From a virus: 64,000 nt of DNA. Below, in pieces: positions 1 through 64,000 of the stretch. The position numbers and the translations under genes were made by a program. The stretch is taken from positions 1-64,000 of IMG/VR virus record IMGVR_UViG_3300030098_003519. One strand, written 5' to 3'. The notes under the pieces are model-generated. The model worked only from the letters and a program-made list of their open reading frames with translations, searched no databases and had not been told where the DNA came from. Position 1 is the first letter of the stretch, and each line of letters starts with the position of its first letter.

Positions 1-877
1 TAGTGAAGAAATCCTCACGAGATACTTTCTTACCGTCTACGATTGCACCTGTCTTAGATGTTATATACATCCAAGAATATCCACGAGTTCTTAACTGTAT
101 GCAGAAGTCAGTTAGTGATGTTAAACTAACAATTTGTTTGGTAGATCTTGCACAGATAAGTACCTTACTCTTGTTGCAATCATCAATGCTATCTATTACA
201 TTGTCACAGTCTTTCTCGTGTCTAAATCTACTGTCATCAGTCTCATCTATCTTCTTGATTGTTACTTTAGGTGGTAGAATATACCCACCTTGTACTAACT
301 GTGGTGCTGGTACATTGACTAATACTTTACCAAATATGTCCTCATCATTCATTCCTATTTTAAAAGGAGTTCTTGAATGTTTAGGTGTAGCAGTAAAGAA
401 ATAAGAACGATTAGCATACATTGAATGATACTCAACTGCTTCAATAAAGTTCTTTTGTACACTATTATGTGCTTCATCAAAGTATATTGTATCCACCTCA
501 ATATCAAGTGAATCTGCAATTCTATGTAAAGAATGATATGTTGTAAAGATCAACTGATTCTTAATACTATTATGATACCACTCTTCTATCTCTTTTGTCT
601 TAGTTGTGCTTGTATGATGTGTCTCTCCTGAGTGAACATGAAGTACATCCACATCATCAATTAGTTCTAAAAACTCTGCACATAATTGTTGTGCTAATAA
701 TATGCGAGGTGCAACAACTACAATAGTTTTTGATACACTATTCTTTGTAAATTGATACTTTGCATCCTCAATCATGCACATTGTTTTACCACCACCAGTA
801 GGCACGATAATTTGACCTTTATCGTTACCCCACATTGCATTGACTGTATCAGTTTGGTGTGGACGTAATGTAATCAT
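1..877 (-). CDS. UvsW-like SF2 (DEAD/DEAH) helicase, partial at left edge
   Basis: The minus-strand frame is open from an ATG at 877 to the window edge and gives 292 residues with no stop. Seen: an LRPHQ Q-motif-like start (residues 4-8), Walker A PTGGGKT (26-32), motif Ia APRILLAQQ (56-64), DEAH (134-137) and motif III TAT (162-164). The second RecA-like lobe lies mostly beyond the edge. Family knowledge: T4 UvsW and its cyanophage relatives are ATP-dependent helicases that unwind R-loops and branched DNA in recombination-dependent replication. T4 UvsW has an extra N-terminal domain that is absent here, so another phage SF2 helicase is possible. A weak GAGAAAA precedes the ATG. The gene lies after the terminator at 911-932 and so is probably transcribed separately from the upstream small gene. 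Confidence 0.85.
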   Translation of the reverse strand, partial: MITLRPHQTDTVNAMWGNDKGQIIVPTGGGKTMCMIEDAKYQFTKNSVSKTIVVVAPRILLAQQLCAEFLELIDDVDVLHVHSGETHHTSTTKTKEIEEWYHNSIKNQLIFTTYHSLHRIADSLDIEVDTIYFDEAHNSVQKNFIEAVEYHSMYANRSYFFTATPKHSRTPFKIGMNDEDIFGKVLVNVPAPQLVQGGYILPPKVTIKKIDETDDSRFRHEKDCDNVIDSIDDCNKSKVLICARSTKQIVSLTSLTDFCIQLRTRGYSWMYITSKTGAIVDGKKVSREDFFT

Positions 878-910
878 AAAAACTTTTCTCAATGATTATA
901 ATATAACATA

Positions 911-932
911 AAAAAAGACCCCGAAGGGTCTT
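911..932 (-). terminator. Rho-independent terminator with UUCG loop
   Basis: Read on the minus strand, AAGACCC and GGGTCTT pair perfectly around a TTCG tetraloop and run into a TTTTTT tract. It follows the stop of the 95-residue gene by about 10 nt. It separates that gene and the structured RNA from the helicase. Confidence 0.85.
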
Positions 933-942
933 AGTGTGACAG

Positions 943-1230
943 TTATTTGATTGCCACTCTCTCTGGTACTTTTACATCCAAGTTCTGTAGAAAGTTTACT
1001 ACAAATGCTTCGAGATAGATCAGAGGAAGTATAACAAAATCAATTCCATTTAACTGTTGTATTTTGTTAACAACTGTCTTAACTTTACTCTCTTGTTTAA
1101 TATCTTCAGTCACGATTGGCTTAGCAACTGGAGTATTTAGAGGTATAGATTTAGAAACAGTTGTTGATGTTTTACGAGTGCGTCTTTTGCGTGGAGTTGT
1201 TGATCTCTTTGCTGTAGATGCAGTTGGCAT
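943..1230 (-). CDS. Small protein with strongly basic N-terminus, unknown function
   Basis: 95 residues from the ATG at 1230; a longer reading would need a TTG at 1245. I do not recognise a family. The first ~25 residues are Ser/Thr/Lys/Arg-rich with a PRKRRTRK cluster (about residues 13-20). The middle is Pro/Val/Thr-rich. The last ~35 residues are hydrophobic and helical-looking (FVILPLIYLEAFVVNFL). The basic patch would suit nucleic-acid or membrane binding. The gene directly follows the putative structured RNA with no terminator between them, so one transcript could carry both, ending at 911-932. It could equally be an ordinary small late protein. No convincing Shine-Dalgarno sequence precedes the ATG. 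Confidence 0.6.
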   Translation of the reverse strand: MPTASTAKRSTTPRKRRTRKTSTTVSKSIPLNTPVAKPIVTEDIKQESKVKTVVNKIQQLNGIDFVILPLIYLEAFVVNFLQNLDVKVPERVAIK

Positions 1231-1249
1231 AGAATAATAATGCAATGGG

Positions 1250-1710
1250 AAACTATAGGGATGTTAGTTCTTTCTGTGGTGGCGACCCACGAGGCACATC
1301 CATCTCCTCGTAAATTAGTGTGTTGAGGACTTACAGGGCGTAATTTCTCAACTGAATTGAGACAACCATAGACCCTTGCCTAAATGATGTGGGACTTACA
1401 ACTTCAAAACTGTCTTTTCAGATGTCCTAAGACATCAGCAGTACAAGAGGTCTCCAAACATAAAGAGCAGTTTTCCACAGAATGAATCAAAGATCATCTG
1501 ATTGTTGCTCACCCCTGCCTTGCGTTTGCCCAAATAATGTGTGAGGGAGTGGGGCAATGATCTAGGTTTCACCCAGTTGCCCAAATTTACCTACTGGGAA
1601 TCGCTTACACCTGAACCCCCACCACTTTCAACTCTAAGGAGTTTCTACGATCCTAACATAAGTTAAGTCTGACGTAGGTTTGGGGCAGTAGAACCACATA
1701 TCCCTCAACA
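1250..1710 (-). ncRNA. Putative large structured RNA (about 460 nt), family unknown
   Basis: No ORF of useful length fits here on either strand, yet the minus-strand transcript is full of perfect inverted repeats. Pairings (plus coordinates): 1703-1710 with 1321-1328 (8 bp, ends brought together); 1681-1685 with 1617-1621, enclosing 1673-1677/1645-1649 and hairpin 1631-1634/1639-1642; 1593-1598/1572-1577; 1557-1562/1492-1497; 1468-1474/1406-1412, enclosing hairpin 1431-1436/1421-1426; 1357-1362/1346-1351; 1306-1311/1289-1294. The extreme ends also match (1258-1262 with 1700-1704). A late-promoter-like TATAAATG (1709-1716) lies at the 5' end. It lacks RNase P, tmRNA, group II domain V and obvious group I core signatures. 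Size and phage location recall the ROOL/GOLLD class, without proof. Exact ends are unknown; strand is inferred. Confidence 0.55.
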
Positions 1711-1716
1711 TTTATA
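1709..1716 (-). promoter_or_regulatory. Late-promoter-like TATAAATG
   Basis: TATAAATG on the minus strand matches 7 of 8 bases of the T4 late element TATAAATA. Transcription would start near 1703, at the 5' edge of the structured RNA. No good -35 element is present, as expected for a sigma-gp55 type promoter. Confidence 0.4.
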
Positions 1717-1725
1717 TAATAGCAT

Positions 1726-1750
1726 AAAAAAACCCCCTGTATAGGGGGCT
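1726..1750 (-). terminator. Terminator of the DUF262-HNH gene
   Basis: On the minus strand CCCCCT-ATAC-AGGGGG is followed by TTTTTTT, about 22 nt after the stop codon at 1772. It separates the nuclease-like gene from the structured RNA. Confidence 0.8.
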
Positions 1751-1771
1751 TGTGTCAGTTTGTTGACTGGT

Positions 1772-3232
1772 TTATGCTGCTACTGGAACTCTCTTGATTT
1801 GAACAGGTACAGTTGCACCTTTTCTCAAGTTAGCACTAGCATATACTAATGCAGCATTAGATCTGGTAGTAGATCCACCCTTACTCCAAGGATAATGATG
1901 GTCAACATGAATAATGCTACCATTTAATATATCCCTACAATTAATTTCCTTCTCAGTTTCAGGACACTTACCACCTTGTTCTCTCCACAAATCAAATAAG
2001 AAAGAAACATCCCTATTGAAATCTCTTTGAGGATCTCTGGAGATTATAAGACCATCTGAAAAATCAGATAATGATGCAATTAACTGATTCTCACGAATAG
2101 TTACAAAACTCTTCTGAGCAGATCTCTGAATACCAGCATATCCACGATCATCTGTTCCAGTTGGTTTTCCATAATTAGGAGAATTTTTATCCTTTTCAAT
2201 TTTTCTCCATAGAATAGTAGGATCTGCCAATCGTGCTGTTTGTGCATCACAATACTCCTCAAAGAATTTCTTCTTATCAGTATAAACAATATTATTATTG
2301 TTCATATAATTTAAGAGTAATGCAAGATCAACAATATTAGTATTTGTCCTTTTACTGCAATCAGCTACCTTGTCACCATCTTCTCTGAATTGAACTAAAT
2401 CAGCAATCTGTCTTATAATCTTATCTGCTCTACTGAATGATTGCACTTCAGGAGTACGATCACCATAAGCAGCATCCCTACTCTTTTCTCCAAATCCAAC
2501 AGTTCCTCTTGCACATAAAACAGCAACATCTACAACGAAGGCATCAATCATACGTCTATTGAATCCTTTCTCATTGTATATTGTTTCAAGTTTTTTCCTA
2601 TTCTTTTTAACACAATCTCTAACTAAACCTGAGAATACATACATCTTACAGTTACGCTTTTCTTGAGCGTTAAGAGTCATTCCCTTGTTGATAGATTCAA
2701 ATAAATCTGCTAGATCTTCTCTTGTTCCACTTTCAACTATTTTAACAGTAATGTCAGTATTTTCAATGTAAGTTCTAAATTGTGGATCAAGATCGTCAAA
2801 TAGTTTTGCACCATTAGTTGCTTCATATATTACAGGATTATTATCACTACCACCAACTTCATACTCACCTAAGAATAAAGGAAAGAGTCCTTTGAAAATT
2901 CCAAAGAAGAAATCAGTTATACATCTTGTCCTATTATTACCATCTATGGTAATATATCTGTAACCTTTATCTAAAAGTCCTTGATAAAATATATAATCGT
3001 CATGCTTTCTACCATATTTCTTTTCAACAGATCCTTGACATTTAGCTATGTCTGCAAGATATATTGAAGTTGGTGCTTTACCATTAAGTAAAGATCTCAT
3101 GTACTGTTGATTATTTTCAGTTACCCATCTATGGTAAGACTGAAACGAATCATCGAGATATATGCCGTTATCTCTCATAGTGGTGGCAAGATAATATGCC
3201 TTCCACCAATGGGCATCAATTCTAGTACGCAT
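1772..3232 (-). CDS. DUF262 (ParB-like) plus HNH endonuclease protein
   Basis: 486 residues. The N-terminal part looks like DUF262: DGNNR at residues 97-101 (DGQQR-like) and the FESINKGMTLNAQEKR motif at 178-193. The C-terminus carries an HNH module (about 420-475): a Cys pair around C...C before HVDHH (H442 onward), a PWSKGG turn and two Asn positions, SNAAL and ANLRKG. Family knowledge: DUF262-HNH architecture is typical of GmrSD-like modification-dependent restriction enzymes, but free-standing phage HNH proteins can also be homing nucleases. Here it has its own consensus-like sigma70 promoter (3318-3346) and terminator (1726-1750), and it lies directly upstream of a structured RNA. Possible roles (inference): attack on competing phage DNA, or selfish homing. 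Domain assignment is firm; function is not. Confidence 0.8.
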   Translation of the reverse strand: MRTRIDAHWWKAYYLATTMRDNGIYLDDSFQSYHRWVTENNQQYMRSLLNGKAPTSIYLADIAKCQGSVEKKYGRKHDDYIFYQGLLDKGYRYITIDGNNRTRCITDFFFGIFKGLFPLFLGEYEVGGSDNNPVIYEATNGAKLFDDLDPQFRTYIENTDITVKIVESGTREDLADLFESINKGMTLNAQEKRNCKMYVFSGLVRDCVKKNRKKLETIYNEKGFNRRMIDAFVVDVAVLCARGTVGFGEKSRDAAYGDRTPEVQSFSRADKIIRQIADLVQFREDGDKVADCSKRTNTNIVDLALLLNYMNNNNIVYTDKKKFFEEYCDAQTARLADPTILWRKIEKDKNSPNYGKPTGTDDRGYAGIQRSAQKSFVTIRENQLIASLSDFSDGLIISRDPQRDFNRDVSFLFDLWREQGGKCPETEKEINCRDILNGSIIHVDHHYPWSKGGSTTRSNAALVYASANLRKGATVPVQIKRVPVAA

Positions 3233-3317
3233 TGTTTTTTCTTTAGTAGTTTACCCAGACCTGATCGTATTCTCTGCGATAGAGTGAGACCTGCCTCGAT
3301 ATTTGTTTACGTTGTAT

Positions 3318-3346
3318 AGTATATAGTAGGTTTTTAGATTTGTCAA
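3318..3346 (-). promoter_or_regulatory. Sigma70-type promoter for the DUF262-HNH gene
   Basis: TTGACA (3341-3346), a 17-nt spacer and TATACT (3318-3323) on the minus strand: perfect -35 and 5/6 -10. It implies transcription by unmodified host polymerase early in infection, with a leader of about 80 nt before the ATG at 3232. Confidence 0.8.
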
Positions 3347-3352
3347 CCCCCA

Positions 3353-3484
3353 CTAAGGAGTGTACTCATATCCATACTTTTGAAGATAATCTTCAAACAG
3401 TTCATCAGGAACCCTACCTTCCCAATAATCCTTCTCAGTATAGGACGAATTATTTAATTTGTCAATAGAATCTTGGTCTGTCAT
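3353..3484 (-). CDS. Short acidic protein (43 aa), unknown
   Basis: An ATG at 3484 opens a 43-residue frame starting MTDQDSIDKL and ending YEYTP before TAG. It is rich in Asp/Glu and aromatic residues (KDYWEGRVPDELFEDYLQKYG). The start overlaps the end of the 68-residue gene by 23 nt, which suits translational coupling in the gmd-fcl operon. No family is recognised. Its composition looks like real coding sequence rather than noise, but its brevity keeps confidence moderate. The stop lies just upstream of the -35 box of the next gene's promoter. Confidence 0.55.
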   Translation of the reverse strand: MTDQDSIDKLNNSSYTEKDYWEGRVPDELFEDYLQKYGYEYTP

Positions 3485-3668
3485 ACGATTGTTCCAATTC
3501 AAGTACGATAGTATCTATGATCCTATCAAAACTCCTTGCCATCTGACGATAGCCTGATCCAACATACATTTGACCTGAAAATACTGAGATAGTAGCAAGA
3601 CCCCAGAACCAGTAATAAAATCTGGATTTAACTTGTGCCTTCACTTTTTGTCTTCTAATTTCATTCAT
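3462..3668 (-). CDS. Small membrane protein (68 aa), unknown
   Basis: 68 residues. A short basic N-terminus ([16 protein letters not shown]) is followed by one likely membrane helix (about residues 17-40, FYYWFWGLATISVF...) and a charged C-terminal helix, so one pass with a positive-inside N-terminus is likely. Its ATG overlaps the fcl stop by 8 nt, which suggests coupling to the sugar-nucleotide genes. No family is recognised. Confidence 0.6.
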   Translation of the reverse strand: MNEIRRQKVKAQVKSRFYYWFWGLATISVFSGQMYVGSGYRQMARSFDRIIDTIVLELEQSYDRPRFY

Positions 3669-4611
3669 TGTTTAAGTACCATTGATAAGTAGATTCAATA
3701 CCTTCTTTTAGAGAAAGTTTAGGTTCCCAACCTAATGATTTCATCTTATCTACATTCATCACCTTTCTAGGAGTGCCATTTGGTTTATTAGTATCCCAAT
3801 CAAATCCACCAGTGAAACCAACAACATCTGCAATAGTTTCAGCAAGTTCTTTAATGGTTACGTCTACACCTGTACCGACATTAATATGACTTTCACCTTC
3901 ATACTTCTCCATACAAGTATAACATGCTTCTGCTAGGTCATCAACATGTAGAAACTCTCTCATTGGTGTACCATCACCCCATAGTGTTATGGGATATTGA
4001 TAACTACCACCTAAATCATGTCCTATATTATTCTTACCCTCGTGACATTTACGAAGTAATGCAGGTAATACATGAGAAGTTTCAAGATCAAAGTTATCAT
4101 TAATACCATACAAATTAGTAGGCATAAGTGATATTGCATTGAATCCATATTGTTGTTTATATGCTCTGCACATTCTCAGACCAGCAATCTTAGCAATGGC
4201 ATAGGCATCATTAGATGGTTCTAATTCACTTGTTAATAATTGATCCTCAGTAATAGGAATCTTAGGACTCTTAGGGTAGATACATGATGATCCTAAGAAC
4301 AATAACTTCTTAACACCATTACGATAAGCAGCATCAATGATATTTGATTGTATCATCAAGTTATCATAGATAAACTCTGCTGGATGATTCTTATTACCTA
4401 ATATACCGCCAACTTTGGCAGCTGCCACGAATACATATTCAGGTTTATTAAATTCAAAGAATCTTTCAACATCATTTTGTTTCCTCAAATCCCAGTGAGA
4501 TGATGGAGACGAAAGAATGTTATTTAATCCTTTCCTTTTGAGCATACGGACAATAGCAGAACCAACGAGTCCTGTATTTCCTGCCACATAAATTTTGCTA
4601 TTACTGTCCAT
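3661..4611 (-). CDS. fcl: GDP-L-fucose synthase
   Basis: An extended short-chain dehydrogenase of about 316 residues. It converts GDP-4-keto-6-deoxymannose to GDP-L-fucose with NADPH (epimerase plus reductase). Seen: the nucleotide-binding motif [10 protein letters not shown] (10-19), the GSSCIYP active-site block (107-113) and YAIAK giving the catalytic Tyr137-Lys141 pair. Length is normal for the family. I chose the ATG at 4611, which gives the usual short N-terminus [11 protein letters not shown]. An ATG at 4629 is also in frame and is preceded by GAGG. The gene overlaps the end of gmd by 11 nt, so the two are coupled. Together they make GDP-fucose from host GDP-mannose, perhaps for modifying host surface glycans or a glycosylated phage component. 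Confidence 0.93.
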
Positions 4612-5602
4612 AGATAACCATGTCCTCAACTAATTGGTCAAATGTAATTTTAGGTTCCCAACCTAATTCTTTTCTTGCTTTGGAAGAATCACCTAATAAT
4701 GATTCAACTTCAGATGGTCTGAAGTATCTATCACTAACTCTAACTACTGCTTTCTTTGTGTTCCAATCATAACCTACCTCATCTTCACCTTCACCCATCC
4801 ATTCAATATTAAAACCAAAGAATGGTGCTGCTCTATCAACAAAATCTCTTACAGAGTATTGTTCACCAGTAGCAATTACATAATCTTTAGCTTCATCTTG
4901 TTGCAACATCAACCACATTGCCTCTACAAAATCTTTCGCATGACCCCAATCTCTCTTTGCATCTAAGTTACCAAGATATAAACATTCTTGTCTACCTGTA
5001 GATATATTTGATAGACCCATTGTTATCTTCCTAGTCACGAATGTCTCACCTCTACGTGGTGACTCATGGTTAAAGAGAATACCTGAACACGCATACATGT
5101 TATATGCTTCACGATAGTTCTTTGTAGTCCAGTAGGCATAGAGTTTAGCACATCCATAGGGTGATCTAGGGTAGAAGGGTGTTGTCTCCTTCTGAGGGAC
5201 TTCCTGAACCTTCCCGAACATCTCTGAAGTGGATGCTTGGTATATTCTAGTCTTCTTCTCCATTCCTAGCAATCTAACCGCTTCTAGGACACGAAGTGTA
5301 CCTAATCCATCAACCTGACCAGTATATTCTGGTGTCTCAAATGACACCTTCACATGACTCTGAGCTCCTAAGTTATAGATCTCATCAGGTTGTACCTTTT
5401 GAATGACACCAATAATATTGGTAGCATCAGTTAGATCACCATAATGTAGTTTAATCTTATTAAAGAAAGGATCAATTCTGTGTGTATTGATTAGTGATGC
5501 ACGACGTACAATACCATGCACCTCATAACCTTTTTCTATAAGCAATTCAGCAAGATAAGAACCATCTTGACCAGTAATTCCAGTAATTAAAGCAACTTTC
5601 AT
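4601..5602 (-). CDS. gmd: GDP-mannose 4,6-dehydratase
   Basis: 333 residues, extended SDR family. It dehydrates GDP-D-mannose to GDP-4-keto-6-deoxy-D-mannose. Seen: [11 protein letters not shown] at the N-terminus for NADP binding, [10 protein letters not shown] (121-130) carrying the catalytic Thr/Ser and Glu, SPYGCAK with Tyr149-Lys153, and the family-typical [10 protein letters not shown] substrate loop. Length is slightly short but complete. It starts 2 nt after the DUF1257 stop and runs into fcl, so it belongs to the same operon. Such pairs occur in several T4-like cyanophages. Confidence 0.95.
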
Positions 5603-5603
5603 A

Positions 5604-5987
5604 CTATTCCCATCGTGAAACTGTCAATTCTATGGAGTTGTCATCCATTTCCCATTCTTCATCCACCACGAACCCCTCCTCTCTAATAGTGTTGTGTAAA
5701 ACCATTCTAGCATATTGTTGAGTAACCTTTTCAACAAATCTTTGTGGTGGAATTGGTTGTTGCCAAGTCTGTAGATCAGCCACTAACTCATAACTTCCTG
5801 TATTATTATTCAATCTAAATCCAATCTCATTACCAACGGCAACATCAACTTGCCATTGCTTATGTGTATGGTCTAGAGGATTTTCTAATTTAACATCTTC
5901 CTCTACATTATATTGTAGAAGTTCCAATGCTTCCATTAGTTCTGGTTTCTTTTTAATCTGTGTCTTGATCGTACTGAAGTGTGACAT
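5604..5987 (-). CDS. DUF1257 (Ycf35-like) protein
   Basis: 127 residues. The family-typical start [12 protein letters not shown] is present, followed by the internal Trp/Gly-rich strand region ([14 protein letters not shown]) and a C-terminal [12 protein letters not shown] helix. DUF1257 (Ycf35) is conserved in cyanobacteria and plastids, and its biochemical role is not established to my knowledge. The upstream DUF2997 gene overlaps it by 35 nt; I know of these two families as neighbours in cyanobacteria, so the pair was probably acquired together from a host. It lies 2 nt before gmd. Confidence 0.85.
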
Positions 5988-6165
5988 CTTTCTGTAAGTT
6001 TGGTTGTTGATAATAGTCTGGAGTTTCTTTTCTCCAAGTAACTGTTCCTAATTGTTCTTCAATCTTTTCTGTAAGATCAAGACATTGAGTGCCTGTGACA
6101 CCAATAACTTCCTCAGTTACAGAACCATCCTGGCTAATACTAAACTTAATAGTTTGTTTTTCCAT
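5953..6165 (-). CDS. DUF2997 protein
   Basis: 70 residues. Seen: MEKQTIKFSISQDGSVTEEV followed by GVTGTQCLDLTEKIEEQLG, the DUF2997 pattern with one conserved Cys near residue 28, and a Tyr-rich acidic tail. Function unknown. It overlaps DUF1257 by 35 nt and the two are presumably co-translated. The 48-aa ORF upstream is separated from it by a probable terminator (6192-6221). Confidence 0.8.
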   Translation of the reverse strand: MEKQTIKFSISQDGSVTEEVIGVTGTQCLDLTEKIEEQLGTVTWRKETPDYYQQPNLQKDVTLQYDQDTD

Positions 6166-6191
6166 AATAGTTTTATGTATCTAGACATTAT

Positions 6192-6221
6192 AAAACCCCT
6201 CAACTAAAAAGTCAAGGGGTT
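6192..6221 (-). terminator. Probable terminator after the 48-aa ORF
   Basis: AACCCCT and AGGGGTT (7 bp) flank a 14-nt loop and are followed on the minus strand by TTTTA. It sits about 90 nt after the stop at 6310. The T tract is short, so efficiency is uncertain. Confidence 0.55.
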
Positions 6222-6309
6222 CCTGAATATTTAATTTGGGTTTACTAAACTACTTAAGGTGGATGTGAATGAATTAGCATGTGATTAGAATAGTTGACTA
6301 CAATTTTAA

Positions 6310-6456
6310 CTAAACTAAAACCTCCTTACATATACGTTTACAAATGTGTTGATCGTCTACACAGTCGATTAAGCACTCGTAGTATTCCGTGAGCTTCGCA
6401 TCATGTTCATCCTCGTATGAACCTGCTAATTGATTAAATGAAATTAAATTGTGCAT
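6310..6456 (-). CDS. Short Cys-rich protein (48 aa), possibly the 3' part of a frameshifted gene
   Basis: An ATG at 6456 with GGAG 7 nt upstream opens 48 residues containing four Cys (ECLIDC and HICKRIC). The same frame stays open upstream for another ~29 codons, reading KPRCYEVYYGKSSQWRRL just before the ATG. A well-placed AAGGAG plus ATG at 6517 lies one base out of frame with it (ATG CAT TAA). Either the original gene began at 6517 and carries a +1 frameshift, or the ATG at 6517 is a two-codon leader. An exact late promoter (6554-6561) precedes all this. No family is recognised. The rest of the 6166-6591 gap holds only the terminator and promoter noted. Confidence 0.5.
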   Translation of the reverse strand: MHNLISFNQLAGSYEDEHDAKLTEYYECLIDCVDDQHICKRICKEVLV

Positions 6457-6553
6457 TAATCTTCTCCATTGACTACTTTTACCATAATATACCTCATAAC
6501 AACGAGGTTTAATGCATTGTGTTCTCCTTAGTGTACCTCTCGGTGACTAATAT

Positions 6554-6561
6554 TATTTATA
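6554..6561 (-). promoter_or_regulatory. T4-type late promoter TATAAATA
   Basis: Exact T4 late consensus on the minus strand, 37 nt upstream of the SD-preceded ATG at 6517. It would drive the small Cys-rich ORF. Confidence 0.7.
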
Positions 6562-6591
6562 GCACGAATGTGTGAATTTGGCAATATTCTT

Positions 6592-7131
6592 TTACAAAAA
6601 TTTATGCCTACTCAATTCCTCTATTGCTGCTGGTAAGATTCCATACTCCATTCTTTGTATTGCTTTTGTTAATGATTCCACTGTATCATCAGGCATTATA
6701 GGAACCTCACCTTGCTTGATTATCTCTCCACCATCCAGTTCCTCATTGACATAATGAACAGTACATCCAGTTACTTTTTCACCAGCCTCCATTGCTCTTT
6801 CAACTACATCCAATCCCTTATACTTTGGAAGTAATGATGGATGAACATTAATAATAGGACAGGGAAACTCGGATGGTTTCTTTAATACTCTCATATATCC
6901 TGCTAATACAATAAGATCTACACGATATGCCTCAAAGAGTTTTATCATCTGATCTTCATCTTTATGAGCAACCCTGCAATGAGGTATTCCCCATTTTGCT
7001 GCTCTTGCAATAGCACCACACTTCTTTGTATTGTGTATCATCAACACAACTTCATGTTTATTACATATAGGATTTGTAACTATGTTCTCAAAGTTAGTTC
7101 CGTTGCCAGAACACATTATACCGAGTCTCAT
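6592..7131 (-). CDS. purN: Phosphoribosylglycinamide formyltransferase (GAR transformylase)
   Basis: 179 residues. It transfers a formyl group from 10-formyl-THF to GAR, the third step of purine synthesis. Seen: the phosphate-binding SGNGTNF (8-14), AGYMRVL (77-83), INVHPSLLPKYKG giving Asn95 and His97, and ELDGG giving Asp133; these correspond to the Asn-His-Asp catalytic set of E. coli PurN. It is shorter than bacterial PurN (about 200-210 aa) but keeps all key residues. It is the last gene of a chain of ATGA-overlapping genes. Phage purine genes are thought to boost nucleotide supply for replication. Confidence 0.95.
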   Translation of the reverse strand: MRLGIMCSGNGTNFENIVTNPICNKHEVVLMIHNTKKCGAIARAAKWGIPHCRVAHKDEDQMIKLFEAYRVDLIVLAGYMRVLKKPSEFPCPIINVHPSLLPKYKGLDVVERAMEAGEKVTGCTVHYVNEELDGGEIIKQGEVPIMPDDTVESLTKAIQRMEYGILPAAIEELSRHKFL

Positions 7132-7388
7132 TTAGTTTGCTCCGATACAATTGCTTTTAGTTTACCATCTTCAATAGTAATGTTTATTTGATGTTGTAAA
7201 TCATTATCAGTATTCATAAGTCTAATGTCTATTGCACCACCTTTACCATAACAAGACATAATCAATCTATTACATTCTATATCCCACTTTTCAGGACTAT
7301 TGGCATGTTTATATACTGGATTTGAGTGTTTATCCTCATATCCCTTTTCCCAAGGAGTATTCTCAGTTAAGTCTAACCATTTTTTCAT
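7128..7388 (-). CDS. Conserved-looking hypothetical protein (86 aa)
   Basis: 86 residues starting MKKWLDLTENTPWEKGYED. It has a Trp-rich N-terminus, one CYGKGG segment and a C-terminal beta-like stretch (HQINITIEDGKLKAIV). No family is recognised. It is coupled on both sides by 4-nt ATGA overlaps, with the NifU-like gene upstream and purN downstream, so it is certainly translated within that operon if they are. Confidence 0.7.
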   Translation of the reverse strand: MKKWLDLTENTPWEKGYEDKHSNPVYKHANSPEKWDIECNRLIMSCYGKGGAIDIRLMNTDNDLQHQINITIEDGKLKAIVSEQTK

Positions 7389-7627
7389 AATACTTGAATC
7401 ACTCCATAACAGTCAGGGATCTCGTGCATTAATTTACTTTCTATACCTTGCTTTAAGGTAATAGCACTCATAGCACATGTAGAACACGCACCACCAAGTC
7501 TTACCTTAACAAAGTTAGTTTCATGTTCTATCTCCACGAACTCTAACCATCCTCCATCTGCTTCGATGTAAGGTATAAGTTCTTCAAGAACCTTGATTAC
7601 ATTCTCTTCGTTTAATTCCATTGTCAT
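7385..7627 (-). CDS. NifU-like C-terminal domain Fe-S scaffold protein
   Basis: 80 residues covering a complete NifU C-terminal domain. Seen: ELIPYIEADGGWLEFV (17-31) and GACSTCAMSAITLKQGIE, with the CxxC pair Cys48/Cys51 that binds a shared 4Fe-4S cluster in this family. The final VIQVL strand is also typical. A second Met at codon 3 (7621) could be the start. Family knowledge: stand-alone Nfu proteins deliver Fe-S clusters to target enzymes; in a cyanophage it might help keep host photosynthetic or replication Fe-S proteins active (inference). ATGA overlaps link it to both neighbours. Confidence 0.92.
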   Translation of the reverse strand: MTMELNEENVIKVLEELIPYIEADGGWLEFVEIEHETNFVKVRLGGACSTCAMSAITLKQGIESKLMHEIPDCYGVIQVL

Positions 7628-7881
7628 AATGTTATTTTACCTCCATACTTAATATATAATCTCTTTACCTGCTCTTTATCAAGACCAGCAAGATTTATGC
7701 AGTTATGTAAACATTGACGAATACATTCTCTATCACTAACTGGTGCTCGTTGTCTCCATCCATCTTTATCAACATATGTTTTTGCACCTGCAAATCCATA
7801 TCCTTCATCGTCATCACCTGCTTCTACTTTCTTTAAGTCATCACGAGGTGTTGATGGATTAGTGTAACTATGTTGACTCAT
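7624..7881 (-). CDS. Hypothetical protein (85 aa)
   Basis: 85 residues. A polar, Asp/Gly-rich N-terminus (KKVEAGDDDEGYGFAG) leads into a Trp/Arg stretch and a Cys-containing helix (ECIRQCLHNCINLAGL, about residues 53-68) with three regularly spaced Cys. That pattern could bind metal, and the next gene is an Fe-S scaffold, but this is only suggestive. No family is recognised. It overlaps both neighbours by ATGA. Confidence 0.65.
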   Translation of the reverse strand: MSQHSYTNPSTPRDDLKKVEAGDDDEGYGFAGAKTYVDKDGWRQRAPVSDRECIRQCLHNCINLAGLDKEQVKRLYIKYGGKITL

Positions 7882-8234
7882 TGGTAATAAGAAGGGTTAT
7901 AATCTGTTTTTGATTTCTTGGATTGACTCCAAGGTTTATACTCTGGTTCAGGTTCATCAATAAGATGCTTGAAATGCTCTGTATCAAAGTACGATGGTGG
8001 TAATGGTTCCACATTATCGTATGGGCCTTCTAGTCTTCTCTTATATTCTCTCTCATCTAATACTTCATTGATAAGAATCTTTAACTCTTTAACCACCTCT
8101 GGAGTATGCACCCTACGAGGTGTAATTACAGCACGAGGAAGAATTGGTTCTCCATTCTCATCGTGTGGATATACATTATCAGTACATCCCTTGATTGCAG
8201 GGCCACTTAACCCTTGTGTGTCTATCTTGTCCAT
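7878..8234 (-). CDS. Hypothetical protein (118 aa)
   Basis: 118 residues, no family recognised. It has a Pro/Arg-rich first half (PRAVITPRRVHTPEV), a helix (VKELKILINEVLDEREYKRRL, about 50-70) and a Pro/Tyr/Lys-rich tail ending NPSYYQ. It is the first gene of the ATGA-coupled set ending at purN. An AATAAATA late element lies 17 nt upstream (8251-8258). Confidence 0.65.
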   Translation of the reverse strand: MDKIDTQGLSGPAIKGCTDNVYPHDENGEPILPRAVITPRRVHTPEVVKELKILINEVLDEREYKRRLEGPYDNVEPLPPSYFDTEHFKHLIDEPEPEYKPWSQSKKSKTDYNPSYYQ

Positions 8235-8250
8235 AATAAATGCGTTTTCT

Positions 8251-8258
8251 TATTTATT
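8251..8258 (-). promoter_or_regulatory. Late promoter-like AATAAATA
   Basis: NATAAATA-type element on the minus strand, just upstream of the ATG at 8234. The TAA stop of the upstream gene (8254-8256) lies inside it. Confidence 0.5.
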
Positions 8259-8646
8259 GAGTATCAAGAGGACGACCCTCTTGTGACTTATACATTTTTG
8301 CTAATCTATCCTCTTCATTACCTGTAATATCATCATACTGAGACCAATGCTGTATGACCTTGCTATTTCTTTTCTTTACGAACTTTAACTGATGCCAATC
8401 AGTATCATAACATAACAATAATGTATGAATATATTTGTGTGGATCATTCTTTGAATACTCACATTGAGGTTTAGGTCTGATACCAGTCTCTATTGTAATA
8501 TATCTTGCAACTGGATTCCATCCATACTTAATTCTTTTCTCATTATCTACCTCATCTCCTTTAAAATAGACCCAACCTTCATCCTTACCATACTCACCAC
8601 GATCCCAGATCACATAATCGTCAACTTCTGGTTCATACATTGGCAT
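8254..8646 (-). CDS. Conserved cyanophage-type hypothetical protein (130 aa)
   Basis: 130 residues beginning MPMYEPEVDDYVIW. It is rich in Trp, Tyr and acidic residues (GWVYFKGDEV, NPVARYITIETG), with alternating beta-like strands and a Lys/Arg-rich region (KFVKKRNSKVIQHW) near residues 90-103. I associate this kind of start with a hypothetical protein common in T4-like cyanophages but cannot name a function. It is the first gene of the minus-strand small-gene run and has a sigma70-like promoter (8664-8692) just upstream with almost no leader. Confidence 0.7.
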   Translation of the reverse strand: MPMYEPEVDDYVIWDRGEYGKDEGWVYFKGDEVDNEKRIKYGWNPVARYITIETGIRPKPQCEYSKNDPHKYIHTLLLCYDTDWHQLKFVKKRNSKVIQHWSQYDDITGNEEDRLAKMYKSQEGRPLDTQ

Positions 8647-8663
8647 AAGTTTAAGACAAGTAT

Positions 8664-8692
8664 ATTATATCACAATATATAGATTATGGAAA
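8664..8692 (-). promoter_or_regulatory. Sigma70-like promoter, minus strand
   Basis: TATAAT (8664-8669), a 17-nt spacer and TTTCCA (8687-8692, 4/6). The predicted start lies about 10 nt before the ATG at 8646. Divergent from the promoter at 8738-8766. Confidence 0.5.
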
Positions 8693-8737
8693 GATGTTGA
8701 GATTTTTGAACGAAATATAAAGAGGACATAAAATTTA

Positions 8738-8766
8738 TAGATATAGTATATAAATTATGTTATAAT
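8738..8766 (+). promoter_or_regulatory. Sigma70-like promoter, plus strand
   Basis: TAGATA (8738-8743, 4/6), a 17-nt spacer and a perfect TATAAT (8761-8766), 22 nt before the ATG at 8789. Confidence 0.6.
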
Positions 8767-8788
8767 ATCAACACAAACGGGAGAAACC

Positions 8789-9004
8789 ATGATCAATTTA
8801 GACGAACGATACCATGACTACCTAGACGGTAGCAAGAAATTAAGAATAGATGGTACTGATGAACGTCTTAATGCTTATGGTTGGCATTGTGACGGCAATG
8901 AAATAAAAGGATATTATCTTACGACAGAAAATTATAAGTTATTTTACAATATGAACGAACAATTTATAAAGATGGAAGCACTACGAGAACCAGTAGTATC
9001 ATAA
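8789..9004 (+). CDS. Small plus-strand protein (71 aa), probably early
   Basis: 71 residues, rich in Asp/Glu/Tyr/Asn, no family recognised. GGAG lies 5 nt before the ATG and a sigma70-like promoter precedes it, so this is a well-supported gene despite its size. It is one of only two plus-strand genes in the window. It converges on, and overlaps by 6 nt, the end of the 1103-residue structural gene, so the two transcripts are antisense at their 3' ends. Its early-type promoter contrasts with the late promoters of the structural genes. It may be a small host-takeover protein, but the sequence gives no direct sign of function. Confidence 0.7.
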   Translation: MINLDERYHDYLDGSKKLRIDGTDERLNAYGWHCDGNEIKGYYLTTENYKLFYNMNEQFIKMEALREPVVS

Positions 9005-12000
9005 AGCACCGTTTGTATAATTATAAGGAGACTCTGCAAATGCTACGTAGAGCATTCTTTCATTTGCCTCATTAATTTCCTGAAAAGTTCCATGAGGTTT
9101 AAATCCATTAGCAAACATTTTCACAGGATGTGATGTTGCAGTTTCAGCAGCATTAGTATCCATGTATAGAATTGAAGATACCTCGCTTTGTGGTTCTCTT
9201 GCAGTATCATACATTCTCCATGATCTACCAGAGTTGATATTCTTTATCATAACGAAAGCTGGTTTAAATCCTGTATAAACGAATGTTCCATCTGCATCGC
9301 CATTACCATAAAATTGTCCGAACTTAGAATACCCTTCGATTTCAGCCCACATATATGCCACACAATCATTATTATTAGGATTCACATTATTGGCATTTGT
9401 AGTTCCTGCTACGGGTTCAATGTGATGAACACTACTAGTAAGATTAGCGATTCCACCTTGAGATGTAGCAGAAATGAAATTAAATTCAGCACCATCACCA
9501 TCAGATAAGAAACCTTCATTATTATCATTCCAATGATGCTTACAAATCCAATGTCCAGATTGCAATCTCTTTTGCATAACAAAATCGCATTGTTTTCCTA
9601 ATCCATGAGGAATTTTATCACTCGCACCATTTGGTCCACCTTGATACTTAATCATAGAGAAACCTGCTTTAGTGTTCACACTCAGTTTCTGAACAGTTAT
9701 ACCATTAGAAGTGTAATCTAATGTAATTGGCATCTCTTCTAATGAATCATATCCTACACCATCTATATTAAAGTCCTTACTATTTCCACCTGCTCTAAAA
9801 CAATAAGCAACATAATGTCTATTAGCCGTATTACCACCACTAACTGAACCATCTGATAGAGTAAATCCATCATCATCGAAAGATCTTAGGTATGGAGTTC
9901 CAGTAGTACCACTCTCTGCACCATTACTATCAGGATTCAAATGAGATTTGACTCCTCTATTCACATCACATAAAACATGAGATACTACTGTACTTCTTGC
10001 CTTAAACCAAATCATATCTGGTCTAAAAGGTAAGTTTATCTTTCTTCCATCACTATCATCTCCTTCATATAATACTGGTTGGAAATGATCTGTGGCATTT
10101 GGAATTGCTGGTGCTGGCATGTTCTTCTGACACATTGCGATATGTCCAGCTGGTGGTTCATACATGAATAAACCTTCACCACTCTCATCTCTATAAGTTC
10201 CTGCTGTTTCCTGTCCACAGAAGGATGGATTCTGTCCAAAGTTTACTGTGAAATCATTATCTTGACCATCATTCCATGTCCAGAAATCAGGTAAATGAAC
10301 CTCTGCAAGATCATTCACACCAGTGACAGGAGATCCTGCTTGTTCATTTCCATCAGTAAAGAAACGAACAATTCCTTTGTCCTTATCCAATGCAACTCCA
10401 ATTATAATACCATCACTTTGATGATTGTTACTTCCATCATAGACATTGGATCCATTCTTACGAAATCTATCATCTCTTGGTTCATATGATACTCCTTTTC
10501 CTGATCCAGTAAAACTATTCAATTGAGATCCTGCTGCTACAATTCCAACACCAGGAGAACTATTATTATCATCTAATCTAACTTCCCAATACCATTTTCC
10601 ACTACTTACACCCATAGTTCCTTTTGCTGCAGATGTATCACCATCCAATCGAGTTGAAAGTCCACCATTATAATAAACAGCAGCAACATCATTAGAACCA
10701 CTTCCTTGGTCATCAGTAATGTCTTGCCTATCATTTAGAAGTGGCCAGTTACGTCCAGGTGCATCTTTAGTAACTCTCCAAGCATTTGCTAGTATTCCAT
10801 TCTGGAGTGTTCCAAAGTTCTGTGGAACCCAAGGTCTTACACAATCAAAACCACCTTTATATTTTGCAACTCCAATATATACACGCAAATCTTGTAAATA
10901 ACCATCCCAATTCTGTACAGTTCCACTATGGAACTTACCTATTTGAGTAGTTGTACTACTATTAGCAATATTATGTGTATAAGCATGTTCTCCTACTGCT
11001 GCACCATTCTGATAGAAAGTAATTACACCATTATATCTTTCAACAACACAATGAACCCACTGATTTGAAACATATGCTTTAACAGCATCAACTTGATTAC
11101 TACCATTTGCCATATAAAATCTTAAATAACCAGCTACACCATAAGTAAATGTCCAACCAGCAGTATTTGAAATAATAGTATCATCTGACCCTCCTGTATG
11201 GAAACACCAACATTCTACAGTAAAGTCTTTTGTTCCTATATCAAAACCACCTTCGTACTCATTAACTTGTAGATAATCACCAGTACCATCAAATCTTGCT
11301 GCACTACCATAATATGAGGCAGTAAAGTTAGTTCCCTCATTGGTAAATTTAACATCATCCAAGAGAGACACGGTTTTAGGGTATCCATCTCCTCTTATAA
11401 GATGAGAATAATCTCCATAACCATCAACTAATCCATTATAAACAAGAGGTAATGCTAATTGACAATATGCACCAAATGGATCGTCACGAACTGCTACTTT
11501 AGGGTCACCATCAATTTCTGCCTTTGGTTGAGCAAGATCTTCCTTAAGTTTTAAAATAGTATTAGGTGTGCAATGGAAATCTGCACCAGGATTATTATTA
11601 CTATTAAATGGTAGATAGAATCCATTAGGGCCAAATCCACCTCTTTGTTTTATACCTGCCTTTATAACTGATGGTTTTTTAGGAGTCCAATATCCTTGTC
11701 TGACATCTGTATTTCTTCCAAATCTTCCTGCATTAGTAATACCATACCCATCTTTATAATATCCAAAAACATCTGGTGATAATCCTACTCCATCAACATA
11801 AAAACAATCACAAAAATTTACTCCTCTAGTTGAAAGTAAACTATTATCCATCAATGCAGCAAAATAATGCCTCTTACCAGAATTATTCAGATGATGAAAG
11901 TGTTGATTATGACCTGGAGTATTTACATCTTGTGAATTATTTAATAGTGTGCTACTTGGTGCTCTATTTAATCTAACACCATTTACATATAATTTTACTC

Positions 12001-12310
12001 TTTCATCACCTGTATTGCCTGAATGTGTAGTATCTATTGAAAGTAAAATATGATGCCAATTGGATGGATCTAATACTTGACAATCCCATCGAACTTGTTC
12101 AGTAGTACTGTCTGTACCTTGTCTATCAAAAAATTCTAGAAATCCACCATTAGTCCATCTCAAATGAGTGGTATTATCTTTTGTATGTCCTCCATTAAAC
12201 ACCCAAAAAGTACCTTCAGTACCCCAACGTTTTACCCAACAACTCCATGAGGCAGACATTCTGTTGCCAGTGCTTGTAGGATCTCTGTATAAGTATGGAT
12301 ATGATGACAT
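8999..12310 (-). CDS. Virion adhesin-like protein with LamG and SPRY domains
   Basis: 1103 residues. Domains by eye: an N-terminal LamG/concanavalin-like domain (about 15-200; WHHILLSIDTTHSG, RVKLYVNGVRL), a second LamG (about 350-500; FTVECWCFH, QWVHCVVERYNG, YLQDLRVYIG), a SPRY domain (about 570-700; GKWYWEVRLDD, GIIIGVALDKDKG, VRFFTDG), and a C-terminal region with two related segments starting PDMIWFKARS and CDFVMQKRL, as in phage tail proteins with SPRY or LamG domains. No enzymatic motif is seen. A surface-glycan or protein-binding tail protein is the best reading. It is the last gene of the fibre module and ends in convergence with the 71-aa plus-strand gene. Confidence 0.8.
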   Translation of the reverse strand: MSSYPYLYRDPTSTGNRMSASWSCWVKRWGTEGTFWVFNGGHTKDNTTHLRWTNGGFLEFFDRQGTDSTTEQVRWDCQVLDPSNWHHILLSIDTTHSGNTGDERVKLYVNGVRLNRAPSSTLLNNSQDVNTPGHNQHFHHLNNSGKRHYFAALMDNSLLSTRGVNFCDCFYVDGVGLSPDVFGYYKDGYGITNAGRFGRNTDVRQGYWTPKKPSVIKAGIKQRGGFGPNGFYLPFNSNNNPGADFHCTPNTILKLKEDLAQPKAEIDGDPKVAVRDDPFGAYCQLALPLVYNGLVDGYGDYSHLIRGDGYPKTVSLLDDVKFTNEGTNFTASYYGSAARFDGTGDYLQVNEYEGGFDIGTKDFTVECWCFHTGGSDDTIISNTAGWTFTYGVAGYLRFYMANGSNQVDAVKAYVSNQWVHCVVERYNGVITFYQNGAAVGEHAYTHNIANSSTTTQIGKFHSGTVQNWDGYLQDLRVYIGVAKYKGGFDCVRPWVPQNFGTLQNGILANAWRVTKDAPGRNWPLLNDRQDITDDQGSGSNDVAAVYYNGGLSTRLDGDTSAAKGTMGVSSGKWYWEVRLDDNNSSPGVGIVAAGSQLNSFTGSGKGVSYEPRDDRFRKNGSNVYDGSNNHQSDGIIIGVALDKDKGIVRFFTDGNEQAGSPVTGVNDLAEVHLPDFWTWNDGQDNDFTVNFGQNPSFCGQETAGTYRDESGEGLFMYEPPAGHIAMCQKNMPAPAIPNATDHFQPVLYEGDDSDGRKINLPFRPDMIWFKARSTVVSHVLCDVNRGVKSHLNPDSNGAESGTTGTPYLRSFDDDGFTLSDGSVSGGNTANRHYVAYCFRAGGNSKDFNIDGVGYDSLEEMPITLDYTSNGITVQKLSVNTKAGFSMIKYQGGPNGASDKIPHGLGKQCDFVMQKRLQSGHWICKHHWNDNNEGFLSDGDGAEFNFISATSQGGIANLTSSVHHIEPVAGTTNANNVNPNNNDCVAYMWAEIEGYSKFGQFYGNGDADGTFVYTGFKPAFVMIKNINSGRSWRMYDTAREPQSEVSSILYMDTNAAETATSHPVKMFANGFKPHGTFQEINEANERMLYVAFAESPYNYTNGAL

Positions 12311-12316
12311 ATGTTA

Positions 12317-12778
12317 TTACCCGAAACTAGTTGATCCAGAAGGAAAATAATCAGTTACAATTTCGACCCAATCAGTTCCATTATATATTTCCATTGAACT
12401 ATTACTACTATTCCATCTAGTATAACCAGCATAAGCAACCTCTGGTCTTTCTGTTGTTGTTCCTACTGGTAGACCTAATGCACCAGAACTTAATTTTGTA
12501 TCTACAACACCTGAGTCATTAACCTCGAATCTTGTCTTACCATCATCACTGGTAACTGAAAAGAGAGATCCACTATTATATTCACTAAATGCTGCAATCG
12601 TATCCCCATCAGTTGCTTGAAATTGAACCACACCCTCATGTGCAGTTTTTGCAAGAGCAACCATAGTGATAGTTGATGCACTACCAGTAGCAGTACCACC
12701 ACCCTTAAATTCTATCTTAGGATCATTTGATTGACTCCTATTCGGGGTTATAATTATATCTCTGTCAGATGTGGCCAT
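12317..12778 (-). CDS. Small tail-fibre-type structural protein (153 aa)
   Basis: 153 residues. The segment LPVGTTTERPEVAYAGYTRWNSSNSSMEIYNGTDWVEI (split near residues 100-140) is the common phage-fibre pattern in which RP...G.IRYN leads to FEGY.G..W. Before it is a beta-rich fibre-like stretch (KTRFEVNDSGVV). It is probably a short fibre or a connector between neighbouring adhesins. It starts 22 nt after the promoter element at 12800-12807 and ends 7 nt before the LamG/SPRY gene. Confidence 0.75.
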   Translation of the reverse strand: MATSDRDIIITPNRSQSNDPKIEFKGGGTATGSASTITMVALAKTAHEGVVQFQATDGDTIAAFSEYNSGSLFSVTSDDGKTRFEVNDSGVVDTKLSSGALGLPVGTTTERPEVAYAGYTRWNSSNSSMEIYNGTDWVEIVTDYFPSGSTSFG

Positions 12779-12799
12779 TTAGTTATACCTCATTGTGAT

Positions 12800-12807
12800 T
12801 ATTTATC
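12800..12807 (-). promoter_or_regulatory. Late promoter GATAAATA
   Basis: S-PM2/T4-type late element upstream of the ATG at 12778. The TAA stop of the glycine-rich gene (12803-12805) is embedded in it. Confidence 0.6.
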
Positions 12808-15262
12808 CTACGAATCTAAAGTAACCAGTTGACGTGAACTTATGAAGTGTGTAACCACTTCTTGTTGTTGTATCAATGGTTCCACCGATTCCTCTTTGTG
12901 GTCCTTTGTATGCAACAATAACAATACCAGATCCACCAGCACCACCAACAGATCCACTTAGAGTACCACCGCCTCCACCGCCACCGCCAGTGTTTGCAGT
13001 TCCTGCAGTTCCATTGTTATTATTACCATGTTTACCTTGTCCACCACCACCTTGGCCACCAGCAGAAGTTCTTCCACCTTCATTACCACCTCCACCTCCA
13101 CCACCACCGTAGTAGGTGTCAGTTCCAGTTATTGATATTTGTCTCCCATCTCCACCATCACCACCTGCATTTGAACCAGCAACTGATGGCATACCTGCTT
13201 TTCCTGCACCACCTCCACCAGATCCTTGGCTTCCAGCAGCACCTGCTCCACCATCATTACCCTGACCTAATGTTCCCAATCCACCTGCTGCATCTGGTTG
13301 ACCAGTACTATTATGCCTACAACCACCTCCAGATCCACCAGCAGTTTGGATATGACCACTTACTCCTCCACCACCGCCACCAACGGCAATCTTATTATCA
13401 AATTTTGATTGAATTCCTTTTCCTGCTGCACCTACACTATCTCCTGCTCCACCATATCCACCTCTACCTACTTCAATCAAATAATTCTTTCCAGAAGTAA
13501 TATGATACTTATCATAATATAAAACTCCACCAGCACCACCACCACCGCCACCACGGTCTCCTCCACCGCCACCGCCTCCAGCAACGATAAGAACTTCAGC
13601 ATTATAATCTTCTGCAGGGTAACGAACAATTACAGTTCCATTACCACCTTGTCCACCACCACCTTGAGCATTAACATTTCCACCAGCATTTCCTGCACCA
13701 CCAGATCCAGTGTCTGGAATTCCATTTCCATTATAATGATTACTCTTACCAGAATTTGAACCTTCTCCACCTATTCCAGAACCACCAAGTCCAGGTGCTC
13801 CATTACCATGAGATCCTGCACCACCTCCACCAGCATAAAACTTCTTCTCTCCTGTAATGTCAAATTCTAATCCAAGTCCACCATCACCACAAGAATCACC
13901 ATTTACATATGCACCAGTCTCATTCTCATTATACCCACCATCACCTCCACGAGTTCCAGCACCACCACCTCCACCTCTAGGATAAGTCCTTCCTGAAGCA
14001 TTATCATGAGGTGCTGCTCTTCCTCCACGATTTCCTTGTCCTGTTGTACCTGCAGGTCCACTAGAGTCTGTATTTCCAGCACCACCACCAGAACCTACTG
14101 TACCATTTCCACCTTGTCCTCCAGTACCATTTCCTCCACCATATCCACCACCCCAAGCAGTTAGTGTACTAAAAGTACTATCTCCTCCTTGGTGTCCATT
14201 ATAATCTCCAGTACCACCATTAGCAGTATCACCACCACCAGTACCACCTGCACCAACAGCTACTGTTACATTATCAGTAACCAAGAATCCTTTTCTATGA
14301 AGAAGTCCACCAGCACCACCACCACCTGCAGCAGCAGAACCACCAGAACCACCAGTATATTTGTTACCACCACCACCTCCACCAGCGACAACAAGTGCTT
14401 CTACTCTACCACCATTACCAGTAAATTTAGGTGCAAAAGTCTCAGTATATGTTGAAAATCTTAACTTCTCCGCATTATAATTCTGTGCAACTTCATCAGC
14501 AGATAATGCTCTATTATAAAGTCTAACAATCGCAATTCGACCATCAAGTCCTTCACTGTTACTACTATTACTCCAATTACCAATACGAAGAACACCATTA
14601 GATGTAGATCCATTATCTCCTACATCTTGCAATCCTCCAACATTTACTCCATTCACATATAATCTTGCACTACCATAATCATCATTAATAATATCATTAT
14701 TCTCATATACTCCTATAATATGAGTCCATGTACCTGCAGTAATATTTACATCACCGAAGTAATGATGTGCTCCACTACCACCATTACCACCTACAAAGAC
14801 ATCTCCACCACTATGAAAACCAATACCTCTATTACTTCCTATATGATATATTACACTATTCCATGATTGATTGGTTGTTGCCATCGCCCATGCTTCAAAT
14901 GTACATTGATGTCTAGCATCTGATCTAAACCCCTTTAAAGGGCCTTGAAATTCAACTCTATGACCATTAGTCCAACTTCTATTGAACACCATAGAACGAC
15001 CATTAGCCTGATTATTAACATCAGTCTGACTTCTATCACCAAATCCAGTACCAGTTATTGGTTCAACAACTTGTTGCATTGGACTTAAATCCTTTACATC
15101 AAAAGCTGATCCATTCCAACATCTTTCATCCCCAAAATCCACATAAAGTGCTAAACCCTCTGTTACATGTTGAGATGGAAATTGATGTACTCTATAATTA
15201 CCTGTTCTATGAACACTACCACCAGTTGCAGTTACAATCTTTGATCCGATATTAAATCCCAT
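12803..15262 (-). CDS. Glycine-rich adhesin-like tail protein with LamG domain
   Basis: 819 residues. Residues about 30-245 form a LamG domain (EGLALYVDFGD, RLYVNGVNVGG, RIAIVRLYNRALSADEV). Two glycine-rich domains follow (about 275-560 and 560-800). Each starts with a VAGGGGGG strand (EALVVAG; AEVLIVAG) and ends with an IV(R/A)Y strand (GTVIVRYP; GSGIVIVAY), with long GG/GGG-X loops between. The C-terminal segment SGYTLHKFTSTG echoes the N-terminal TGNYRVHQFPSQ. Known parallel: T-even gp38-type adhesins use poly-glycine sandwiches with variable loops for receptor recognition; homology to them is not claimed. Likely a receptor-binding protein. The GGN codons give locally atypical base composition. 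Confidence 0.8.
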   Translation of the reverse strand: MGFNIGSKIVTATGGSVHRTGNYRVHQFPSQHVTEGLALYVDFGDERCWNGSAFDVKDLSPMQQVVEPITGTGFGDRSQTDVNNQANGRSMVFNRSWTNGHRVEFQGPLKGFRSDARHQCTFEAWAMATTNQSWNSVIYHIGSNRGIGFHSGGDVFVGGNGGSGAHHYFGDVNITAGTWTHIIGVYENNDIINDDYGSARLYVNGVNVGGLQDVGDNGSTSNGVLRIGNWSNSSNSEGLDGRIAIVRLYNRALSADEVAQNYNAEKLRFSTYTETFAPKFTGNGGRVEALVVAGGGGGGNKYTGGSGGSAAAGGGGAGGLLHRKGFLVTDNVTVAVGAGGTGGGDTANGGTGDYNGHQGGDSTFSTLTAWGGGYGGGNGTGGQGGNGTVGSGGGAGNTDSSGPAGTTGQGNRGGRAAPHDNASGRTYPRGGGGGAGTRGGDGGYNENETGAYVNGDSCGDGGLGLEFDITGEKKFYAGGGGAGSHGNGAPGLGGSGIGGEGSNSGKSNHYNGNGIPDTGSGGAGNAGGNVNAQGGGGQGGNGTVIVRYPAEDYNAEVLIVAGGGGGGGDRGGGGGGAGGVLYYDKYHITSGKNYLIEVGRGGYGGAGDSVGAAGKGIQSKFDNKIAVGGGGGGVSGHIQTAGGSGGGCRHNSTGQPDAAGGLGTLGQGNDGGAGAAGSQGSGGGGAGKAGMPSVAGSNAGGDGGDGRQISITGTDTYYGGGGGGGGNEGGRTSAGGQGGGGQGKHGNNNNGTAGTANTGGGGGGGGTLSGSVGGAGGSGIVIVAYKGPQRGIGGTIDTTTRSGYTLHKFTSTGYFRFVG

Positions 15263-15263
15263 T

Positions 15264-18113
15264 TTAGTTCTCCACCTCTACTTCAAGTTTTTCAACGTCT
15301 TTTCTTTCCGCAAATACGGTATAGAAATACTCTGTAGAATCATCAGAACCTATAGTAACGCTGTTGTTATTTATTGATTCTACCCATACATTCTTGTTAC
15401 CAATAGGTGTGACATTCACAGTAATTGAATCATCATGCACAAGACCAACCCAGTAGTCTGGTAGTTCGATTACAGGATCTGATGATCGACCTCGAACATA
15501 AACTGAATTCTCAGGGCCCTCAAGACATGCATATCTTAACTTATGATTTTCTTTTGTTGGGTGATCAATTACGAATGACTTAGTTGTTGCAGCAAATGAA
15601 CCATAAACTTGTAATTTATAATTTGTTTGTGTCCAATCACCACCTATATTAACAGTTCCACCTGATGTGACACGAAATACCTCAGCTACTCCACTACTTT
15701 CTGGTTTTGTAAGAAATTTAAGATAACCACCAGAATCATCACCAGCATTACTATCACTAGTCTCTACGTAAGCTTGTATTCCTGCTACAATTTTAGAACC
15801 AGCATTAGAACCACTACTAGCATTAGAGTTTTCTCTATTAACAAATCTTAAGAATCCAGTAGCAGCACCATTTGTATTCTGATTACCACTTATATTGATA
15901 ACTCCATACTCACCAACAGTTCCATCACCTGTTACCTCAAATATTTTTGTATTTCCTCCATCATTATCAAATGAAACACCTGTTAACGATTGAGTAACTA
16001 TATGTCCTCCACCTAAAATACAAAGTCTTTGTGCTGCTGCACCACCGCCAGAATTTGCATAAAAATGTAAGGAAGTAGTTCCACCACTGGAATATGGTCC
16101 AATGTATGACATACCATTCTGGGTATTATGATATAAATTTAATGAATTGTCCCAATGACTAGTATTATCAAATGCCTCGGTATTTCCTTTTATTGCTAGT
16201 TGTCCTTTCGAGTCAGACTTTATTCTAGTTTCACCAGAAACTCCGATACCGATTGTATCTGTACTATGATAATACTCTAGAAATCCTTTATATCTGTCTG
16301 CACCAGAAGCACCATCAGCAAAATATATACTTCCATTATTAGTATTACCACTATAAATTGTTAATCCACGACTTTCACCTACAGTACCATCACCAATCTG
16401 TAGATCATCTGCAGAACTGTGAGATATATCAGTACCACCTACTCCAGCTGCTATAAGAACAGCTCCAGAACTATTAATGCGAATCCTTTCTTTATTATTA
16501 TAACCATATAATCTTAATGAATTATCTGAATGATCATTTCTAATTGCTGCTGTTGCAGTATCATTAATTCTTCCAAAATAAATTGAAGAATCATCACTAT
16601 TACCAGAAGTAAGATATATCCTTGCAGAAGAATCATCATCAAATATATGAAGATCACCTCCTGGAACATTGGTTCCAATACCAACATTACCTGCTGTTGT
16701 GATGCGAACTCTTTCCTTAAAATTAGTATTTCTTGTTGCAAATACAAGATCTGAATTATAATCTCCAGTATCTACTGCAGCAATTCTTGCTGATGCCATT
16801 TTACTACCATCAGCTGCTGCACCAGGATGGAAGTAAATACCAGCAAATGAATTTGATGAATCTCTTGCGTGATTCTGTATTTGTAATTCATGTGGATATG
16901 GAGTATAAGCATAAGTAGTACCAACATTAACCGTGAATGGCCATGCAGTTGTATTAGTACCTACCAAATGTAGAAGATTATCTGGATTATCAGTTCCGAT
17001 ACCAACATAACCATCATCACGGTTTATAGTAATTCTTTTTGTTGTTGAGTCCGTACCACAAGTTATGTGAAGTTTATTATTTGCTGCACTATAAAACATT
17101 CCACCACCATTTGCGGTAGATCCTGTTGCTCCTTCTGATAAACGTAATATTGCATCACCAGAACCAGCATTTGTAGTAAGTTCTAATAATGGTCCAGAAG
17201 ACTTAACAATCCTAATATGATTAGTAAAAGTTGATATTCCAGTTGATCCGATGCGAAGTCTTTCTGAACCTGCAGTTTCTACTGTAAATGTATCAGTATC
17301 TACGAATCTTAACTTTAAATTATCATTTCCACTATGAACTATTGAATCTGGTAAATTTATTTGACCACCAACAGTTATATTGTTAGATGTTGTAACTTCA
17401 CCACCATCAGCAACCTTAAAGACTTCAGTAGTATTATCATATAAACTTAATATATCTCCTGTACCTGTTTGAGTTATGATACCTGCTGGTAATGTACTAG
17501 CAGTCGATACCCTCAATAACTCTACATTCCTAAGAGTTGTATTTAAAGTTGTAGTATCTCCCTGAACAGTTAAATCACCATTCACTAAAAGATCATTAAA
17601 TGTAGATATACCAGATGATGCATATACATTACCAACCAATGTACCACCAAGTGTACCACCAATACCACTTATATTTCCGCTTACATTAAGATCACCAACA
17701 ACATCTAATGCTGCTTGTGGACTTGTACTATTAATTCCTACTCTATTATCTGTATCATTTAAATATAACAATCCACCATCATAGTTAAATGGCTTCGCCA
17801 TTTGAGTACCATTGACGGTATTATTTCCTGGTACATTAATCCCTATTGCATCTCCAAGAACAACACAGAAGAAAGAGTCTTGTGCAGTTGGAGCATTAGC
17901 AAAAGTTATTTCGTCGTTACTAATCTGATATGCAGATTCTGGTTCCTGTATTACACCACCAACTGAGACTAGAATAGATAATTCCGAACCAGGATAGTAA
18001 GCAGAACCACCGTTAGTTAAACTAAAGGTGGTCGTACTACCATTAAAACTAGAGGAGATATCATCTAACTTTAAATAATTCCCATTTGATAACTGCTTAC
18101 CGATGTAAGGCAT
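15264..18113 (-). CDS. Tail fibre with EGPE-type C-terminal domain
   Basis: 949 residues. The N-terminus (about 1-110) holds NYLKLDDISSSFNGSTTTFSL. A DLTVQGDTTTLNTTLRNVELL module near 180 is shared with other fibres in this cluster, and a long shaft repeats ERLRI...GIGT. A module of ~130 residues (GHIVTQSL to FTQT/DWTQTNYK) also occurs in the 1549-residue fibre. The C-terminus (about 840-949) carries the characteristic FVIDHPTKENHKLRYACLEG and RGRSSDPVIELPDYW knob found at the ends of many cyanophage fibres, ending YTVFAERKDVEKLEV. It is possibly a host-recognition or trimer-maturation domain (inference). A late element lies 31 nt upstream (18144-18151). Confidence 0.88.
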   Translation of the reverse strand: MPYIGKQLSNGNYLKLDDISSSFNGSTTTFSLTNGGSAYYPGSELSILVSVGGVIQEPESAYQISNDEITFANAPTAQDSFFCVVLGDAIGINVPGNNTVNGTQMAKPFNYDGGLLYLNDTDNRVGINSTSPQAALDVVGDLNVSGNISGIGGTLGGTLVGNVYASSGISTFNDLLVNGDLTVQGDTTTLNTTLRNVELLRVSTASTLPAGIITQTGTGDILSLYDNTTEVFKVADGGEVTTSNNITVGGQINLPDSIVHSGNDNLKLRFVDTDTFTVETAGSERLRIGSTGISTFTNHIRIVKSSGPLLELTTNAGSGDAILRLSEGATGSTANGGGMFYSAANNKLHITCGTDSTTKRITINRDDGYVGIGTDNPDNLLHLVGTNTTAWPFTVNVGTTYAYTPYPHELQIQNHARDSSNSFAGIYFHPGAAADGSKMASARIAAVDTGDYNSDLVFATRNTNFKERVRITTAGNVGIGTNVPGGDLHIFDDDSSARIYLTSGNSDDSSIYFGRINDTATAAIRNDHSDNSLRLYGYNNKERIRINSSGAVLIAAGVGGTDISHSSADDLQIGDGTVGESRGLTIYSGNTNNGSIYFADGASGADRYKGFLEYYHSTDTIGIGVSGETRIKSDSKGQLAIKGNTEAFDNTSHWDNSLNLYHNTQNGMSYIGPYSSGGTTSLHFYANSGGGAAAQRLCILGGGHIVTQSLTGVSFDNDGGNTKIFEVTGDGTVGEYGVINISGNQNTNGAATGFLRFVNRENSNASSGSNAGSKIVAGIQAYVETSDSNAGDDSGGYLKFLTKPESSGVAEVFRVTSGGTVNIGGDWTQTNYKLQVYGSFAATTKSFVIDHPTKENHKLRYACLEGPENSVYVRGRSSDPVIELPDYWVGLVHDDSITVNVTPIGNKNVWVESINNNSVTIGSDDSTEYFYTVFAERKDVEKLEVEVEN
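15368..15375 (-). promoter_or_regulatory. Late promoter-like AATAAATA
   Basis: Lies inside the 3' end of the 949-residue fibre gene, 106 nt upstream of the glycine-rich gene start at 15262. Intragenic position lowers confidence. Confidence 0.4.
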
Positions 18114-18143
18114 TCTATTCTACCTCATTACCCCGAATGAAAC

Positions 18144-18151
18144 TATTTATT
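18144..18151 (-). promoter_or_regulatory. Late promoter AATAAATA
   Basis: Upstream of the ATG at 18113. The TAA stop of the 83-aa gene (18147-18149) is nested in the element. Confidence 0.55.
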
Positions 18152-18398
18152 CGGTTACTACTGCAGGTGTTTCAACTTCTGGTTCTATTACTTCTTCTTC
18201 ACCACCAGTAGGTGATGTTTCAGGTTCTGGAAGTTTAATACCAATTTGATCTAGATATTCAGCAACTCCTTGAAGTTTCAAAGCCATTTGCTTTTTAGAC
18301 TCCACTTGACTGTTCAAATCATTAATTTCTTGAACAAGAGTTTGTTGTTGCTGAAGCACTTGTGCTAAATGGTTCTGTTGTTCGTTCAGTTCAGCCAT
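18147..18398 (-). CDS. Small coiled-coil protein (83 aa), fibre-associated
   Basis: 83 residues. Residues 1-50 are a Gln/Leu-rich heptad pattern (NHLAQVLQQQQTLVQEINDL) predicting a coiled coil; the C-terminus is acidic and Pro-rich. The block SKKQMALKLQGVAEYL matches AKKEQYLKVQGAIEGL in the 65-aa protein at 44758-44955, so the two are paralogues, both next to fibre genes. They may be fibre trimerisation chaperones in the sense of T4 gp57A, or regulators (inference). It has a perfect sigma70 promoter (18422-18450), unlike the structural genes around it. Confidence 0.75.
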   Translation of the reverse strand: MAELNEQQNHLAQVLQQQQTLVQEINDLNSQVESKKQMALKLQGVAEYLDQIGIKLPEPETSPTGGEEEVIEPEVETPAVVTE

Positions 18399-18421
18399 TT
18401 CTAATTTGTAAATTTAAGTAT

Positions 18422-18450
18422 ATTATATAGTAAAGATTTTTCGATGTCAA
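18422..18450 (-). promoter_or_regulatory. Perfect sigma70 promoter inside the late cluster
   Basis: TTGACA (18445-18450), a 17-nt spacer and TATAAT (18422-18427) on the minus strand: 12/12 consensus. It serves the 83-aa coiled-coil gene and could read through into downstream fibre genes. Confidence 0.88.
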
Positions 18451-18471
18451 GCGTTGTGATAACCGATTAGT

Positions 18472-18479
18472 TATTTATT
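18472..18479 (-). promoter_or_regulatory. Late promoter-like AATAAATA
   Basis: Contains the TAA stop (18475-18477) of the 105-aa gene. It lies 74-81 nt upstream of the ATG at 18398, so the 83-aa gene may have both early and late promoters. Confidence 0.5.
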
Positions 18480-18792
18480 CAGTTGGATCAGTTGGTTTAT
18501 CAGCTATGAGTTTAGTTTTCCATGCATTTTTAACAGAAGTAGTCCAAACCGCATTACATATAACTTTTACTTCATCTGCAATATCAGTTGTACCATCTGG
18601 TTCTTTTGATAAAGGATTATCAACAAGATTATCAGATGCATCTAGAGTGCCAGGATGAAGTGTAAATCTAGAAAATGTTCTAGTTAGTTCATTTCCATCT
18701 TTTTTTATAACCGTAGCTTTTCTAACTTGAACGGCTTTATATTGACCTACGACTTCTATCTTATCGTACTCAAATGATTCTGAAAGGGCCAT
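18475..18792 (-). CDS. Small fibre-cluster protein (105 aa), unknown
   Basis: 105 residues starting MALSESFEYDKIEVVGQYKAVQ. It is beta-rich in the first half (VVGQYKAVQVRKATVIKKDG, a strand-turn-strand) and has a helical C-terminal part with two Trp (AVWTTSVKNAWKTKLI). I recall similar short proteins beside cyanophage fibre genes but know no function. It lies between two fibre genes with a CATAAATA late element 39 nt upstream, so it is probably a late virion or assembly component. Confidence 0.7.
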   Translation of the reverse strand: MALSESFEYDKIEVVGQYKAVQVRKATVIKKDGNELTRTFSRFTLHPGTLDASDNLVDNPLSKEPDGTTDIADEVKVICNAVWTTSVKNAWKTKLIADKPTDPTE

Positions 18793-18830
18793 TAGGGAAA
18801 TTCTCCGAATTAAACAGGTTTAGGCATTTG

Positions 18831-18838
18831 TATTTATG
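18831..18838 (-). promoter_or_regulatory. Late promoter CATAAATA
   Basis: In the 53-nt gap between the 1077-residue fibre gene and the 105-aa gene, 39 nt before the latter's ATG. Confidence 0.6.
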
Positions 18839-18845
18839 ATGACTA

Positions 18846-21800
18846 TCAATCAACTAAGTAAGCAGCAGTTCCCCCTGCACTTTGGGTTGTGTTCCCAAAT
18901 CCATAATTATTATATTTTCTTAGTACATTTATCTGAGTGGTATTTTTATACATGCCCTCACAAATATAAGTTTCACCTCCAGTTACTCCTCGTCTAGCAA
19001 TACCACCATGAAATCCATTATTCCATTGACCATCATTGCTAATAGTAAAAGGTAAACCGCTAACACCTACATTACAATTAGTTATAGCTGATGCTGTAAA
19101 TTTAAAATAGAACCAAACTCTAACTAATCTTCCCACTTTAACGTATCTTCCATATTGATCTTGAATACTACTAAGAGCTCCTGAACCCCCTTGGTGAGTA
19201 ATAACTGGTGTTGGAGTCCAATCGCCTTCCTCATAATCGTCAAGCTTCTCATCATCAGCACCTGCAGCATTTCCATCAGCACTAAAGTCAATAGCGTAAC
19301 CATCTGCCATTACCAAATCACCACGATTTATTTCAACATTTCCATTTCCTTTTAATGTCATTAAGTCATTTCCAGCAGTATTACCACCACCAGAACTTGC
19401 CACTGTAAATATCATTTTTGATTCTTGACTGGTTCCATCATTCCAGTTTGAATCTGCTTTAACATTAATCTCTGCTGCTCTATTTGTACCAGCAGATCCA
19501 GAACTAAATCTAAGATTTGTTAATGTAGTACCACTTGTTGGGTTTGCTTGTATTCTACAGAAAGAAGCACAACCGTATGTATTAGGAGTATTAGAATTAC
19601 CACAAACAACTAATGCACCACCACCAGCATGATTGTGCTGACCTATAATGACTCTTCCAGAACCATCAATAGCAAGTCTTGTTTCACTCTCAGTTTTATC
19701 ATAAAATTCTAATGTGCCATTAACAGTTTGACCATCAGCAATTCTCCAACTTTGTGTTGTTGATCCTGTCTTCTCTATTTCTATACCAATCGTAGAGTTT
19801 GCTTCTGAGGTTACTTTTAAAAGGTTGGTTCCTGATGCTTTCCAAAGTTCTAAAGTTTCATCTGGATTTTCAGTTCCGATACCAACTTTACCATCAGAGT
19901 CGATGCGAAGTCTTTCTTCTACTGTACTAGATCCATCAGGAGTGGTATGGAAAGTTAAATTTCCTGGCGTATCAGTGTTATCACCACTACTATTCCATGT
20001 ACCATCTGCTGATGCTAAAATTTTAGCACATACTTGATATGCGTTTCCACTCCAACCACGGAAACGAATTTCACCAATCCCATCAGTAGGAACTGTATCA
20101 TTACCAACAGTTCCACTAATACTTCTGTAGAAGTTTATAGTTGCTGCTTCACTAGCAGTAGAACCATAATTTGCAAGTCCTAAAACACCTTCCTTTGCAC
20201 CTGCAACTTCTAATCTATCTCCTGCCCAAGTATTAGCACTATCTCCTGCTCTTATATCACCATCAGATTTGATGCGGAGTGCTTCAATTTCACTCGAACC
20301 TGCTGCCTTTACACCAAATGTAAGTGCTCCAGAACCATTAGTTGCTTCATTAATTCCTCTAATATAAGAATTAACATTTACCATACCAGCATCAGTAGAA
20401 TACCAAGATATTTCACCTATTGGTTGGTTTGCTACAACAGAAGAATCAGTATCTTTGAATACTATTCTATTAGTTGGTCTTCCTGTTACACCATCTTGAT
20501 CTTTACTTAATTCTAATTGACCACCTGATGTGATGCGAAGTCTTTCATTACCACCAGGTCTAAATACGAAATCATCACTTATTCCTGATGTACTGAACAA
20601 AACACCAGGATCTGAACCACCAAGTTGCACACTAAATTCTCCAGAGTTACCAGCTGTTCTTTTAAGAATAAGTAAATTTGTCTGTGCAGCATCTGCTATT
20701 TCTAATTTTCCTGTTGGAATTTCAGTTCCAATACCGACATTACCATCTGATAAGATGCGAAGTCTTTCTGTTCCTCCACCACTTGCAAATAATAAAGCAC
20801 CACTTGCTCTAATAGCAGAATCAGTTACATTACCCGATTGTCCTGTTATGAAGTCTGCTGCGAGACCCATATACATTTTATCGGTTCCACTATTTCTTAT
20901 TCTAATTGATGTTCCTTGAGCATTACTACTATCAAGTCTCAAAAGAGTAGCAGCAGTTCCTTTTATCTCTAATTTAACACCTGCAGTTTGAGTTCCGATA
21001 CCCAAGTTTCCATAATGACTATTCAACCAACTATTATTATTACCCATCAACTTGGTATTCACAATACTATTGCTTGCATAATTTAATTGAAGATAAGCAC
21101 CAATACCAGATCCACCACCAATTTGAGTTGTATCACCACCACCTTGCAATCCAACAGTAACTACCTTATGGAATTTTGTTTGTTCTGATGCAGCATTAAT
21201 CTGCATCATATTCGTATCTGCGGCCGAAGATTTAGTTACTCTAAAGTTTAGGTTCTGATTAGTTGTTTCGTGATCTATATGACCACCACCAGATGTCTGA
21301 AATTTTACTGCGTTATGTTGGAATTGTGCAGTATTATCATCAGATCTAGTGAGTATATTACCAGCAACATCAACATTACCACCATCAGCAACTGAGAATA
21401 CCTCTGTAGATCCATCATATAAGTTGAAAATATCTGCAGTTCCACTCTGTGTGATTGCCACACCAACTACCGTATTACTATTTGCTCCTACTTCTATCCG
21501 ATCTACACCTATTAAATTTGTATCTAAAGTTGTTGTGGTTCCTTCTACTGTTAAATCATTAGATACTCGTAGATTATAGAATGTTGCTATTCCTGCAGTA
21601 TTATATGTTTGCCCACTAAAATGACCAGTTGCTGTTAATATTCCTGTTACTATGGATCCCGTTGATGTGGTTTCAAATCTTTTATTATCTGCACCATCAT
21701 ATAACTCTACGCCTCCATCTATGCCTGGTGTTGCTTTTATAAGTGTTTCAGTAGAAGCAGCATTTCTAAGTATAATTTCAGAAGAATCTAGATAAATTTT

Positions 21801-22079
21801 CTCACCATCTGCTGTACTTATTATTAAATTTCCATCGCCATTATGGGCAATAGTAGAGTTAGATCCAGTTGCGTATAGTTCTAGGTCTCCAGAATCACCG
21901 AATCTTAATTTTACATTATCTTTAAAATCTAATCTTCTCTCTGATGAATCAAATAATGCAGATCCAACACCAACCTGATCACCACGAAAATCTACATCCT
22001 TTCGCAGTATAGGGGAATCTATAGTACTTCCAGTAGCAATACCAGACGTAGATATTCTTGTTAAGTCAGTCAGTGCCAT
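18846..22079 (-). CDS. Long modular tail fibre
   Basis: 1077 residues. The N-terminus (MALTDLTRISTSGIATGST) leads into an FKDNVKLRFGDSGDLELYATG module shared in outline with the 1360-residue fibre. Next is DLTVEGTTTTLDTNLIGVDRIEVG, equivalent to the shared fibre module, then a shaft with many ERLRI and GIGTE/NP repeats. The C-terminus (about 950-1077) has EEGDWTPTPV and YGRYVKVGRLVRVWFYFKF, a pattern common at the tips of phage fibres. Trimeric beta-structured shaft with a distinct tip is the likely fold. The tip differs from all the sibling fibres here. Confidence 0.87.
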   Translation of the reverse strand: MALTDLTRISTSGIATGSTIDSPILRKDVDFRGDQVGVGSALFDSSERRLDFKDNVKLRFGDSGDLELYATGSNSTIAHNGDGNLIISTADGEKIYLDSSEIILRNAASTETLIKATPGIDGGVELYDGADNKRFETTSTGSIVTGILTATGHFSGQTYNTAGIATFYNLRVSNDLTVEGTTTTLDTNLIGVDRIEVGANSNTVVGVAITQSGTADIFNLYDGSTEVFSVADGGNVDVAGNILTRSDDNTAQFQHNAVKFQTSGGGHIDHETTNQNLNFRVTKSSAADTNMMQINAASEQTKFHKVVTVGLQGGGDTTQIGGGSGIGAYLQLNYASNSIVNTKLMGNNNSWLNSHYGNLGIGTQTAGVKLEIKGTAATLLRLDSSNAQGTSIRIRNSGTDKMYMGLAADFITGQSGNVTDSAIRASGALLFASGGGTERLRILSDGNVGIGTEIPTGKLEIADAAQTNLLILKRTAGNSGEFSVQLGGSDPGVLFSTSGISDDFVFRPGGNERLRITSGGQLELSKDQDGVTGRPTNRIVFKDTDSSVVANQPIGEISWYSTDAGMVNVNSYIRGINEATNGSGALTFGVKAAGSSEIEALRIKSDGDIRAGDSANTWAGDRLEVAGAKEGVLGLANYGSTASEAATINFYRSISGTVGNDTVPTDGIGEIRFRGWSGNAYQVCAKILASADGTWNSSGDNTDTPGNLTFHTTPDGSSTVEERLRIDSDGKVGIGTENPDETLELWKASGTNLLKVTSEANSTIGIEIEKTGSTTQSWRIADGQTVNGTLEFYDKTESETRLAIDGSGRVIIGQHNHAGGGALVVCGNSNTPNTYGCASFCRIQANPTSGTTLTNLRFSSGSAGTNRAAEINVKADSNWNDGTSQESKMIFTVASSGGGNTAGNDLMTLKGNGNVEINRGDLVMADGYAIDFSADGNAAGADDEKLDDYEEGDWTPTPVITHQGGSGALSSIQDQYGRYVKVGRLVRVWFYFKFTASAITNCNVGVSGLPFTISNDGQWNNGFHGGIARRGVTGGETYICEGMYKNTTQINVLRKYNNYGFGNTTQSAGGTAAYLVD

Positions 22080-22097
22080 TTATACTACTTTTTTAGA

Positions 22098-22105
22098 TAT
22101 TTATC
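22098..22105 (-). promoter_or_regulatory. Late promoter GATAAATA
   Basis: 19 nt upstream of the fibre ATG at 22079. It overlaps the TGA stop (22104-22106) of the 120-aa gene. Confidence 0.6.
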
Positions 22106-22466
22106 ATATATCCTGAATAGCATCCCTTGCAGCTTGTCGCTTGGTTACTACATCAGAAGGTATTGCCTTTCCTGTATCTGCTTTTCTAACTACATACCAA
22201 TCTGTTGACTGTAGATATTTCAAATGTTCATTATTACTTCTCTCTTTCTGCTGTCTAAGAAGATCAGCATCAAGCATTGCAGTAGTAATCCCTAAAGGAT
22301 TTTTTTTCTTAACTTCATCCGCAATTTTTAATGCTTCGGATTCCATCTCTTCATAATTTTGAACAGTATAAACTTGATTTCCACCTGATGCAATATAAGT
22401 TTTACCTTCTAGTGGTTTTTTACCATCGGTGTCTTTATAAATTCCAGATTTAAATGAATCAGTCAT
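22104..22466 (-). CDS. Tail-fibre assembly-like protein (120 aa)
   Basis: 120 residues. The C-terminal block KYLQSTDWYVVRKADTGK and AIPSDVVTKRQAARDAI (about 80-118) is the pattern seen at the ends of many phage tail-fibre assembly chaperones and related small tail proteins. The N-terminus contains GIYKDTDGKKPLEGKTY. A strong SD (AAAGGAGG, 6 nt before ATG) suggests high expression. It sits between two long fibres, as such helpers usually do. Function as a chaperone is inferred from pattern and position. Confidence 0.7.
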   Translation of the reverse strand: MTDSFKSGIYKDTDGKKPLEGKTYIASGGNQVYTVQNYEEMESEALKIADEVKKKNPLGITTAMLDADLLRQQKERSNNEHLKYLQSTDWYVVRKADTGKAIPSDVVTKRQAARDAIQDI

Positions 22467-22479
22467 AATTTACCTCCTT

Positions 22480-25400
22480 TTAGAATGCATCGCCTGTGCC
22501 TGTACTATATGTGTATGCAAGGACACAACTTGGTTTTTGCTGAGATACACCTATTATACCATCAGTTCCACCCTCAAATTTATAGAATCCCCAACGGTTG
22601 CTAGTCTGAGTACTAGTGGTATCAATATAACAACAAACATAACTACCACTAAGATACCAACCTGGATCTACCCCTCTATATGCTATTGATTTTCCATTGT
22701 ATAATGCCTGACTATTATAATGGTATCCACCACTTATGGAATGATGTACTTTATCACTACTATGAGATGATCCATTAACTTCCGATGTCCAAGAACCAAT
22801 ATACTCATATCCTTTAATATCTATCAACCACATTGATCCACCAGTAATGTTGAATTTCACATGTAGATATCTTGCACCTGATCCATTAGGTGCAACCATA
22901 CCAGCAAATGGTGTATAAGATCCTACAACACCACTATTACGAGTAGCAGAATGACCACCATAGTTACACCAGAGTGTACCTTGAGGGCCTGCTGCAAGAC
23001 CTCTTGTAGTAACAGCACCAGCAGTGTCTAATCCCGAAGATGCATGGAATATACCAAACATCGACTTATTCAATCTCAATTGGGCAGGAGCATATCCAGT
23101 ATTACCTTGCTGGAAATTGCCATCAATGGTTAGACGAGTACCATTATATGAGTTATTATCTATTGCAGGATTTGCACCCTGAATAGTGGCTCCAAGCATA
23201 GTTTTGCCTGGAAGCACTGTCACATGGAATGTACCAGATTGAACAGTAGTACCAGACCATCGACCAAATATTTTTAGATGAGATCCACTAGAACTTGAGG
23301 AATCAACAAGTTTCCATGCTTTAAAGTTATGACCACCATGATTATCAGTAGCTAGTAACTCTAAAGATTCAGACCAATCATAATCATAATCAGGCCCATG
23401 AGATGATCCTGCTTCAAGTATTGCATATCCATGATAACAACAACCTGGTGCATGAATAGATGACCATTCAACTACAAATTGACCTCTTCTACCTGATCCA
23501 TAGGGAACATAACCAAAGTAAATCCAATCATTATTTGCAGGAGTAATAGCAGCAGAATTGTGAGAGTGATAGAAACCACCAGAACCTTGCGGTAGTTGTA
23601 TTTTAGTATTTGTGACACCACTTCCACCTCTAATCCTAAATTTATCAGTGTTAGATGAACCATCATATGTTGTGAATAGTAAATGGTATCCAGATTCTCC
23701 TTTAATGTAATTATCACCATTATTCCAAGTAATAGTATTACCTTGCTCTAGATATATTCCACCATTACGAACAGTCAATGCTGCTGGTAATGCTTCATTA
23801 AGAGGGCAATTAACACCCAACTTCCCACTTGTTACTCTTACATCACCAGAGGTATCAATGCAAAGGTCATCTGCAGCTGCAGAACCACCCAAACCAAGAT
23901 AACCAGTGTTGTTTGTGTTCGATGTTGCGACTGCCTGTATTGATGTCTGGAATGATGTTACTGTAGTACTACCATTATGTCTTGTTGCATTAAAGAATAA
24001 TTTTGGAGAACTATCATACTGACCAGCAGATAAAGAGTAATCACCACCGAAAGTTGCATCAAAGTTTGCTACACCACCACTCCCAAAACTAAAAGCTCTA
24101 CCATTTCCATCAGTATTTCTAATTTCAAAAGGTGTTGTATTAGCATCAATTCTTAATCCATTTATTCCATCAGGACATTTTAACCATAGTCTTGGATTAG
24201 AACCCCACTCAACATAATCAGTTGTTGAGTTACTTGTTCCTAATTTAATTTTACCATCAGATTTGATGCGAAGTCTTTCTGTATTATTTGTTGCTAAACA
24301 TAATGCTGTTCCATTGTTATATCCACTGGTACTTTCAGCATAAATTATTCCAGATTTATTTGATTCTCCACCACTTGCTTCACTACCTAATGATAATTTA
24401 ATTCCTACTCTTGCTAATGTCTCACTACCAGTTTGAGCACCTGGATTAGTAATATTGATTAATCTTGTATAACTATTTGCTGCTGCACCAAGTTTTATCT
24501 CAAATTTAGGTGTTGCACCATTAAATAATCCACTAGCATGAATTGCAGTATTCGCTGCAGCAGCACCTATATTTGTATTTCCTGAACTGTCGATGCGAAG
24601 TTTTTCACTATCTCCACCACCTGTTACGAATGTTAAACATCTTCTATTTGCAGTCGTACTATGACTTTCGTGCCAATATCTAATATAACCATCTTTCTGT
24701 CCATTCGTGCCTGGATTTCCAAAGAAGATTGTACTCTCACCAGTTCCAGGTGATAGTATGGACAATCCAGTATTACCACTACTCTCAAGAACTAATTCAT
24801 CTCCACCTGCATCTGCCTCGACTGAACCTGCAGAGGTTTGTCCTATATGAACTAATCCATCAGTAATATGTGTTCCTATAGCAACTTTCTGACCCTTTGG
24901 TTGTATTATTAAAGCATGAGCAGCAGTTGGATGATTGTTCTCAAGTATTAAATTGTTAATACCATATACACTATATCCTGATTTAAGTCCTCCACCAGTA
25001 TTGTACCATCTACCTACACTAATATGATTTTCCCCAGCTGTATCTCCATCAGCCCATACACCATAATAATCATTCTTAGCATCAATACTAACTCTACCTG
25101 TTATTGAAACTGGTTGTTTTGGATCATTAGTTCCGATCCCGACTTTACCTGCTGATGTGATGCGAAGTCTTTCACCACCACCAGTATAAAATCTTATTGG
25201 TATATTATCACTCGATAAAGTTTCTAAAAATGCACCTGTAGAATCAACTCCATGATTAAAACTTCCTACTCCTTCTTTTGTTACTCTAAATTGTAAGTTT
25301 GCATCTGTACCAGCGAGTTGTAAATGAGTTGCTGGATCATCAGTTCCGATACCAACTTTACTATCTGGTGTGATGCGAAGTGCTTCATCAGTAGAACCAT

Positions 25401-27129
25401 AAGCACTTCCACCAGCAACATGGAAAGTTAGACCTTCCCTTGCTGCTATTCCTAATGCACCATTACTATGAGAGAATAAACCAGATAATTCTTTAGAACC
25501 ATCACTCTGTCTTGAGAAGAATATTCCAGATCCTTCATTACTTACGTCATCGTGTGCTGCAGTTCCAAATGATATGTGTTTATTAGTTCCAGTTGTTATC
25601 TGTGCTTTATATGTTGTTTGAGTAAAATTAGCACCAATGTTTACTGTTCCTGCTTGAGTAATGCGAAGTGCTTCTGCATTTACAGCAGCCTCATTCTTTG
25701 TAAAGAATGAAAGCCATCCACCAGAATCATCACCAGCATTAGTATCACTAGTTTTTAGATACGCCTGTATAGCTGCTACCTGTTTAGAACCAGCATTATT
25801 ACCACTTGAACTATGACTATTTTCCCTATTAACAAATCTTAGTGTTCCAACATTAGTACTATCTGCATTTTGATTTGAACTTATATTAATAATTCCATAC
25901 TCACCAACACTTCCATCACCTGTTACTTCTAATATCTTACAATTTGCTGTATCATTATTGAATGAATAACTGCTTAAACCTTGAGTTACTATATGTCCTG
26001 CATTTGTAATGCGAAATTTTTCTGTTGGTGTACCACCTGGACAAGTAAAGAAAGTTGTATCAAATTTATTAGTACCATCTACATCTAAAACTCTGATTGA
26101 ATTATACCTATCGTTAGGACTTGCATCTGATGGAACAAATTTTAACTCAGTACTTGTATTTGTAGTCGTTCCATGATTTTCTAATATTAATGATACTAAA
26201 TTATTTCCAGCACTACTCTGGTAAATGTGCATTCCACCTGCAGCAACTTCTGTTGAAATTCCAGCACCAGTTGATAATCTTCCACTTCCATCAATACGAA
26301 GTTTTTCTGTGCCACCATCATCTTCAACAACAAAAGCATCAGTAGCTGCTGGCATACCAATATTCCAACCACCAATTCCACTACTATCAAAGTGTATTGT
26401 TACTTTATTGGTTGTAGTCGATCCATCCCAGTTACTTAAAGTAAGAGCATCTGTATCTACATCTCCAGTATTAATAATTGCTGTTGTGTTGATATTATTG
26501 CCAGCACCAACAATAAGTTTAGTATTTGAACCTGTGTTATTACTTGATCCGATATGGAATCTACCATCTGAGTCGATGCGAAGTTTTTCTACATTACCTG
26601 GTGAGAATACTATAGGTTCAAGAGCATATGTTCTTAATCTCCATTCTGGGTTTGCAGTTGCAATATTAGAACATTGCACACCAAATGCTCCTGTAGCACT
26701 TCTAACCATGAATAAGTCTTTATCAGTTGCAGCAGTATTTGAAAAGACATCTAAAGGAGCATTTGGTGCAACAGTTCCTATTCCCACCTCACCAGTATCA
26801 ACAACTGTAAGAACTTCACTAGTTCCATCAAATAAGTTTAATATATCTCCTGCACCTGTTTGAGTTATAATTCCTGCTGTTGTTGTACTATTAGCCGCTA
26901 CTCTTAACAACTCCACATTTCTCAGAGTTGTATTTAAAGTTGTTGTATCTCCTTGTACTGTTAAATTACCAGTAACATTGACATTAGTAAAAGTTGAGGT
27001 ATTACCAGTACCAGCTCCTATCTCACCAACAAATCTTGTTGCTGTTATAATTCCTGCAGAATGTATATTGTGAGTTCGGAGTTGTGCTAGTGTATGAATA
27101 CCAGGTCCAACAACTTTAGTAAATGCCAT
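22480..27129 (-). CDS. Very long modular tail fibre
   Basis: 1549 residues. N-terminal part: NLTVQGDTTTLNTTLRNVELL near residue 55. The shaft has about ten ERLRI/EKLRI...GIGT repeats. An embedded module of ~130 residues (GHIVTQGLSSYSF to NFTQTTYKAQ) is closely similar to the one near the C-terminus of the 949-residue fibre. The last ~350 residues (from about 1180) contain no GIGT repeats and are rich in Gly/Ser/Tyr/His (APGCCYHGYAILEAG, WLIDIKGYEYIG), so they probably form a distinct receptor-binding tip. I cannot assign that tip to a family. Confidence 0.87.
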   Translation of the reverse strand: MAFTKVVGPGIHTLAQLRTHNIHSAGIITATRFVGEIGAGTGNTSTFTNVNVTGNLTVQGDTTTLNTTLRNVELLRVAANSTTTAGIITQTGAGDILNLFDGTSEVLTVVDTGEVGIGTVAPNAPLDVFSNTAATDKDLFMVRSATGAFGVQCSNIATANPEWRLRTYALEPIVFSPGNVEKLRIDSDGRFHIGSSNNTGSNTKLIVGAGNNINTTAIINTGDVDTDALTLSNWDGSTTTNKVTIHFDSSGIGGWNIGMPAATDAFVVEDDGGTEKLRIDGSGRLSTGAGISTEVAAGGMHIYQSSAGNNLVSLILENHGTTTNTSTELKFVPSDASPNDRYNSIRVLDVDGTNKFDTTFFTCPGGTPTEKFRITNAGHIVTQGLSSYSFNNDTANCKILEVTGDGSVGEYGIINISSNQNADSTNVGTLRFVNRENSHSSSGNNAGSKQVAAIQAYLKTSDTNAGDDSGGWLSFFTKNEAAVNAEALRITQAGTVNIGANFTQTTYKAQITTGTNKHISFGTAAHDDVSNEGSGIFFSRQSDGSKELSGLFSHSNGALGIAAREGLTFHVAGGSAYGSTDEALRITPDSKVGIGTDDPATHLQLAGTDANLQFRVTKEGVGSFNHGVDSTGAFLETLSSDNIPIRFYTGGGERLRITSAGKVGIGTNDPKQPVSITGRVSIDAKNDYYGVWADGDTAGENHISVGRWYNTGGGLKSGYSVYGINNLILENNHPTAAHALIIQPKGQKVAIGTHITDGLVHIGQTSAGSVEADAGGDELVLESSGNTGLSILSPGTGESTIFFGNPGTNGQKDGYIRYWHESHSTTANRRCLTFVTGGGDSEKLRIDSSGNTNIGAAAANTAIHASGLFNGATPKFEIKLGAAANSYTRLINITNPGAQTGSETLARVGIKLSLGSEASGGESNKSGIIYAESTSGYNNGTALCLATNNTERLRIKSDGKIKLGTSNSTTDYVEWGSNPRLWLKCPDGINGLRIDANTTPFEIRNTDGNGRAFSFGSGGVANFDATFGGDYSLSAGQYDSSPKLFFNATRHNGSTTVTSFQTSIQAVATSNTNNTGYLGLGGSAAADDLCIDTSGDVRVTSGKLGVNCPLNEALPAALTVRNGGIYLEQGNTITWNNGDNYIKGESGYHLLFTTYDGSSNTDKFRIRGGSGVTNTKIQLPQGSGGFYHSHNSAAITPANNDWIYFGYVPYGSGRRGQFVVEWSSIHAPGCCYHGYAILEAGSSHGPDYDYDWSESLELLATDNHGGHNFKAWKLVDSSSSSGSHLKIFGRWSGTTVQSGTFHVTVLPGKTMLGATIQGANPAIDNNSYNGTRLTIDGNFQQGNTGYAPAQLRLNKSMFGIFHASSGLDTAGAVTTRGLAAGPQGTLWCNYGGHSATRNSGVVGSYTPFAGMVAPNGSGARYLHVKFNITGGSMWLIDIKGYEYIGSWTSEVNGSSHSSDKVHHSISGGYHYNSQALYNGKSIAYRGVDPGWYLSGSYVCCYIDTTSTQTSNRWGFYKFEGGTDGIIGVSQQKPSCVLAYTYSTGTGDAF

Positions 27130-27147
27130 TAGATATTACTTTTTAGT

Positions 27148-27155
27148 TATTTATG
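27148..27155 (-). promoter_or_regulatory. Late promoter CATAAATA
   Basis: In the 32-nt gap upstream of the 1549-residue fibre gene, 19 nt before its ATG. Confidence 0.6.
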
Positions 27156-27161
27156 TGAAGA

Positions 27162-30100
27162 TTACTTAAATTCATCTGGTACTACTACATCATCAGTTCC
27201 ATTCAAATTCTCAACAGTTCTTGCTGGTTCAAGAATAAGATTACCATCATTATCAGTAAGATCACTTGATTTAATAATATCATCTTGCCTTTCACCAACA
27301 ACCATCCAAGAAACAGTATCAGTACAACTATTATCTTGAGCAGTAATAGTTAAAGTGTTTCCAGAAACAGTACCTTTAACATTAGTCCATCCAGTTTCAT
27401 TAGTTGTGAAACATTGTATATCTCTATTTAATGCGACAAAGGTTCCAGCACTCATGCCAACCTTAGTATCAATATTAACGGTAGCAGTACCACCAACAAG
27501 ATCAACTTTACCACGATAAATGTTATCACATTGTGGACCTTCAATAAATGAGTGTACTAAATCTTTTGTAGTTGAAAGACCAACAAGAGGATGAGGAATC
27601 TTAAATGATCCACTACCTTTAGATATTGAACCAGTAATAGAAAGATTATTGGAGATCTGAACTCTATGGAATTTACGATAATCATTAGAATAATAAGAGT
27701 TTGGAGGATTAGCATTAGTCAAATCCCATCTTATATTAGAACCAGGAATGATATCAATACTTGCATTAGGTGGTGATGCATCACTATTTCTCATTCTTCC
27801 AACAGTTGCAGCATTTGTCCCTACAGTGAAGTCACTGTTTATAGTAACAGATTCACCATAAATCATTCTATATCTGAAATCATGGTTCCAATCATAACCA
27901 TGAAATCTTATCCATACATCTTGATTACTATCAACAACAAGTTGAACAACAGATTTTTCTGCCGTCTGTTGATCATGACATATACTCATACTAGAGTTGG
28001 CATACTTTAAAACTTCAATTGTTCCCCTAACAGAACGTGGATAGTTAGTATCACCAGTAGCCATATATTCAAGGTATGCAAGACCAGAACTTCCTACATT
28101 TTTAACTAACTTAATCCAATAGTAATCCATAGCAGGAGATTTACTGGTATTATAATCAAAACAACTTGTTGTATACCAAGGAGTACCAGCTATTATCTGA
28201 TGTCCCATAGAATCTGATAAAATAGTTGTACTATCAACAATAGATACACCAAAACCAACATTATTACCAGATAACATCAATTGACCAGTATTATTGATGC
28301 GAACTCTTTCAGATCCATCTACTTGTAAAGATATATTTGATCCACCTCCACTAGAAGCATTTCCAGCATCACATCTAATTTTTAGATTGTCACCATTACT
28401 TTCGATAATACTTTGTCCATGAGTACCATCAGTGTCTTCCATGCATACGGCAGGAACACCACCTTTCAGGTGAATCATATAATCTGGATTAGTTTCTCCG
28501 ATACCAAGTCTCCTATTAACACCATCAAAAGTTGCTATAGGATAACCACCACCATAAATTTGAGTATGTCTAATAGTAGAAGTTCCTGTTGATCCAAGTC
28601 TTGCTGCATATGTACCACCAGACCAACTAAAAGAAGCATATGAAACAAGAGGATGAGTATCTATTTTATAAGAAGTACCACCTACTATTGCAATATTTCC
28701 ACCATTAACCTGAAATTTTTCTGCTGGATTTGTAATTCCGATACCAACATAACCTGTATCTCCTACGCAACGAAGTCTTTCATTTGAATTTACAACAAGT
28801 CTCAAGTCATCTTCAATTGCATCAATATTTGTTTGTGTTCCTCTAACAACATTATTTCTAAAAATTAAACGAGAACGATTAACTCCATAACAATCAAGAG
28901 TCAATGCACTATTTCCTGATGCCCTTGCAACAGATAATTGACTACCAGAAGCAGGTGTTCCGATACCAACTAGACCACTACCACTGATGGCAAGTCTTTT
29001 TAGACTAGTAGTTCCATCTGATGTCCATATATTATAGTAAGAATCTAATAATGTTGCACCACTAGGAGTATCTGTAGAACCTGTAGCAATATTTGATCCT
29101 GTAAAATATCCATTAGTAACATCAGCAAAACAAGAAGTAGAACTATATCCTTCTCTATACTTTACCCATATTTCAGCACTTTTGGCAGAACTATCATACT
29201 TATGAGCAACTCCAGCAATACCTTCACGAACAGCAGTTGTACTATAAAAATAACCATATAAAGTAGGGTTGGAAGAGAATGCTAAATGAATCTTTGTTTC
29301 ACCAGAAACATTACTATTAGAATCATGAGTTGCTGCTCCAAGAACTGTTATCGTTGCCCTTGCTGCAGCATCAACACCTACACCAGCCCAAGTACCAACC
29401 TTAAACCATTTACCAGGATCATTAGAATTTGCTTCTGTACCGCCTACAGTTCCACGAGTAAATTTGGTTCCTCCATCAGATGCAATTCTAAGTCTTTCTG
29501 CTACACCAACCCCAGATGCATTTGTTTTAAGTACTAATGAAGAACCACCAGAAAGATAAGGAGCAATTGATGCTTCACCAGCATCAGTTACAGACATATC
29601 AATTACACCATTCTGACTAGGACTTAGTATTCCAAAAGTTCCTTTAAGATTTAATGTTCTTGTACTTGAATCAGTAGTGGCTATCATTACATTGCCACCT
29701 GCAGGTTGAATTGCCAAGTGTCTAGCACCATCTCCACTATGTCTAGCTTGCATAAAATAAGGATGTGGTGAAGAGTTAGAAAGTCCAAATACTAATTCAG
29801 ATCCTTCACACCTAAGAGTATGTCCACCTGTTGCATTCCAAGTTACTGATGGAGCAAAAGTACTTGCATATTTTGCAACTAATCCTGCATCAGTTTGTGG
29901 ATCTGTTATACCAATACCAACCGAACCACCCATAGGGTTTAAAGTTATTTGTCTAAGACCACTACCACTTGTATTTGCTTGTATAAACAATGCATAAGGG
30001 GCATATGCAGTCAATCCAAATTTTAATTCGGATCCTTCATTCCTGAATATCTGACCTGGATTACCACCACCCCAAGTTAAAGTTGGAGTAGATAATCCTA

Positions 30101-31880
30101 TATTTCTAGATTCAAGAGATTTTGCATTTAAACCATTATCTCCAGTTCCAATACCAAGAACTCCAGCATTGGTGAGAGTCATTTTTCTTCCACCAGCTGA
30201 AACCCAAGCATGTTCTCCAGAACCACCTACATTTGATTGGAATTTATCACCAGATTCAAGAGTAAGGTATGCACTATTTCCAGAAGTATAATTATGCCAT
30301 CTTGCTCCTACTCCTTGAGTACCTCCAAGATGTAATGTATTACCTGGCGTAACAGTTCCGACACCAAGTTTACCATTTGGCATCTTTACATTTTTATCAT
30401 GATCAATATGTAAACCTAAATCACCAGCATCATTACCACGCATGTAGAGTTGAAATTCTTGTCCACTTGCAACATCATTTTTATCAACAGTAATTCTAAG
30501 ATCACCATTACCTGGTGTTCCAAATTCATGTGTAGTTTCATTATCTGAATCAATTAGAGATAATATACTTACACCACTATTATTTCTAATAGATACATTA
30601 CTTTTAAAAGTTGAAACTCCAGTTGAACCGATGCGAAGTCTTTCTGTACCAGCAGTTTCTACTGTAAATGTATCAGGATCAGGAAATCTAATTGCAGTAT
30701 CTCCATCTCCGATATGATAAATTGAATCAGCAATACCTACTTTATTACCATCACCAACAGTAAATACTTCAGTGGTATTGTCATATAATTTAAGTATATC
30801 TCCTGTACCTGCTTGTGTTACTGCTACTGCTACATTAGCACTATTATCTGCTACTTCTATTCTATCAACAGCCTTTAAGGTAGTATCAATTGTTGTTGTC
30901 GTTCCATTGACTGTTAGGTCGCCTGTAATTGTTGCATCTCCAGTAATAGCTGCGTCATTAACTGTGATGTTATCAGTATTCAATAGAACAACATTACCAG
31001 TTCTTCCATAAACTCCAGTTACTCCACCTCCACCACTACCAGTTGTAGCACCAGCAAAACCAATATGTCTTACTTCTATCTGTGTTCCACTACCAGGAGC
31101 AGTTGTGAGGTTTATAACATTTGCAGCAACACTATATGCTCTTATATTTCCAGCACTATCATTAGGGTACTGAACAACACCATCAATAGTTACCAAGATA
31201 TTTTCATTATTTGGAGGTGACTTTGAAAGTGTGAATGAAGAAGTTGATCCGTCACCACTAAAATGATCTACCTTATTATCTGATATATCAAAGGTAACAT
31301 TATTATTGGTTAGAATATGACCCCAGAATGCATCTGTAGATTGTGGTGCTTGTGAAAATACAATCGTACCATCTAAATCAAATCCAAATCCAGTTGAAGG
31401 ACTTGAACTATCATGTGGTTGCTGAATAACACCATTAACAGAAAGAACTAATTGAGCAGATCTTGTTATTCTTGCCTTTTTACCAGTCGTATGAGTTGCT
31501 TTGAATTTTGTATTGACACCATCAAAAGCAACATTTAATGTATGAGATGATCCTGAAGTTCCTGTTAATGAAAGATCTTCTGCTGTTCCAGATGCAGCAC
31601 GAGCAGCAGTGGTAGCAAGTTTAATATTATTATGATCCTCCTTAATGACAAAATAAACTGAACCAGAAGTCAGTCCATTAATATTTCCACCACCACCGTT
31701 ATTATATGTTACTCTCTGTCCTTGTACGAATCTATGGTTATATGAATATATTGTATCGTTTGCAGCCGAAACTACACTAGAACTTGACCCATCAAAAGTT
31801 AAAGTATATGATGAGATATCATCGAGTATCTTAAAATTGTTATCTTCGCCTGTAGATGGAGAATGACCAATATATGCCAT
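27162..31880 (-). CDS. Very long modular tail fibre with EGPQ-type C-terminus
   Basis: 1572 residues, the longest complete protein here. The first ~300 residues are beta-sandwich-like with recurring patterns (VNGVIQQPHDSSS, TIDGVVQYPNDSAG). DLTVNGTTTTIDTTLKAVDRIEV follows at about 330, then a long ERLRI/GIGT shaft. The C-terminus has FKIPHPLVGLSTTKDLVHSF and EGPQCDNIYRGKVDL, related in outline to the EGPE knob of the 949-residue fibre and ending in an acidic tail. A late element sits just upstream (31899-31906). Confidence 0.87.
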   Translation of the reverse strand: MAYIGHSPSTGEDNNFKILDDISSYTLTFDGSSSSVVSAANDTIYSYNHRFVQGQRVTYNNGGGGNINGLTSGSVYFVIKEDHNNIKLATTAARAASGTAEDLSLTGTSGSSHTLNVAFDGVNTKFKATHTTGKKARITRSAQLVLSVNGVIQQPHDSSSPSTGFGFDLDGTIVFSQAPQSTDAFWGHILTNNNVTFDISDNKVDHFSGDGSTSSFTLSKSPPNNENILVTIDGVVQYPNDSAGNIRAYSVAANVINLTTAPGSGTQIEVRHIGFAGATTGSGGGGVTGVYGRTGNVVLLNTDNITVNDAAITGDATITGDLTVNGTTTTIDTTLKAVDRIEVADNSANVAVAVTQAGTGDILKLYDNTTEVFTVGDGNKVGIADSIYHIGDGDTAIRFPDPDTFTVETAGTERLRIGSTGVSTFKSNVSIRNNSGVSILSLIDSDNETTHEFGTPGNGDLRITVDKNDVASGQEFQLYMRGNDAGDLGLHIDHDKNVKMPNGKLGVGTVTPGNTLHLGGTQGVGARWHNYTSGNSAYLTLESGDKFQSNVGGSGEHAWVSAGGRKMTLTNAGVLGIGTGDNGLNAKSLESRNIGLSTPTLTWGGGNPGQIFRNEGSELKFGLTAYAPYALFIQANTSGSGLRQITLNPMGGSVGIGITDPQTDAGLVAKYASTFAPSVTWNATGGHTLRCEGSELVFGLSNSSPHPYFMQARHSGDGARHLAIQPAGGNVMIATTDSSTRTLNLKGTFGILSPSQNGVIDMSVTDAGEASIAPYLSGGSSLVLKTNASGVGVAERLRIASDGGTKFTRGTVGGTEANSNDPGKWFKVGTWAGVGVDAAARATITVLGAATHDSNSNVSGETKIHLAFSSNPTLYGYFYSTTAVREGIAGVAHKYDSSAKSAEIWVKYREGYSSTSCFADVTNGYFTGSNIATGSTDTPSGATLLDSYYNIWTSDGTTSLKRLAISGSGLVGIGTPASGSQLSVARASGNSALTLDCYGVNRSRLIFRNNVVRGTQTNIDAIEDDLRLVVNSNERLRCVGDTGYVGIGITNPAEKFQVNGGNIAIVGGTSYKIDTHPLVSYASFSWSGGTYAARLGSTGTSTIRHTQIYGGGYPIATFDGVNRRLGIGETNPDYMIHLKGGVPAVCMEDTDGTHGQSIIESNGDNLKIRCDAGNASSGGGSNISLQVDGSERVRINNTGQLMLSGNNVGFGVSIVDSTTILSDSMGHQIIAGTPWYTTSCFDYNTSKSPAMDYYWIKLVKNVGSSGLAYLEYMATGDTNYPRSVRGTIEVLKYANSSMSICHDQQTAEKSVVQLVVDSNQDVWIRFHGYDWNHDFRYRMIYGESVTINSDFTVGTNAATVGRMRNSDASPPNASIDIIPGSNIRWDLTNANPPNSYYSNDYRKFHRVQISNNLSITGSISKGSGSFKIPHPLVGLSTTKDLVHSFIEGPQCDNIYRGKVDLVGGTATVNIDTKVGMSAGTFVALNRDIQCFTTNETGWTNVKGTVSGNTLTITAQDNSCTDTVSWMVVGERQDDIIKSSDLTDNDGNLILEPARTVENLNGTDDVVVPDEFK

Positions 31881-31893
31881 AGTACTCTATTTT

Positions 31894-32508
31894 TTAAGTA
31901 TTTATTGAATCAATAATGGACTGTGGTGTCCCATCAATAACTGCTTGGGCAGCATCTCTTTGTGCTTCATCATTTAGAACACGAGGATCGTCTGCAGCAG
32001 GAACATTTTTATATACAATTTGATCAAAATATGTATTATTAGATGGATCCCATACACTTTCCATAGATGGTGTTCCTAATTTAAGTCTTTGTTGCTTAAG
32101 TCGTTCAACAGCTGATAGATAACTATTTTTTTGATCAATTGCTTTCTTCTCATCTGCAGCAGTCTGAACCCAAGAAGGAATTGCTGCTATTGTAGTAACA
32201 CCAACTTGACTCTTAGGATACTTGTCTTTAATTGCTTTAATATCTGCCTTCCATGCAGTAAGAGATGTATGATAGATCTTATCTAATTGATCTTCAATAG
32301 GTGGATACTCTGCTTTACGTGCAATAGTATATGCCGTAGTAACACCAACTGTTGGTCCTTCTACAATACCAATACCTTGTTCATTTATATCTTGAAGAAA
32401 CTTCTGATAATCTGTATTATTGGGATCTCTAGGAATACCAGTTTTATCTGATAAACGAATTATAGAATTTGCTTCGTTTGAAGGTGGAACTATGGATAAC
32501 TTATACAT
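31894..32508 (-). CDS. Tail-fibre assembly/XkdW-like protein (204 aa)
   Basis: 204 residues. The segment AEYPPIEDQLDKIYHTSL...WKADIKAIKDKYPK (about 66-100) is the hallmark of a widespread phage tail-associated family (YPSI.DQLD..yh.g) often found with fibres. The rest is helical with conserved-looking Trp and Tyr, ending in an AQRDAAQAVIDGTPQ helix. Probably an assembly chaperone or minor tail component (inference). It lies 3 nt after a fibre-like gene and just before the longest fibre. Confidence 0.75.
   Translation of the reverse strand: MYKLSIVPPSNEANSIIRLSDKTGIPRDPNNTDYQKFLQDINEQGIGIVEGPTVGVTTAYTIARKAEYPPIEDQLDKIYHTSLTAWKADIKAIKDKYPKSQVGVTTIAAIPSWVQTAADEKKAIDQKNSYLSAVERLKQQRLKLGTPSMESVWDPSNNTYFDQIVYKNVPAADDPRVLNDEAQRDAAQAVIDGTPQSIIDSINT
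31899..31906 (-). promoter_or_regulatory. Late promoter-like AATAAATA
   Basis: 19 nt upstream of the ATG at 31880, within the last codons of the 204-aa gene. Confidence 0.5.
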
Positions 32509-32510
32509 GT

Positions 32511-33719
32511 TTACATCTCCGCACTAAGAATTAATTTTGCATTTGGTAATACCTGACACCAAAGACCATCTCCTGTAGATAAACTACTATGACCAGTAGT
32601 TTGACAATATACACGTATATTATTATTAACCTTTTCCCCGACTTCTACACTTGCATTACTATTCTGACCACTAGCTCCCTTATATGATTGTAACCAATTA
32701 CCACTAGCAGTCACTGTAGAGACACTTGGTTGAGCTCTCATAGTTACAGGTGTGGAAACTGTTAAATTAATATTAGTAGAATTATAAGCAACACCAATTC
32801 CTAAATGCACTTCATCATCATCACCATATGCCACACAATATCTCTGACAATCATGCAATTGATCGGCATGAGTTTTATAATCAAACGGTGTTGCATTATA
32901 ACCTTCCTCAAGTTGAACACCTGTAATCCATAGATTATTTGATGTAGAACTTGCTATATTAATTGTAGTGCCTGGTGCTTGTTGATTACTAGCATTATTT
33001 CTCCAATAATTTCTAGTACCAGTTCCAGCAGTCCATGTTGAACCTGCCTTAAACCAAAGCCATAATCTTATACCAGTAGTATTATCTGTTGTCCAAGCAT
33101 TTTCAGGCCCATGAGCAGGGAATGACATAGTTTTATATTCCCATTCATTTGCATTATGTATTGTAAAGGTTTGATTAATTATCTTACCAACATTAAAGTT
33201 ATCAGCATGAAGCATAGCATTACAATCACCAGTAACACTAGACTTTACCCAGAATGATAAAGTAACTGGTTTTGCCCTTTGTGTTCCCCAACAAAGATGT
33301 GCCATTCTATTTGCTTCAATCCTCTGTTCTAGAAGAAAATAATCACCACCATCAACAGCAGCATCAGCAGTAGTACAATCCAATTTCCAAGATTTAGTAA
33401 ATCCTTGTCCTATAGGAACATCAGTATCTTGAGAAGAAGTCCATGTTCCAGCACCAGACATTCCAAGTTTCCATCTGTCTACTGTACTGAATACCCAATT
33501 GGGACTTCCATTAAAACCTGAGTCCGTTGTAGCTCTCTGGGCTATTTGGAAATCTCCATTGATAACCATGTTCTTTCGACCTGCTTTCACAATATCAAAA
33601 GACTCTCCTGCAGATGATGAGTTCATTAACTCACTACCATGAGCTCCTATAGGAGGAGTGTCAACCTCATTTAACTTCTCCCTTAAATTTATTGCTGGTT
33701 GTGATACTCTTATAGACAT
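32511..33719 (-). CDS. Tail fibre-like carbohydrate-binding protein (402 aa)
   Basis: 402 residues. The N-terminus is a short adaptor (SQPAINLREKLNEVDTPP). Then comes GRKNMVINGDFQIAQR (about 45-60), the NLLINGDF-type start of a beta-sandwich carbohydrate-binding domain common in phage fibres. It continues with VDRWKLGMSG, VTLSFWVKSS and GTTINIASSTSNNLWITGVQLEEG, the last being the typical closing strand. The C-terminal ~120 residues contain a Cys (CQRYCVAYGDDDEV) as in related phage proteins. No catalytic motif. Probably a glycan-binding tail component. Confidence 0.8.
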   Translation of the reverse strand: MSIRVSQPAINLREKLNEVDTPPIGAHGSELMNSSSAGESFDIVKAGRKNMVINGDFQIAQRATTDSGFNGSPNWVFSTVDRWKLGMSGAGTWTSSQDTDVPIGQGFTKSWKLDCTTADAAVDGGDYFLLEQRIEANRMAHLCWGTQRAKPVTLSFWVKSSVTGDCNAMLHADNFNVGKIINQTFTIHNANEWEYKTMSFPAHGPENAWTTDNTTGIRLWLWFKAGSTWTAGTGTRNYWRNNASNQQAPGTTINIASSTSNNLWITGVQLEEGYNATPFDYKTHADQLHDCQRYCVAYGDDDEVHLGIGVAYNSTNINLTVSTPVTMRAQPSVSTVTASGNWLQSYKGASGQNSNASVEVGEKVNNNIRVYCQTTGHSSLSTGDGLWCQVLPNAKLILSAEM

Positions 33720-36700
33720 TTAATACTCCACTACTAAATCATTTGATGCTGAAACACCACGGGTTACTTCCGTAGTATTGTTATTTATTCTGACTAATCC
33801 ACTGAAATCTGCACGACCACCTTTAGCACCAACGTATAAAATATCATTTCTCTTATCATATGCCATTGCTTCAATGTGATCATTTGTAGTACCAATAAGA
33901 GTACACTTAGCATTCTCTTGGAAGAGTGGTAATTCATCCTTATACATCTTCTGAATCTGATGTTCATTTGGTGCTGATCTTGAAGATCTGAACAATGCCA
34001 TTTCTATCTCACTATCAGCAGCTCCTGTACTAGTATCATGTCCTATTCTCAATTCAGAATAAGCAGTAAAAGGACTATTATCCCACATACCTGTGTTCAT
34101 TATTCTAACCAGTTCTCTTCTACCATTAACCCACAACTCCATAGTATTACCTCTTCTAATAATATGACAAAGCATCCATGATTTCATATCTTGAGGATGC
34201 ATAAGAAGTCCTTTTTGATTTGGATCATAAGCAAATCCAGCAGTACTCATATCAAATCGTATATCATCACCATTAAAATAAACACGAAGATATGACATAT
34301 CATTACCAGATGACAATGTCTCATCATCAGATATTGACCAAATTGTTTTTCCACCTTGACTATCATTAGGATTCATCCACCAATAGAAAGCAAAGTCACC
34401 ACTACCATGATTTAAGTTAGGATTATATGCTTGATAAAGATAATTATCAGAACTCCAACCACTATAAGAACATAATTCTGCACCAGTAGCAACAGCCTGT
34501 TTAGTTACTGTTCCATATACTTGGAGTCCACGATTCAATCCTTGATTCCTTGAACCAGCACCAGAAAAACCATGTGTATTTGTATGATCTGGATCTGCCT
34601 CTGTTACAATAACACTATCAATATATCCATCACTATCCTGGCTAGTTGAAGACTCTGTTAAATTAAAATATGCTGTAGTTGTTGTTGCTTGGAAGGTTCC
34701 AGTAAACATTTGCCATTGAGCAACTGTACCTATTGGAGGAGACTCAAAATATTGATTTCCATCTATACCAGATGTTCCTAATTTAATTGTAAAGGAATCA
34801 TGTGTAACCCAAAGTCTAGCTGAAACCGAATATTTTTTACCTACAACAGTCGTGAAAGAGAAATAAGCAGCATCTCCATTACTATTAGCAGTCGCATGTA
34901 TAGAATAAGATCCATTATATGCTCTGGTATTAGAAGAACCCCACTGCACGAATCCAGCATTAGTCCAACCAGTGGTAGTGTTTGCTTCTGTCCTTCCAGG
35001 TCCAGCACTAGCACAGTTATTAGGAGCTAAATCAGTTCCTGATAAGTTTGTGTCATCAGTAGAAGCCATGACACACATTTTCTCTTTTCCTACTAACCAA
35101 CCAGTAGTATAAGATTTAGTTGTATATGCAATCATACTATTATCACCTTCTGGATTCTCATAGATATGATTTAATCCACCTCTAGTACGAGCAGCAAATT
35201 CATATCCTTTCTTTGCAGTAACTTGAGGAACTTTATGTTGATGAGTGTTCCATGTTGTACTCCAATCACTACCAATAGAAAGTAGATTAGAATAAATGGC
35301 ACTATTAGAATTCAAACCTCTCCACATAGATCTAACATTATGACCAGAACCACCAGTCTTAGTGTCTATAGTAATAGCATTATCCCATTTTATGTGTCCA
35401 TCCATAGTATGAATATAACAATAGTCTCCATTACCATCACCCATAACAAAAATTAAATCATCATTATCAGTCCACTCTACAGAATATCCTTGAGTATAAC
35501 CATTATCATTAGAATTAATATCTACAATATGTCCACTTACATCATTGACATGATTAGATGGTGTATTTGATCTATTAAGTCCCATAGTCCATTCAGGTTT
35601 AATGATACTAATACCAGCATCAACAGCAACAGCAATAGTAGGTATTGGAAGATTAGTTATAGGATCTATAGGTGCTCCTCTTAATGCCTTTACTGCTACA
35701 GACCATACATCATCAGATTTTAGTGTTCCAAGATCAGTATTATCATATCCTCTACCACTTTCAGTCCATAATCCACCAGAATCATCTGTTCCATTTCTAC
35801 CTGCAATTCCTGTAGGCCACCAACCATGTGTTCCGTTACTAGTAACTGATGCTCTAACTCTCTTTGCAGTATCTTTGATGAAATCTATGATATGAAAACC
35901 ACCATAAACATTCTTAGCACCGATATATATTACTCCATTCAGAGCAGTCACACAAGAAGGTCTATCATCATTACATCCAAGCATATATCCTTCAGATGAT
36001 GATCTAAACTGCATCCATAATGGCATTGTTGGATCATCACCATCATAAATTGTTGTTCTAACTTGTCCTAAAACAATTACAGCAACAGCAGGGAATTCTT
36101 TTCTTGTTCCTCTATAGGTTCCTGCTGTTTCATTATACCATGATGTATGTCTACATTTCTTTCTCCATGCTCCACCATCAGCATCATTTCTAGTATCATA
36201 TATAAATATTGTTTCTCCACTTCCAGATTCATCATAAGGAGACTCTTTACCACTAGTTATACTGATTGCAGAGAAATCATAAGCAGTTGCAGTTGCTATT
36301 CCAGCAACCGTTATTCCTCCTCCAGTGGTGGTTAGTTTTATAGCATTATTATAATATAAATTGACATAAGGAGCACCAGAATTATTAAACCCTTTAATAA
36401 TTTTTTTAGACAAAGCCATGTGGTGTTCTATGTCACCAACAGATGAAACTATAAAATTGTTAGCGTGACCATTACTGTGTTTGATGTATAAATTACTGTC
36501 ATTACCTAGAGTTAATTGTTTATCATCAGCAATATAAACATTACCCCATCCTTTTGAAGCACTACCGAAATTTTGAGTACCTAAAGCACCTGGCGTTACG
36601 TGACCATCTTTGTCAATGCGAAGTCTTTCTGTTGGCGATGCTGCACCATCAGCAGTAGTAGAAAATACTAATCTACCAGGAACGTCATTAGTGCCAGTAG

Positions 36701-38294
36701 TGCCGTCACAAGCTCCAATAATAGATGCTAAAGGATCTGTATTTGTTCCATCTGCACCCTCAAATATAATTGTTCCTACAGCATCACCGCTATTAATACT
36801 TGTAGCAGATCCAACAGAAGTTCCTCTTGATTTTTGGAAAATTAAGTTAGAAGATGATGCATTAGCTGAGTTTCTTGCAATTATTACAGAAGAGGTTGCT
36901 GTGGATGTTCCTTCAACCTGTAATGGAGCAGCAAAACCATTACTTTCTACCCTTGCAGAAGTTGATCCAATTAATACTCTACCACTTGAGTCGATGCGAA
37001 CTTGAGTTGAGGTTCCATTATTTCCAGAGATTGATATACCACTTTTTCCTCTTATACCCAAATCACCTGCTGTCGAACCATTCATTAGGTTTCCAGCTGC
37101 TTGAATTCCCCAAATATAATGATCACCTAATGGAGTTTGCATCATCAATCCATTAGATCCTGATGCCTGAGTATGAATTAACGATTGAGGATCAGCAGTT
37201 CCGATACCAACTTTACCTGCATTAGTGATACGCATTTTCTCATCACTAGTACCATCGGTATTGAATACCATAAAGTTGTTATCACTATCATAAAAAATTC
37301 TACCTTTTGTAGCACCTGCACTATTCAAGAAAGCAAGAATATTATTACCAGTTGAAGTTCCACACTTTAATTTTAGTTCTGCATTATCAACACCAGTGAT
37401 AGTTAAATCACCATCATTTTCTAATTTTAATCTCTCAGTACCATTACAATGCCAATAATGATGTCCAGCAGTACCAACAAAATACTGAGCAGTCACTATA
37501 CCTGCTGCAGAAGCACCATTTGCGAAATTTATTCCACCAAGAGTACCAGATGTTCTCGCAGAATGAATTGTTATATCAGAAGATGTATCAGAAAAAACTT
37601 CCAATTCAGTCTGTGGTGTGGTGGTATTGATACCAACCTCACCTGTTCCTTTAATGCGAAGTCTTTCTGTATTATTAGTTTTAATTGTTAGAGGATGATT
37701 TGAACTCTGATTCAATTCTACTGAATTTGCTCCAGCACCAGCAGTACTATTTGTTCCTTCTCTGCTTATCTGAAAATATCCACCTTCTGCAGCACCTTGC
37801 TGTAAAATCACTCTTGAATAAGATGTATTTGTAGAGTTTCTTACATCTACACTTGGAATCGTAGTTCTTTTAACGAATAAACGTCCCTCTTCTAATGTTA
37901 CATTACCAGCCTTTACATCAACATTACCACCATCAGCAACTGAAAATACCTCAGTGGTATTATCATATAAGTTTAATATATCTCCTGTACCTGTTTGAGT
38001 TATTATACCTGCTGGCAATGTACTAGCAGTTGATACTCTTAATAATTCTACATTGCGTAATGTTGTATTTAAAGTTGTATAATCTCCTTGTACCGTGAAA
38101 CTGCCACCAATAGTAACATTTCCATTAAAATCTGCACTCCCATTAACATCTAATTGTGTAAACGTACCAACACCTGCTGTAACATCACTACCACTACCAC
38201 CACGAAAAGGACCATCAAAAGCAGTTGCAGTTACTACACCTGCAATACTAAGACCTGGATCGAGAATATCACCAGCTACCTTTGTTAGTGCCAT
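33720..38294 (-). CDS. Very long tail fibre with CBM-like and LamG C-terminal domains
   Basis: 1524 residues. The N-terminal half is a standard fibre of this cluster (SFTVQGDYTTLNTTLRNVELL near 70, then ERLRI/GIGT repeats). From about 690 it changes: an Asp/Trp/Gly-rich region with repeated short-blade motifs (VIVLGQVRTTIYDG, GVIYIGAKNVYG, DVWSVAVKALRG, DILYVGAKGG) suggests a beta-propeller-like fold. At about 1110-1240 a beta-sandwich resembles a carbohydrate-binding module (YFSFTTVVGKKYSVSARLWV). At about 1300-1430 there is a LamG domain (FAFYWWMNPND, MELWVNGRRELVR, SELRIGHDTS). This is a multi-domain receptor-binding candidate. Confidence 0.83.
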   Translation of the reverse strand: MALTKVAGDILDPGLSIAGVVTATAFDGPFRGGSGSDVTAGVGTFTQLDVNGSADFNGNVTIGGSFTVQGDYTTLNTTLRNVELLRVSTASTLPAGIITQTGTGDILNLYDNTTEVFSVADGGNVDVKAGNVTLEEGRLFVKRTTIPSVDVRNSTNTSYSRVILQQGAAEGGYFQISREGTNSTAGAGANSVELNQSSNHPLTIKTNNTERLRIKGTGEVGINTTTPQTELEVFSDTSSDITIHSARTSGTLGGINFANGASAAGIVTAQYFVGTAGHHYWHCNGTERLKLENDGDLTITGVDNAELKLKCGTSTGNNILAFLNSAGATKGRIFYDSDNNFMVFNTDGTSDEKMRITNAGKVGIGTADPQSLIHTQASGSNGLMMQTPLGDHYIWGIQAAGNLMNGSTAGDLGIRGKSGISISGNNGTSTQVRIDSSGRVLIGSTSARVESNGFAAPLQVEGTSTATSSVIIARNSANASSSNLIFQKSRGTSVGSATSINSGDAVGTIIFEGADGTNTDPLASIIGACDGTTGTNDVPGRLVFSTTADGAASPTERLRIDKDGHVTPGALGTQNFGSASKGWGNVYIADDKQLTLGNDSNLYIKHSNGHANNFIVSSVGDIEHHMALSKKIIKGFNNSGAPYVNLYYNNAIKLTTTGGGITVAGIATATAYDFSAISITSGKESPYDESGSGETIFIYDTRNDADGGAWRKKCRHTSWYNETAGTYRGTRKEFPAVAVIVLGQVRTTIYDGDDPTMPLWMQFRSSSEGYMLGCNDDRPSCVTALNGVIYIGAKNVYGGFHIIDFIKDTAKRVRASVTSNGTHGWWPTGIAGRNGTDDSGGLWTESGRGYDNTDLGTLKSDDVWSVAVKALRGAPIDPITNLPIPTIAVAVDAGISIIKPEWTMGLNRSNTPSNHVNDVSGHIVDINSNDNGYTQGYSVEWTDNDDLIFVMGDGNGDYCYIHTMDGHIKWDNAITIDTKTGGSGHNVRSMWRGLNSNSAIYSNLLSIGSDWSTTWNTHQHKVPQVTAKKGYEFAARTRGGLNHIYENPEGDNSMIAYTTKSYTTGWLVGKEKMCVMASTDDTNLSGTDLAPNNCASAGPGRTEANTTTGWTNAGFVQWGSSNTRAYNGSYSIHATANSNGDAAYFSFTTVVGKKYSVSARLWVTHDSFTIKLGTSGIDGNQYFESPPIGTVAQWQMFTGTFQATTTTAYFNLTESSTSQDSDGYIDSVIVTEADPDHTNTHGFSGAGSRNQGLNRGLQVYGTVTKQAVATGAELCSYSGWSSDNYLYQAYNPNLNHGSGDFAFYWWMNPNDSQGGKTIWSISDDETLSSGNDMSYLRVYFNGDDIRFDMSTAGFAYDPNQKGLLMHPQDMKSWMLCHIIRRGNTMELWVNGRRELVRIMNTGMWDNSPFTAYSELRIGHDTSTGAADSEIEMALFRSSRSAPNEHQIQKMYKDELPLFQENAKCTLIGTTNDHIEAMAYDKRNDILYVGAKGGRADFSGLVRINNNTTEVTRGVSASNDLVVEY
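33782..33789 (-). promoter_or_regulatory. Late promoter-like AATAAATA
   Basis: Inside the 3' end of the 1524-residue gene, 63-70 nt upstream of the ATG at 33719. Confidence 0.4.
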
Positions 38295-38307
38295 ACTCTG
38301 TTACCTC

Positions 38308-38643
38308 TTAAGTAATTTCCATTATTGTCAAAGCAACATCAAGACTATTATTCACATCACTTTCTGCAGTTAATGTATCGTTTGTTTGTAATACTACTTT
38401 GTTTCCTCCCATAAATTCAAATGCAGATCCTTGAGGAATTGGTATATTCTTCATAAGATTCACATCTTCACCAGATGCAGAAGGTCTTGTAATTCCAAGT
38501 CCAACATTAATACTTGACCCAGAAACATTTGCCATTGTTACACCAATAACAACAGTTGCAGTGACAGGAGAAGTTGCAGTGTAGATACCGACTGTTGTTA
38601 CACCTACATTTGCTTTCGTTTTTAATTTAAAGGTATTTGCCAT
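38308..38643 (-). CDS. Small structural protein (111 aa)
   Basis: 111 residues starting MANTFKLKTKANVGV. It is beta-rich and Val/Thr/Gly-rich throughout, with a central NVGLGITRPSASGEDVNLMKNIPIP (about 46-70) and a VVLQTNDTLTAES strand turn. The pattern resembles small phage virion proteins in which a strand pair encloses QG...V.K.VL...D.L. I recall such a protein near cyanophage fibres but know no function. It lies between two long fibres. Confidence 0.7.
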   Translation of the reverse strand: MANTFKLKTKANVGVTTVGIYTATSPVTATVVIGVTMANVSGSSINVGLGITRPSASGEDVNLMKNIPIPQGSAFEFMGGNKVVLQTNDTLTAESDVNNSLDVALTIMEIT

Positions 38644-38646
38644 GTT

Positions 38647-41600
38647 TTATCCTAGAGCGATTGCCATTGCGACTGCTTCATCAAGTGCGGAAGTAAGAAC
38701 ACTAGTTCCATTAATTTGTACGTCTGTCTCACTATTTATTACACCAGAAGCAGTAGAGATTCCAGTGGTATAAGTACCATCATTAGTAGTACGGATTTTT
38801 TCATTTCCATTATAATATAATTTAACATCTTGACCATTAATAGCTTGAAGATATCCTTTATTACCAGTAACACTCTTTAGTTCAATAATATTTGATTTTA
38901 TAGTTAAATGACCATAAGTATCTTCAAACCTTGAAGAAGATCCATCATGGAATAACTTTATGTCGTCATTATTTCCAAGGTTTAACGAAATACCATCAAG
39001 AAACTTAAATGCACCAGCAGACTGATCCCAGAATGCAGATGTAATACCAGCAGTTTGACCAACAAATTCTACATCATTATTAAATGTAGATATACCAGTT
39101 ACAGAAAGACTTCCAATACCAGCATTTGAAGCAACAGTAAGATCATTTGCGATAGTTACATCATTAGGAAGACCAACTGTAAGTGTTTGACCAGATGCAG
39201 AAGTTTCTATTTCATTAGATGTTCCTGCAATAGTTAATGATTGACTATCAAGATCAACAGCACCAGTTCCACTATCACCAGCAAAATCTAAATCTTGTGC
39301 TGTTACAGTAGTATCAACATATGCTTTGATAGATTGCTGAGTGGCCAGTGCTGTTGCACTGTCTGATGCCATATTATCTTCATCAAGTATGGTATTAATA
39401 CCAACTAATGTCTGACCACTAACACCTACATTAAGAGTTGCAACTGTAGTAATACCAGTAACATTCAATCTAGCACTAGTTGTAATACCAGTAACATTCA
39501 ATCTAGCACTAGTTGTAATACCAGTGACATATGCATCATTGTCTATATGAATAGATCCACCAATACCAACTCCTCTTTGAAGAGTTTCAAATTTTTTCGA
39601 TGCTGCATAATATAAATCTACTGAACCATCATTGATGAAATTGGCCATATAGCCACCACCATATTTCTCAAGAAGAATGCCTGATGCTCCTCTTAATACT
39701 AAATTACCTGTACCAGTATCATCAATTCTACTATGCCCACCTGCATTATCATGCCATATTTGTAAATCATCCGAATCTCCTAATAATATCTTTTTACCAT
39801 CAACAATAGTAACATCATCACTAAATGTAGAAATACCAGAGACTTGTACAGTACCACGAACATCTAATGTCGTTGTTGGTGTTGTACTATTGATACCAAC
39901 ATTACCAGTGCCATCTACTATAGTAAATCTTTCATCACCACCAGATGAAGTTCCATCTTTTATTGTGAAATTATTAGTACCATATGAACCAACCAACCAT
40001 CTTTGAGTTCCACCACTTGATAATTTAAGTCCATAATATCCACTACTTCCAGAGTCTGCTTCAAACCAAGCACCAGCAGTCGTAGTTCTTACTTGAATTA
40101 TTGCATTGTTAGATGTCTTATAAACGTCTAACAATTCTCCTGGATTCTCAGTTCCGATACCAACTTTACCATCTGATTTGATGCGAAGTCTTTCATTAGT
40201 TGTTATATCTGTTCCATTGGTATGGAACGACATATAATCACCAGTATTATCATATTTTATTAATCCCCTTCTTGGATCATCACTATCACCAAAAACAATT
40301 CCTGTATGTCCAGTAGTATTTCCTGTAACTCTAATTGATAAATTACAATCAGTTGCTCTTCCGATACGGAATCTCTGATTGTCATCATATCCAGTGTCAT
40401 CAATAGCAGTTCCCGTCTCAATAATACCATCCTGTTTAATACGAAGCCTCTCTATCATGGTTCCTGCTTCTGCAGTAAAGAGACGCATTGATGCATTATC
40501 TTTATTCGTTGTATCATTGCCAGCAGCAACAACTATTCTTGCTACACCAGTTCCATTCCAGTGTCCTCGAAACTCCGCTAAATGTTCTCCTTCAACACCT
40601 CTGTTAGCATCTCCAATGAAACGTCCTGAAGAGGCATCATCAGTTGCTTTAAGTAATATTGATGGGTTTGTAGTGCCTATACCTGTTATTATTTCACTTG
40701 GATTATCAGTACCAATCCCCAATTTACCATCTGATGTGATGCGAACTTTTTCATCAGTTCCTTGAGTTCTAAAAATAATACCACCACTTCCACTTGCACC
40801 ACGATCCCCACTAATATAAAGTGAATGACCACTTTGAGATATATCACTATATTGAGCAGTATCTGAATCAGTAAAACGAATAGTTGGAACTGGAGTGTTT
40901 ATATGAAGATCCGAGGCAGGATTAGCAGTTCCTATACCTATATTTTGATTTTCATCTATAGTAATTGCTACAGATCCACCTGTAGTAAATCTTATATTAT
41001 CAGCAGCAGGTCTATCAATATAAGTATTCGGATCATCCGCAAAACCTAATTGCTTTCCAGCAGCAACCTGAATGTGCTCAGAAGATGTCCATGCATCTGT
41101 GGCATCTACCCAATTTAATGTCTTATCTCCGTCTCCACTATCAATTGTAATACCTGCTCCGTCTGCAGCTGCATCATTCGCAGCACCCTTGGCAATTTCA
41201 ATGTTCTTATCCGTCACCGTCATGGTGGCAGAATTTACCGTAGTCTGGGTTCCATCGACTTGGAGATTTCCTTTAACAACAAGTAATCCAGTATTGTCAC
41301 CTACAGTTGCAGGATCGATATACATGGTTGCAGGGCCTTTAATCAGTCCTGTACTAATACCAACAGAACCTAATGTAGTAATACCAGAAACTACTAATCC
41401 ACCAGTTATATTGAGATTTGAATTAGCATCAAAAGTTAAATTACCACTATCTTCAAGAGCACCAGAAGTACCAGCAAGTACAACTCTATTATCTGTTAGA
41501 TCTGAAATCTTAGCAGAAGCAGCAGTAAGATCCGTACCATCAAATGTTAAATTACCACTATCTTGTAACTCTCCTCCTGTTCCAGCATATGTTACACGAC

Positions 41601-42729
41601 CAGCAGTTAAATCTTCTACCTTAAATGTATTTGCCTGACCACCACCATTAATATCAACTAATTGAGTAAATGTCGATAAACCTGCTACAGATAAATTAGC
41701 ACCAGCACGAACATCATCTGTCAGTGTTGATATGCCAGTAACATATAAATCATTGTCTATATGAATAGATCCACCAATACCAACTCCTCTTTCAAGAGTT
41801 TCTAATCTCTTAACGTTTGAATGATATAATTCAACATTCGTTGCATTAGCACCAGATGTATTAGCAGTAATAAGAGTTTGTGTATCACCAACATTTTTTA
41901 CTTGAAATCCACCAAGTATTTTTAATCTTCCTACACCTGCATCTTTTATAATGCTGTCGGCTCCATCATGCGATATTTGGAGATCTCTTGTATTTCCAAA
42001 TGTTAACAGTACATTATCTTTCAACTCTAATCTATTATTAGACTTATCCCAGAAAGCAGATGCAATACCAGAAACACCATGAAACTCTACATCATCTTTA
42101 AATGTAGCAATACCAGTGACATGTAAACTACTAAATGTACCAATACCAGTAACAGGTTTAACACCTATACCACCAGTATAACGATATCCTACAAGATATA
42201 CATTAGTGGTTGTAATACCAGCAGGAAGATTAGTATCATTAAAATTCAGAACACCTGAAGAATAATCAAAGAACCATGCATCACTACTTGTACCAGCTTG
42301 AGGTATTTCATTACTAGAATTTGTTGCAGCTCCTACAAATACCCTAACTGCATAATCTGCACCAAATTGAGAATCTATCCAATTTCCATCAATAGATGCT
42401 GTTTGATTACCATGAGTAGATCTTGCAACAAAAGAACGATATAAACTACTTCCCGATGCAGTAGCATCATGAGTTAACTGATAAGCACTACCAGTTGTAT
42501 TAACTCCTACAGGAAAAGTACTTGTAGTTGGTGGTGTAGAAGGTATAAGACTACTATCTGCCCATACACTTGTACTAGGTACTACTAATGGAGATGGTAT
42601 AGCCTCACCAAAAGGTTGTTTAGATGTACCACTAACAGCACCAGTTCCTGATACAGAACCTGTTTTGGATGCCGTATAACCGATTTTCTTTAATAGAAAA
42701 TCAACCTTTTGTTCAGTAGATGCTGCCAC
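38647..42729 (-). CDS. Long modular tail fibre with internal tandem repeats
   Basis: 1360 residues from a GTG at 42729; an in-frame TAA lies immediately before it and AGGAGAGG lies upstream, so GTG is well supported. N-terminus MAASTEQKVDFLLKKIGYTASKTG. A LELKDNVLLTFGNTRDLQ module occurs near 235 and again in outline near the C-terminus, and ERLRI/GIGTENP shaft repeats follow. GVGIGGSIHIDND occurs twice, encoded by a 43-nt exact repeat, and a GITTSARLNVT unit is tandemly duplicated. It ends in a helical tail (ALDEAVAMAIALG). The tip has no recognised domain. Confidence 0.87.
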   Translation of the reverse strand: MAASTEQKVDFLLKKIGYTASKTGSVSGTGAVSGTSKQPFGEAIPSPLVVPSTSVWADSSLIPSTPPTTSTFPVGVNTTGSAYQLTHDATASGSSLYRSFVARSTHGNQTASIDGNWIDSQFGADYAVRVFVGAATNSSNEIPQAGTSSDAWFFDYSSGVLNFNDTNLPAGITTTNVYLVGYRYTGGIGVKPVTGIGTFSSLHVTGIATFKDDVEFHGVSGIASAFWDKSNNRLELKDNVLLTFGNTRDLQISHDGADSIIKDAGVGRLKILGGFQVKNVGDTQTLITANTSGANATNVELYHSNVKRLETLERGVGIGGSIHIDNDLYVTGISTLTDDVRAGANLSVAGLSTFTQLVDINGGGQANTFKVEDLTAGRVTYAGTGGELQDSGNLTFDGTDLTAASAKISDLTDNRVVLAGTSGALEDSGNLTFDANSNLNITGGLVVSGITTLGSVGISTGLIKGPATMYIDPATVGDNTGLLVVKGNLQVDGTQTTVNSATMTVTDKNIEIAKGAANDAAADGAGITIDSGDGDKTLNWVDATDAWTSSEHIQVAAGKQLGFADDPNTYIDRPAADNIRFTTGGSVAITIDENQNIGIGTANPASDLHINTPVPTIRFTDSDTAQYSDISQSGHSLYISGDRGASGSGGIIFRTQGTDEKVRITSDGKLGIGTDNPSEIITGIGTTNPSILLKATDDASSGRFIGDANRGVEGEHLAEFRGHWNGTGVARIVVAAGNDTTNKDNASMRLFTAEAGTMIERLRIKQDGIIETGTAIDDTGYDDNQRFRIGRATDCNLSIRVTGNTTGHTGIVFGDSDDPRRGLIKYDNTGDYMSFHTNGTDITTNERLRIKSDGKVGIGTENPGELLDVYKTSNNAIIQVRTTTAGAWFEADSGSSGYYGLKLSSGGTQRWLVGSYGTNNFTIKDGTSSGGDERFTIVDGTGNVGINSTTPTTTLDVRGTVQVSGISTFSDDVTIVDGKKILLGDSDDLQIWHDNAGGHSRIDDTGTGNLVLRGASGILLEKYGGGYMANFINDGSVDLYYAASKKFETLQRGVGIGGSIHIDNDAYVTGITTSARLNVTGITTSARLNVTGITTVATLNVGVSGQTLVGINTILDEDNMASDSATALATQQSIKAYVDTTVTAQDLDFAGDSGTGAVDLDSQSLTIAGTSNEIETSASGQTLTVGLPNDVTIANDLTVASNAGIGSLSVTGISTFNNDVEFVGQTAGITSAFWDQSAGAFKFLDGISLNLGNNDDIKLFHDGSSSRFEDTYGHLTIKSNIIELKSVTGNKGYLQAINGQDVKLYYNGNEKIRTTNDGTYTTGISTASGVINSETDVQINGTSVLTSALDEAVAMAIALG
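38733..38740 (-). promoter_or_regulatory. Late promoter-like AATAAATA
   Basis: Inside the 3' end of the 1360-residue gene, about 90 nt upstream of the ATG at 38643. Confidence 0.4.
39449..39514 (-). repeat. 33-nt exact tandem repeat (2 copies plus partial third)
   Basis: Two perfect 33-nt units, 39449-39481 and 39482-39514, with a partial third from 39515. In the fibre frame each encodes the 11-residue unit GITTSARLNVT. In-frame length suggests slippage or unequal recombination. Confidence 0.9.
39535..39577. repeat. 43-nt direct repeat, copy A (copy B at 41749-41791)
   Basis: Identical 43-nt stretch at 39535-39577 and 41749-41791 within the same fibre gene, encoding part of GVGIGGSIHIDND. 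The copies lie 2.2 kb apart in the same orientation and could recombine to delete the region between them. Confidence 0.9.
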
Positions 42730-42747
42730 TTAAATACCTCTCCTACC

Positions 42748-44703
42748 TTATGTATCTGCGAATGAAATATCACTAATTGACTGTCCAGAAGTCAATTTAA
42801 ATCTAACTAAAATAACGTTATCACTAGCATTTGATGATGATTCCGTTCCAAATACACAAGTAAATGTGCCACCATTATTATCCATAACACCACCAGATGA
42901 ACATCCAGGAAAATCATTTCTAGGAACACCAGCATTTGGTGCTGCTGCAAACATATCTGCCCAACCATTAGTATTATTCAATCCTGTAGTCCATGTAGAA
43001 TTGTTTGGCATACATACCCAACATCCTGCACAAGAACCAGTATATGATATTGTAAACTCTGAAATACTTGCCTGAGTAAATTTAACTTGGAAATACTGAT
43101 TACCAGTTCTACCAGATGAGAAATCTGGGCCAACTGGAAAATATCCAGTAGAATAATTAGTCACATCATGTCTTAAATCTCCACCTCTCACAATCGCTTC
43201 ATATACCGCAGGTGTTGCACTAGCATTCCATGCAGTCTGTACAGGGGTTGGAGTATCTCCAGTTGCTCCTGCATTGACTCTTGTAGCGGAACCATTAGTC
43301 AAACTACCAACAGTACACTCTATTGCATCTTCATCAACATTATTAGTCCAATCTGCAGAAGTACCCATAATATTTACGGATCCACTCAATGTTGCTCTTT
43401 CATTTTGATCGGTTCCATATGGAGTCCAACAATCCCATCTATGGAAATGATTAGAAGAGATAGTTGCATGAACATTATTTGGAGTATGAGTTGCTAAACA
43501 TGTCACCGCAGTTCCAACACCAAAATTTTGTGTTGGTGGATGAGTTCCTGCTGTTGAACCTGCACCAATAAATTCATTAAATGTTTTATGTTGATCAGGT
43601 CTTGTAAATCCAGTAGTAGCATTCTCTGCCCAAAGAAGTCTATTATTAGTGCTGTAATAAAAATGTCCAGTGGCATTCAATACAGAAATAACATATGTAA
43701 ATGCATTATCAGTTGATTGAGTGTAATGTGGAACACCTGAAGAATAAGCAACGGCATGTTCACCTGTTGTTGGTGTTCTAACCGCACTAAAGGTCATGTC
43801 AGGAGCACCTGGATAATTATCCTCCTCATAGAAAAATTCAGTACCACTTCGATAAGCACCCCATGTGAAATAACAAGAATTAAATCCTACTGGTGCTGCA
43901 GCATCTAATATACGAACATCTAATACTTCATAGAAATTAGATGCAATTCCTGCCACATCAGCATAATCCTGTTCATTTGCTACTTGCAAACCAAGAGTAG
44001 ATGATATTCCTGATGGATTATAGATTCCATTATCAGTTCCAGCATCATATAATCCAAATGATACTTTTAATGCTGTGCTTCCTATACTTGTATTATTAAC
44101 ATATCCAGTAAGAGTTCCAGAATCTGCTGGCCCTTTTTGAGTTATATAATCAGTCGTTACAGTATTATCTAAATTTAACCAATATGCTGTTCCTGCAGAT
44201 GGTGCAGTTGCTGCTGGAGTATTATTAACAGGTGTAAATCCTTGACAAAGAGGTCTTTTAGCAACAGATGAATTTGCTGGATGATAAATCGTATCATCAT
44301 CAATAGTTACAGCAACACCACTAATAGTAGGTGGTGCTGTTGGTACTAATTTACCTAAAATATAATTTATTTCTTCCACCTGATCCTTTGTTTTGTCTCC
44401 TATAGTTGGTGATGCCATTGCTCCTGATCTGAAATTTCCCACAGTAGGAGTTCCAACGATTTGATCACCATGATAAGTTGTTGCAGTAACAACACCAGAA
44501 TATCTAAGAGTTCCTCCACCATAATCTTCAATCCAAGGTGTGAGAAGTGCAACAGTAGTCCCTATACCAACACCACCTGTATCTCTCTCTGCGAACAGGT
44601 GTCCATCGTAAAAATTAAATGCTAATTCGCCTAACTCTAGATCTGCAAGTGCTGGTCTCTTATTTGAGACAGCAGATCTTTTCAGCCTATAGGGGGTTGC
44701 CAT
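42748..44703 (-). CDS. Tail fibre-type structural protein (651 aa)
   Basis: 651 residues. The N-terminus YRLKRSAVSNKRPALADLELGELAFNFYDGHLFAERDTGGVG (split, about 5-46) is the LELGELA.N..DG.lF. adaptor common in phage fibre and baseplate-linked proteins. The middle is beta-rich with no GIGT repeats. The C-terminus (about 540-651) reads YFQVKFTQASISEFTISYTG, GCWVCMPNN and NVILVRFKLTSGQSISDISF, a compact beta domain with two Cys. It resembles a proximal fibre or a fibre attachment protein. It has a late promoter about 49 nt upstream, embedded next to a terminator hairpin. Confidence 0.8.
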   Translation of the reverse strand: MATPYRLKRSAVSNKRPALADLELGELAFNFYDGHLFAERDTGGVGIGTTVALLTPWIEDYGGGTLRYSGVVTATTYHGDQIVGTPTVGNFRSGAMASPTIGDKTKDQVEEINYILGKLVPTAPPTISGVAVTIDDDTIYHPANSSVAKRPLCQGFTPVNNTPAATAPSAGTAYWLNLDNTVTTDYITQKGPADSGTLTGYVNNTSIGSTALKVSFGLYDAGTDNGIYNPSGISSTLGLQVANEQDYADVAGIASNFYEVLDVRILDAAAPVGFNSCYFTWGAYRSGTEFFYEEDNYPGAPDMTFSAVRTPTTGEHAVAYSSGVPHYTQSTDNAFTYVISVLNATGHFYYSTNNRLLWAENATTGFTRPDQHKTFNEFIGAGSTAGTHPPTQNFGVGTAVTCLATHTPNNVHATISSNHFHRWDCWTPYGTDQNERATLSGSVNIMGTSADWTNNVDEDAIECTVGSLTNGSATRVNAGATGDTPTPVQTAWNASATPAVYEAIVRGGDLRHDVTNYSTGYFPVGPDFSSGRTGNQYFQVKFTQASISEFTISYTGSCAGCWVCMPNNSTWTTGLNNTNGWADMFAAAPNAGVPRNDFPGCSSGGVMDNNGGTFTCVFGTESSSNASDNVILVRFKLTSGQSISDISFADT

Positions 44704-44726
44704 CTATGATAATCGGTATGTACCAA

Positions 44727-44752
44727 AAAAGGAGACTATGTAGTCTCCTTTT
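44727..44752. terminator. 12-bp hairpin terminator between the 65-aa and 651-aa genes
   Basis: AAAAGGAGACTA and its exact complement flank a 2-nt loop. On the minus strand the hairpin runs into TTTTTT and ends transcripts of the 65-aa gene; on the plus strand it ends in TTTTA. The late promoter at 44752-44759 abuts it. Confidence 0.82.
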
Positions 44753-44759
44753 ATTTATC
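44752..44759 (-). promoter_or_regulatory. Late promoter GATAAATA next to a terminator
   Basis: Overlaps the TGA stop of the 65-aa gene (44758-44760). A start about 6 nt downstream falls inside the first arm of the terminator hairpin, so late transcripts would lack a complete hairpin. Confidence 0.6.
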
Positions 44760-44955
44760 ATGGTTCTACATTGTCCTCTGTAAGTATTGGTGGAGTACCT
44801 TCTGGAGTACACATTGCCAATCCTTCAATAGCACCTTGTACTTTCAAATACTGTTCCTTTTTAGCATTAAATTTACCTTCCAGTTCAATAAGTACTGTTC
44901 TTAATTCCTTCTCTTGTCTTTGTAAATCTTCAAGAAGTGCCTCTGGTTGCATCAT
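44758..44955 (-). CDS. Small coiled-coil protein (65 aa), paralogue of the 83-aa protein
   Basis: 65 residues. Residues 5-50 are a charged heptad-rich helix (LLEDLQRQEKELRTVLIEL) predicting a coiled coil, followed by a Pro-rich acidic tail. AKKEQYLKVQGAIEGL matches the 83-aa protein's SKKQMALKLQGVAEYL. It is flanked by a sigma70-like promoter (44985-45013), a late element (44980-44987) and a strong terminator (44727-44752), so it can be an independent unit. Fibre chaperone or scaffold role is inferred from position only. Confidence 0.72.
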   Translation of the reverse strand: MMQPEALLEDLQRQEKELRTVLIELEGKFNAKKEQYLKVQGAIEGLAMCTPEGTPPILTEDNVEP

Positions 44956-44979
44956 GGGTTATAGTTATCTAATGATTTC

Positions 44980-44987
44980 TATTTATC
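44980..44987 (-). promoter_or_regulatory. Late promoter-like GATAAATA for the 65-aa gene
   Basis: Minus-strand element 25-32 nt upstream of the ATG at 44955. It overlaps the -10 of the sigma70-like promoter. Confidence 0.5.
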
Positions 44988-45013
44988 ATACACTAAATAG
45001 TAAAAAAAGTCAA
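44985..45013 (-). promoter_or_regulatory. Sigma70-like promoter for the 65-aa gene
   Basis: TTGACT (45008-45013, 5/6), a 17-nt spacer and TATGAT (44985-44990, 5/6) on the minus strand. Same arrangement as the perfect promoter before the paralogous 83-aa gene. Confidence 0.65.
44993..44999 (+). promoter_or_regulatory. Cyanophage late promoter word CTAAATA, plus strand
   Basis: CTAAATA, a late-promoter variant reported for T4-like cyanophages, 17 nt before the ATG at 45016. It lies inside the spacer of the opposing sigma70-like promoter. Confidence 0.5.
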
Positions 45014-45015
45014 TC

Positions 45016-47568
45016 ATGACTCGTAAAATATACAAAAGAATTGGATTAAGAAGAGATAAGAACTTTGGAGACTTATCCGATGCTCGTTTATCCTTAAATA
45101 ATCTACTAGACGGTCTAGTAGATACAGTAGGTAATACATTCACTTCGGAAGATTTAAATGCAATACGAAATATCAATAATATTGGATTGAGTAATAGTCA
45201 ATATCTAAAAGTCGTTGGAAGTACTACAAAATATACACCTAGTGGTGGTGGAAGTAATTTATCATACGTACCACACATAACATACCAAAATCGTATTGAT
45301 CAATTCACTGTATTTTCTGGTCAACCAAGAATATCTGGTGGTAATGGACCTACTGCTAGATATTGGCAAAAAGATCAAATTCTTGTTAATAAAGAAAACG
45401 CATCAGAAGGAAAAAAATTCGAGTATTGGCAAAATACAAATAGTACTGCATCTGAAGTATTAGCAGGTGTGACCACAATGGGTCAACTTCCAACAGATAC
45501 TCAATGGGAAGCAGGAAACTTTGATTATAGTGGAAAATTACATCCACAATCAGTTTTAACGGATGGTGGAGTTACATGGGAAGGTTATTTCACAGCAACT
45601 AGAACTGGGCCTCATATATTTGATACTACTACAACTGGATATACCACATTTGACTTTAATTTAGATGGGTATGAAGAAGATAATGATAAAGTCCAAACAC
45701 CAACATCAATTGCTGCTGTAGGAGCAGGAAATACATATAAAGAATGGGTAAGAGTTGGTATAACTACAACCTTTGACGGAAATAGTGCAAGTGCAAATTC
45801 AAACGATTTAACCATCAAGGCAGATTTCTCAAAAACCATAGGTGCTGGAATGTCTGTTTCTGGATCAGGACTTATATCTGGTACTGGTGGTAATGGAGAA
45901 ACAATATGGCCAACTGTAGAATCTTATAATAATCGAATTGACGGATCCACATCAACAGTTACATTAAAACCCATACCTGGTCAAACATACGCAGTAGGTG
46001 GTACTGCTCTTAGCAATGCTACTCTGACATTCTTTAGAAATCTTGGTCAAAGTGTTACCACAAGATTTACTACACAATATCTAGTAGAATTTCGTAGATA
46101 TAGATGGAGAGCAAGATTCTTTTTCCCAAATGATGTTAATACGAATTATTTAAAGAGAATAATTAATTTTGACTATAATTATCCAGGTACATCTAGTATA
46201 GATCTCTACTATTATAGACTTTTTGATTTAGATTACACATTCACGGAAGCAAAGAAAGGTGGATTTAATAGATTCTTCGATGCATCAGTTAGATTTGGAG
46301 GAACAAACCCAATTGGAATTGGAGGAACACTTGCCGAAGCTGGAAAACCAAATCCTTTTGCAGATAATAATCCATATGTAAAAGTAAAGACTTCAGATAA
46401 AATTCAAGCAAAATATTCACCAAAAACATCACTTGCAGGAATAGAAAAAAGATCACAAGCATTCAGTGGTACAACTGGAGGTACAGTACTTCAGTTAAGC
46501 ACAGGACCAGGTTCTTCTTATAGTACTGGAGGAATTGAAATTGGAAACTACGTATTTGGTCCAAATACAGATGATTCCACTAATTTAGTTGCAGAAGGAA
46601 CAAGAGTAGTTGACATTTCTGTTAATGAATTAATAATAGTAGATAAACCTTGCCAAATAGATGCTAGTCAAACTTTAAAATTCATAGATCATCGTGGATT
46701 TGTAAAAAGAATCAAAGGATCTGCTACTCAAGCTGGTGGTTTATTAGTAGCATTATCACCTGGATATTCAACAGGTGATAATGACAAGTGGAAGGAAAGT
46801 CTAAAAAAAGGAATGTTAGTATTGACCACAAAACAAGGTGGAGGAGACGTAAATTCATATACACGAATAACATCGGTCAATTCAGATACTCAGATGAATA
46901 TAAGTAGTGGAATGACAGATTCAACCACTACTCCAATATACATCTACCAATCAAGAGGACTTGTTGATAATTCTCTCGTAACCTTCTGCCCTCAAACTGG
47001 AGGTGCTACAACTAGATGCCATCTATTACCTGAAACATTTGATTCTGATGGAGATGGTACTCCTGAAGCATATATCGCTGCTGCTGGACAAAACGTAATC
47101 CAACTAGTAAGTGTTAGTAATCTTTCTAATGGATTAATAGTTGAAGGTTTTGGTATTCCTGCTGGTACTGAAATTGATAGTGTTAGTGGTAGTTCTATTC
47201 TATTAACTGCAAATTTAACTAAAAGTATTAATGGTGGTGCTACTGTCACCATTCATGAAGCCTCATTAACTGGAGACAGACAATTATGTTGTCCACCAAC
47301 CGATACTTCTCCTCCATTTGAAGCATCTCCCAATGGATTAATGACACCTAATTCAAAAAGAAACCTATCTTTCACACAAGGTAATGTGAAATTTGATGAA
47401 TTAAGATTTAAATTTACAACTTCTGATGCAGGAACTCCTGCTGTTGGAGGTAGAATCGAAAAATATGGAACTGGTAATACAGATGTAACTAGAAAAATTC
47501 ATATAAGGACAGGAGCAGTACAAGATCAACCAAATGGTCTATTCTATCTCTTAGGTACTACATCATAA
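45016..47568 (+). CDS. Inverted virion protein with PA14-like domain
   Basis: 850 residues on the plus strand, the only large gene so oriented. The N-terminus IGLRRDKNFGDLSDARLSLNNLL resembles in pattern the N-termini of the two minus-strand genes just beyond it (ALTDVSDPSLALRRLNL; RDLNLAETTSDRTALANLGG), probably a shared attachment segment. Around 170-220, VTWEGYFTATRTGPHIFDTT and FDFNLDGYEED suggest a PA14-type carbohydrate-binding beta-barrel. The C-terminal half is beta-rich (TVLQLSTGPGSSYSTGG, TEIDSVSGSSILLTANL) with a Cys-containing segment LCCPPTDTSPPF. A structural, glycan-binding tail protein is likely. The gene shares terminator 47585-47617 with its convergent neighbour. Confidence 0.72.
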   Translation: MTRKIYKRIGLRRDKNFGDLSDARLSLNNLLDGLVDTVGNTFTSEDLNAIRNINNIGLSNSQYLKVVGSTTKYTPSGGGSNLSYVPHITYQNRIDQFTVFSGQPRISGGNGPTARYWQKDQILVNKENASEGKKFEYWQNTNSTASEVLAGVTTMGQLPTDTQWEAGNFDYSGKLHPQSVLTDGGVTWEGYFTATRTGPHIFDTTTTGYTTFDFNLDGYEEDNDKVQTPTSIAAVGAGNTYKEWVRVGITTTFDGNSASANSNDLTIKADFSKTIGAGMSVSGSGLISGTGGNGETIWPTVESYNNRIDGSTSTVTLKPIPGQTYAVGGTALSNATLTFFRNLGQSVTTRFTTQYLVEFRRYRWRARFFFPNDVNTNYLKRIINFDYNYPGTSSIDLYYYRLFDLDYTFTEAKKGGFNRFFDASVRFGGTNPIGIGGTLAEAGKPNPFADNNPYVKVKTSDKIQAKYSPKTSLAGIEKRSQAFSGTTGGTVLQLSTGPGSSYSTGGIEIGNYVFGPNTDDSTNLVAEGTRVVDISVNELIIVDKPCQIDASQTLKFIDHRGFVKRIKGSATQAGGLLVALSPGYSTGDNDKWKESLKKGMLVLTTKQGGGDVNSYTRITSVNSDTQMNISSGMTDSTTTPIYIYQSRGLVDNSLVTFCPQTGGATTRCHLLPETFDSDGDGTPEAYIAAAGQNVIQLVSVSNLSNGLIVEGFGIPAGTEIDSVSGSSILLTANLTKSINGGATVTIHEASLTGDRQLCCPPTDTSPPFEASPNGLMTPNSKRNLSFTQGNVKFDELRFKFTTSDAGTPAVGGRIEKYGTGNTDVTRKIHIRTGAVQDQPNGLFYLLGTTS

Positions 47569-47584
47569 AAAAGGTTTTGACATA

Positions 47585-47617
47585 AAAAAATGTCGGAGTT
47601 TTTTTCCGACATTTTTT
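47585..47617. terminator. Bidirectional terminator between convergent genes
   Basis: A 13-bp perfect stem (AAAAAATGTCGGA with its complement) around a T-rich loop; A and T tracts at the ends make it work on both strands. It serves the plus-strand PA14-like gene and the minus-strand 474-aa gene. Confidence 0.88.
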
Positions 47618-47639
47618 GGAATTAAAAGTTGATTTTCAA

Positions 47640-49064
47640 TCAGGGTAACGTAGAAGTATTCTCTGTGTTTCTAGCCAACAATAAGTAATATGTCTCTACA
47701 TTTCCATCAGTATTTTCAATTCTAACTGGTATCTTGTAAGTAAAATCAGTTGGAGCAATTGTACCAGCAGTTACTGATTTGACTCCAGTAAGTGTGTCTG
47801 GAGCATGAGTACCATCAAATCCACTACCAGTAATTACTGGACCATCACTATGATTTCCAAAATATAACTCTCCTATCGATACATGATCTGCTTCTGTTTC
47901 TAATTTATTAGCACCAGTATCTGTCCAAGGATTATTATCTGTTGAGAATGCACGAGTTCCTTCAATAAACATACCAGAACCACTGTCATATGAAGTCACA
48001 ATATTAGCAGCATTCATCTTCTGCTTTGGATCACTCATGCTAATAGTACCTTCAGTCTTAATAAAATCCGAAGAAACAGTATTAGTAGTACCTTTGTACT
48101 TCTTACCTATAAAATATTTTGAGGACTCATTATTATTTTGAATTCCATCTAACTGATCACTGAAAGTACCAGAACCAAAACTAAATCCCTCATCAAATAT
48201 ATCAGGTTCTATAAAGTTAATAAGATTACCTTGTTCTACTGGTTCAAAACGAATAAAATTAAAAGAATTAGGAGATACAGTAGTTGTTAATCCAGTGTAT
48301 CCACTATCACTATTACCAGTTTTAATTTCAACTGGATTAGTTCCTGATTCAGAATAAGACGGAGTAGTAGATATCTTAAATTTTTCTAATCCATCAGAGT
48401 CACAAATATAATACTCTGTCCCTTGAACAAAATTAACATCTGTAATATCAGTAGATCCATCATTTACTTTAATGTTAACATTTCTATCGAAAGTGACTTT
48501 ATCATCATTTGTATAAGTAAAAACATCATTTCCTCTAATCACTAAATTAGATCCAGAAACATTCTGATCTCTTATAGACGTACTAAATCCAGTTCTTACA
48601 GCTGTAAATTCATTTTCATCATCATTTATTGTTGTTAAAGCAAATTCTCCATTAAAAATATCAACACCAACTGAAGTATCTGTTCCTGTTAGATTTCCTT
48701 GACCATCAGTAAATTTTCCAGTTCCAGTAACATTTTGTATTTTAATCAGATCACCTATTCTAAGAAGATAACTTCTATCAACATGTGCAGTTATATTAAC
48801 TCCATCCACAAGACCTGTAGTTCCATATACTTTCGTAGCAATACATCTTAATGAAGTTATGCCAACATTGATATCATCAGCAAAATCAAAATAACCATCA
48901 GTTATGGTATGAAAGGATTTTTTAGATGTATTTTTTAAATTATTTTGAAGTTTATCTAAATCCTCTGCTATACCTGCTCCACCAAGGTTAGCCAAAGCCG
49001 TACGGTCACTAGTAGTTTCCGCTAAATTTAAATCTCTTCTATAACCTTGATTTGGTATTCCCAT
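47640..49064 (-). CDS. Virion structural protein (474 aa)
   Basis: 474 residues, beta-rich, no catalytic motif. The N-terminus GYRRDLNLAETTSDRTALANLGG (about 7-29) is an attachment-like helix also seen in pattern in neighbouring proteins, followed by LDKLQNNLKNTSKKSFHTI. The body contains short repeats of the type NVTGTGKFTDG and FDRNVNIKVNDGST. The C-terminus ends IPVRIENTDGNVETYYLLLARNTENTSTLP. It lies 6 nt before the LRR protein's stop and is probably co-transcribed with it. Likely a tail or baseplate-associated fibre. Confidence 0.7.
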   Translation of the reverse strand: MGIPNQGYRRDLNLAETTSDRTALANLGGAGIAEDLDKLQNNLKNTSKKSFHTITDGYFDFADDINVGITSLRCIATKVYGTTGLVDGVNITAHVDRSYLLRIGDLIKIQNVTGTGKFTDGQGNLTGTDTSVGVDIFNGEFALTTINDDENEFTAVRTGFSTSIRDQNVSGSNLVIRGNDVFTYTNDDKVTFDRNVNIKVNDGSTDITDVNFVQGTEYYICDSDGLEKFKISTTPSYSESGTNPVEIKTGNSDSGYTGLTTTVSPNSFNFIRFEPVEQGNLINFIEPDIFDEGFSFGSGTFSDQLDGIQNNNESSKYFIGKKYKGTTNTVSSDFIKTEGTISMSDPKQKMNAANIVTSYDSGSGMFIEGTRAFSTDNNPWTDTGANKLETEADHVSIGELYFGNHSDGPVITGSGFDGTHAPDTLTGVKSVTAGTIAPTDFTYKIPVRIENTDGNVETYYLLLARNTENTSTLP

Positions 49065-49070
49065 TTTTCT

Positions 49071-51701
49071 TTAAGTGAATGTGATTGTCCAGCCCCTCTG
49101 TCTGAGAAGAATTATAATCTCAATTGCTGCTTCACCTGGAGTTGCGTTTCCACGTAAATTGAGAGTTACTCTTCTTCCACCACCATAGGTCTGATAATTT
49201 AAATATAGGTCATCAATAATTGAATTAACTGCTTGTTGTGATAAATCATTATTCGCTAAATCTATATATTTAATTCTACGTAGATCTACAAATGATCCAG
49301 ACGTATAACTACTAAATTTATTATTGAAAAGTATCAAATAATATAAATTACCACATGCAGTAAAATCTGGTATTACTCCACCTATATCATTATTGTGTGC
49401 TTCAAAACGATAAAGACTTCCAAGTCCAGTAAATGTTCCAAGTGATGTAAAATTATTATTATACAAATAAAGATAAGTTAAACTAGTAAGACTTGAAAAA
49501 GATGGAATACCACCACTTAAATTATTATCAGATAAATTTACATAGTAAATACTAGGACTTCCAGAAAAAGTAGGAATACTACCACCAAAATTATTACCCA
49601 TCATTTGTAAATATCTTAAATTTCCATTTCCAGTAAAGTCAGGTAAATTACCACCAGTTGATCCATAAGAATAATAATAAAAAGAATTAAGAGCAGCACA
49701 GTTAACAAATGCATACTGATGTATTGATGATGCTAATAAATTACCAGATCTAATAGTAATAGATGAAAGATTAGTACATAATTCAAATGTATCTTCAGCA
49801 ATTACATTAGTCTCATTTCCATCTGGTTTCCCACCTCTAATACTAGTTTCATATAAATTAAGACTAGTTAAATTAGGATTTGTAAATTTTGGAAATCTAT
49901 CATTCTTAAGATTACTGTAATTAAGATTAATTCTACCTAATGCACCACAACCACCAAATTTATATCCAGACATACTAGTCTTTGCATTAGCATCAGTATC
50001 TGCTCCAGAACCATCTTGAGTAGTAAACAAACTATATGCATTACGACACCAAGTTGCTTCAATAGTAGTTAAGAAATCTTTTCCTATACAATTTGGAAGA
50101 CGCAAATCAGTATTGTGCATATTAATATATTCTATAGCACCACTAGCAATACTGAAAGAATTATCATTCAGATAATGATTGTTATAGAGATATAGATATC
50201 GTAGATTAGGTGCGTCCTTAAAATTATAACTTCCATTAGGAAAATGCTTAGTATTTGATCCATTATCAGTTCTTGAGGGAGCTATGGTTCTGAAATCATT
50301 ATTCCCAAGATGATAATAAGTACATGTACTTGGAACATTAGGTGCATAAGCAGCGTCTACATTATCTGGATAATAGTAACCGCCTCCATTCCTATACAGA
50401 TTCATAGCAGTTAGATTAGGAAATCTTCTTACAATAAGATCCTTTGATGTATAGGTACCACCAGTTTCAGTATATGTACCATTACCTCCTGCACCAGAAC
50501 CATTACCATTTCCAGTAGTTTGTCCTCTTATACTTCCATACCAGGTACCACCCATTTGGAAATTAGTTATAGTAGTAGGGAACTTAGCAATTGTAATTGG
50601 ATTTAAAAATCTTTCTGATTCTGTCTCGCTCAAGTGAAGTGGATTGCGATGAAGATTTATAGAGGTAAGAATCGGTGTTAAGAAATTAAAATCAGGAAGA
50701 TTTTTAATTTGATTATAATATAAATCATAATTTGTTGCACTTGAAAGTTTTATCTCTGGAATATCAGAAATATTTCCCCCCTGAATTTGAACAGATTGAA
50801 TATAATCTGGATCATAATAAAATTGTATAAATCTTTCTCTTGAAACAGGAGATCTAAATGCAATATTGGAAGTTGTACCACCTTTATCAGGAAAATTCAC
50901 ATAACTATTAGAATTTCCAGTTTCTACAACTTTCCAACTTGCTGCTGTACCATTCTTTAAAGTTGTTAATCTAAATTCAGCATTTATGTTTCTAAAAAAT
51001 CCCTTTACACTATAAGGAATCCCCTTCATAGCATACAACCAGACATCTGTAGTACCTAGTTTTACTTTAATTTTATGTGTAGGACTTTCCGAATTAAATT
51101 CTTTTTTCTGTGGAACAATACTAGTTTGTAATCTAGGCCCTAAACAATCATTATAAGTAACACCATCAACAGTCTTTGCACTACCTTGTGTTCCAAAAAT
51201 TAATGTTCCACTTGCTGTTGCTATACCAACTTGTGCTCCATATGAAATACTAGCATGTTGTTGAATACTAAGATCATTATTAGTTGATCTTGCATCAGAA
51301 GAACTCCATGCACTTACTCTTGATGTAGAAATATCTGCAATCTTAAATCTATTACTATCATCAAAATCAATGTAACTATATCGTATTGCCTTTCCACTTA
51401 TCGATCCATTTACATCTAAATTACCAAATAAAATAGAGTTTGTTCCTGCTCTTCTTTCAATTAGACTAACATATAGATCAGTTTCTGCTCTATACCTATC
51501 AGTAGTCTTTACAAGAGGTATAGTCAAACGAGAAAAACTTCTCCAATCACTTGGTAACATACCTTCATTGGCTGACCCACGAATTACTTCCAAGTCAAAA
51601 GGTGCAAGGTTTAATCTTCTTAAGGCTAATGAAGGGTCTGATACATCTGTAAGTGCTGCTTTTATTTCATACCCAAATAGTTTAGGATTTTGTAATGCCA
51701 T
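49071..51701 (-). CDS. Leucine-rich-repeat virion protein
   Basis: 876 residues. The first ~60 residues (FGYEIKAALTDVSDPSLALRRLNLAPFDLEVIRG) look like a structural attachment segment, followed by a beta-rich region with FGNLDVNGSISGKAIRYS. From about 310 to 860 there are many leucine-rich repeats with consensus such as LRYLYLYNN, LTSLNLY and LTYLYLYNNNFTSL, including plant/BspA-like variants (YVNLSDNNLSGGIPSF). The end is TPGEAAIEIIILLRQRGWTITFT. LRR domains bind proteins or glycans, so this could be a host-receptor or anti-receptor surface. A late element precedes it at 51725-51732. Confidence 0.85.
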   Translation of the reverse strand: MALQNPKLFGYEIKAALTDVSDPSLALRRLNLAPFDLEVIRGSANEGMLPSDWRSFSRLTIPLVKTTDRYRAETDLYVSLIERRAGTNSILFGNLDVNGSISGKAIRYSYIDFDDSNRFKIADISTSRVSAWSSSDARSTNNDLSIQQHASISYGAQVGIATASGTLIFGTQGSAKTVDGVTYNDCLGPRLQTSIVPQKKEFNSESPTHKIKVKLGTTDVWLYAMKGIPYSVKGFFRNINAEFRLTTLKNGTAASWKVVETGNSNSYVNFPDKGGTTSNIAFRSPVSRERFIQFYYDPDYIQSVQIQGGNISDIPEIKLSSATNYDLYYNQIKNLPDFNFLTPILTSINLHRNPLHLSETESERFLNPITIAKFPTTITNFQMGGTWYGSIRGQTTGNGNGSGAGGNGTYTETGGTYTSKDLIVRRFPNLTAMNLYRNGGGYYYPDNVDAAYAPNVPSTCTYYHLGNNDFRTIAPSRTDNGSNTKHFPNGSYNFKDAPNLRYLYLYNNHYLNDNSFSIASGAIEYINMHNTDLRLPNCIGKDFLTTIEATWCRNAYSLFTTQDGSGADTDANAKTSMSGYKFGGCGALGRINLNYSNLKNDRFPKFTNPNLTSLNLYETSIRGGKPDGNETNVIAEDTFELCTNLSSITIRSGNLLASSIHQYAFVNCAALNSFYYYSYGSTGGNLPDFTGNGNLRYLQMMGNNFGGSIPTFSGSPSIYYVNLSDNNLSGGIPSFSSLTSLTYLYLYNNNFTSLGTFTGLGSLYRFEAHNNDIGGVIPDFTACGNLYYLILFNNKFSSYTSGSFVDLRRIKYIDLANNDLSQQAVNSIIDDLYLNYQTYGGGRRVTLNLRGNATPGEAAIEIIILLRQRGWTITFT

Positions 51702-51724
51702 ATCAGATTTCTAGGGTATGCGAC

Positions 51725-51732
51725 TATTTATC
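51725..51732 (-). promoter_or_regulatory. Late promoter GATAAATA
   Basis: 24 nt before the LRR gene ATG at 51701. It overlaps the TGA stop of the upstream gene (51731-51733). Confidence 0.6.
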
Positions 51733-54700
51733 ATTGCTCAGTATAAGTTACAGTTGCTTGAACTTGTCCTGCACTTCCAGCATCAATTTTTTCTGCAACA
51801 AAGAATGTTGCTTCTAAATTTAGATTATCAGGTGTAATTGAATCCCTATCAGGATTGAATATTTTACTCATATCAATATCTTTAGACTTACCAGAACCAA
51901 CATAGAAAGTATCTAGAACTGTACCTGGTCTCAAAGTTTGCTCATCTTGAGTATCATATAGTGCAGATGACAATCTATCTACTTCCTGATAATGTGGGGG
52001 TGCTTCTCCTAACGTACTAGCATTATTATCTGCATTAGTAACCGAGATATTACCTTTAACATAAAGTCTAGGTGTAATTGTTCTTTCAAAATCACCAACA
52101 GTTTCCTTTACTGTGATATTGTTTATAGCAGAATTATCTTTCAAATTACCAGTCAAATATAAAGGCCAAGGATTATAATTATAAAGTTTTGACCTATTAA
52201 CCATATTAGGTGTAGTTCTCATAACAGGTCTTATGAAAATACTAAACTCTCCAGAAACACTAGGAATTTCTTGATCTATTTGAATATAATATACATTTTT
52301 ATTCTCAGTAGTATCAAAATAACTTCTCACTACACCTACAAACCTAGAATTTGTAGCAGTTGGTGTTCCACTCACCTCTACAGCAACTTGTCCACCATCA
52401 AATTCATTAACTATAGCTGGGAATGTAGAACCTGGAGGATTTTTAACAAGATAAAAATCAGAATCACTAATAGTTGGATCTGGATTACCATTAACTTGAC
52501 TTATACCTGGTACTTCAACTGGATCCATAACTTCATATTCTATTTTAGAAGGGTGTCCACTAGAACTGCCTTTAGGTTCAGGTATCCTATCATCAATCTG
52601 CATTCTAAACGTAGAAGTACCACGATCCCAAATGGCTTCATGAGTTTCCACACCATCTTTATTAAATCCTGCATAGTCATGATTATGTTCACCATATAAT
52701 ACATCTTTTTTGGTTAAAATTGTAGTATTTCCAGTACCAACAGTTCCATCAACTTGCGTCCAATTTACTCCACTCCATTCAACCAATACATCAGGAGCAC
52801 TAACTACTGGAGTTTTATCAGTAAGACCAATATAAAAATCACTGTGATGATGTCCTCCATCTTTTGGTAATGGATTTAAGAATTGAATTTCAATTTTTGA
52901 TCCAGTAAATTTAAAATCAGATGCAAACTCATGAACATAATTACTTAAACGAATTGGATATCCATCAAGATTCATTGGCCAACCAAAGGTACCACCAATA
53001 CCAGCACCTGGATCTGCAGTAGGTGTGAATGTTACTATACCAGCAATATGGTCATAAACTTCATTATTTGCAATTGTTCTATTTCCTGTTGCTGCATGAT
53101 AATTAGGGTAACTATATCCACTTGGCCCAAATCCAAGAACAGTAGCACTAGTATATGCGGAATAACCATCCCTCTTTGGTGCTGTAAGATCTTGACTATC
53201 AACAGCAGTAACATACCAATTATAAAGTCCTCCAGCAGTAATTAATTTTGAACCAATATCAGTCTCATAGAAAAGAGTAACTCCAATACCTGAAATACTA
53301 TTATTTCCATCAAATGTAACCTTAATATCTCTTCCTGTAACTGTAGATGCAACTCCTGGAGTATAAGCATGGGCAAATCCAGGCCCAGATTTAACATTAA
53401 CTACCTGAACTTCTGTTAATGAATCAGATGCTATATTAATTTTCTTAGGGATAATTAACTTTCTATTAGGTATTTCTGTTCCATCACTACTTGTTATTAA
53501 AGTCTTTGGTGTTATTCCTATAATTGGTTTTTGAACATTCGTGAATGTAGATTTGATTCCTGAATTTACAGAGTAAACAGTCTGAGTTCCCTCATCTCCA
53601 CCATCAATATAATACGAAGCACCATACTTATAAATGAAAACTGGTTTTTTAATTGCAGCAGTATTGTAAACATCATTAATATATCTAAGACGGAAATAAG
53701 AATCTTCCAAACATGGTTGTCCTAAAGAGTTTTCAATAACAAGAGTATGAACCACTACCCATCTTGCTTCACCAGAATCAACAGGAACATAAGCATAGAA
53801 TCTTGCACCAATAGCACCGTACCAACCAAATTCAATCTTCCACATGGTAACTCGATCAGACTGAAACTGGTATCCAGAAATACCATTACCATCTAATCTA
53901 TCACCGTTCCATTTATCTCTAGGTATATCCAGATTATAAAGCATTCTATCTTCACCATAAGGATCACCGTCTTTAATTTGAGGTTGAATAGTATTATAGA
54001 ATTCACCATCAATTCCTACATTAGTATTCAATGGATTCAAATTACTTCTCGCAATAGCACTATTGTCTAATGGAATAGTACTTCTACGACGAATTGATAT
54101 TTGACCACCATAAACATGGAACATATAAGCATCAGTTGGATTTGAAATACCCCACTCAATAGTATATCCAGAAACTGGTTCATCAGATGACTTTACACCA
54201 AATGTAAATCCACTTATTCTACCTGGTTGATATCTGAATACCCTTCTCGATTGTAATGTAGAATATCTTCTATTATTTTCATCATATCCAGGTCTAGTAG
54301 TTGAAGTTTTATATAAATTTCCAATATTAGTTCCACTTAAAACTTGAATTGCTTCATCATCAAAAGTATTTCCATTAGGATCTAGAAAAGTAGGATCATC
54401 TTTAATTCTTCTCCATGTATCTGTCCAAGTATCAACCTTTTCAAATGCTTCATCAGTTTCTACTAGATACTCAACATCACTACCAATAACAGTAACAAGA
54501 GTAGGATCTAAGAAATTATCTGCCCAAGATTGAGGCCAACCTTGTCCACCTATATTGTTAGCAAAATAAGTATATAAAGCATTTCCAAATCTAATAAAAT
54601 CTATATACAAATCAAATCTCGTTTGATCAAAAAAACCAAGATCTTCAAAATTTGGGCCCCAAGGATAAGAATATGGAACAGGATACGATTCTAAAGTAAT

Positions 54701-55630
54701 CGCAGACTCCATAGTATTCTCATCAACTTTTGCATTATAATGATTTCCATATATTAAATTTGATCTAGTATCCCATTCAGAAAGAGACAATCCACCAGTA
54801 TAAGAATAAGATTCAAATTCACTTTCATCTAAACCATATGAAGATACATTAGAAAATAAACTAAGTTGAGTTTCTGCACGTTCAACACCCAATAGTGTAC
54901 TACTTACTTCACTAGTTTCTTTAAATACTTCAGCAACTTTTATAATATTATTTGCTTTATATTTTGCTTCTTCAGTTCTTCTTATACGAAGTTTAGATAT
55001 TTGTATACCTGTATTAATATCATTAGAAACAATTAATCTACCACGATTAATTCTAGTTACAAAGGTGCCATCAGGAATATTGGAACCAGTTACCTTATCA
55101 CCAAGTTTAACACCAACAACGGATTGAATACCAACTCCATCACCATAATAAATTTTATTAGACTCTCCCCTAGAATCTGAAGCATCTACAGTTTTAACCT
55201 CAACATTACCATCAGATAAAGTACTGATACCAGGATGACCTTCAATCGTTATATTATAATTACTGCGTTGTAGAACTGTTGTTTTTGATATACCTACAAC
55301 CGTTCCAGTTCTTTGTAATACTGGTAGACTTGCAGCACTACCAACATAAACATCTAGATCTACTCCATAAGTAGCCGTATGAATTCCTACAAATGAATGC
55401 TTTTTGTAAGTGTAAACGTCACTAGGTTCACCATCAAAAGTAACTGAAGTAGATCTTTCAGCTGTTGCATCATTCAGAAAGAACTCCTCTTGTTCAGTAA
55501 TCAATGGATTACCAGACTCATCAACTAATGGTTGACCAGTCTGATAGTTGTAAAGATTTTGCTCTCTATTTGTAAACGTAGATATTGGGCGTTTATCATG
55601 CCCAAACTTAATATCCTTACCGCCAGCCAT
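51731..55630 (-). CDS. Large virion structural protein, paralogue of the next upstream gene
   Basis: 1299 residues. It shares distinctive blocks with the 1276-residue protein: FRYQPGRISGFTFGVKSS, WNGDRLDGNG, FGWYGAIGARFYAYVPVDSG followed by EARWVVVHTL, KYGASYYIDGGDEGTQ and a PNRKLIIPKKINIASDSLTEV segment. The N-terminus holds TTSVTFDGEPSDV-type beta structure and SSTLLGVERAETQLSLFSNV, matching LSLLGIPRAEVALGIFADV in the paralogue. No enzymatic motif. I recall such proteins in T4-like cyanophage virions, annotated only as structural. Probably baseplate or fibre-base components. It lies 3 nt from its paralogue. Confidence 0.78.
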   Translation of the reverse strand: MAGGKDIKFGHDKRPISTFTNREQNLYNYQTGQPLVDESGNPLITEQEEFFLNDATAERSTSVTFDGEPSDVYTYKKHSFVGIHTATYGVDLDVYVGSAASLPVLQRTGTVVGISKTTVLQRSNYNITIEGHPGISTLSDGNVEVKTVDASDSRGESNKIYYGDGVGIQSVVGVKLGDKVTGSNIPDGTFVTRINRGRLIVSNDINTGIQISKLRIRRTEEAKYKANNIIKVAEVFKETSEVSSTLLGVERAETQLSLFSNVSSYGLDESEFESYSYTGGLSLSEWDTRSNLIYGNHYNAKVDENTMESAITLESYPVPYSYPWGPNFEDLGFFDQTRFDLYIDFIRFGNALYTYFANNIGGQGWPQSWADNFLDPTLVTVIGSDVEYLVETDEAFEKVDTWTDTWRRIKDDPTFLDPNGNTFDDEAIQVLSGTNIGNLYKTSTTRPGYDENNRRYSTLQSRRVFRYQPGRISGFTFGVKSSDEPVSGYTIEWGISNPTDAYMFHVYGGQISIRRRSTIPLDNSAIARSNLNPLNTNVGIDGEFYNTIQPQIKDGDPYGEDRMLYNLDIPRDKWNGDRLDGNGISGYQFQSDRVTMWKIEFGWYGAIGARFYAYVPVDSGEARWVVVHTLVIENSLGQPCLEDSYFRLRYINDVYNTAAIKKPVFIYKYGASYYIDGGDEGTQTVYSVNSGIKSTFTNVQKPIIGITPKTLITSSDGTEIPNRKLIIPKKINIASDSLTEVQVVNVKSGPGFAHAYTPGVASTVTGRDIKVTFDGNNSISGIGVTLFYETDIGSKLITAGGLYNWYVTAVDSQDLTAPKRDGYSAYTSATVLGFGPSGYSYPNYHAATGNRTIANNEVYDHIAGIVTFTPTADPGAGIGGTFGWPMNLDGYPIRLSNYVHEFASDFKFTGSKIEIQFLNPLPKDGGHHHSDFYIGLTDKTPVVSAPDVLVEWSGVNWTQVDGTVGTGNTTILTKKDVLYGEHNHDYAGFNKDGVETHEAIWDRGTSTFRMQIDDRIPEPKGSSSGHPSKIEYEVMDPVEVPGISQVNGNPDPTISDSDFYLVKNPPGSTFPAIVNEFDGGQVAVEVSGTPTATNSRFVGVVRSYFDTTENKNVYYIQIDQEIPSVSGEFSIFIRPVMRTTPNMVNRSKLYNYNPWPLYLTGNLKDNSAINNITVKETVGDFERTITPRLYVKGNISVTNADNNASTLGEAPPHYQEVDRLSSALYDTQDEQTLRPGTVLDTFYVGSGKSKDIDMSKIFNPDRDSITPDNLNLEATFFVAEKIDAGSAGQVQATVTYTEQ

Positions 55631-55633
55631 ATA

Positions 55634-58600
55634 TCACTGCTCCTCCCAGGTAAGACTTCCTGAAATCTTAGCAGTTGATAATCCAACATTGTAGTCGTTA
55701 TCTGTAGAAGCACAAAGATATAAACTATCAATCTTGTCAGTCAATGGGAAGGATAAGTATTCTTTATTGTAATCAAAGTAAGTAGCAAGATCATAATTCT
55801 CACCAGATGCAGGAGCATATAGACTCGCAACAATAGTTCCAGTCTTAGGAATAGGTGCTCTTATCTGTGGATTCACTTTAACAGATGACAATTGATCTAA
55901 TGTGAACTTAGATGTTGTAGGAGATGTAATTGTTCCATCCTTTGGAGTTGTCTGGTTCTCATAAAGGAAGTTACCATCTTTAAGTAATACAATATTATCG
56001 TTGGTTGATTCTAATGCTGAGAAATACCAACCATCCTCTTCAATATTCTGCGTTCTAGACATTCCTCTATTCTCTAAAAGACCAAGAACAGAAATCTTCT
56101 TCTTAGCAGCATCAGTTTCATAATAACCCCTGAAGTATCCATAGACACCTTCAGTCTCTTCTCTTCTGATAAATTCTGCATCAGATGGTTTAGTAGCAGT
56201 ACTGTTATGAGCAATATTAGTAGTTACACTAACATAGAATACAGTAGTAGTAAGTCCAGTTGTTCTAACTCTTAATGTTCTACTATAAACTCGGCCACTA
56301 TCCGTAGTTGTTGATCCACTAAAGTCAGTACCACCACCACATGCTGTACCATCCATGATTGGATCAACTGCACGAGGATACTTGTGAGTACTACCGTTAT
56401 TATCAAATGTACATGTGAATGCAAATGCACCTTGTAGAAGTTGGAGAGTATCATTGGCACTAAAACCATGAGAAGTAGAAGTTGTTATCTTCATCAATCC
56501 AGTAGCAGAATCATATGATACTGCACTTGATCCATCAGCAATATTCAAGAATGAACCAGAAGATTTTCTAACTGCAGCAGTCTTAGTAGTAGCAGACTCA
56601 ACATAAGTATGTGCTCCACTATAAGTAGATAGATTTAAAGCAATCTTAGTGGGTTTACCTCTCTTACCGATGTTCCAGTTACCATCACTTGTAGCTGGAT
56701 TTTCTTGCAATATTGGTGAAGTACCAGTATTAGCAGTTATAACATCTGTCTGGAAGATAGGAGACTTAATCATATCCACCTTAAGAAGAGCATCAGATCC
56801 AGTAGAAAGTCTTGTTGGATATACCTGAGTTCTGTTTCTTACATCCTGACCAGTACTACTTTGAATAAAGTCTTTACACTCTAATCCAATGAGTGGTGTT
56901 ACACGATTTGTAATAATTTTTATACTTCCTTTGGCAGCACCAGTTGCACTCAATGGAGCACTTAGATATACCTGTTTAGTAGATGGTTCAACATAGGTAA
57001 TCTCAATATTTTGATCTAACGATTCACCAGTAATCACTTTTGAACCAACATAGTACGATGTTGCAAGTCCAGAAATTATACTATTCTGATCAGCAAGTAA
57101 ATATGGATCAGTAGCATTCGTAGCATTACCTACAGTAATACTTGTTCCTGCACCAGTTGCAAAGGTTCTAGCAGATCCATAAACTTCTACAGGTGTTGGA
57201 GTTCCATGACTGAATAGTTTAACAGTACCACGGTCACCACCATCAATGTAGTATGAAGCACCATACTTGATTATATTCTCTGAGTGTGATGCATAATCTG
57301 CCTGTTGACTTCTTAGAGTATCACTATATCCAAAAGAATTGCTACTTCCTCCACCATAAACCATGTATGTAATAGGTAAAGTCGCATTACCCAGTGAGGA
57401 GACCTTCAGTTGGTTAGATGCTCTCAAATGGTGTACACGCACCCAACGTGCTTCTCCAGCACTCACAGGGACATACGCAAGGAATAGAGCACCAACAGCA
57501 CCATACCATGAGAATTCAATCTTGTACATGGTAACCTTGTCAAAGGCAAGATCCCAAATACTAGTATCTTCTGTTTGAGCACCAGTTGCAGTAAGGACAG
57601 GACTACCAGCTCTCTTATCTGCTACAGAATCACTATAAAGTAGAGTGTCTGTTGCACCATCTAATCTATCTCCACTAAATCTTGAACGTGGAACACGATA
57701 CTCATATACTGTATGATATGGAAGAGCAACGTTTTGTTGTACCCAATTATCATAGAAACTATTAACATCATCTATCTGACTCTTCAGTGTAGCAGTACTA
57801 GTTAAAGTTGTGTCAATATAACCAACAGTTGTACTTGAGTCAGTTGGTTTTGCATACTTGTATGGGAACATACCAGAATGCTTTGTATTATTCTGGTGAT
57901 ATGCTTTAGTATCACTATTAATTAAACTTCCAGTTACTGGTTGCACAAATGGTACAGGAGTAACTAAAACATGACTCGATATACCAACATTATGATCGGA
58001 ACTAAGAGAAACATCTGACTCAGTAGCATCCAAATTCTTAAGTGTTACTACTGTTGCAAACTGATCAACACCATCCACATTACTTGTAGTTACACCACTA
58101 ATTGTTTTAATCTTATAGATCTTATTATCAGTAAATCCACCACTAAGAGCAGCATCATTAGTTCCTTTATCGTATCTAACATACTGATTAGCAGCAAGAG
58201 GAGTTACCCAACCTCCAGAATGATAAAAAGTAGGAACAGTTGAAACACCAACATTTAAAGTAAATGATGTTGTACTATTAACCTGTACAATATTAAATCC
58301 AGTATTTCTACCAGCATTCGTATACAAATCTGGGTAGAATTTAATTCCACCAGGCCCTGCTTTAGGGTTAGCATCACCAGGAGTAGCATAACTGAATTGG
58401 CAAGTCATACCAATACCAGCAACGGTAAGATACTTACCAAGTTTAAATCCATGCGGTTCATGAGTCGTAATGACCATCAAACCAGTATCTTTATTATAAG
58501 TTGCGTTACTTACACTTCTTGCAATACCTACAAGAGATACTTTGTTACCACTAGCAGTAACAGAAGTAATTCCAGTCTTATGTGGATCCTGTAGAAGTGA

Positions 58601-59464
58601 TGTGTCATAACATCCAGCATGAGTCATTAAGAGATTATCTCTTAAAATAACTAAATCACCAAATTTCTTTTGAGGATATCCTACCGCAGCAGTACCCATT
58701 CCAACGTTCTCTGAACCTCTCTTACCAAGAGGATCCATTGGAGATGAAGTACCATAATCTTCAGATTGATCAGTACCATATACCCCAAGACCATCAAAAA
58801 CAACTGACTGTGTTCTTCTAACTACACAGAAATTATCTCCTTGTCCATTATTTCTTGTTTCCCAATAATATCCATCGTACTTATCAAATATACCATACTT
58901 ACGAACAGCAGGGTTCTCTATCGTTGCTCCAATATGTTCTTTCTGAGTATCATTCAACGCAGTAGTAGAATCCTTTACGGTAGCATCAAAAATAGAAGTC
59001 TTAACACCAAAGGTAGCAGCAGAAACACGACCAGGCTGATACCTAAAAAATCTTTTTGAAGTCAGAACACCAGTCTTATCAGGTGGTGCCTCAATTAGAG
59101 CACCAGATTCTGCAGGAACGTGAGTTAATCCCCACCCCATATCACCATTAATATTTTCATAAAGACCAGTATTATCAACACTAGCAAACTGTTCAGGAGT
59201 CGAAGTCCACTCTGAAGGGTTTACGTCATAAGTGTTAACATCTGCAAAGATACCAAGGGCAACTTCTGCTCTAGGAATACCAAGAAGTGACAGTGCAACT
59301 TCTGATGCAACTTTATTCTGTTCAGCAACAGGTATAGTTGACTGATCACTTGCAATTACAACAGGTATAGATTTCTCCGCTTTTTGTTGGCCAGGAGGTA
59401 CTGGAGCAGTCCTACCTACGACAACAACTGCCGAAGAATTATTTACATTAGTGTTATCAGGCAT
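55634..59464 (-). CDS. Large virion structural protein (1276 aa)
   Basis: 1276 residues. The N-terminus has a Val/Pro-rich lead (SSAVVVVGRTAPVPPGQQKAE) then KSIPVVIASDQSTIPVAEQNK and VALSLLGIPRAEVALGIFADV. Central blocks FFRYQPGRVSAATFGVKTS, FSWYGAVGALFLAYVPVSAG followed by EARWVRVHHL, and IKYGASYYIDGGDRGT mark it as the paralogue of the downstream protein. The C-terminus contains RGMSRTQNIEEDGWYFSALES and a beta-rich end. Function unknown beyond virion structure. Adjacent to the beta-helix protein with no gap, so it is co-transcribed. Confidence 0.78.
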   Translation of the reverse strand: MPDNTNVNNSSAVVVVGRTAPVPPGQQKAEKSIPVVIASDQSTIPVAEQNKVASEVALSLLGIPRAEVALGIFADVNTYDVNPSEWTSTPEQFASVDNTGLYENINGDMGWGLTHVPAESGALIEAPPDKTGVLTSKRFFRYQPGRVSAATFGVKTSIFDATVKDSTTALNDTQKEHIGATIENPAVRKYGIFDKYDGYYWETRNNGQGDNFCVVRRTQSVVFDGLGVYGTDQSEDYGTSSPMDPLGKRGSENVGMGTAAVGYPQKKFGDLVILRDNLLMTHAGCYDTSLLQDPHKTGITSVTASGNKVSLVGIARSVSNATYNKDTGLMVITTHEPHGFKLGKYLTVAGIGMTCQFSYATPGDANPKAGPGGIKFYPDLYTNAGRNTGFNIVQVNSTTSFTLNVGVSTVPTFYHSGGWVTPLAANQYVRYDKGTNDAALSGGFTDNKIYKIKTISGVTTSNVDGVDQFATVVTLKNLDATESDVSLSSDHNVGISSHVLVTPVPFVQPVTGSLINSDTKAYHQNNTKHSGMFPYKYAKPTDSSTTVGYIDTTLTSTATLKSQIDDVNSFYDNWVQQNVALPYHTVYEYRVPRSRFSGDRLDGATDTLLYSDSVADKRAGSPVLTATGAQTEDTSIWDLAFDKVTMYKIEFSWYGAVGALFLAYVPVSAGEARWVRVHHLRASNQLKVSSLGNATLPITYMVYGGGSSNSFGYSDTLRSQQADYASHSENIIKYGASYYIDGGDRGTVKLFSHGTPTPVEVYGSARTFATGAGTSITVGNATNATDPYLLADQNSIISGLATSYYVGSKVITGESLDQNIEITYVEPSTKQVYLSAPLSATGAAKGSIKIITNRVTPLIGLECKDFIQSSTGQDVRNRTQVYPTRLSTGSDALLKVDMIKSPIFQTDVITANTGTSPILQENPATSDGNWNIGKRGKPTKIALNLSTYSGAHTYVESATTKTAAVRKSSGSFLNIADGSSAVSYDSATGLMKITTSTSHGFSANDTLQLLQGAFAFTCTFDNNGSTHKYPRAVDPIMDGTACGGGTDFSGSTTTDSGRVYSRTLRVRTTGLTTTVFYVSVTTNIAHNSTATKPSDAEFIRREETEGVYGYFRGYYETDAAKKKISVLGLLENRGMSRTQNIEEDGWYFSALESTNDNIVLLKDGNFLYENQTTPKDGTITSPTTSKFTLDQLSSVKVNPQIRAPIPKTGTIVASLYAPASGENYDLATYFDYNKEYLSFPLTDKIDSLYLCASTDNDYNVGLSTAKISGSLTWEEQ

Positions 59465-62400
59465 TTAAATGACTCCGACTCTTCCTTTAAAGATTGTGAA
59501 TGTATTCCTTATAGATATATATCCATTTTCTCCACCGTTACTTGCGGAAACCGCAGTAATATTGGCGAATCTATGGTTACCACTACCAACGTTTGTGATA
59601 TCACGAGCTGATCCAGAAGTTGCTTGATCTGGAGTTGCTGCAAGTTTGATGGTATTATCATCAACTTTAATAACATAATGCTCTGTATTGGTAGCAATAC
59701 CAACGATAGCATTTCCACTTGAATCAATATATGTTAATCCATCACGAGTGGCAAATCCATGCCCAGTGATAGTAATCTGATCATTAGTATTTACAGAACC
59801 TGCAGGTACTAAGTATGATTTGTAAGAAGATATTCCAGCAAAGGATAGAATAAATTGCTTATTCTCTGCATTAACATTATTCTTACCAGCAATCATCATT
59901 GCCTTTCCACTAATATCTGGTGACATTGAATGTCCAGGAATCTTACAAACATGTCCTGTAGCAATTCCAGTGAAATGAGCAGGTGTTTGAAGTTGAACAA
60001 TATACTGAGTACAAGCAGTACCAACTACTGCTTCAGTAGTTCCATTACTTGTCCAGTATCCAGTAGCAATACCAACAGTTGCTGCATACCCAACTGGTTT
60101 TTCTCTATATTCTGTGGCAATTGCCTCATATGCCAATGGAGTAGTTCTATAACCATCAAGCTGCCATGTACCTGGAGTAGTTGTTCCAGTACCAATACCT
60201 TTCGGTAATGTTAGAGAGTAATATCCATGCTCTCTATCAATATCATCAGGAGAATCATCAATTGTTCCAGATTGAAGTTCAACAATAGTAGATCCAATAG
60301 ATGGTGTAGTTGTTGTGTTATATAATCCAACTAATTCACCAATTCTAGCATGGACAGTTACCTTACCACTACTCATATCCTTCGGTTCATTATCTTCAAG
60401 ATACAATACTCTAGGCCCGAACCAGTCATTGCCAGGTTTGATGGATACGTTAACAGAATTCCAATCACTATCGTAGATGTCAGGTGATGGTAACCATTCA
60501 TCTGAAGGACCAAGAATAATATTATTAGATGTAGTAATCTTAGCAGTTGCATATGCATCTATTCCAGTACCACAATTTCTAATAATGTTACCACCAGTAG
60601 AAACAATAGAAGTTACTGAAAGATCAACAGGACCAGGATAATTTTCAAAGAGGTTATCATTAACTCTAACAGTCTCAGAGTTTTGTGCATCTAATGGTTT
60701 AAATGCATCAACATCTGACAAACATCCATCAACAAAGGTAGAGTTCTCTACAGATACTCTCTTAGAATCGTAAATATATAATCCACCTCCAGGTGTATTA
60801 CGTATTTCCATATCCTTGAATAGTGCAGAGTTTACACCTCTAAAGTAAACAAGATAATTATCAGATATACCATCAAATGTAACATTATTTGAATTATTTC
60901 CATCAATTGTTACCTCTTGTAGAGTAATATCAACTCCATTTGTCACTGCAATTCCAACAAAGTTACCATCATTAGTTAATGAATTACCAGCATCATCATT
61001 AGCATCAGTAGCAAAGTACTGTTGCTTAAGAATTGTATTCTTTCCATTACCCTTAAGAGTGAAACTGGTTGGAACTACAATTTTATTTGCAAGGTATATT
61101 CCACTTGGAAGTGTAAGGTAATTACCACCAGATGCAACGGTCTTATCTATTGCACTCTTCAATGCAGAAGTGTTGTCATGAACAACCTTAACAACAGTAG
61201 TAGAACCAAACGAAACAGAACTATTAACATAACAATTATCAGCAAGAGTTATGCTATTTGCACCAATAGAAACAACTTCATCAAGATTCCAACCTCTCTT
61301 AGCACCTGTAGTACCAATAACAGGGAAGTGAATTTGCTCTATAGCTACATCAGTAGTAGCAGATCCAACATACTCATTCTTAGCAGATTTTGGTGACCAT
61401 TCTGTTTGCTCATAAACACCATAATCTAACCAAGTAATTCCAGAAGTCAATCCCTTCAATTGTTTCTCACCAAGAATCGCAACCAATCTAGATTCAGTAA
61501 TATCTGCATTAGAAGCAGCACCTACTCCATCAAATTCTTGACGATAAACTGCAATACCATTATCAACAGATGATCTCTTTAACTTCAATCTAATGAAATC
61601 AGAAGAATTCCATTTATCTAAATCAGTATGACCTACTCCTGCTCTCTTTGTAGATAAACTTCCAGTATAGGTTCCATCAGGAGAAATCTGTGATGAAATT
61701 CCAATTCTACCATTTCTTTCATTAAATTCAGAAATCCAATAGTAGTAAGTCTTACTAAATGGTGCTCCACCACCAGCACCTGCTCTTTCAAATGTAACTG
61801 AAGTATCTAAGACAGGATCTGCCATATCAGCACCATCAGCAACACTCTTAACAGTAGCACCAAATACCTTAACTTTCTCTCCTTTATAGAATCTAGCAGT
61901 TGAAATACCAGAAATAGTTAATGGTTGAGCTGGATTTGTACTACCTTCACCAACATAAATTGTACCATCGTTACTTACACCATAACTTCTCAACTCATAT
62001 GCTGGTAATTCGTGTGAATCAATTAATTCATAACCAGTTTCATCACTCTTAACCATCAAAATACGGTTTCTCTGGAATGTTGGTTCTAGAGTTGTTGGAA
62101 GGTCAGTTAATTCAAAGTTATTATATGCATTTGCACGGATTGTTCCATTAACATCTAATTCATATGCTGGATCAGCAGTCTGAATACCAACTCTCTGAGT
62201 ATCTTCCTTAACAACAAAGGATGGTGAAGTCTCATCCCCAACTAAGAATGATGGATTCTGAGTTGCTGTACCCTTAAGAAGAAGTTTGATTGCTTCTATA
62301 CCATCAGCAGCAGTGGATGTTATCTTATTACCAAAGTTAACTGGGCCTCTAAAGTCTGATGGTAAATTTCTATTAGGACCACCACCAACACGAAGTGTAT

Positions 62401-64000
62401 TTCTTACGTAAAGATCATCAAATACCCCAGTAGCATCAGATCCAATCTCTCCGACGAAATTCTCTCTTGGAGTAATTCTGTCTCCAGTGAAGTAATCTCC
62501 ACGATCATTCATACCAGAGAAGAATACGATTCCACCTTTCTCTTCTCTAGAAATTGCAAGTGATTCTTCTTCATCAGTAAGAGATCTAACTTGCTTTGCT
62601 GGAAGTGCGGTTGAGTAGTTACCTGGCCCATATCCAACGTACTCAAATGTATGACCAGAAGCACGGATACTTGAATACCTATGTGTCTGTGTTGGAATTA
62701 CTTTAATCTTTCTAACAATAGATCCATTAGCATGGTCTACTGCTCTTGTACCCAAAGTACCTCTAATAACAGTAAGATCTGTACTATTTGCAATTGATCT
62801 TGCAGTTACTCTAACAACTTCATTGTCTATTTGTAAGAAATCACCCTTATCAAATCCAAGATAATTAGTAATCTTTAATGTTGGAGAAGCAGTGGTAATA
62901 CCAGCAGACATCGTTGTACTAATACCTGCATTCAATGGTACATAACTTCCAGCAATATTCTCAAGTTCAAATGACTGACTCTGACCAAATGCACCAAGAT
63001 TATACTTATAAACTTCTGCACTACTTACTTGATCTGTTCCAATTCCAGTAGATGCCTGAACTGTGAATTGAGTTAGACTAAGTTTTTCCTTAACAACAAA
63101 ATCAGTATTAAAAGTTGATGCATCTACTCCAGTTACACCAGCAATTTTAATTTTATTTCCTGCAATTAATCCATGAGCCTTGCTTGTAGTTGCAGTCACG
63201 ATACCAGCGAGTGTAGTACCTGCAGTACCAACTATTGATGAAATAGGAACTGCTTCATCGCCCACATAAACCATTCCTTGAGGTAATGTAGAGATTCCTG
63301 CGTATTCACCAGGATTTGATCCAGCATTATAAGTGATCGTCTTAGAACTAGAAATACCAGTAATCTTATACAGTCCGTTATATCCACTATCATTACGATT
63401 TGCAGTTACACCAACTCCAACAACTTGTACTGCCTTACCAACAGCATCATTAATCTTACTAACAGTTACGGTAGCATTACCAGTACCAACTTTTAATACA
63501 TTACCAACAGCATATGCAGAACCAGAGTCCACTAATTCATATGCTGTAACTGTACCAGAGTTATTAACTACAATATTTGCAGTTGCTCCATCACCAGTCA
63601 TTGTACTAGTATTATTATTCAAAGGAACATTATAAAGTGTAGTGACACCTGCTCCAGTAACATATCCAGATCCAGCAGAAGTTAAAGTAAAGGTAACAAT
63701 ACCAGATAAGTTATGAGAATTATCAGTAAATGCACTTACAATTCCACTAGTACCAGCATCACCAATTGTACCAGTAATACCAATACCTATTCTATTATCT
63801 TTTAGATAATTAATTGCAACTTCTTTTGTAAGACTATTTTGTGGATCGTTTGAGTCAACTTTACCGATTTCATTATTTACAGCTGAAGATACTGCTTCTA
63901 GAGGATCATTATTTGGATTATCCTTATCAACTGTAGGATATAAACTAGCAATACTCTGCTTGAATTTTAAATCATCAAATGGTTCTACAGTTGGTCTAAT
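59465..64000 (-). CDS. Large beta-helix virion protein, partial at right edge
   Basis: The minus-strand frame is open from the window edge at 64000 to the stop at 59465, at least 1511 residues. An apparent start at 63622 is only an internal TTG, because the frame continues without a stop for 126 more codons. Visible: Gly/Val-rich repeats, an RVGIQTADPAYELDVNGTIRA fibre-like motif, then a right-handed beta-helix region (LTLPSGIYLANKIVVPTSFTLKGNGKNTIL split; VDITLQEVTIDGNNSNNV; VSVENSTFVDG), the pectate-lyase fold common in tailspikes. No clear catalytic Asp cluster could be assigned by eye. It may be a polysaccharide-binding or -degrading spike, or a baseplate-linked fibre. Confidence 0.82.
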   Translation of the reverse strand: MRPTVEPFDDLKFKQSIASLYPTVDKDNPNNDPLEAVSSAVNNEIGKVDSNDPQNSLTKEVAINYLKDNRIGIGITGTIGDAGTSGIVSAFTDNSHNLSGIVTFTLTSAGSGYVTGAGVTTLYNVPLNNNTSTMTGDGATANIVVNNSGTVTAYELVDSGSAYAVGNVLKVGTGNATVTVSKINDAVGKAVQVVGVGVTANRNDSGYNGLYKITGISSSKTITYNAGSNPGEYAGISTLPQGMVYVGDEAVPISSIVGTAGTTLAGIVTATTSKAHGLIAGNKIKIAGVTGVDASTFNTDFVVKEKLSLTQFTVQASTGIGTDQVSSAEVYKYNLGAFGQSQSFELENIAGSYVPLNAGISTTMSAGITTASPTLKITNYLGFDKGDFLQIDNEVVRVTARSIANSTDLTVIRGTLGTRAVDHANGSIVRKIKVIPTQTHRYSSIRASGHTFEYVGYGPGNYSTALPAKQVRSLTDEEESLAISREEKGGIVFFSGMNDRGDYFTGDRITPRENFVGEIGSDATGVFDDLYVRNTLRVGGGPNRNLPSDFRGPVNFGNKITSTAADGIEAIKLLLKGTATQNPSFLVGDETSPSFVVKEDTQRVGIQTADPAYELDVNGTIRANAYNNFELTDLPTTLEPTFQRNRILMVKSDETGYELIDSHELPAYELRSYGVSNDGTIYVGEGSTNPAQPLTISGISTARFYKGEKVKVFGATVKSVADGADMADPVLDTSVTFERAGAGGGAPFSKTYYYWISEFNERNGRIGISSQISPDGTYTGSLSTKRAGVGHTDLDKWNSSDFIRLKLKRSSVDNGIAVYRQEFDGVGAASNADITESRLVAILGEKQLKGLTSGITWLDYGVYEQTEWSPKSAKNEYVGSATTDVAIEQIHFPVIGTTGAKRGWNLDEVVSIGANSITLADNCYVNSSVSFGSTTVVKVVHDNTSALKSAIDKTVASGGNYLTLPSGIYLANKIVVPTSFTLKGNGKNTILKQQYFATDANDDAGNSLTNDGNFVGIAVTNGVDITLQEVTIDGNNSNNVTFDGISDNYLVYFRGVNSALFKDMEIRNTPGGGLYIYDSKRVSVENSTFVDGCLSDVDAFKPLDAQNSETVRVNDNLFENYPGPVDLSVTSIVSTGGNIIRNCGTGIDAYATAKITTSNNIILGPSDEWLPSPDIYDSDWNSVNVSIKPGNDWFGPRVLYLEDNEPKDMSSGKVTVHARIGELVGLYNTTTTPSIGSTIVELQSGTIDDSPDDIDREHGYYSLTLPKGIGTGTTTPGTWQLDGYRTTPLAYEAIATEYREKPVGYAATVGIATGYWTSNGTTEAVVGTACTQYIVQLQTPAHFTGIATGHVCKIPGHSMSPDISGKAMMIAGKNNVNAENKQFILSFAGISSYKSYLVPAGSVNTNDQITITGHGFATRDGLTYIDSSGNAIVGIATNTEHYVIKVDDNTIKLAATPDQATSGSARDITNVGSGNHRFANITAVSASNGGENGYISIRNTFTIFKGRVGVI

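What the first reader, a model, noticed from the sequence alone, without database searches (positions are those of the whole stretch)
1250..1710. A ~460-nt multi-helix RNA of unknown family between a DUF262-HNH gene and a small basic protein
The stretch has no usable ORF but at least ten perfect inverted repeats on the minus strand, including an 8-bp pairing that joins its 5' end (1703-1710) to 1321-1328 and a second end match (1258-1262 with 1700-1704). Several hairpins have 4-nt loops (1631-1642, 1421-1436). By eye it lacks the hallmarks of RNase P RNA, tmRNA, 6S RNA, group I core or group II domain V. Large ornate phage RNAs such as ROOL and GOLLD are the closest known idea, but this is shorter and I cannot show homology.
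Basis: partly seen in the sequence, partly recalled or inferred. Interest (0 to 1): 0.85.

Follow-up and report, generated by a model that had tools for sequence, protein, structure and literature searches.

The report
Mix-and-match structured mRNA leaders in cyanophages
The stretch is the start (5' leader) of a phage messenger RNA, built from interchangeable folded RNA blocks that marine cyanobacterial viruses shuffle in front of unrelated small genes, usually ending about 20-28 letters before the start codon; nothing like this combinatorial kit was found in RNA databases or in the papers searched.

Summary
The structured RNA is real, but it is not a free-standing ROOL/GOLLD-like RNA. It is the 5' leader (window 1231-1709, minus strand) of the small basic gene next to it, built as beads on a string: M1-Mc-M4-M5. 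Homologous modules lie in P-SSM2, P-SSM5, marine single-cell viral contigs and more than 100 IMG/VR contigs. No module matches Rfam.

Ten module types, which I defined, occur in 75 combinations among 244 complete leaders, upstream of at least 37 unrelated gene families. One gene family can have many different leaders. Every helix tested covaries, most strongly, with strand-specific G-U pairs, so these are RNAs. Leaders start about 8 nt after a -10-like box. The last module usually ends about 18-28 nt before an ATG that mostly lacks a Shine-Dalgarno motif.

M5, nearly always last, is followed by a 6-nt palindrome whose sequence varies (six types) while its symmetry does not, the signature recently used to support symmetric RNA-RNA contacts.

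Best reading: a modular cis-acting leader that promotes or positions translation initiation, M5 also dimerising the mRNA. Anatomy is shown; mechanism is inferred. Closest known: manA/wcaG cyanophage 5'-UTR RNAs and the T4 gene 32 pseudoknot operator. It is a member of none of these.

The parts
1231..1709 (-). whole structured 5' leader, from the predicted transcript start to the base before the start codon
   Evidence: promoter-like box and start codon at the spacings seen in homologues; modules found by homology
1726..1749 (-). intrinsic terminator of the upstream DUF262-HNH gene (GCCCCCTATACAGGGGGTTTTTTT)
   Evidence: read directly; similar terminators precede several homologous leaders
1716..1721 (-). 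-10-like box TATTAT, ending 8 nt before M1
   Evidence: -10-like box at this offset in 20/46 M1-first leaders and at -8/-9 in 29/31 M6-first leaders
1542..1707 (-). module M1: P1 1701-1707/1542-1548; P2 1687-1691/1591-1595; GAAA-loop hairpin
   Evidence: 90 distinct homologues, helices covary
1619..1682 (-). variable insert of M1 (commonest form elsewhere is 13 nt; in others it holds M4)
   Evidence: spacer comparison
1388..1532 (-). module Mc, including hairpin 1421-1436
   Evidence: 94% identical to the Mc consensus taken from other phages; in 18 leaders; few double changes, so its structure is less well tested
1327..1380 (-). module M4, a hairpin that also plugs into the M1 loop in other leaders
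   Evidence: 60 distinct homologues, covariation
1259..1311 (-). module M5: GAGG/CCTC, covarying hairpin 1276-1290, and GGATGT (1296-1301)/ACATCC (1259-1264) forming a pseudoknot
   Evidence: 40 distinct homologues; GAGG/CCTC and GGATGT/ACATCC are nearly invariant, so inferred from complementarity
1253..1258 (-). 6-nt palindrome CTATAG, proposed RNA homodimer contact
   Evidence: 114 of 116 perfect palindromes at this place in homologues, six sequences; position-specific, no intramolecular partner
1231..1252 (-). A/U-rich spacer before the start codon, no Shine-Dalgarno motif
943..1230 (-). gene served by the leader: 95-aa basic protein, start MPTASTAKR at 1230
   Evidence: homologous gene family carries many different leaders; no Pfam match above cut-off and no PHROG

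Best explanation
SHOWN: the region is a 5' mRNA leader made of independently folding RNA modules that marine T4-like cyanophages recombine in front of unrelated, mostly small genes. The modules fill the 5' UTR from a promoter-like box to about 20-28 nt before the ATG. INFERRED: the leader works in cis on translation initiation. It keeps the 5' end structured and places a compact, often pseudoknotted domain (M5 or M7) at the 5' edge of the ribosome footprint, with an unstructured A/U-rich strand leading to a start codon without a Shine-Dalgarno sequence. In this way it recruits or positions the ribosome. INFERRED: where M5 is last, its palindrome pairs with the same palindrome of a second transcript and stacks on M5's pseudoknot helix, so such leaders dimerise, which could tune translation or stability.
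For: Module homology and shuffling. 75 combinations in 244 complete leaders; M5 last in 98% of leaders that have it. Same gene family with many leaders; at least 37 gene families. Covariation far above shuffled and slid controls in M1, M4, M6, M7; G-U 105 against A-C 26, so RNA of this strand. -10-like box at a fixed offset. Last module to ATG: 87 of 101 M5-last leaders at 21-29 nt; medians of all 16 M5 gene families with an ATG within 45 nt are 21-27.5; Shine-Dalgarno-like motif in 9/163 leader genes against 41/167 P-SSM2 control genes. Palindrome in 114 of 116 cases, position-specific and without an intramolecular partner. The same argument was used for OLE and GOLLD contacts (PMC12286853).
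Against: No expression, structure-probing or reporter data. M8-last (35-42 nt) and many M1-last leaders lie further from the ATG, partly because modules outside my set intervene. A fixed distance could reflect only that structure must stay off the ribosome site, although that would not set a maximum. Start codons were chosen by rule (first ATG of an ORF of at least 35 aa). Relatedness among contigs inflates counts. The GAGG/CCTC and GGATGT/ACATCC helices of M5 hardly vary and so are untested.
Confidence: 0.55

Rival explanations
1. The modules are mainly 5' stabilisers: structure from the first nucleotide hides the 5' end from 5'-end-dependent decay, and translation is not the target.
For: Modules begin at the predicted +1, with the M1 5' end in a helix. 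Many different modules appear interchangeable, as for a generic shield.
Against: Does not explain the narrow distance to the ATG over unrelated genes, the placement of M5 last, or the palindrome.
Confidence: 0.18
2. They are translational operators: a phage RNA-binding protein (gp32- or RegA-like) nucleates on a pseudoknot module and spreads over the A/U-rich strand to block initiation, as in T4 gene 32.
For: Similar geometry to T4 gene 32: pseudoknot, then unstructured A+U-rich sequence over the initiation region (PMC3014915). P-SSM2 encodes gp32 and RegA.
Against: In T4 the pseudoknot is 67 nt upstream of one gene; here many modules serve many genes, and module combinations vary for the same gene. 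No site shared by all modules was seen.
Confidence: 0.15
3. Each module is a ligand-sensing aptamer (riboswitch) and combinations act as logic gates.
For: Invariant cores such as GGGTTCAGGTGTAAGCGATTCCC inside covarying helices; manA and wcaG were proposed to be regulatory (PMC2864571).
Against: Downstream genes share no evident pathway; no mutually exclusive terminator or anti-RBS pairing was noticed by eye; modules are swapped freely among genes.
Confidence: 0.06
4. A free-standing ornate non-coding RNA of the ROOL/GOLLD kind.
For: Size about 460 nt, phage origin, multiple helices, palindrome consistent with oligomers.
Against: No Rfam match; modules occur alone or in many orders; consistent in-sense position just before an ATG; no terminator-like hairpin noticed before the gene.
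Confidence: 0.03
5. The palindrome is a DNA-level recombination or endonuclease site that shuffles genes behind leaders.
For: It sits at the junction between leader and exchangeable gene.
Against: The sequence turns over among six palindromes while only symmetry is kept; only the left flank is conserved; within the MATRSRIG gene family four different palindromes occur.
Confidence: 0.05

Closest known systems
manA RNA (RF01745)
   Same: Structured RNA in 5' UTRs of marine T4-like cyanophages, starting just after a -10 box; P-SSM2 has one at 142837-143034, 15 nt before purL.
   Different: One fixed architecture about 190 nt long, not a mosaic; annotated distance to the next gene varies from 15 to over 100 nt among phages; its model does not match any leader tested.
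wcaG RNA (RF01761)
   Same: Cyanophage 5'-UTR RNA of unknown function (PMC2864571).
   Different: No Rfam match in the window or in the leader loci tested; gene context differs.
T4/T2/RB69 gene 32 pseudoknot operator
   Same: Pseudoknot followed by unstructured A+U-rich sequence leading to the start codon (PMC3014915).
   Different: Single gene, single structure, 67 nt upstream, autogenous; here many modules, many genes, about 20-28 nt.
GOLLD / ROOL / OLE
   Same: Phage or bacterial large RNAs; OLE and GOLLD loops switch between palindromes, taken as support for symmetric intermolecular pairing (PMC12286853), as seen in M5.
   Different: Single large RNAs of fixed architecture; ours is a cis leader of shuffled small modules with no Rfam match.

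Membership tests
manA RNA (RF01745) | match to the covariance model at the gathering score | tested here: not met
   no match in window or 13 loci at gathering, none at E<=0.5 in 7 loci or E<=10 in 900-1800; positive control: P-SSM2 manA found at E 5.6e-50
manA RNA (RF01745) | located in 5' UTR of cyanophage genes | tested here: met
   leader directly upstream of an ATG
wcaG RNA (RF01761) | match to the covariance model | tested here: not met
   same scans
GOLLD / ROOL / OLE | match to the Rfam covariance model | tested here: not met
GOLLD / ROOL / OLE | free-standing RNA forming homo-oligomers | not testable with these tools
   oligomers need native gels or cryo-EM; palindrome covariation is suggestive only; position argues for a cis leader
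T4 gene 32-type operator | pseudoknot 5' of an A+U-rich initiation region | tested here: met
   M7 pseudoknot: S1 covaries strongly, S2 weakly; M5 pseudoknot inferred; A+T 0.79 in last 15 nt
T4 gene 32-type operator | upstream of gene 32, with autogenous gp32 binding | tested here: not met
   leaders serve many other genes; P-SSM2 modules are at PSSM2_070, 071 and purM, none found at gp32. Protein binding itself not testable here
group I / group II intron | match to intron models | tested here: not met
riboswitch | ligand-dependent switch between two structures | not testable with these tools
   no alternative terminator or anti-RBS pairing noticed; ligands unknown

The most novel reading that the evidence does not exclude
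Marine cyanophages carry a construction kit of interchangeable RNA domains that build bacterial IRES-like leaders: they recruit ribosomes to start codons without a Shine-Dalgarno sequence in a host with streamlined regulation. A terminal module (M5) makes the mRNAs form symmetric dimers through evolving palindromes.
Probability: 0.25. Interest if true: 0.93.

Novelty: new variant of a known kind. Interest (0 to 1): 0.82.

Why it matters
Structured 5'-UTR RNAs are known in cyanophages, but as single fixed motifs. A combinatorial set of RNA modules, shuffled like protein domains and tied to a near-fixed distance from the start codon, would be a new way for viruses to build gene-expression signals. 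It makes concrete, testable predictions about translation without Shine-Dalgarno sequences and about mRNA dimerisation in phages of marine cyanobacteria. The modules are small and strongly conserved, so they are good targets for structure determination and possible parts for synthetic biology.

Tried and rejected
MFE folding of the whole stretch (z -0.78) was uninformative; of single modules M1 and M4 fold better than most shuffles but M5, M7 and Mc do not, so covariation carries the case. Rfam at permissive thresholds gave only chance matches. A circular permutation of one RNA was my first idea from P-SSM2 and L003, whose order is M4-M5-ORF-M1; rejected once the ORF between them proved to be a separate gene with its own leader and modules were found alone and in many orders. 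An intron with an internal ORF was rejected for the same reason and for lack of Rfam hits. A hidden conserved peptide was rejected because modules are shuffled and inserted in different contexts. Intramolecular pairing of the M5 palindrome was tested by swapping palindromes: no excess of partners (29 observed, 32 expected). manA shows no comparably tight ATG distance in the annotated genomes checked. Presence in cellular genomes: no exact M1 hit in the GTDB genome collection. Literature searches found no description of the modules. Laying out the whole own genome was not available; a pattern search of it found one M5 only.

Full report
Where it is. The window is 64 kb of an 89,493-base IMG/VR virus record with cyanomyovirus-like content. 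On the minus strand a DUF262/GmrSD-HNH gene (1772-3232) ends in a terminator (1726-1749). A -10-like TATTAT follows (1716-1721), then the finding's stretch, then a 95-aa basic gene starting at 1230. The stretch has no Rfam match, and its folding energy is not unusual (z -0.78).

Homologues. A sensitive DNA search found relatives in Prochlorococcus phages P-SSM2 and P-SSM5 and in several marine single-cell viral contigs. The exact M1 motif is absent from 84,980 bacterial and archaeal genomes. No Rfam family matches 13 of these loci at gathering scores, nor 7 loci at E<=0.5.

Modules in different orders. The parts of the window RNA occur in other orders, alone, or one inside another. In one set of loci M4 (54 nt) sits inside the 13-nt loop of M1, splitting it 6+7. 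Using ten module consensus sequences taken from these loci, I found 244 distinct complete leaders in 75 combinations, 143 of them with at least two kinds of module; the module-covered part has a median of 141 nt. M5 is last in 98% of leaders that have it, and M6 is first in 81%. The window leader is M1-Mc-M4-M5. P-SSM2 holds two consecutive leaders: M6-M4-M5 before PSSM2_070 and M1-M8 before PSSM2_071. A diverged M7 ends 21 nt before purM.

They are RNAs. An unguided mutual-information ranking of 90 distinct M1 sequences puts paired helix columns at the top, e.g. C-G 44, A-T 32, T-A 13. For the helices tested, the share of pairs kept exceeds every shuffle and every slid register, and double changes exceed the shuffles; M1 P2 is 99.3% paired with 133 double-change cells, against at most 57 in shuffles. 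M4, M6 and M7 behave likewise. M7 is an H-type pseudoknot: its S1 stem covaries strongly, while its S2 stem is nearly invariant with a few double changes. Across helices there are 105 G-U against 26 A-C pairs, as expected for RNA of this strand rather than of the other strand. Mc and the GAGG/CCTC and GGATGT/ACATCC helices of M5 vary too little to be tested this way. These are counts on related sequences, not an R-scape test.

They are 5' leaders. A -10-like hexamer ends exactly 8 nt before the module in 20 of 46 M1-first leaders and 8-9 nt before in 29 of 31 M6-first leaders. For M5-last leaders, 87 of 101 have the next ATG 21-29 nt downstream. Of nine at shorter distance, seven belong to one gene family with its ATG at 7 nt, and two are ATGs inside a CCATGG palindrome; five are further away. 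Among leaders with an ATG within 45 nt, the family medians for 16 unrelated M5 families are 21 to 27.5; for M1 mostly 23-27, and for M7 mostly 18-24. The spacer is A/U-rich (0.79 against 0.68 in control genes). A Shine-Dalgarno-like motif occurs in 9 of 163 leader genes, against 41 of 167 P-SSM2 control genes. The same gene family carries different leaders: the family of the window gene has at least twelve combinations.

The palindrome. Right after M5's ACATCC comes a perfect 6-nt palindrome in 114 of 116 M5 copies (GCTAGC, CACGTG, CTATAG, CCTAGG, CCATGG or TCTAGA); the other two, CCTTAGG and CCATTGG, keep complementary arms around one base (a 117th pattern match there is not an M5). Among 105 distinct contexts with the palindrome there is no such excess at neighbouring offsets, apart from a two-base shift inherent in one of these sequences, and no excess of an intramolecular partner. 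Symmetry kept while sequence changes points to pairing with an identical copy. The same reasoning was used for OLE L9.3 and GOLLD L21a, where adjacent bases cannot pair within one chain (PMC12286853). The palindrome directly continues the strand of the proposed GGATGT/ACATCC helix, so a dimer could form one continuous stack. This is inference.

What is known nearby. manA and wcaG are 5'-UTR RNAs of unknown function found in marine T4-like cyanophages (PMC2864571). P-SSM2 has a manA RNA 15 nt before purL, with a comparable promoter-proximal start. Its model does not match our leaders, and its annotated distance to the next gene varies. A recent cyanophage study lists only abiF, wcaG, manA and glnA (PMC9964418). 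The nearest mechanistic analogue is the T4 gene 32 pseudoknot followed by an A+U-rich initiation region (PMC3014915).

Limits. Retrieval by exact motifs favours conserved copies; contigs are related, so counts are not independent; start codons were chosen by rule; the module list is incomplete, as some variable inserts remain unnamed; the control genes come from one phage; no expression data were available.

Verdict. A real, widespread and apparently undescribed family of modular structured mRNA leaders. Anatomy is well supported; mechanism (translation initiation, with M5-mediated dimerisation) is the best-supported inference but untested.

Noticed in passing
L217 42837-43034 (P-SSM2 142837-143034): manA RNA (E 5.6e-50) 15 nt before purL, whereas purM a little further on has a diverged M7 pseudoknot leader 21 nt before its ATG: two kinds of leader in one purine gene cluster.
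   Followed up: partly
L001 5140-5589 and homologues: The gene family most often behind these leaders (start M(A/G)TRSRIGLQL, YHHWDGYP; phrog_1987) has no known function and no Pfam match.
   Followed up: partly
L004, L013, L017, L066, L109 upstream of M1: A second class of M1 leaders lacks the TATAAT-N8 box and instead has a conserved GGGGG..TAAAGTGT..TATAGTG or CCTTAAGGTG sequence just upstream, possibly another promoter class.
   Followed up: no
window 1772-3232 (-): 486-aa GmrSD_N-HNH protein directly upstream of the leader; possible phage-borne restriction or homing-type nuclease.
   Followed up: partly
L216 18264-19221 (P-SSM2 68264-69221): A 958-bp gap in the P-SSM2 annotation that appears to hold several unannotated small ORFs with their own terminators and promoters.
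   Followed up: no
L132 3359 onward and homologues: A 397-aa protein (MAKNTHLEHLEDD..., KWDGAPA motif, possibly a nucleotidyltransferase/ligase) whose predicted ATG follows the M5 palindrome by one base, the one gene family that clearly breaks the 21-29 nt spacing.
   Followed up: no
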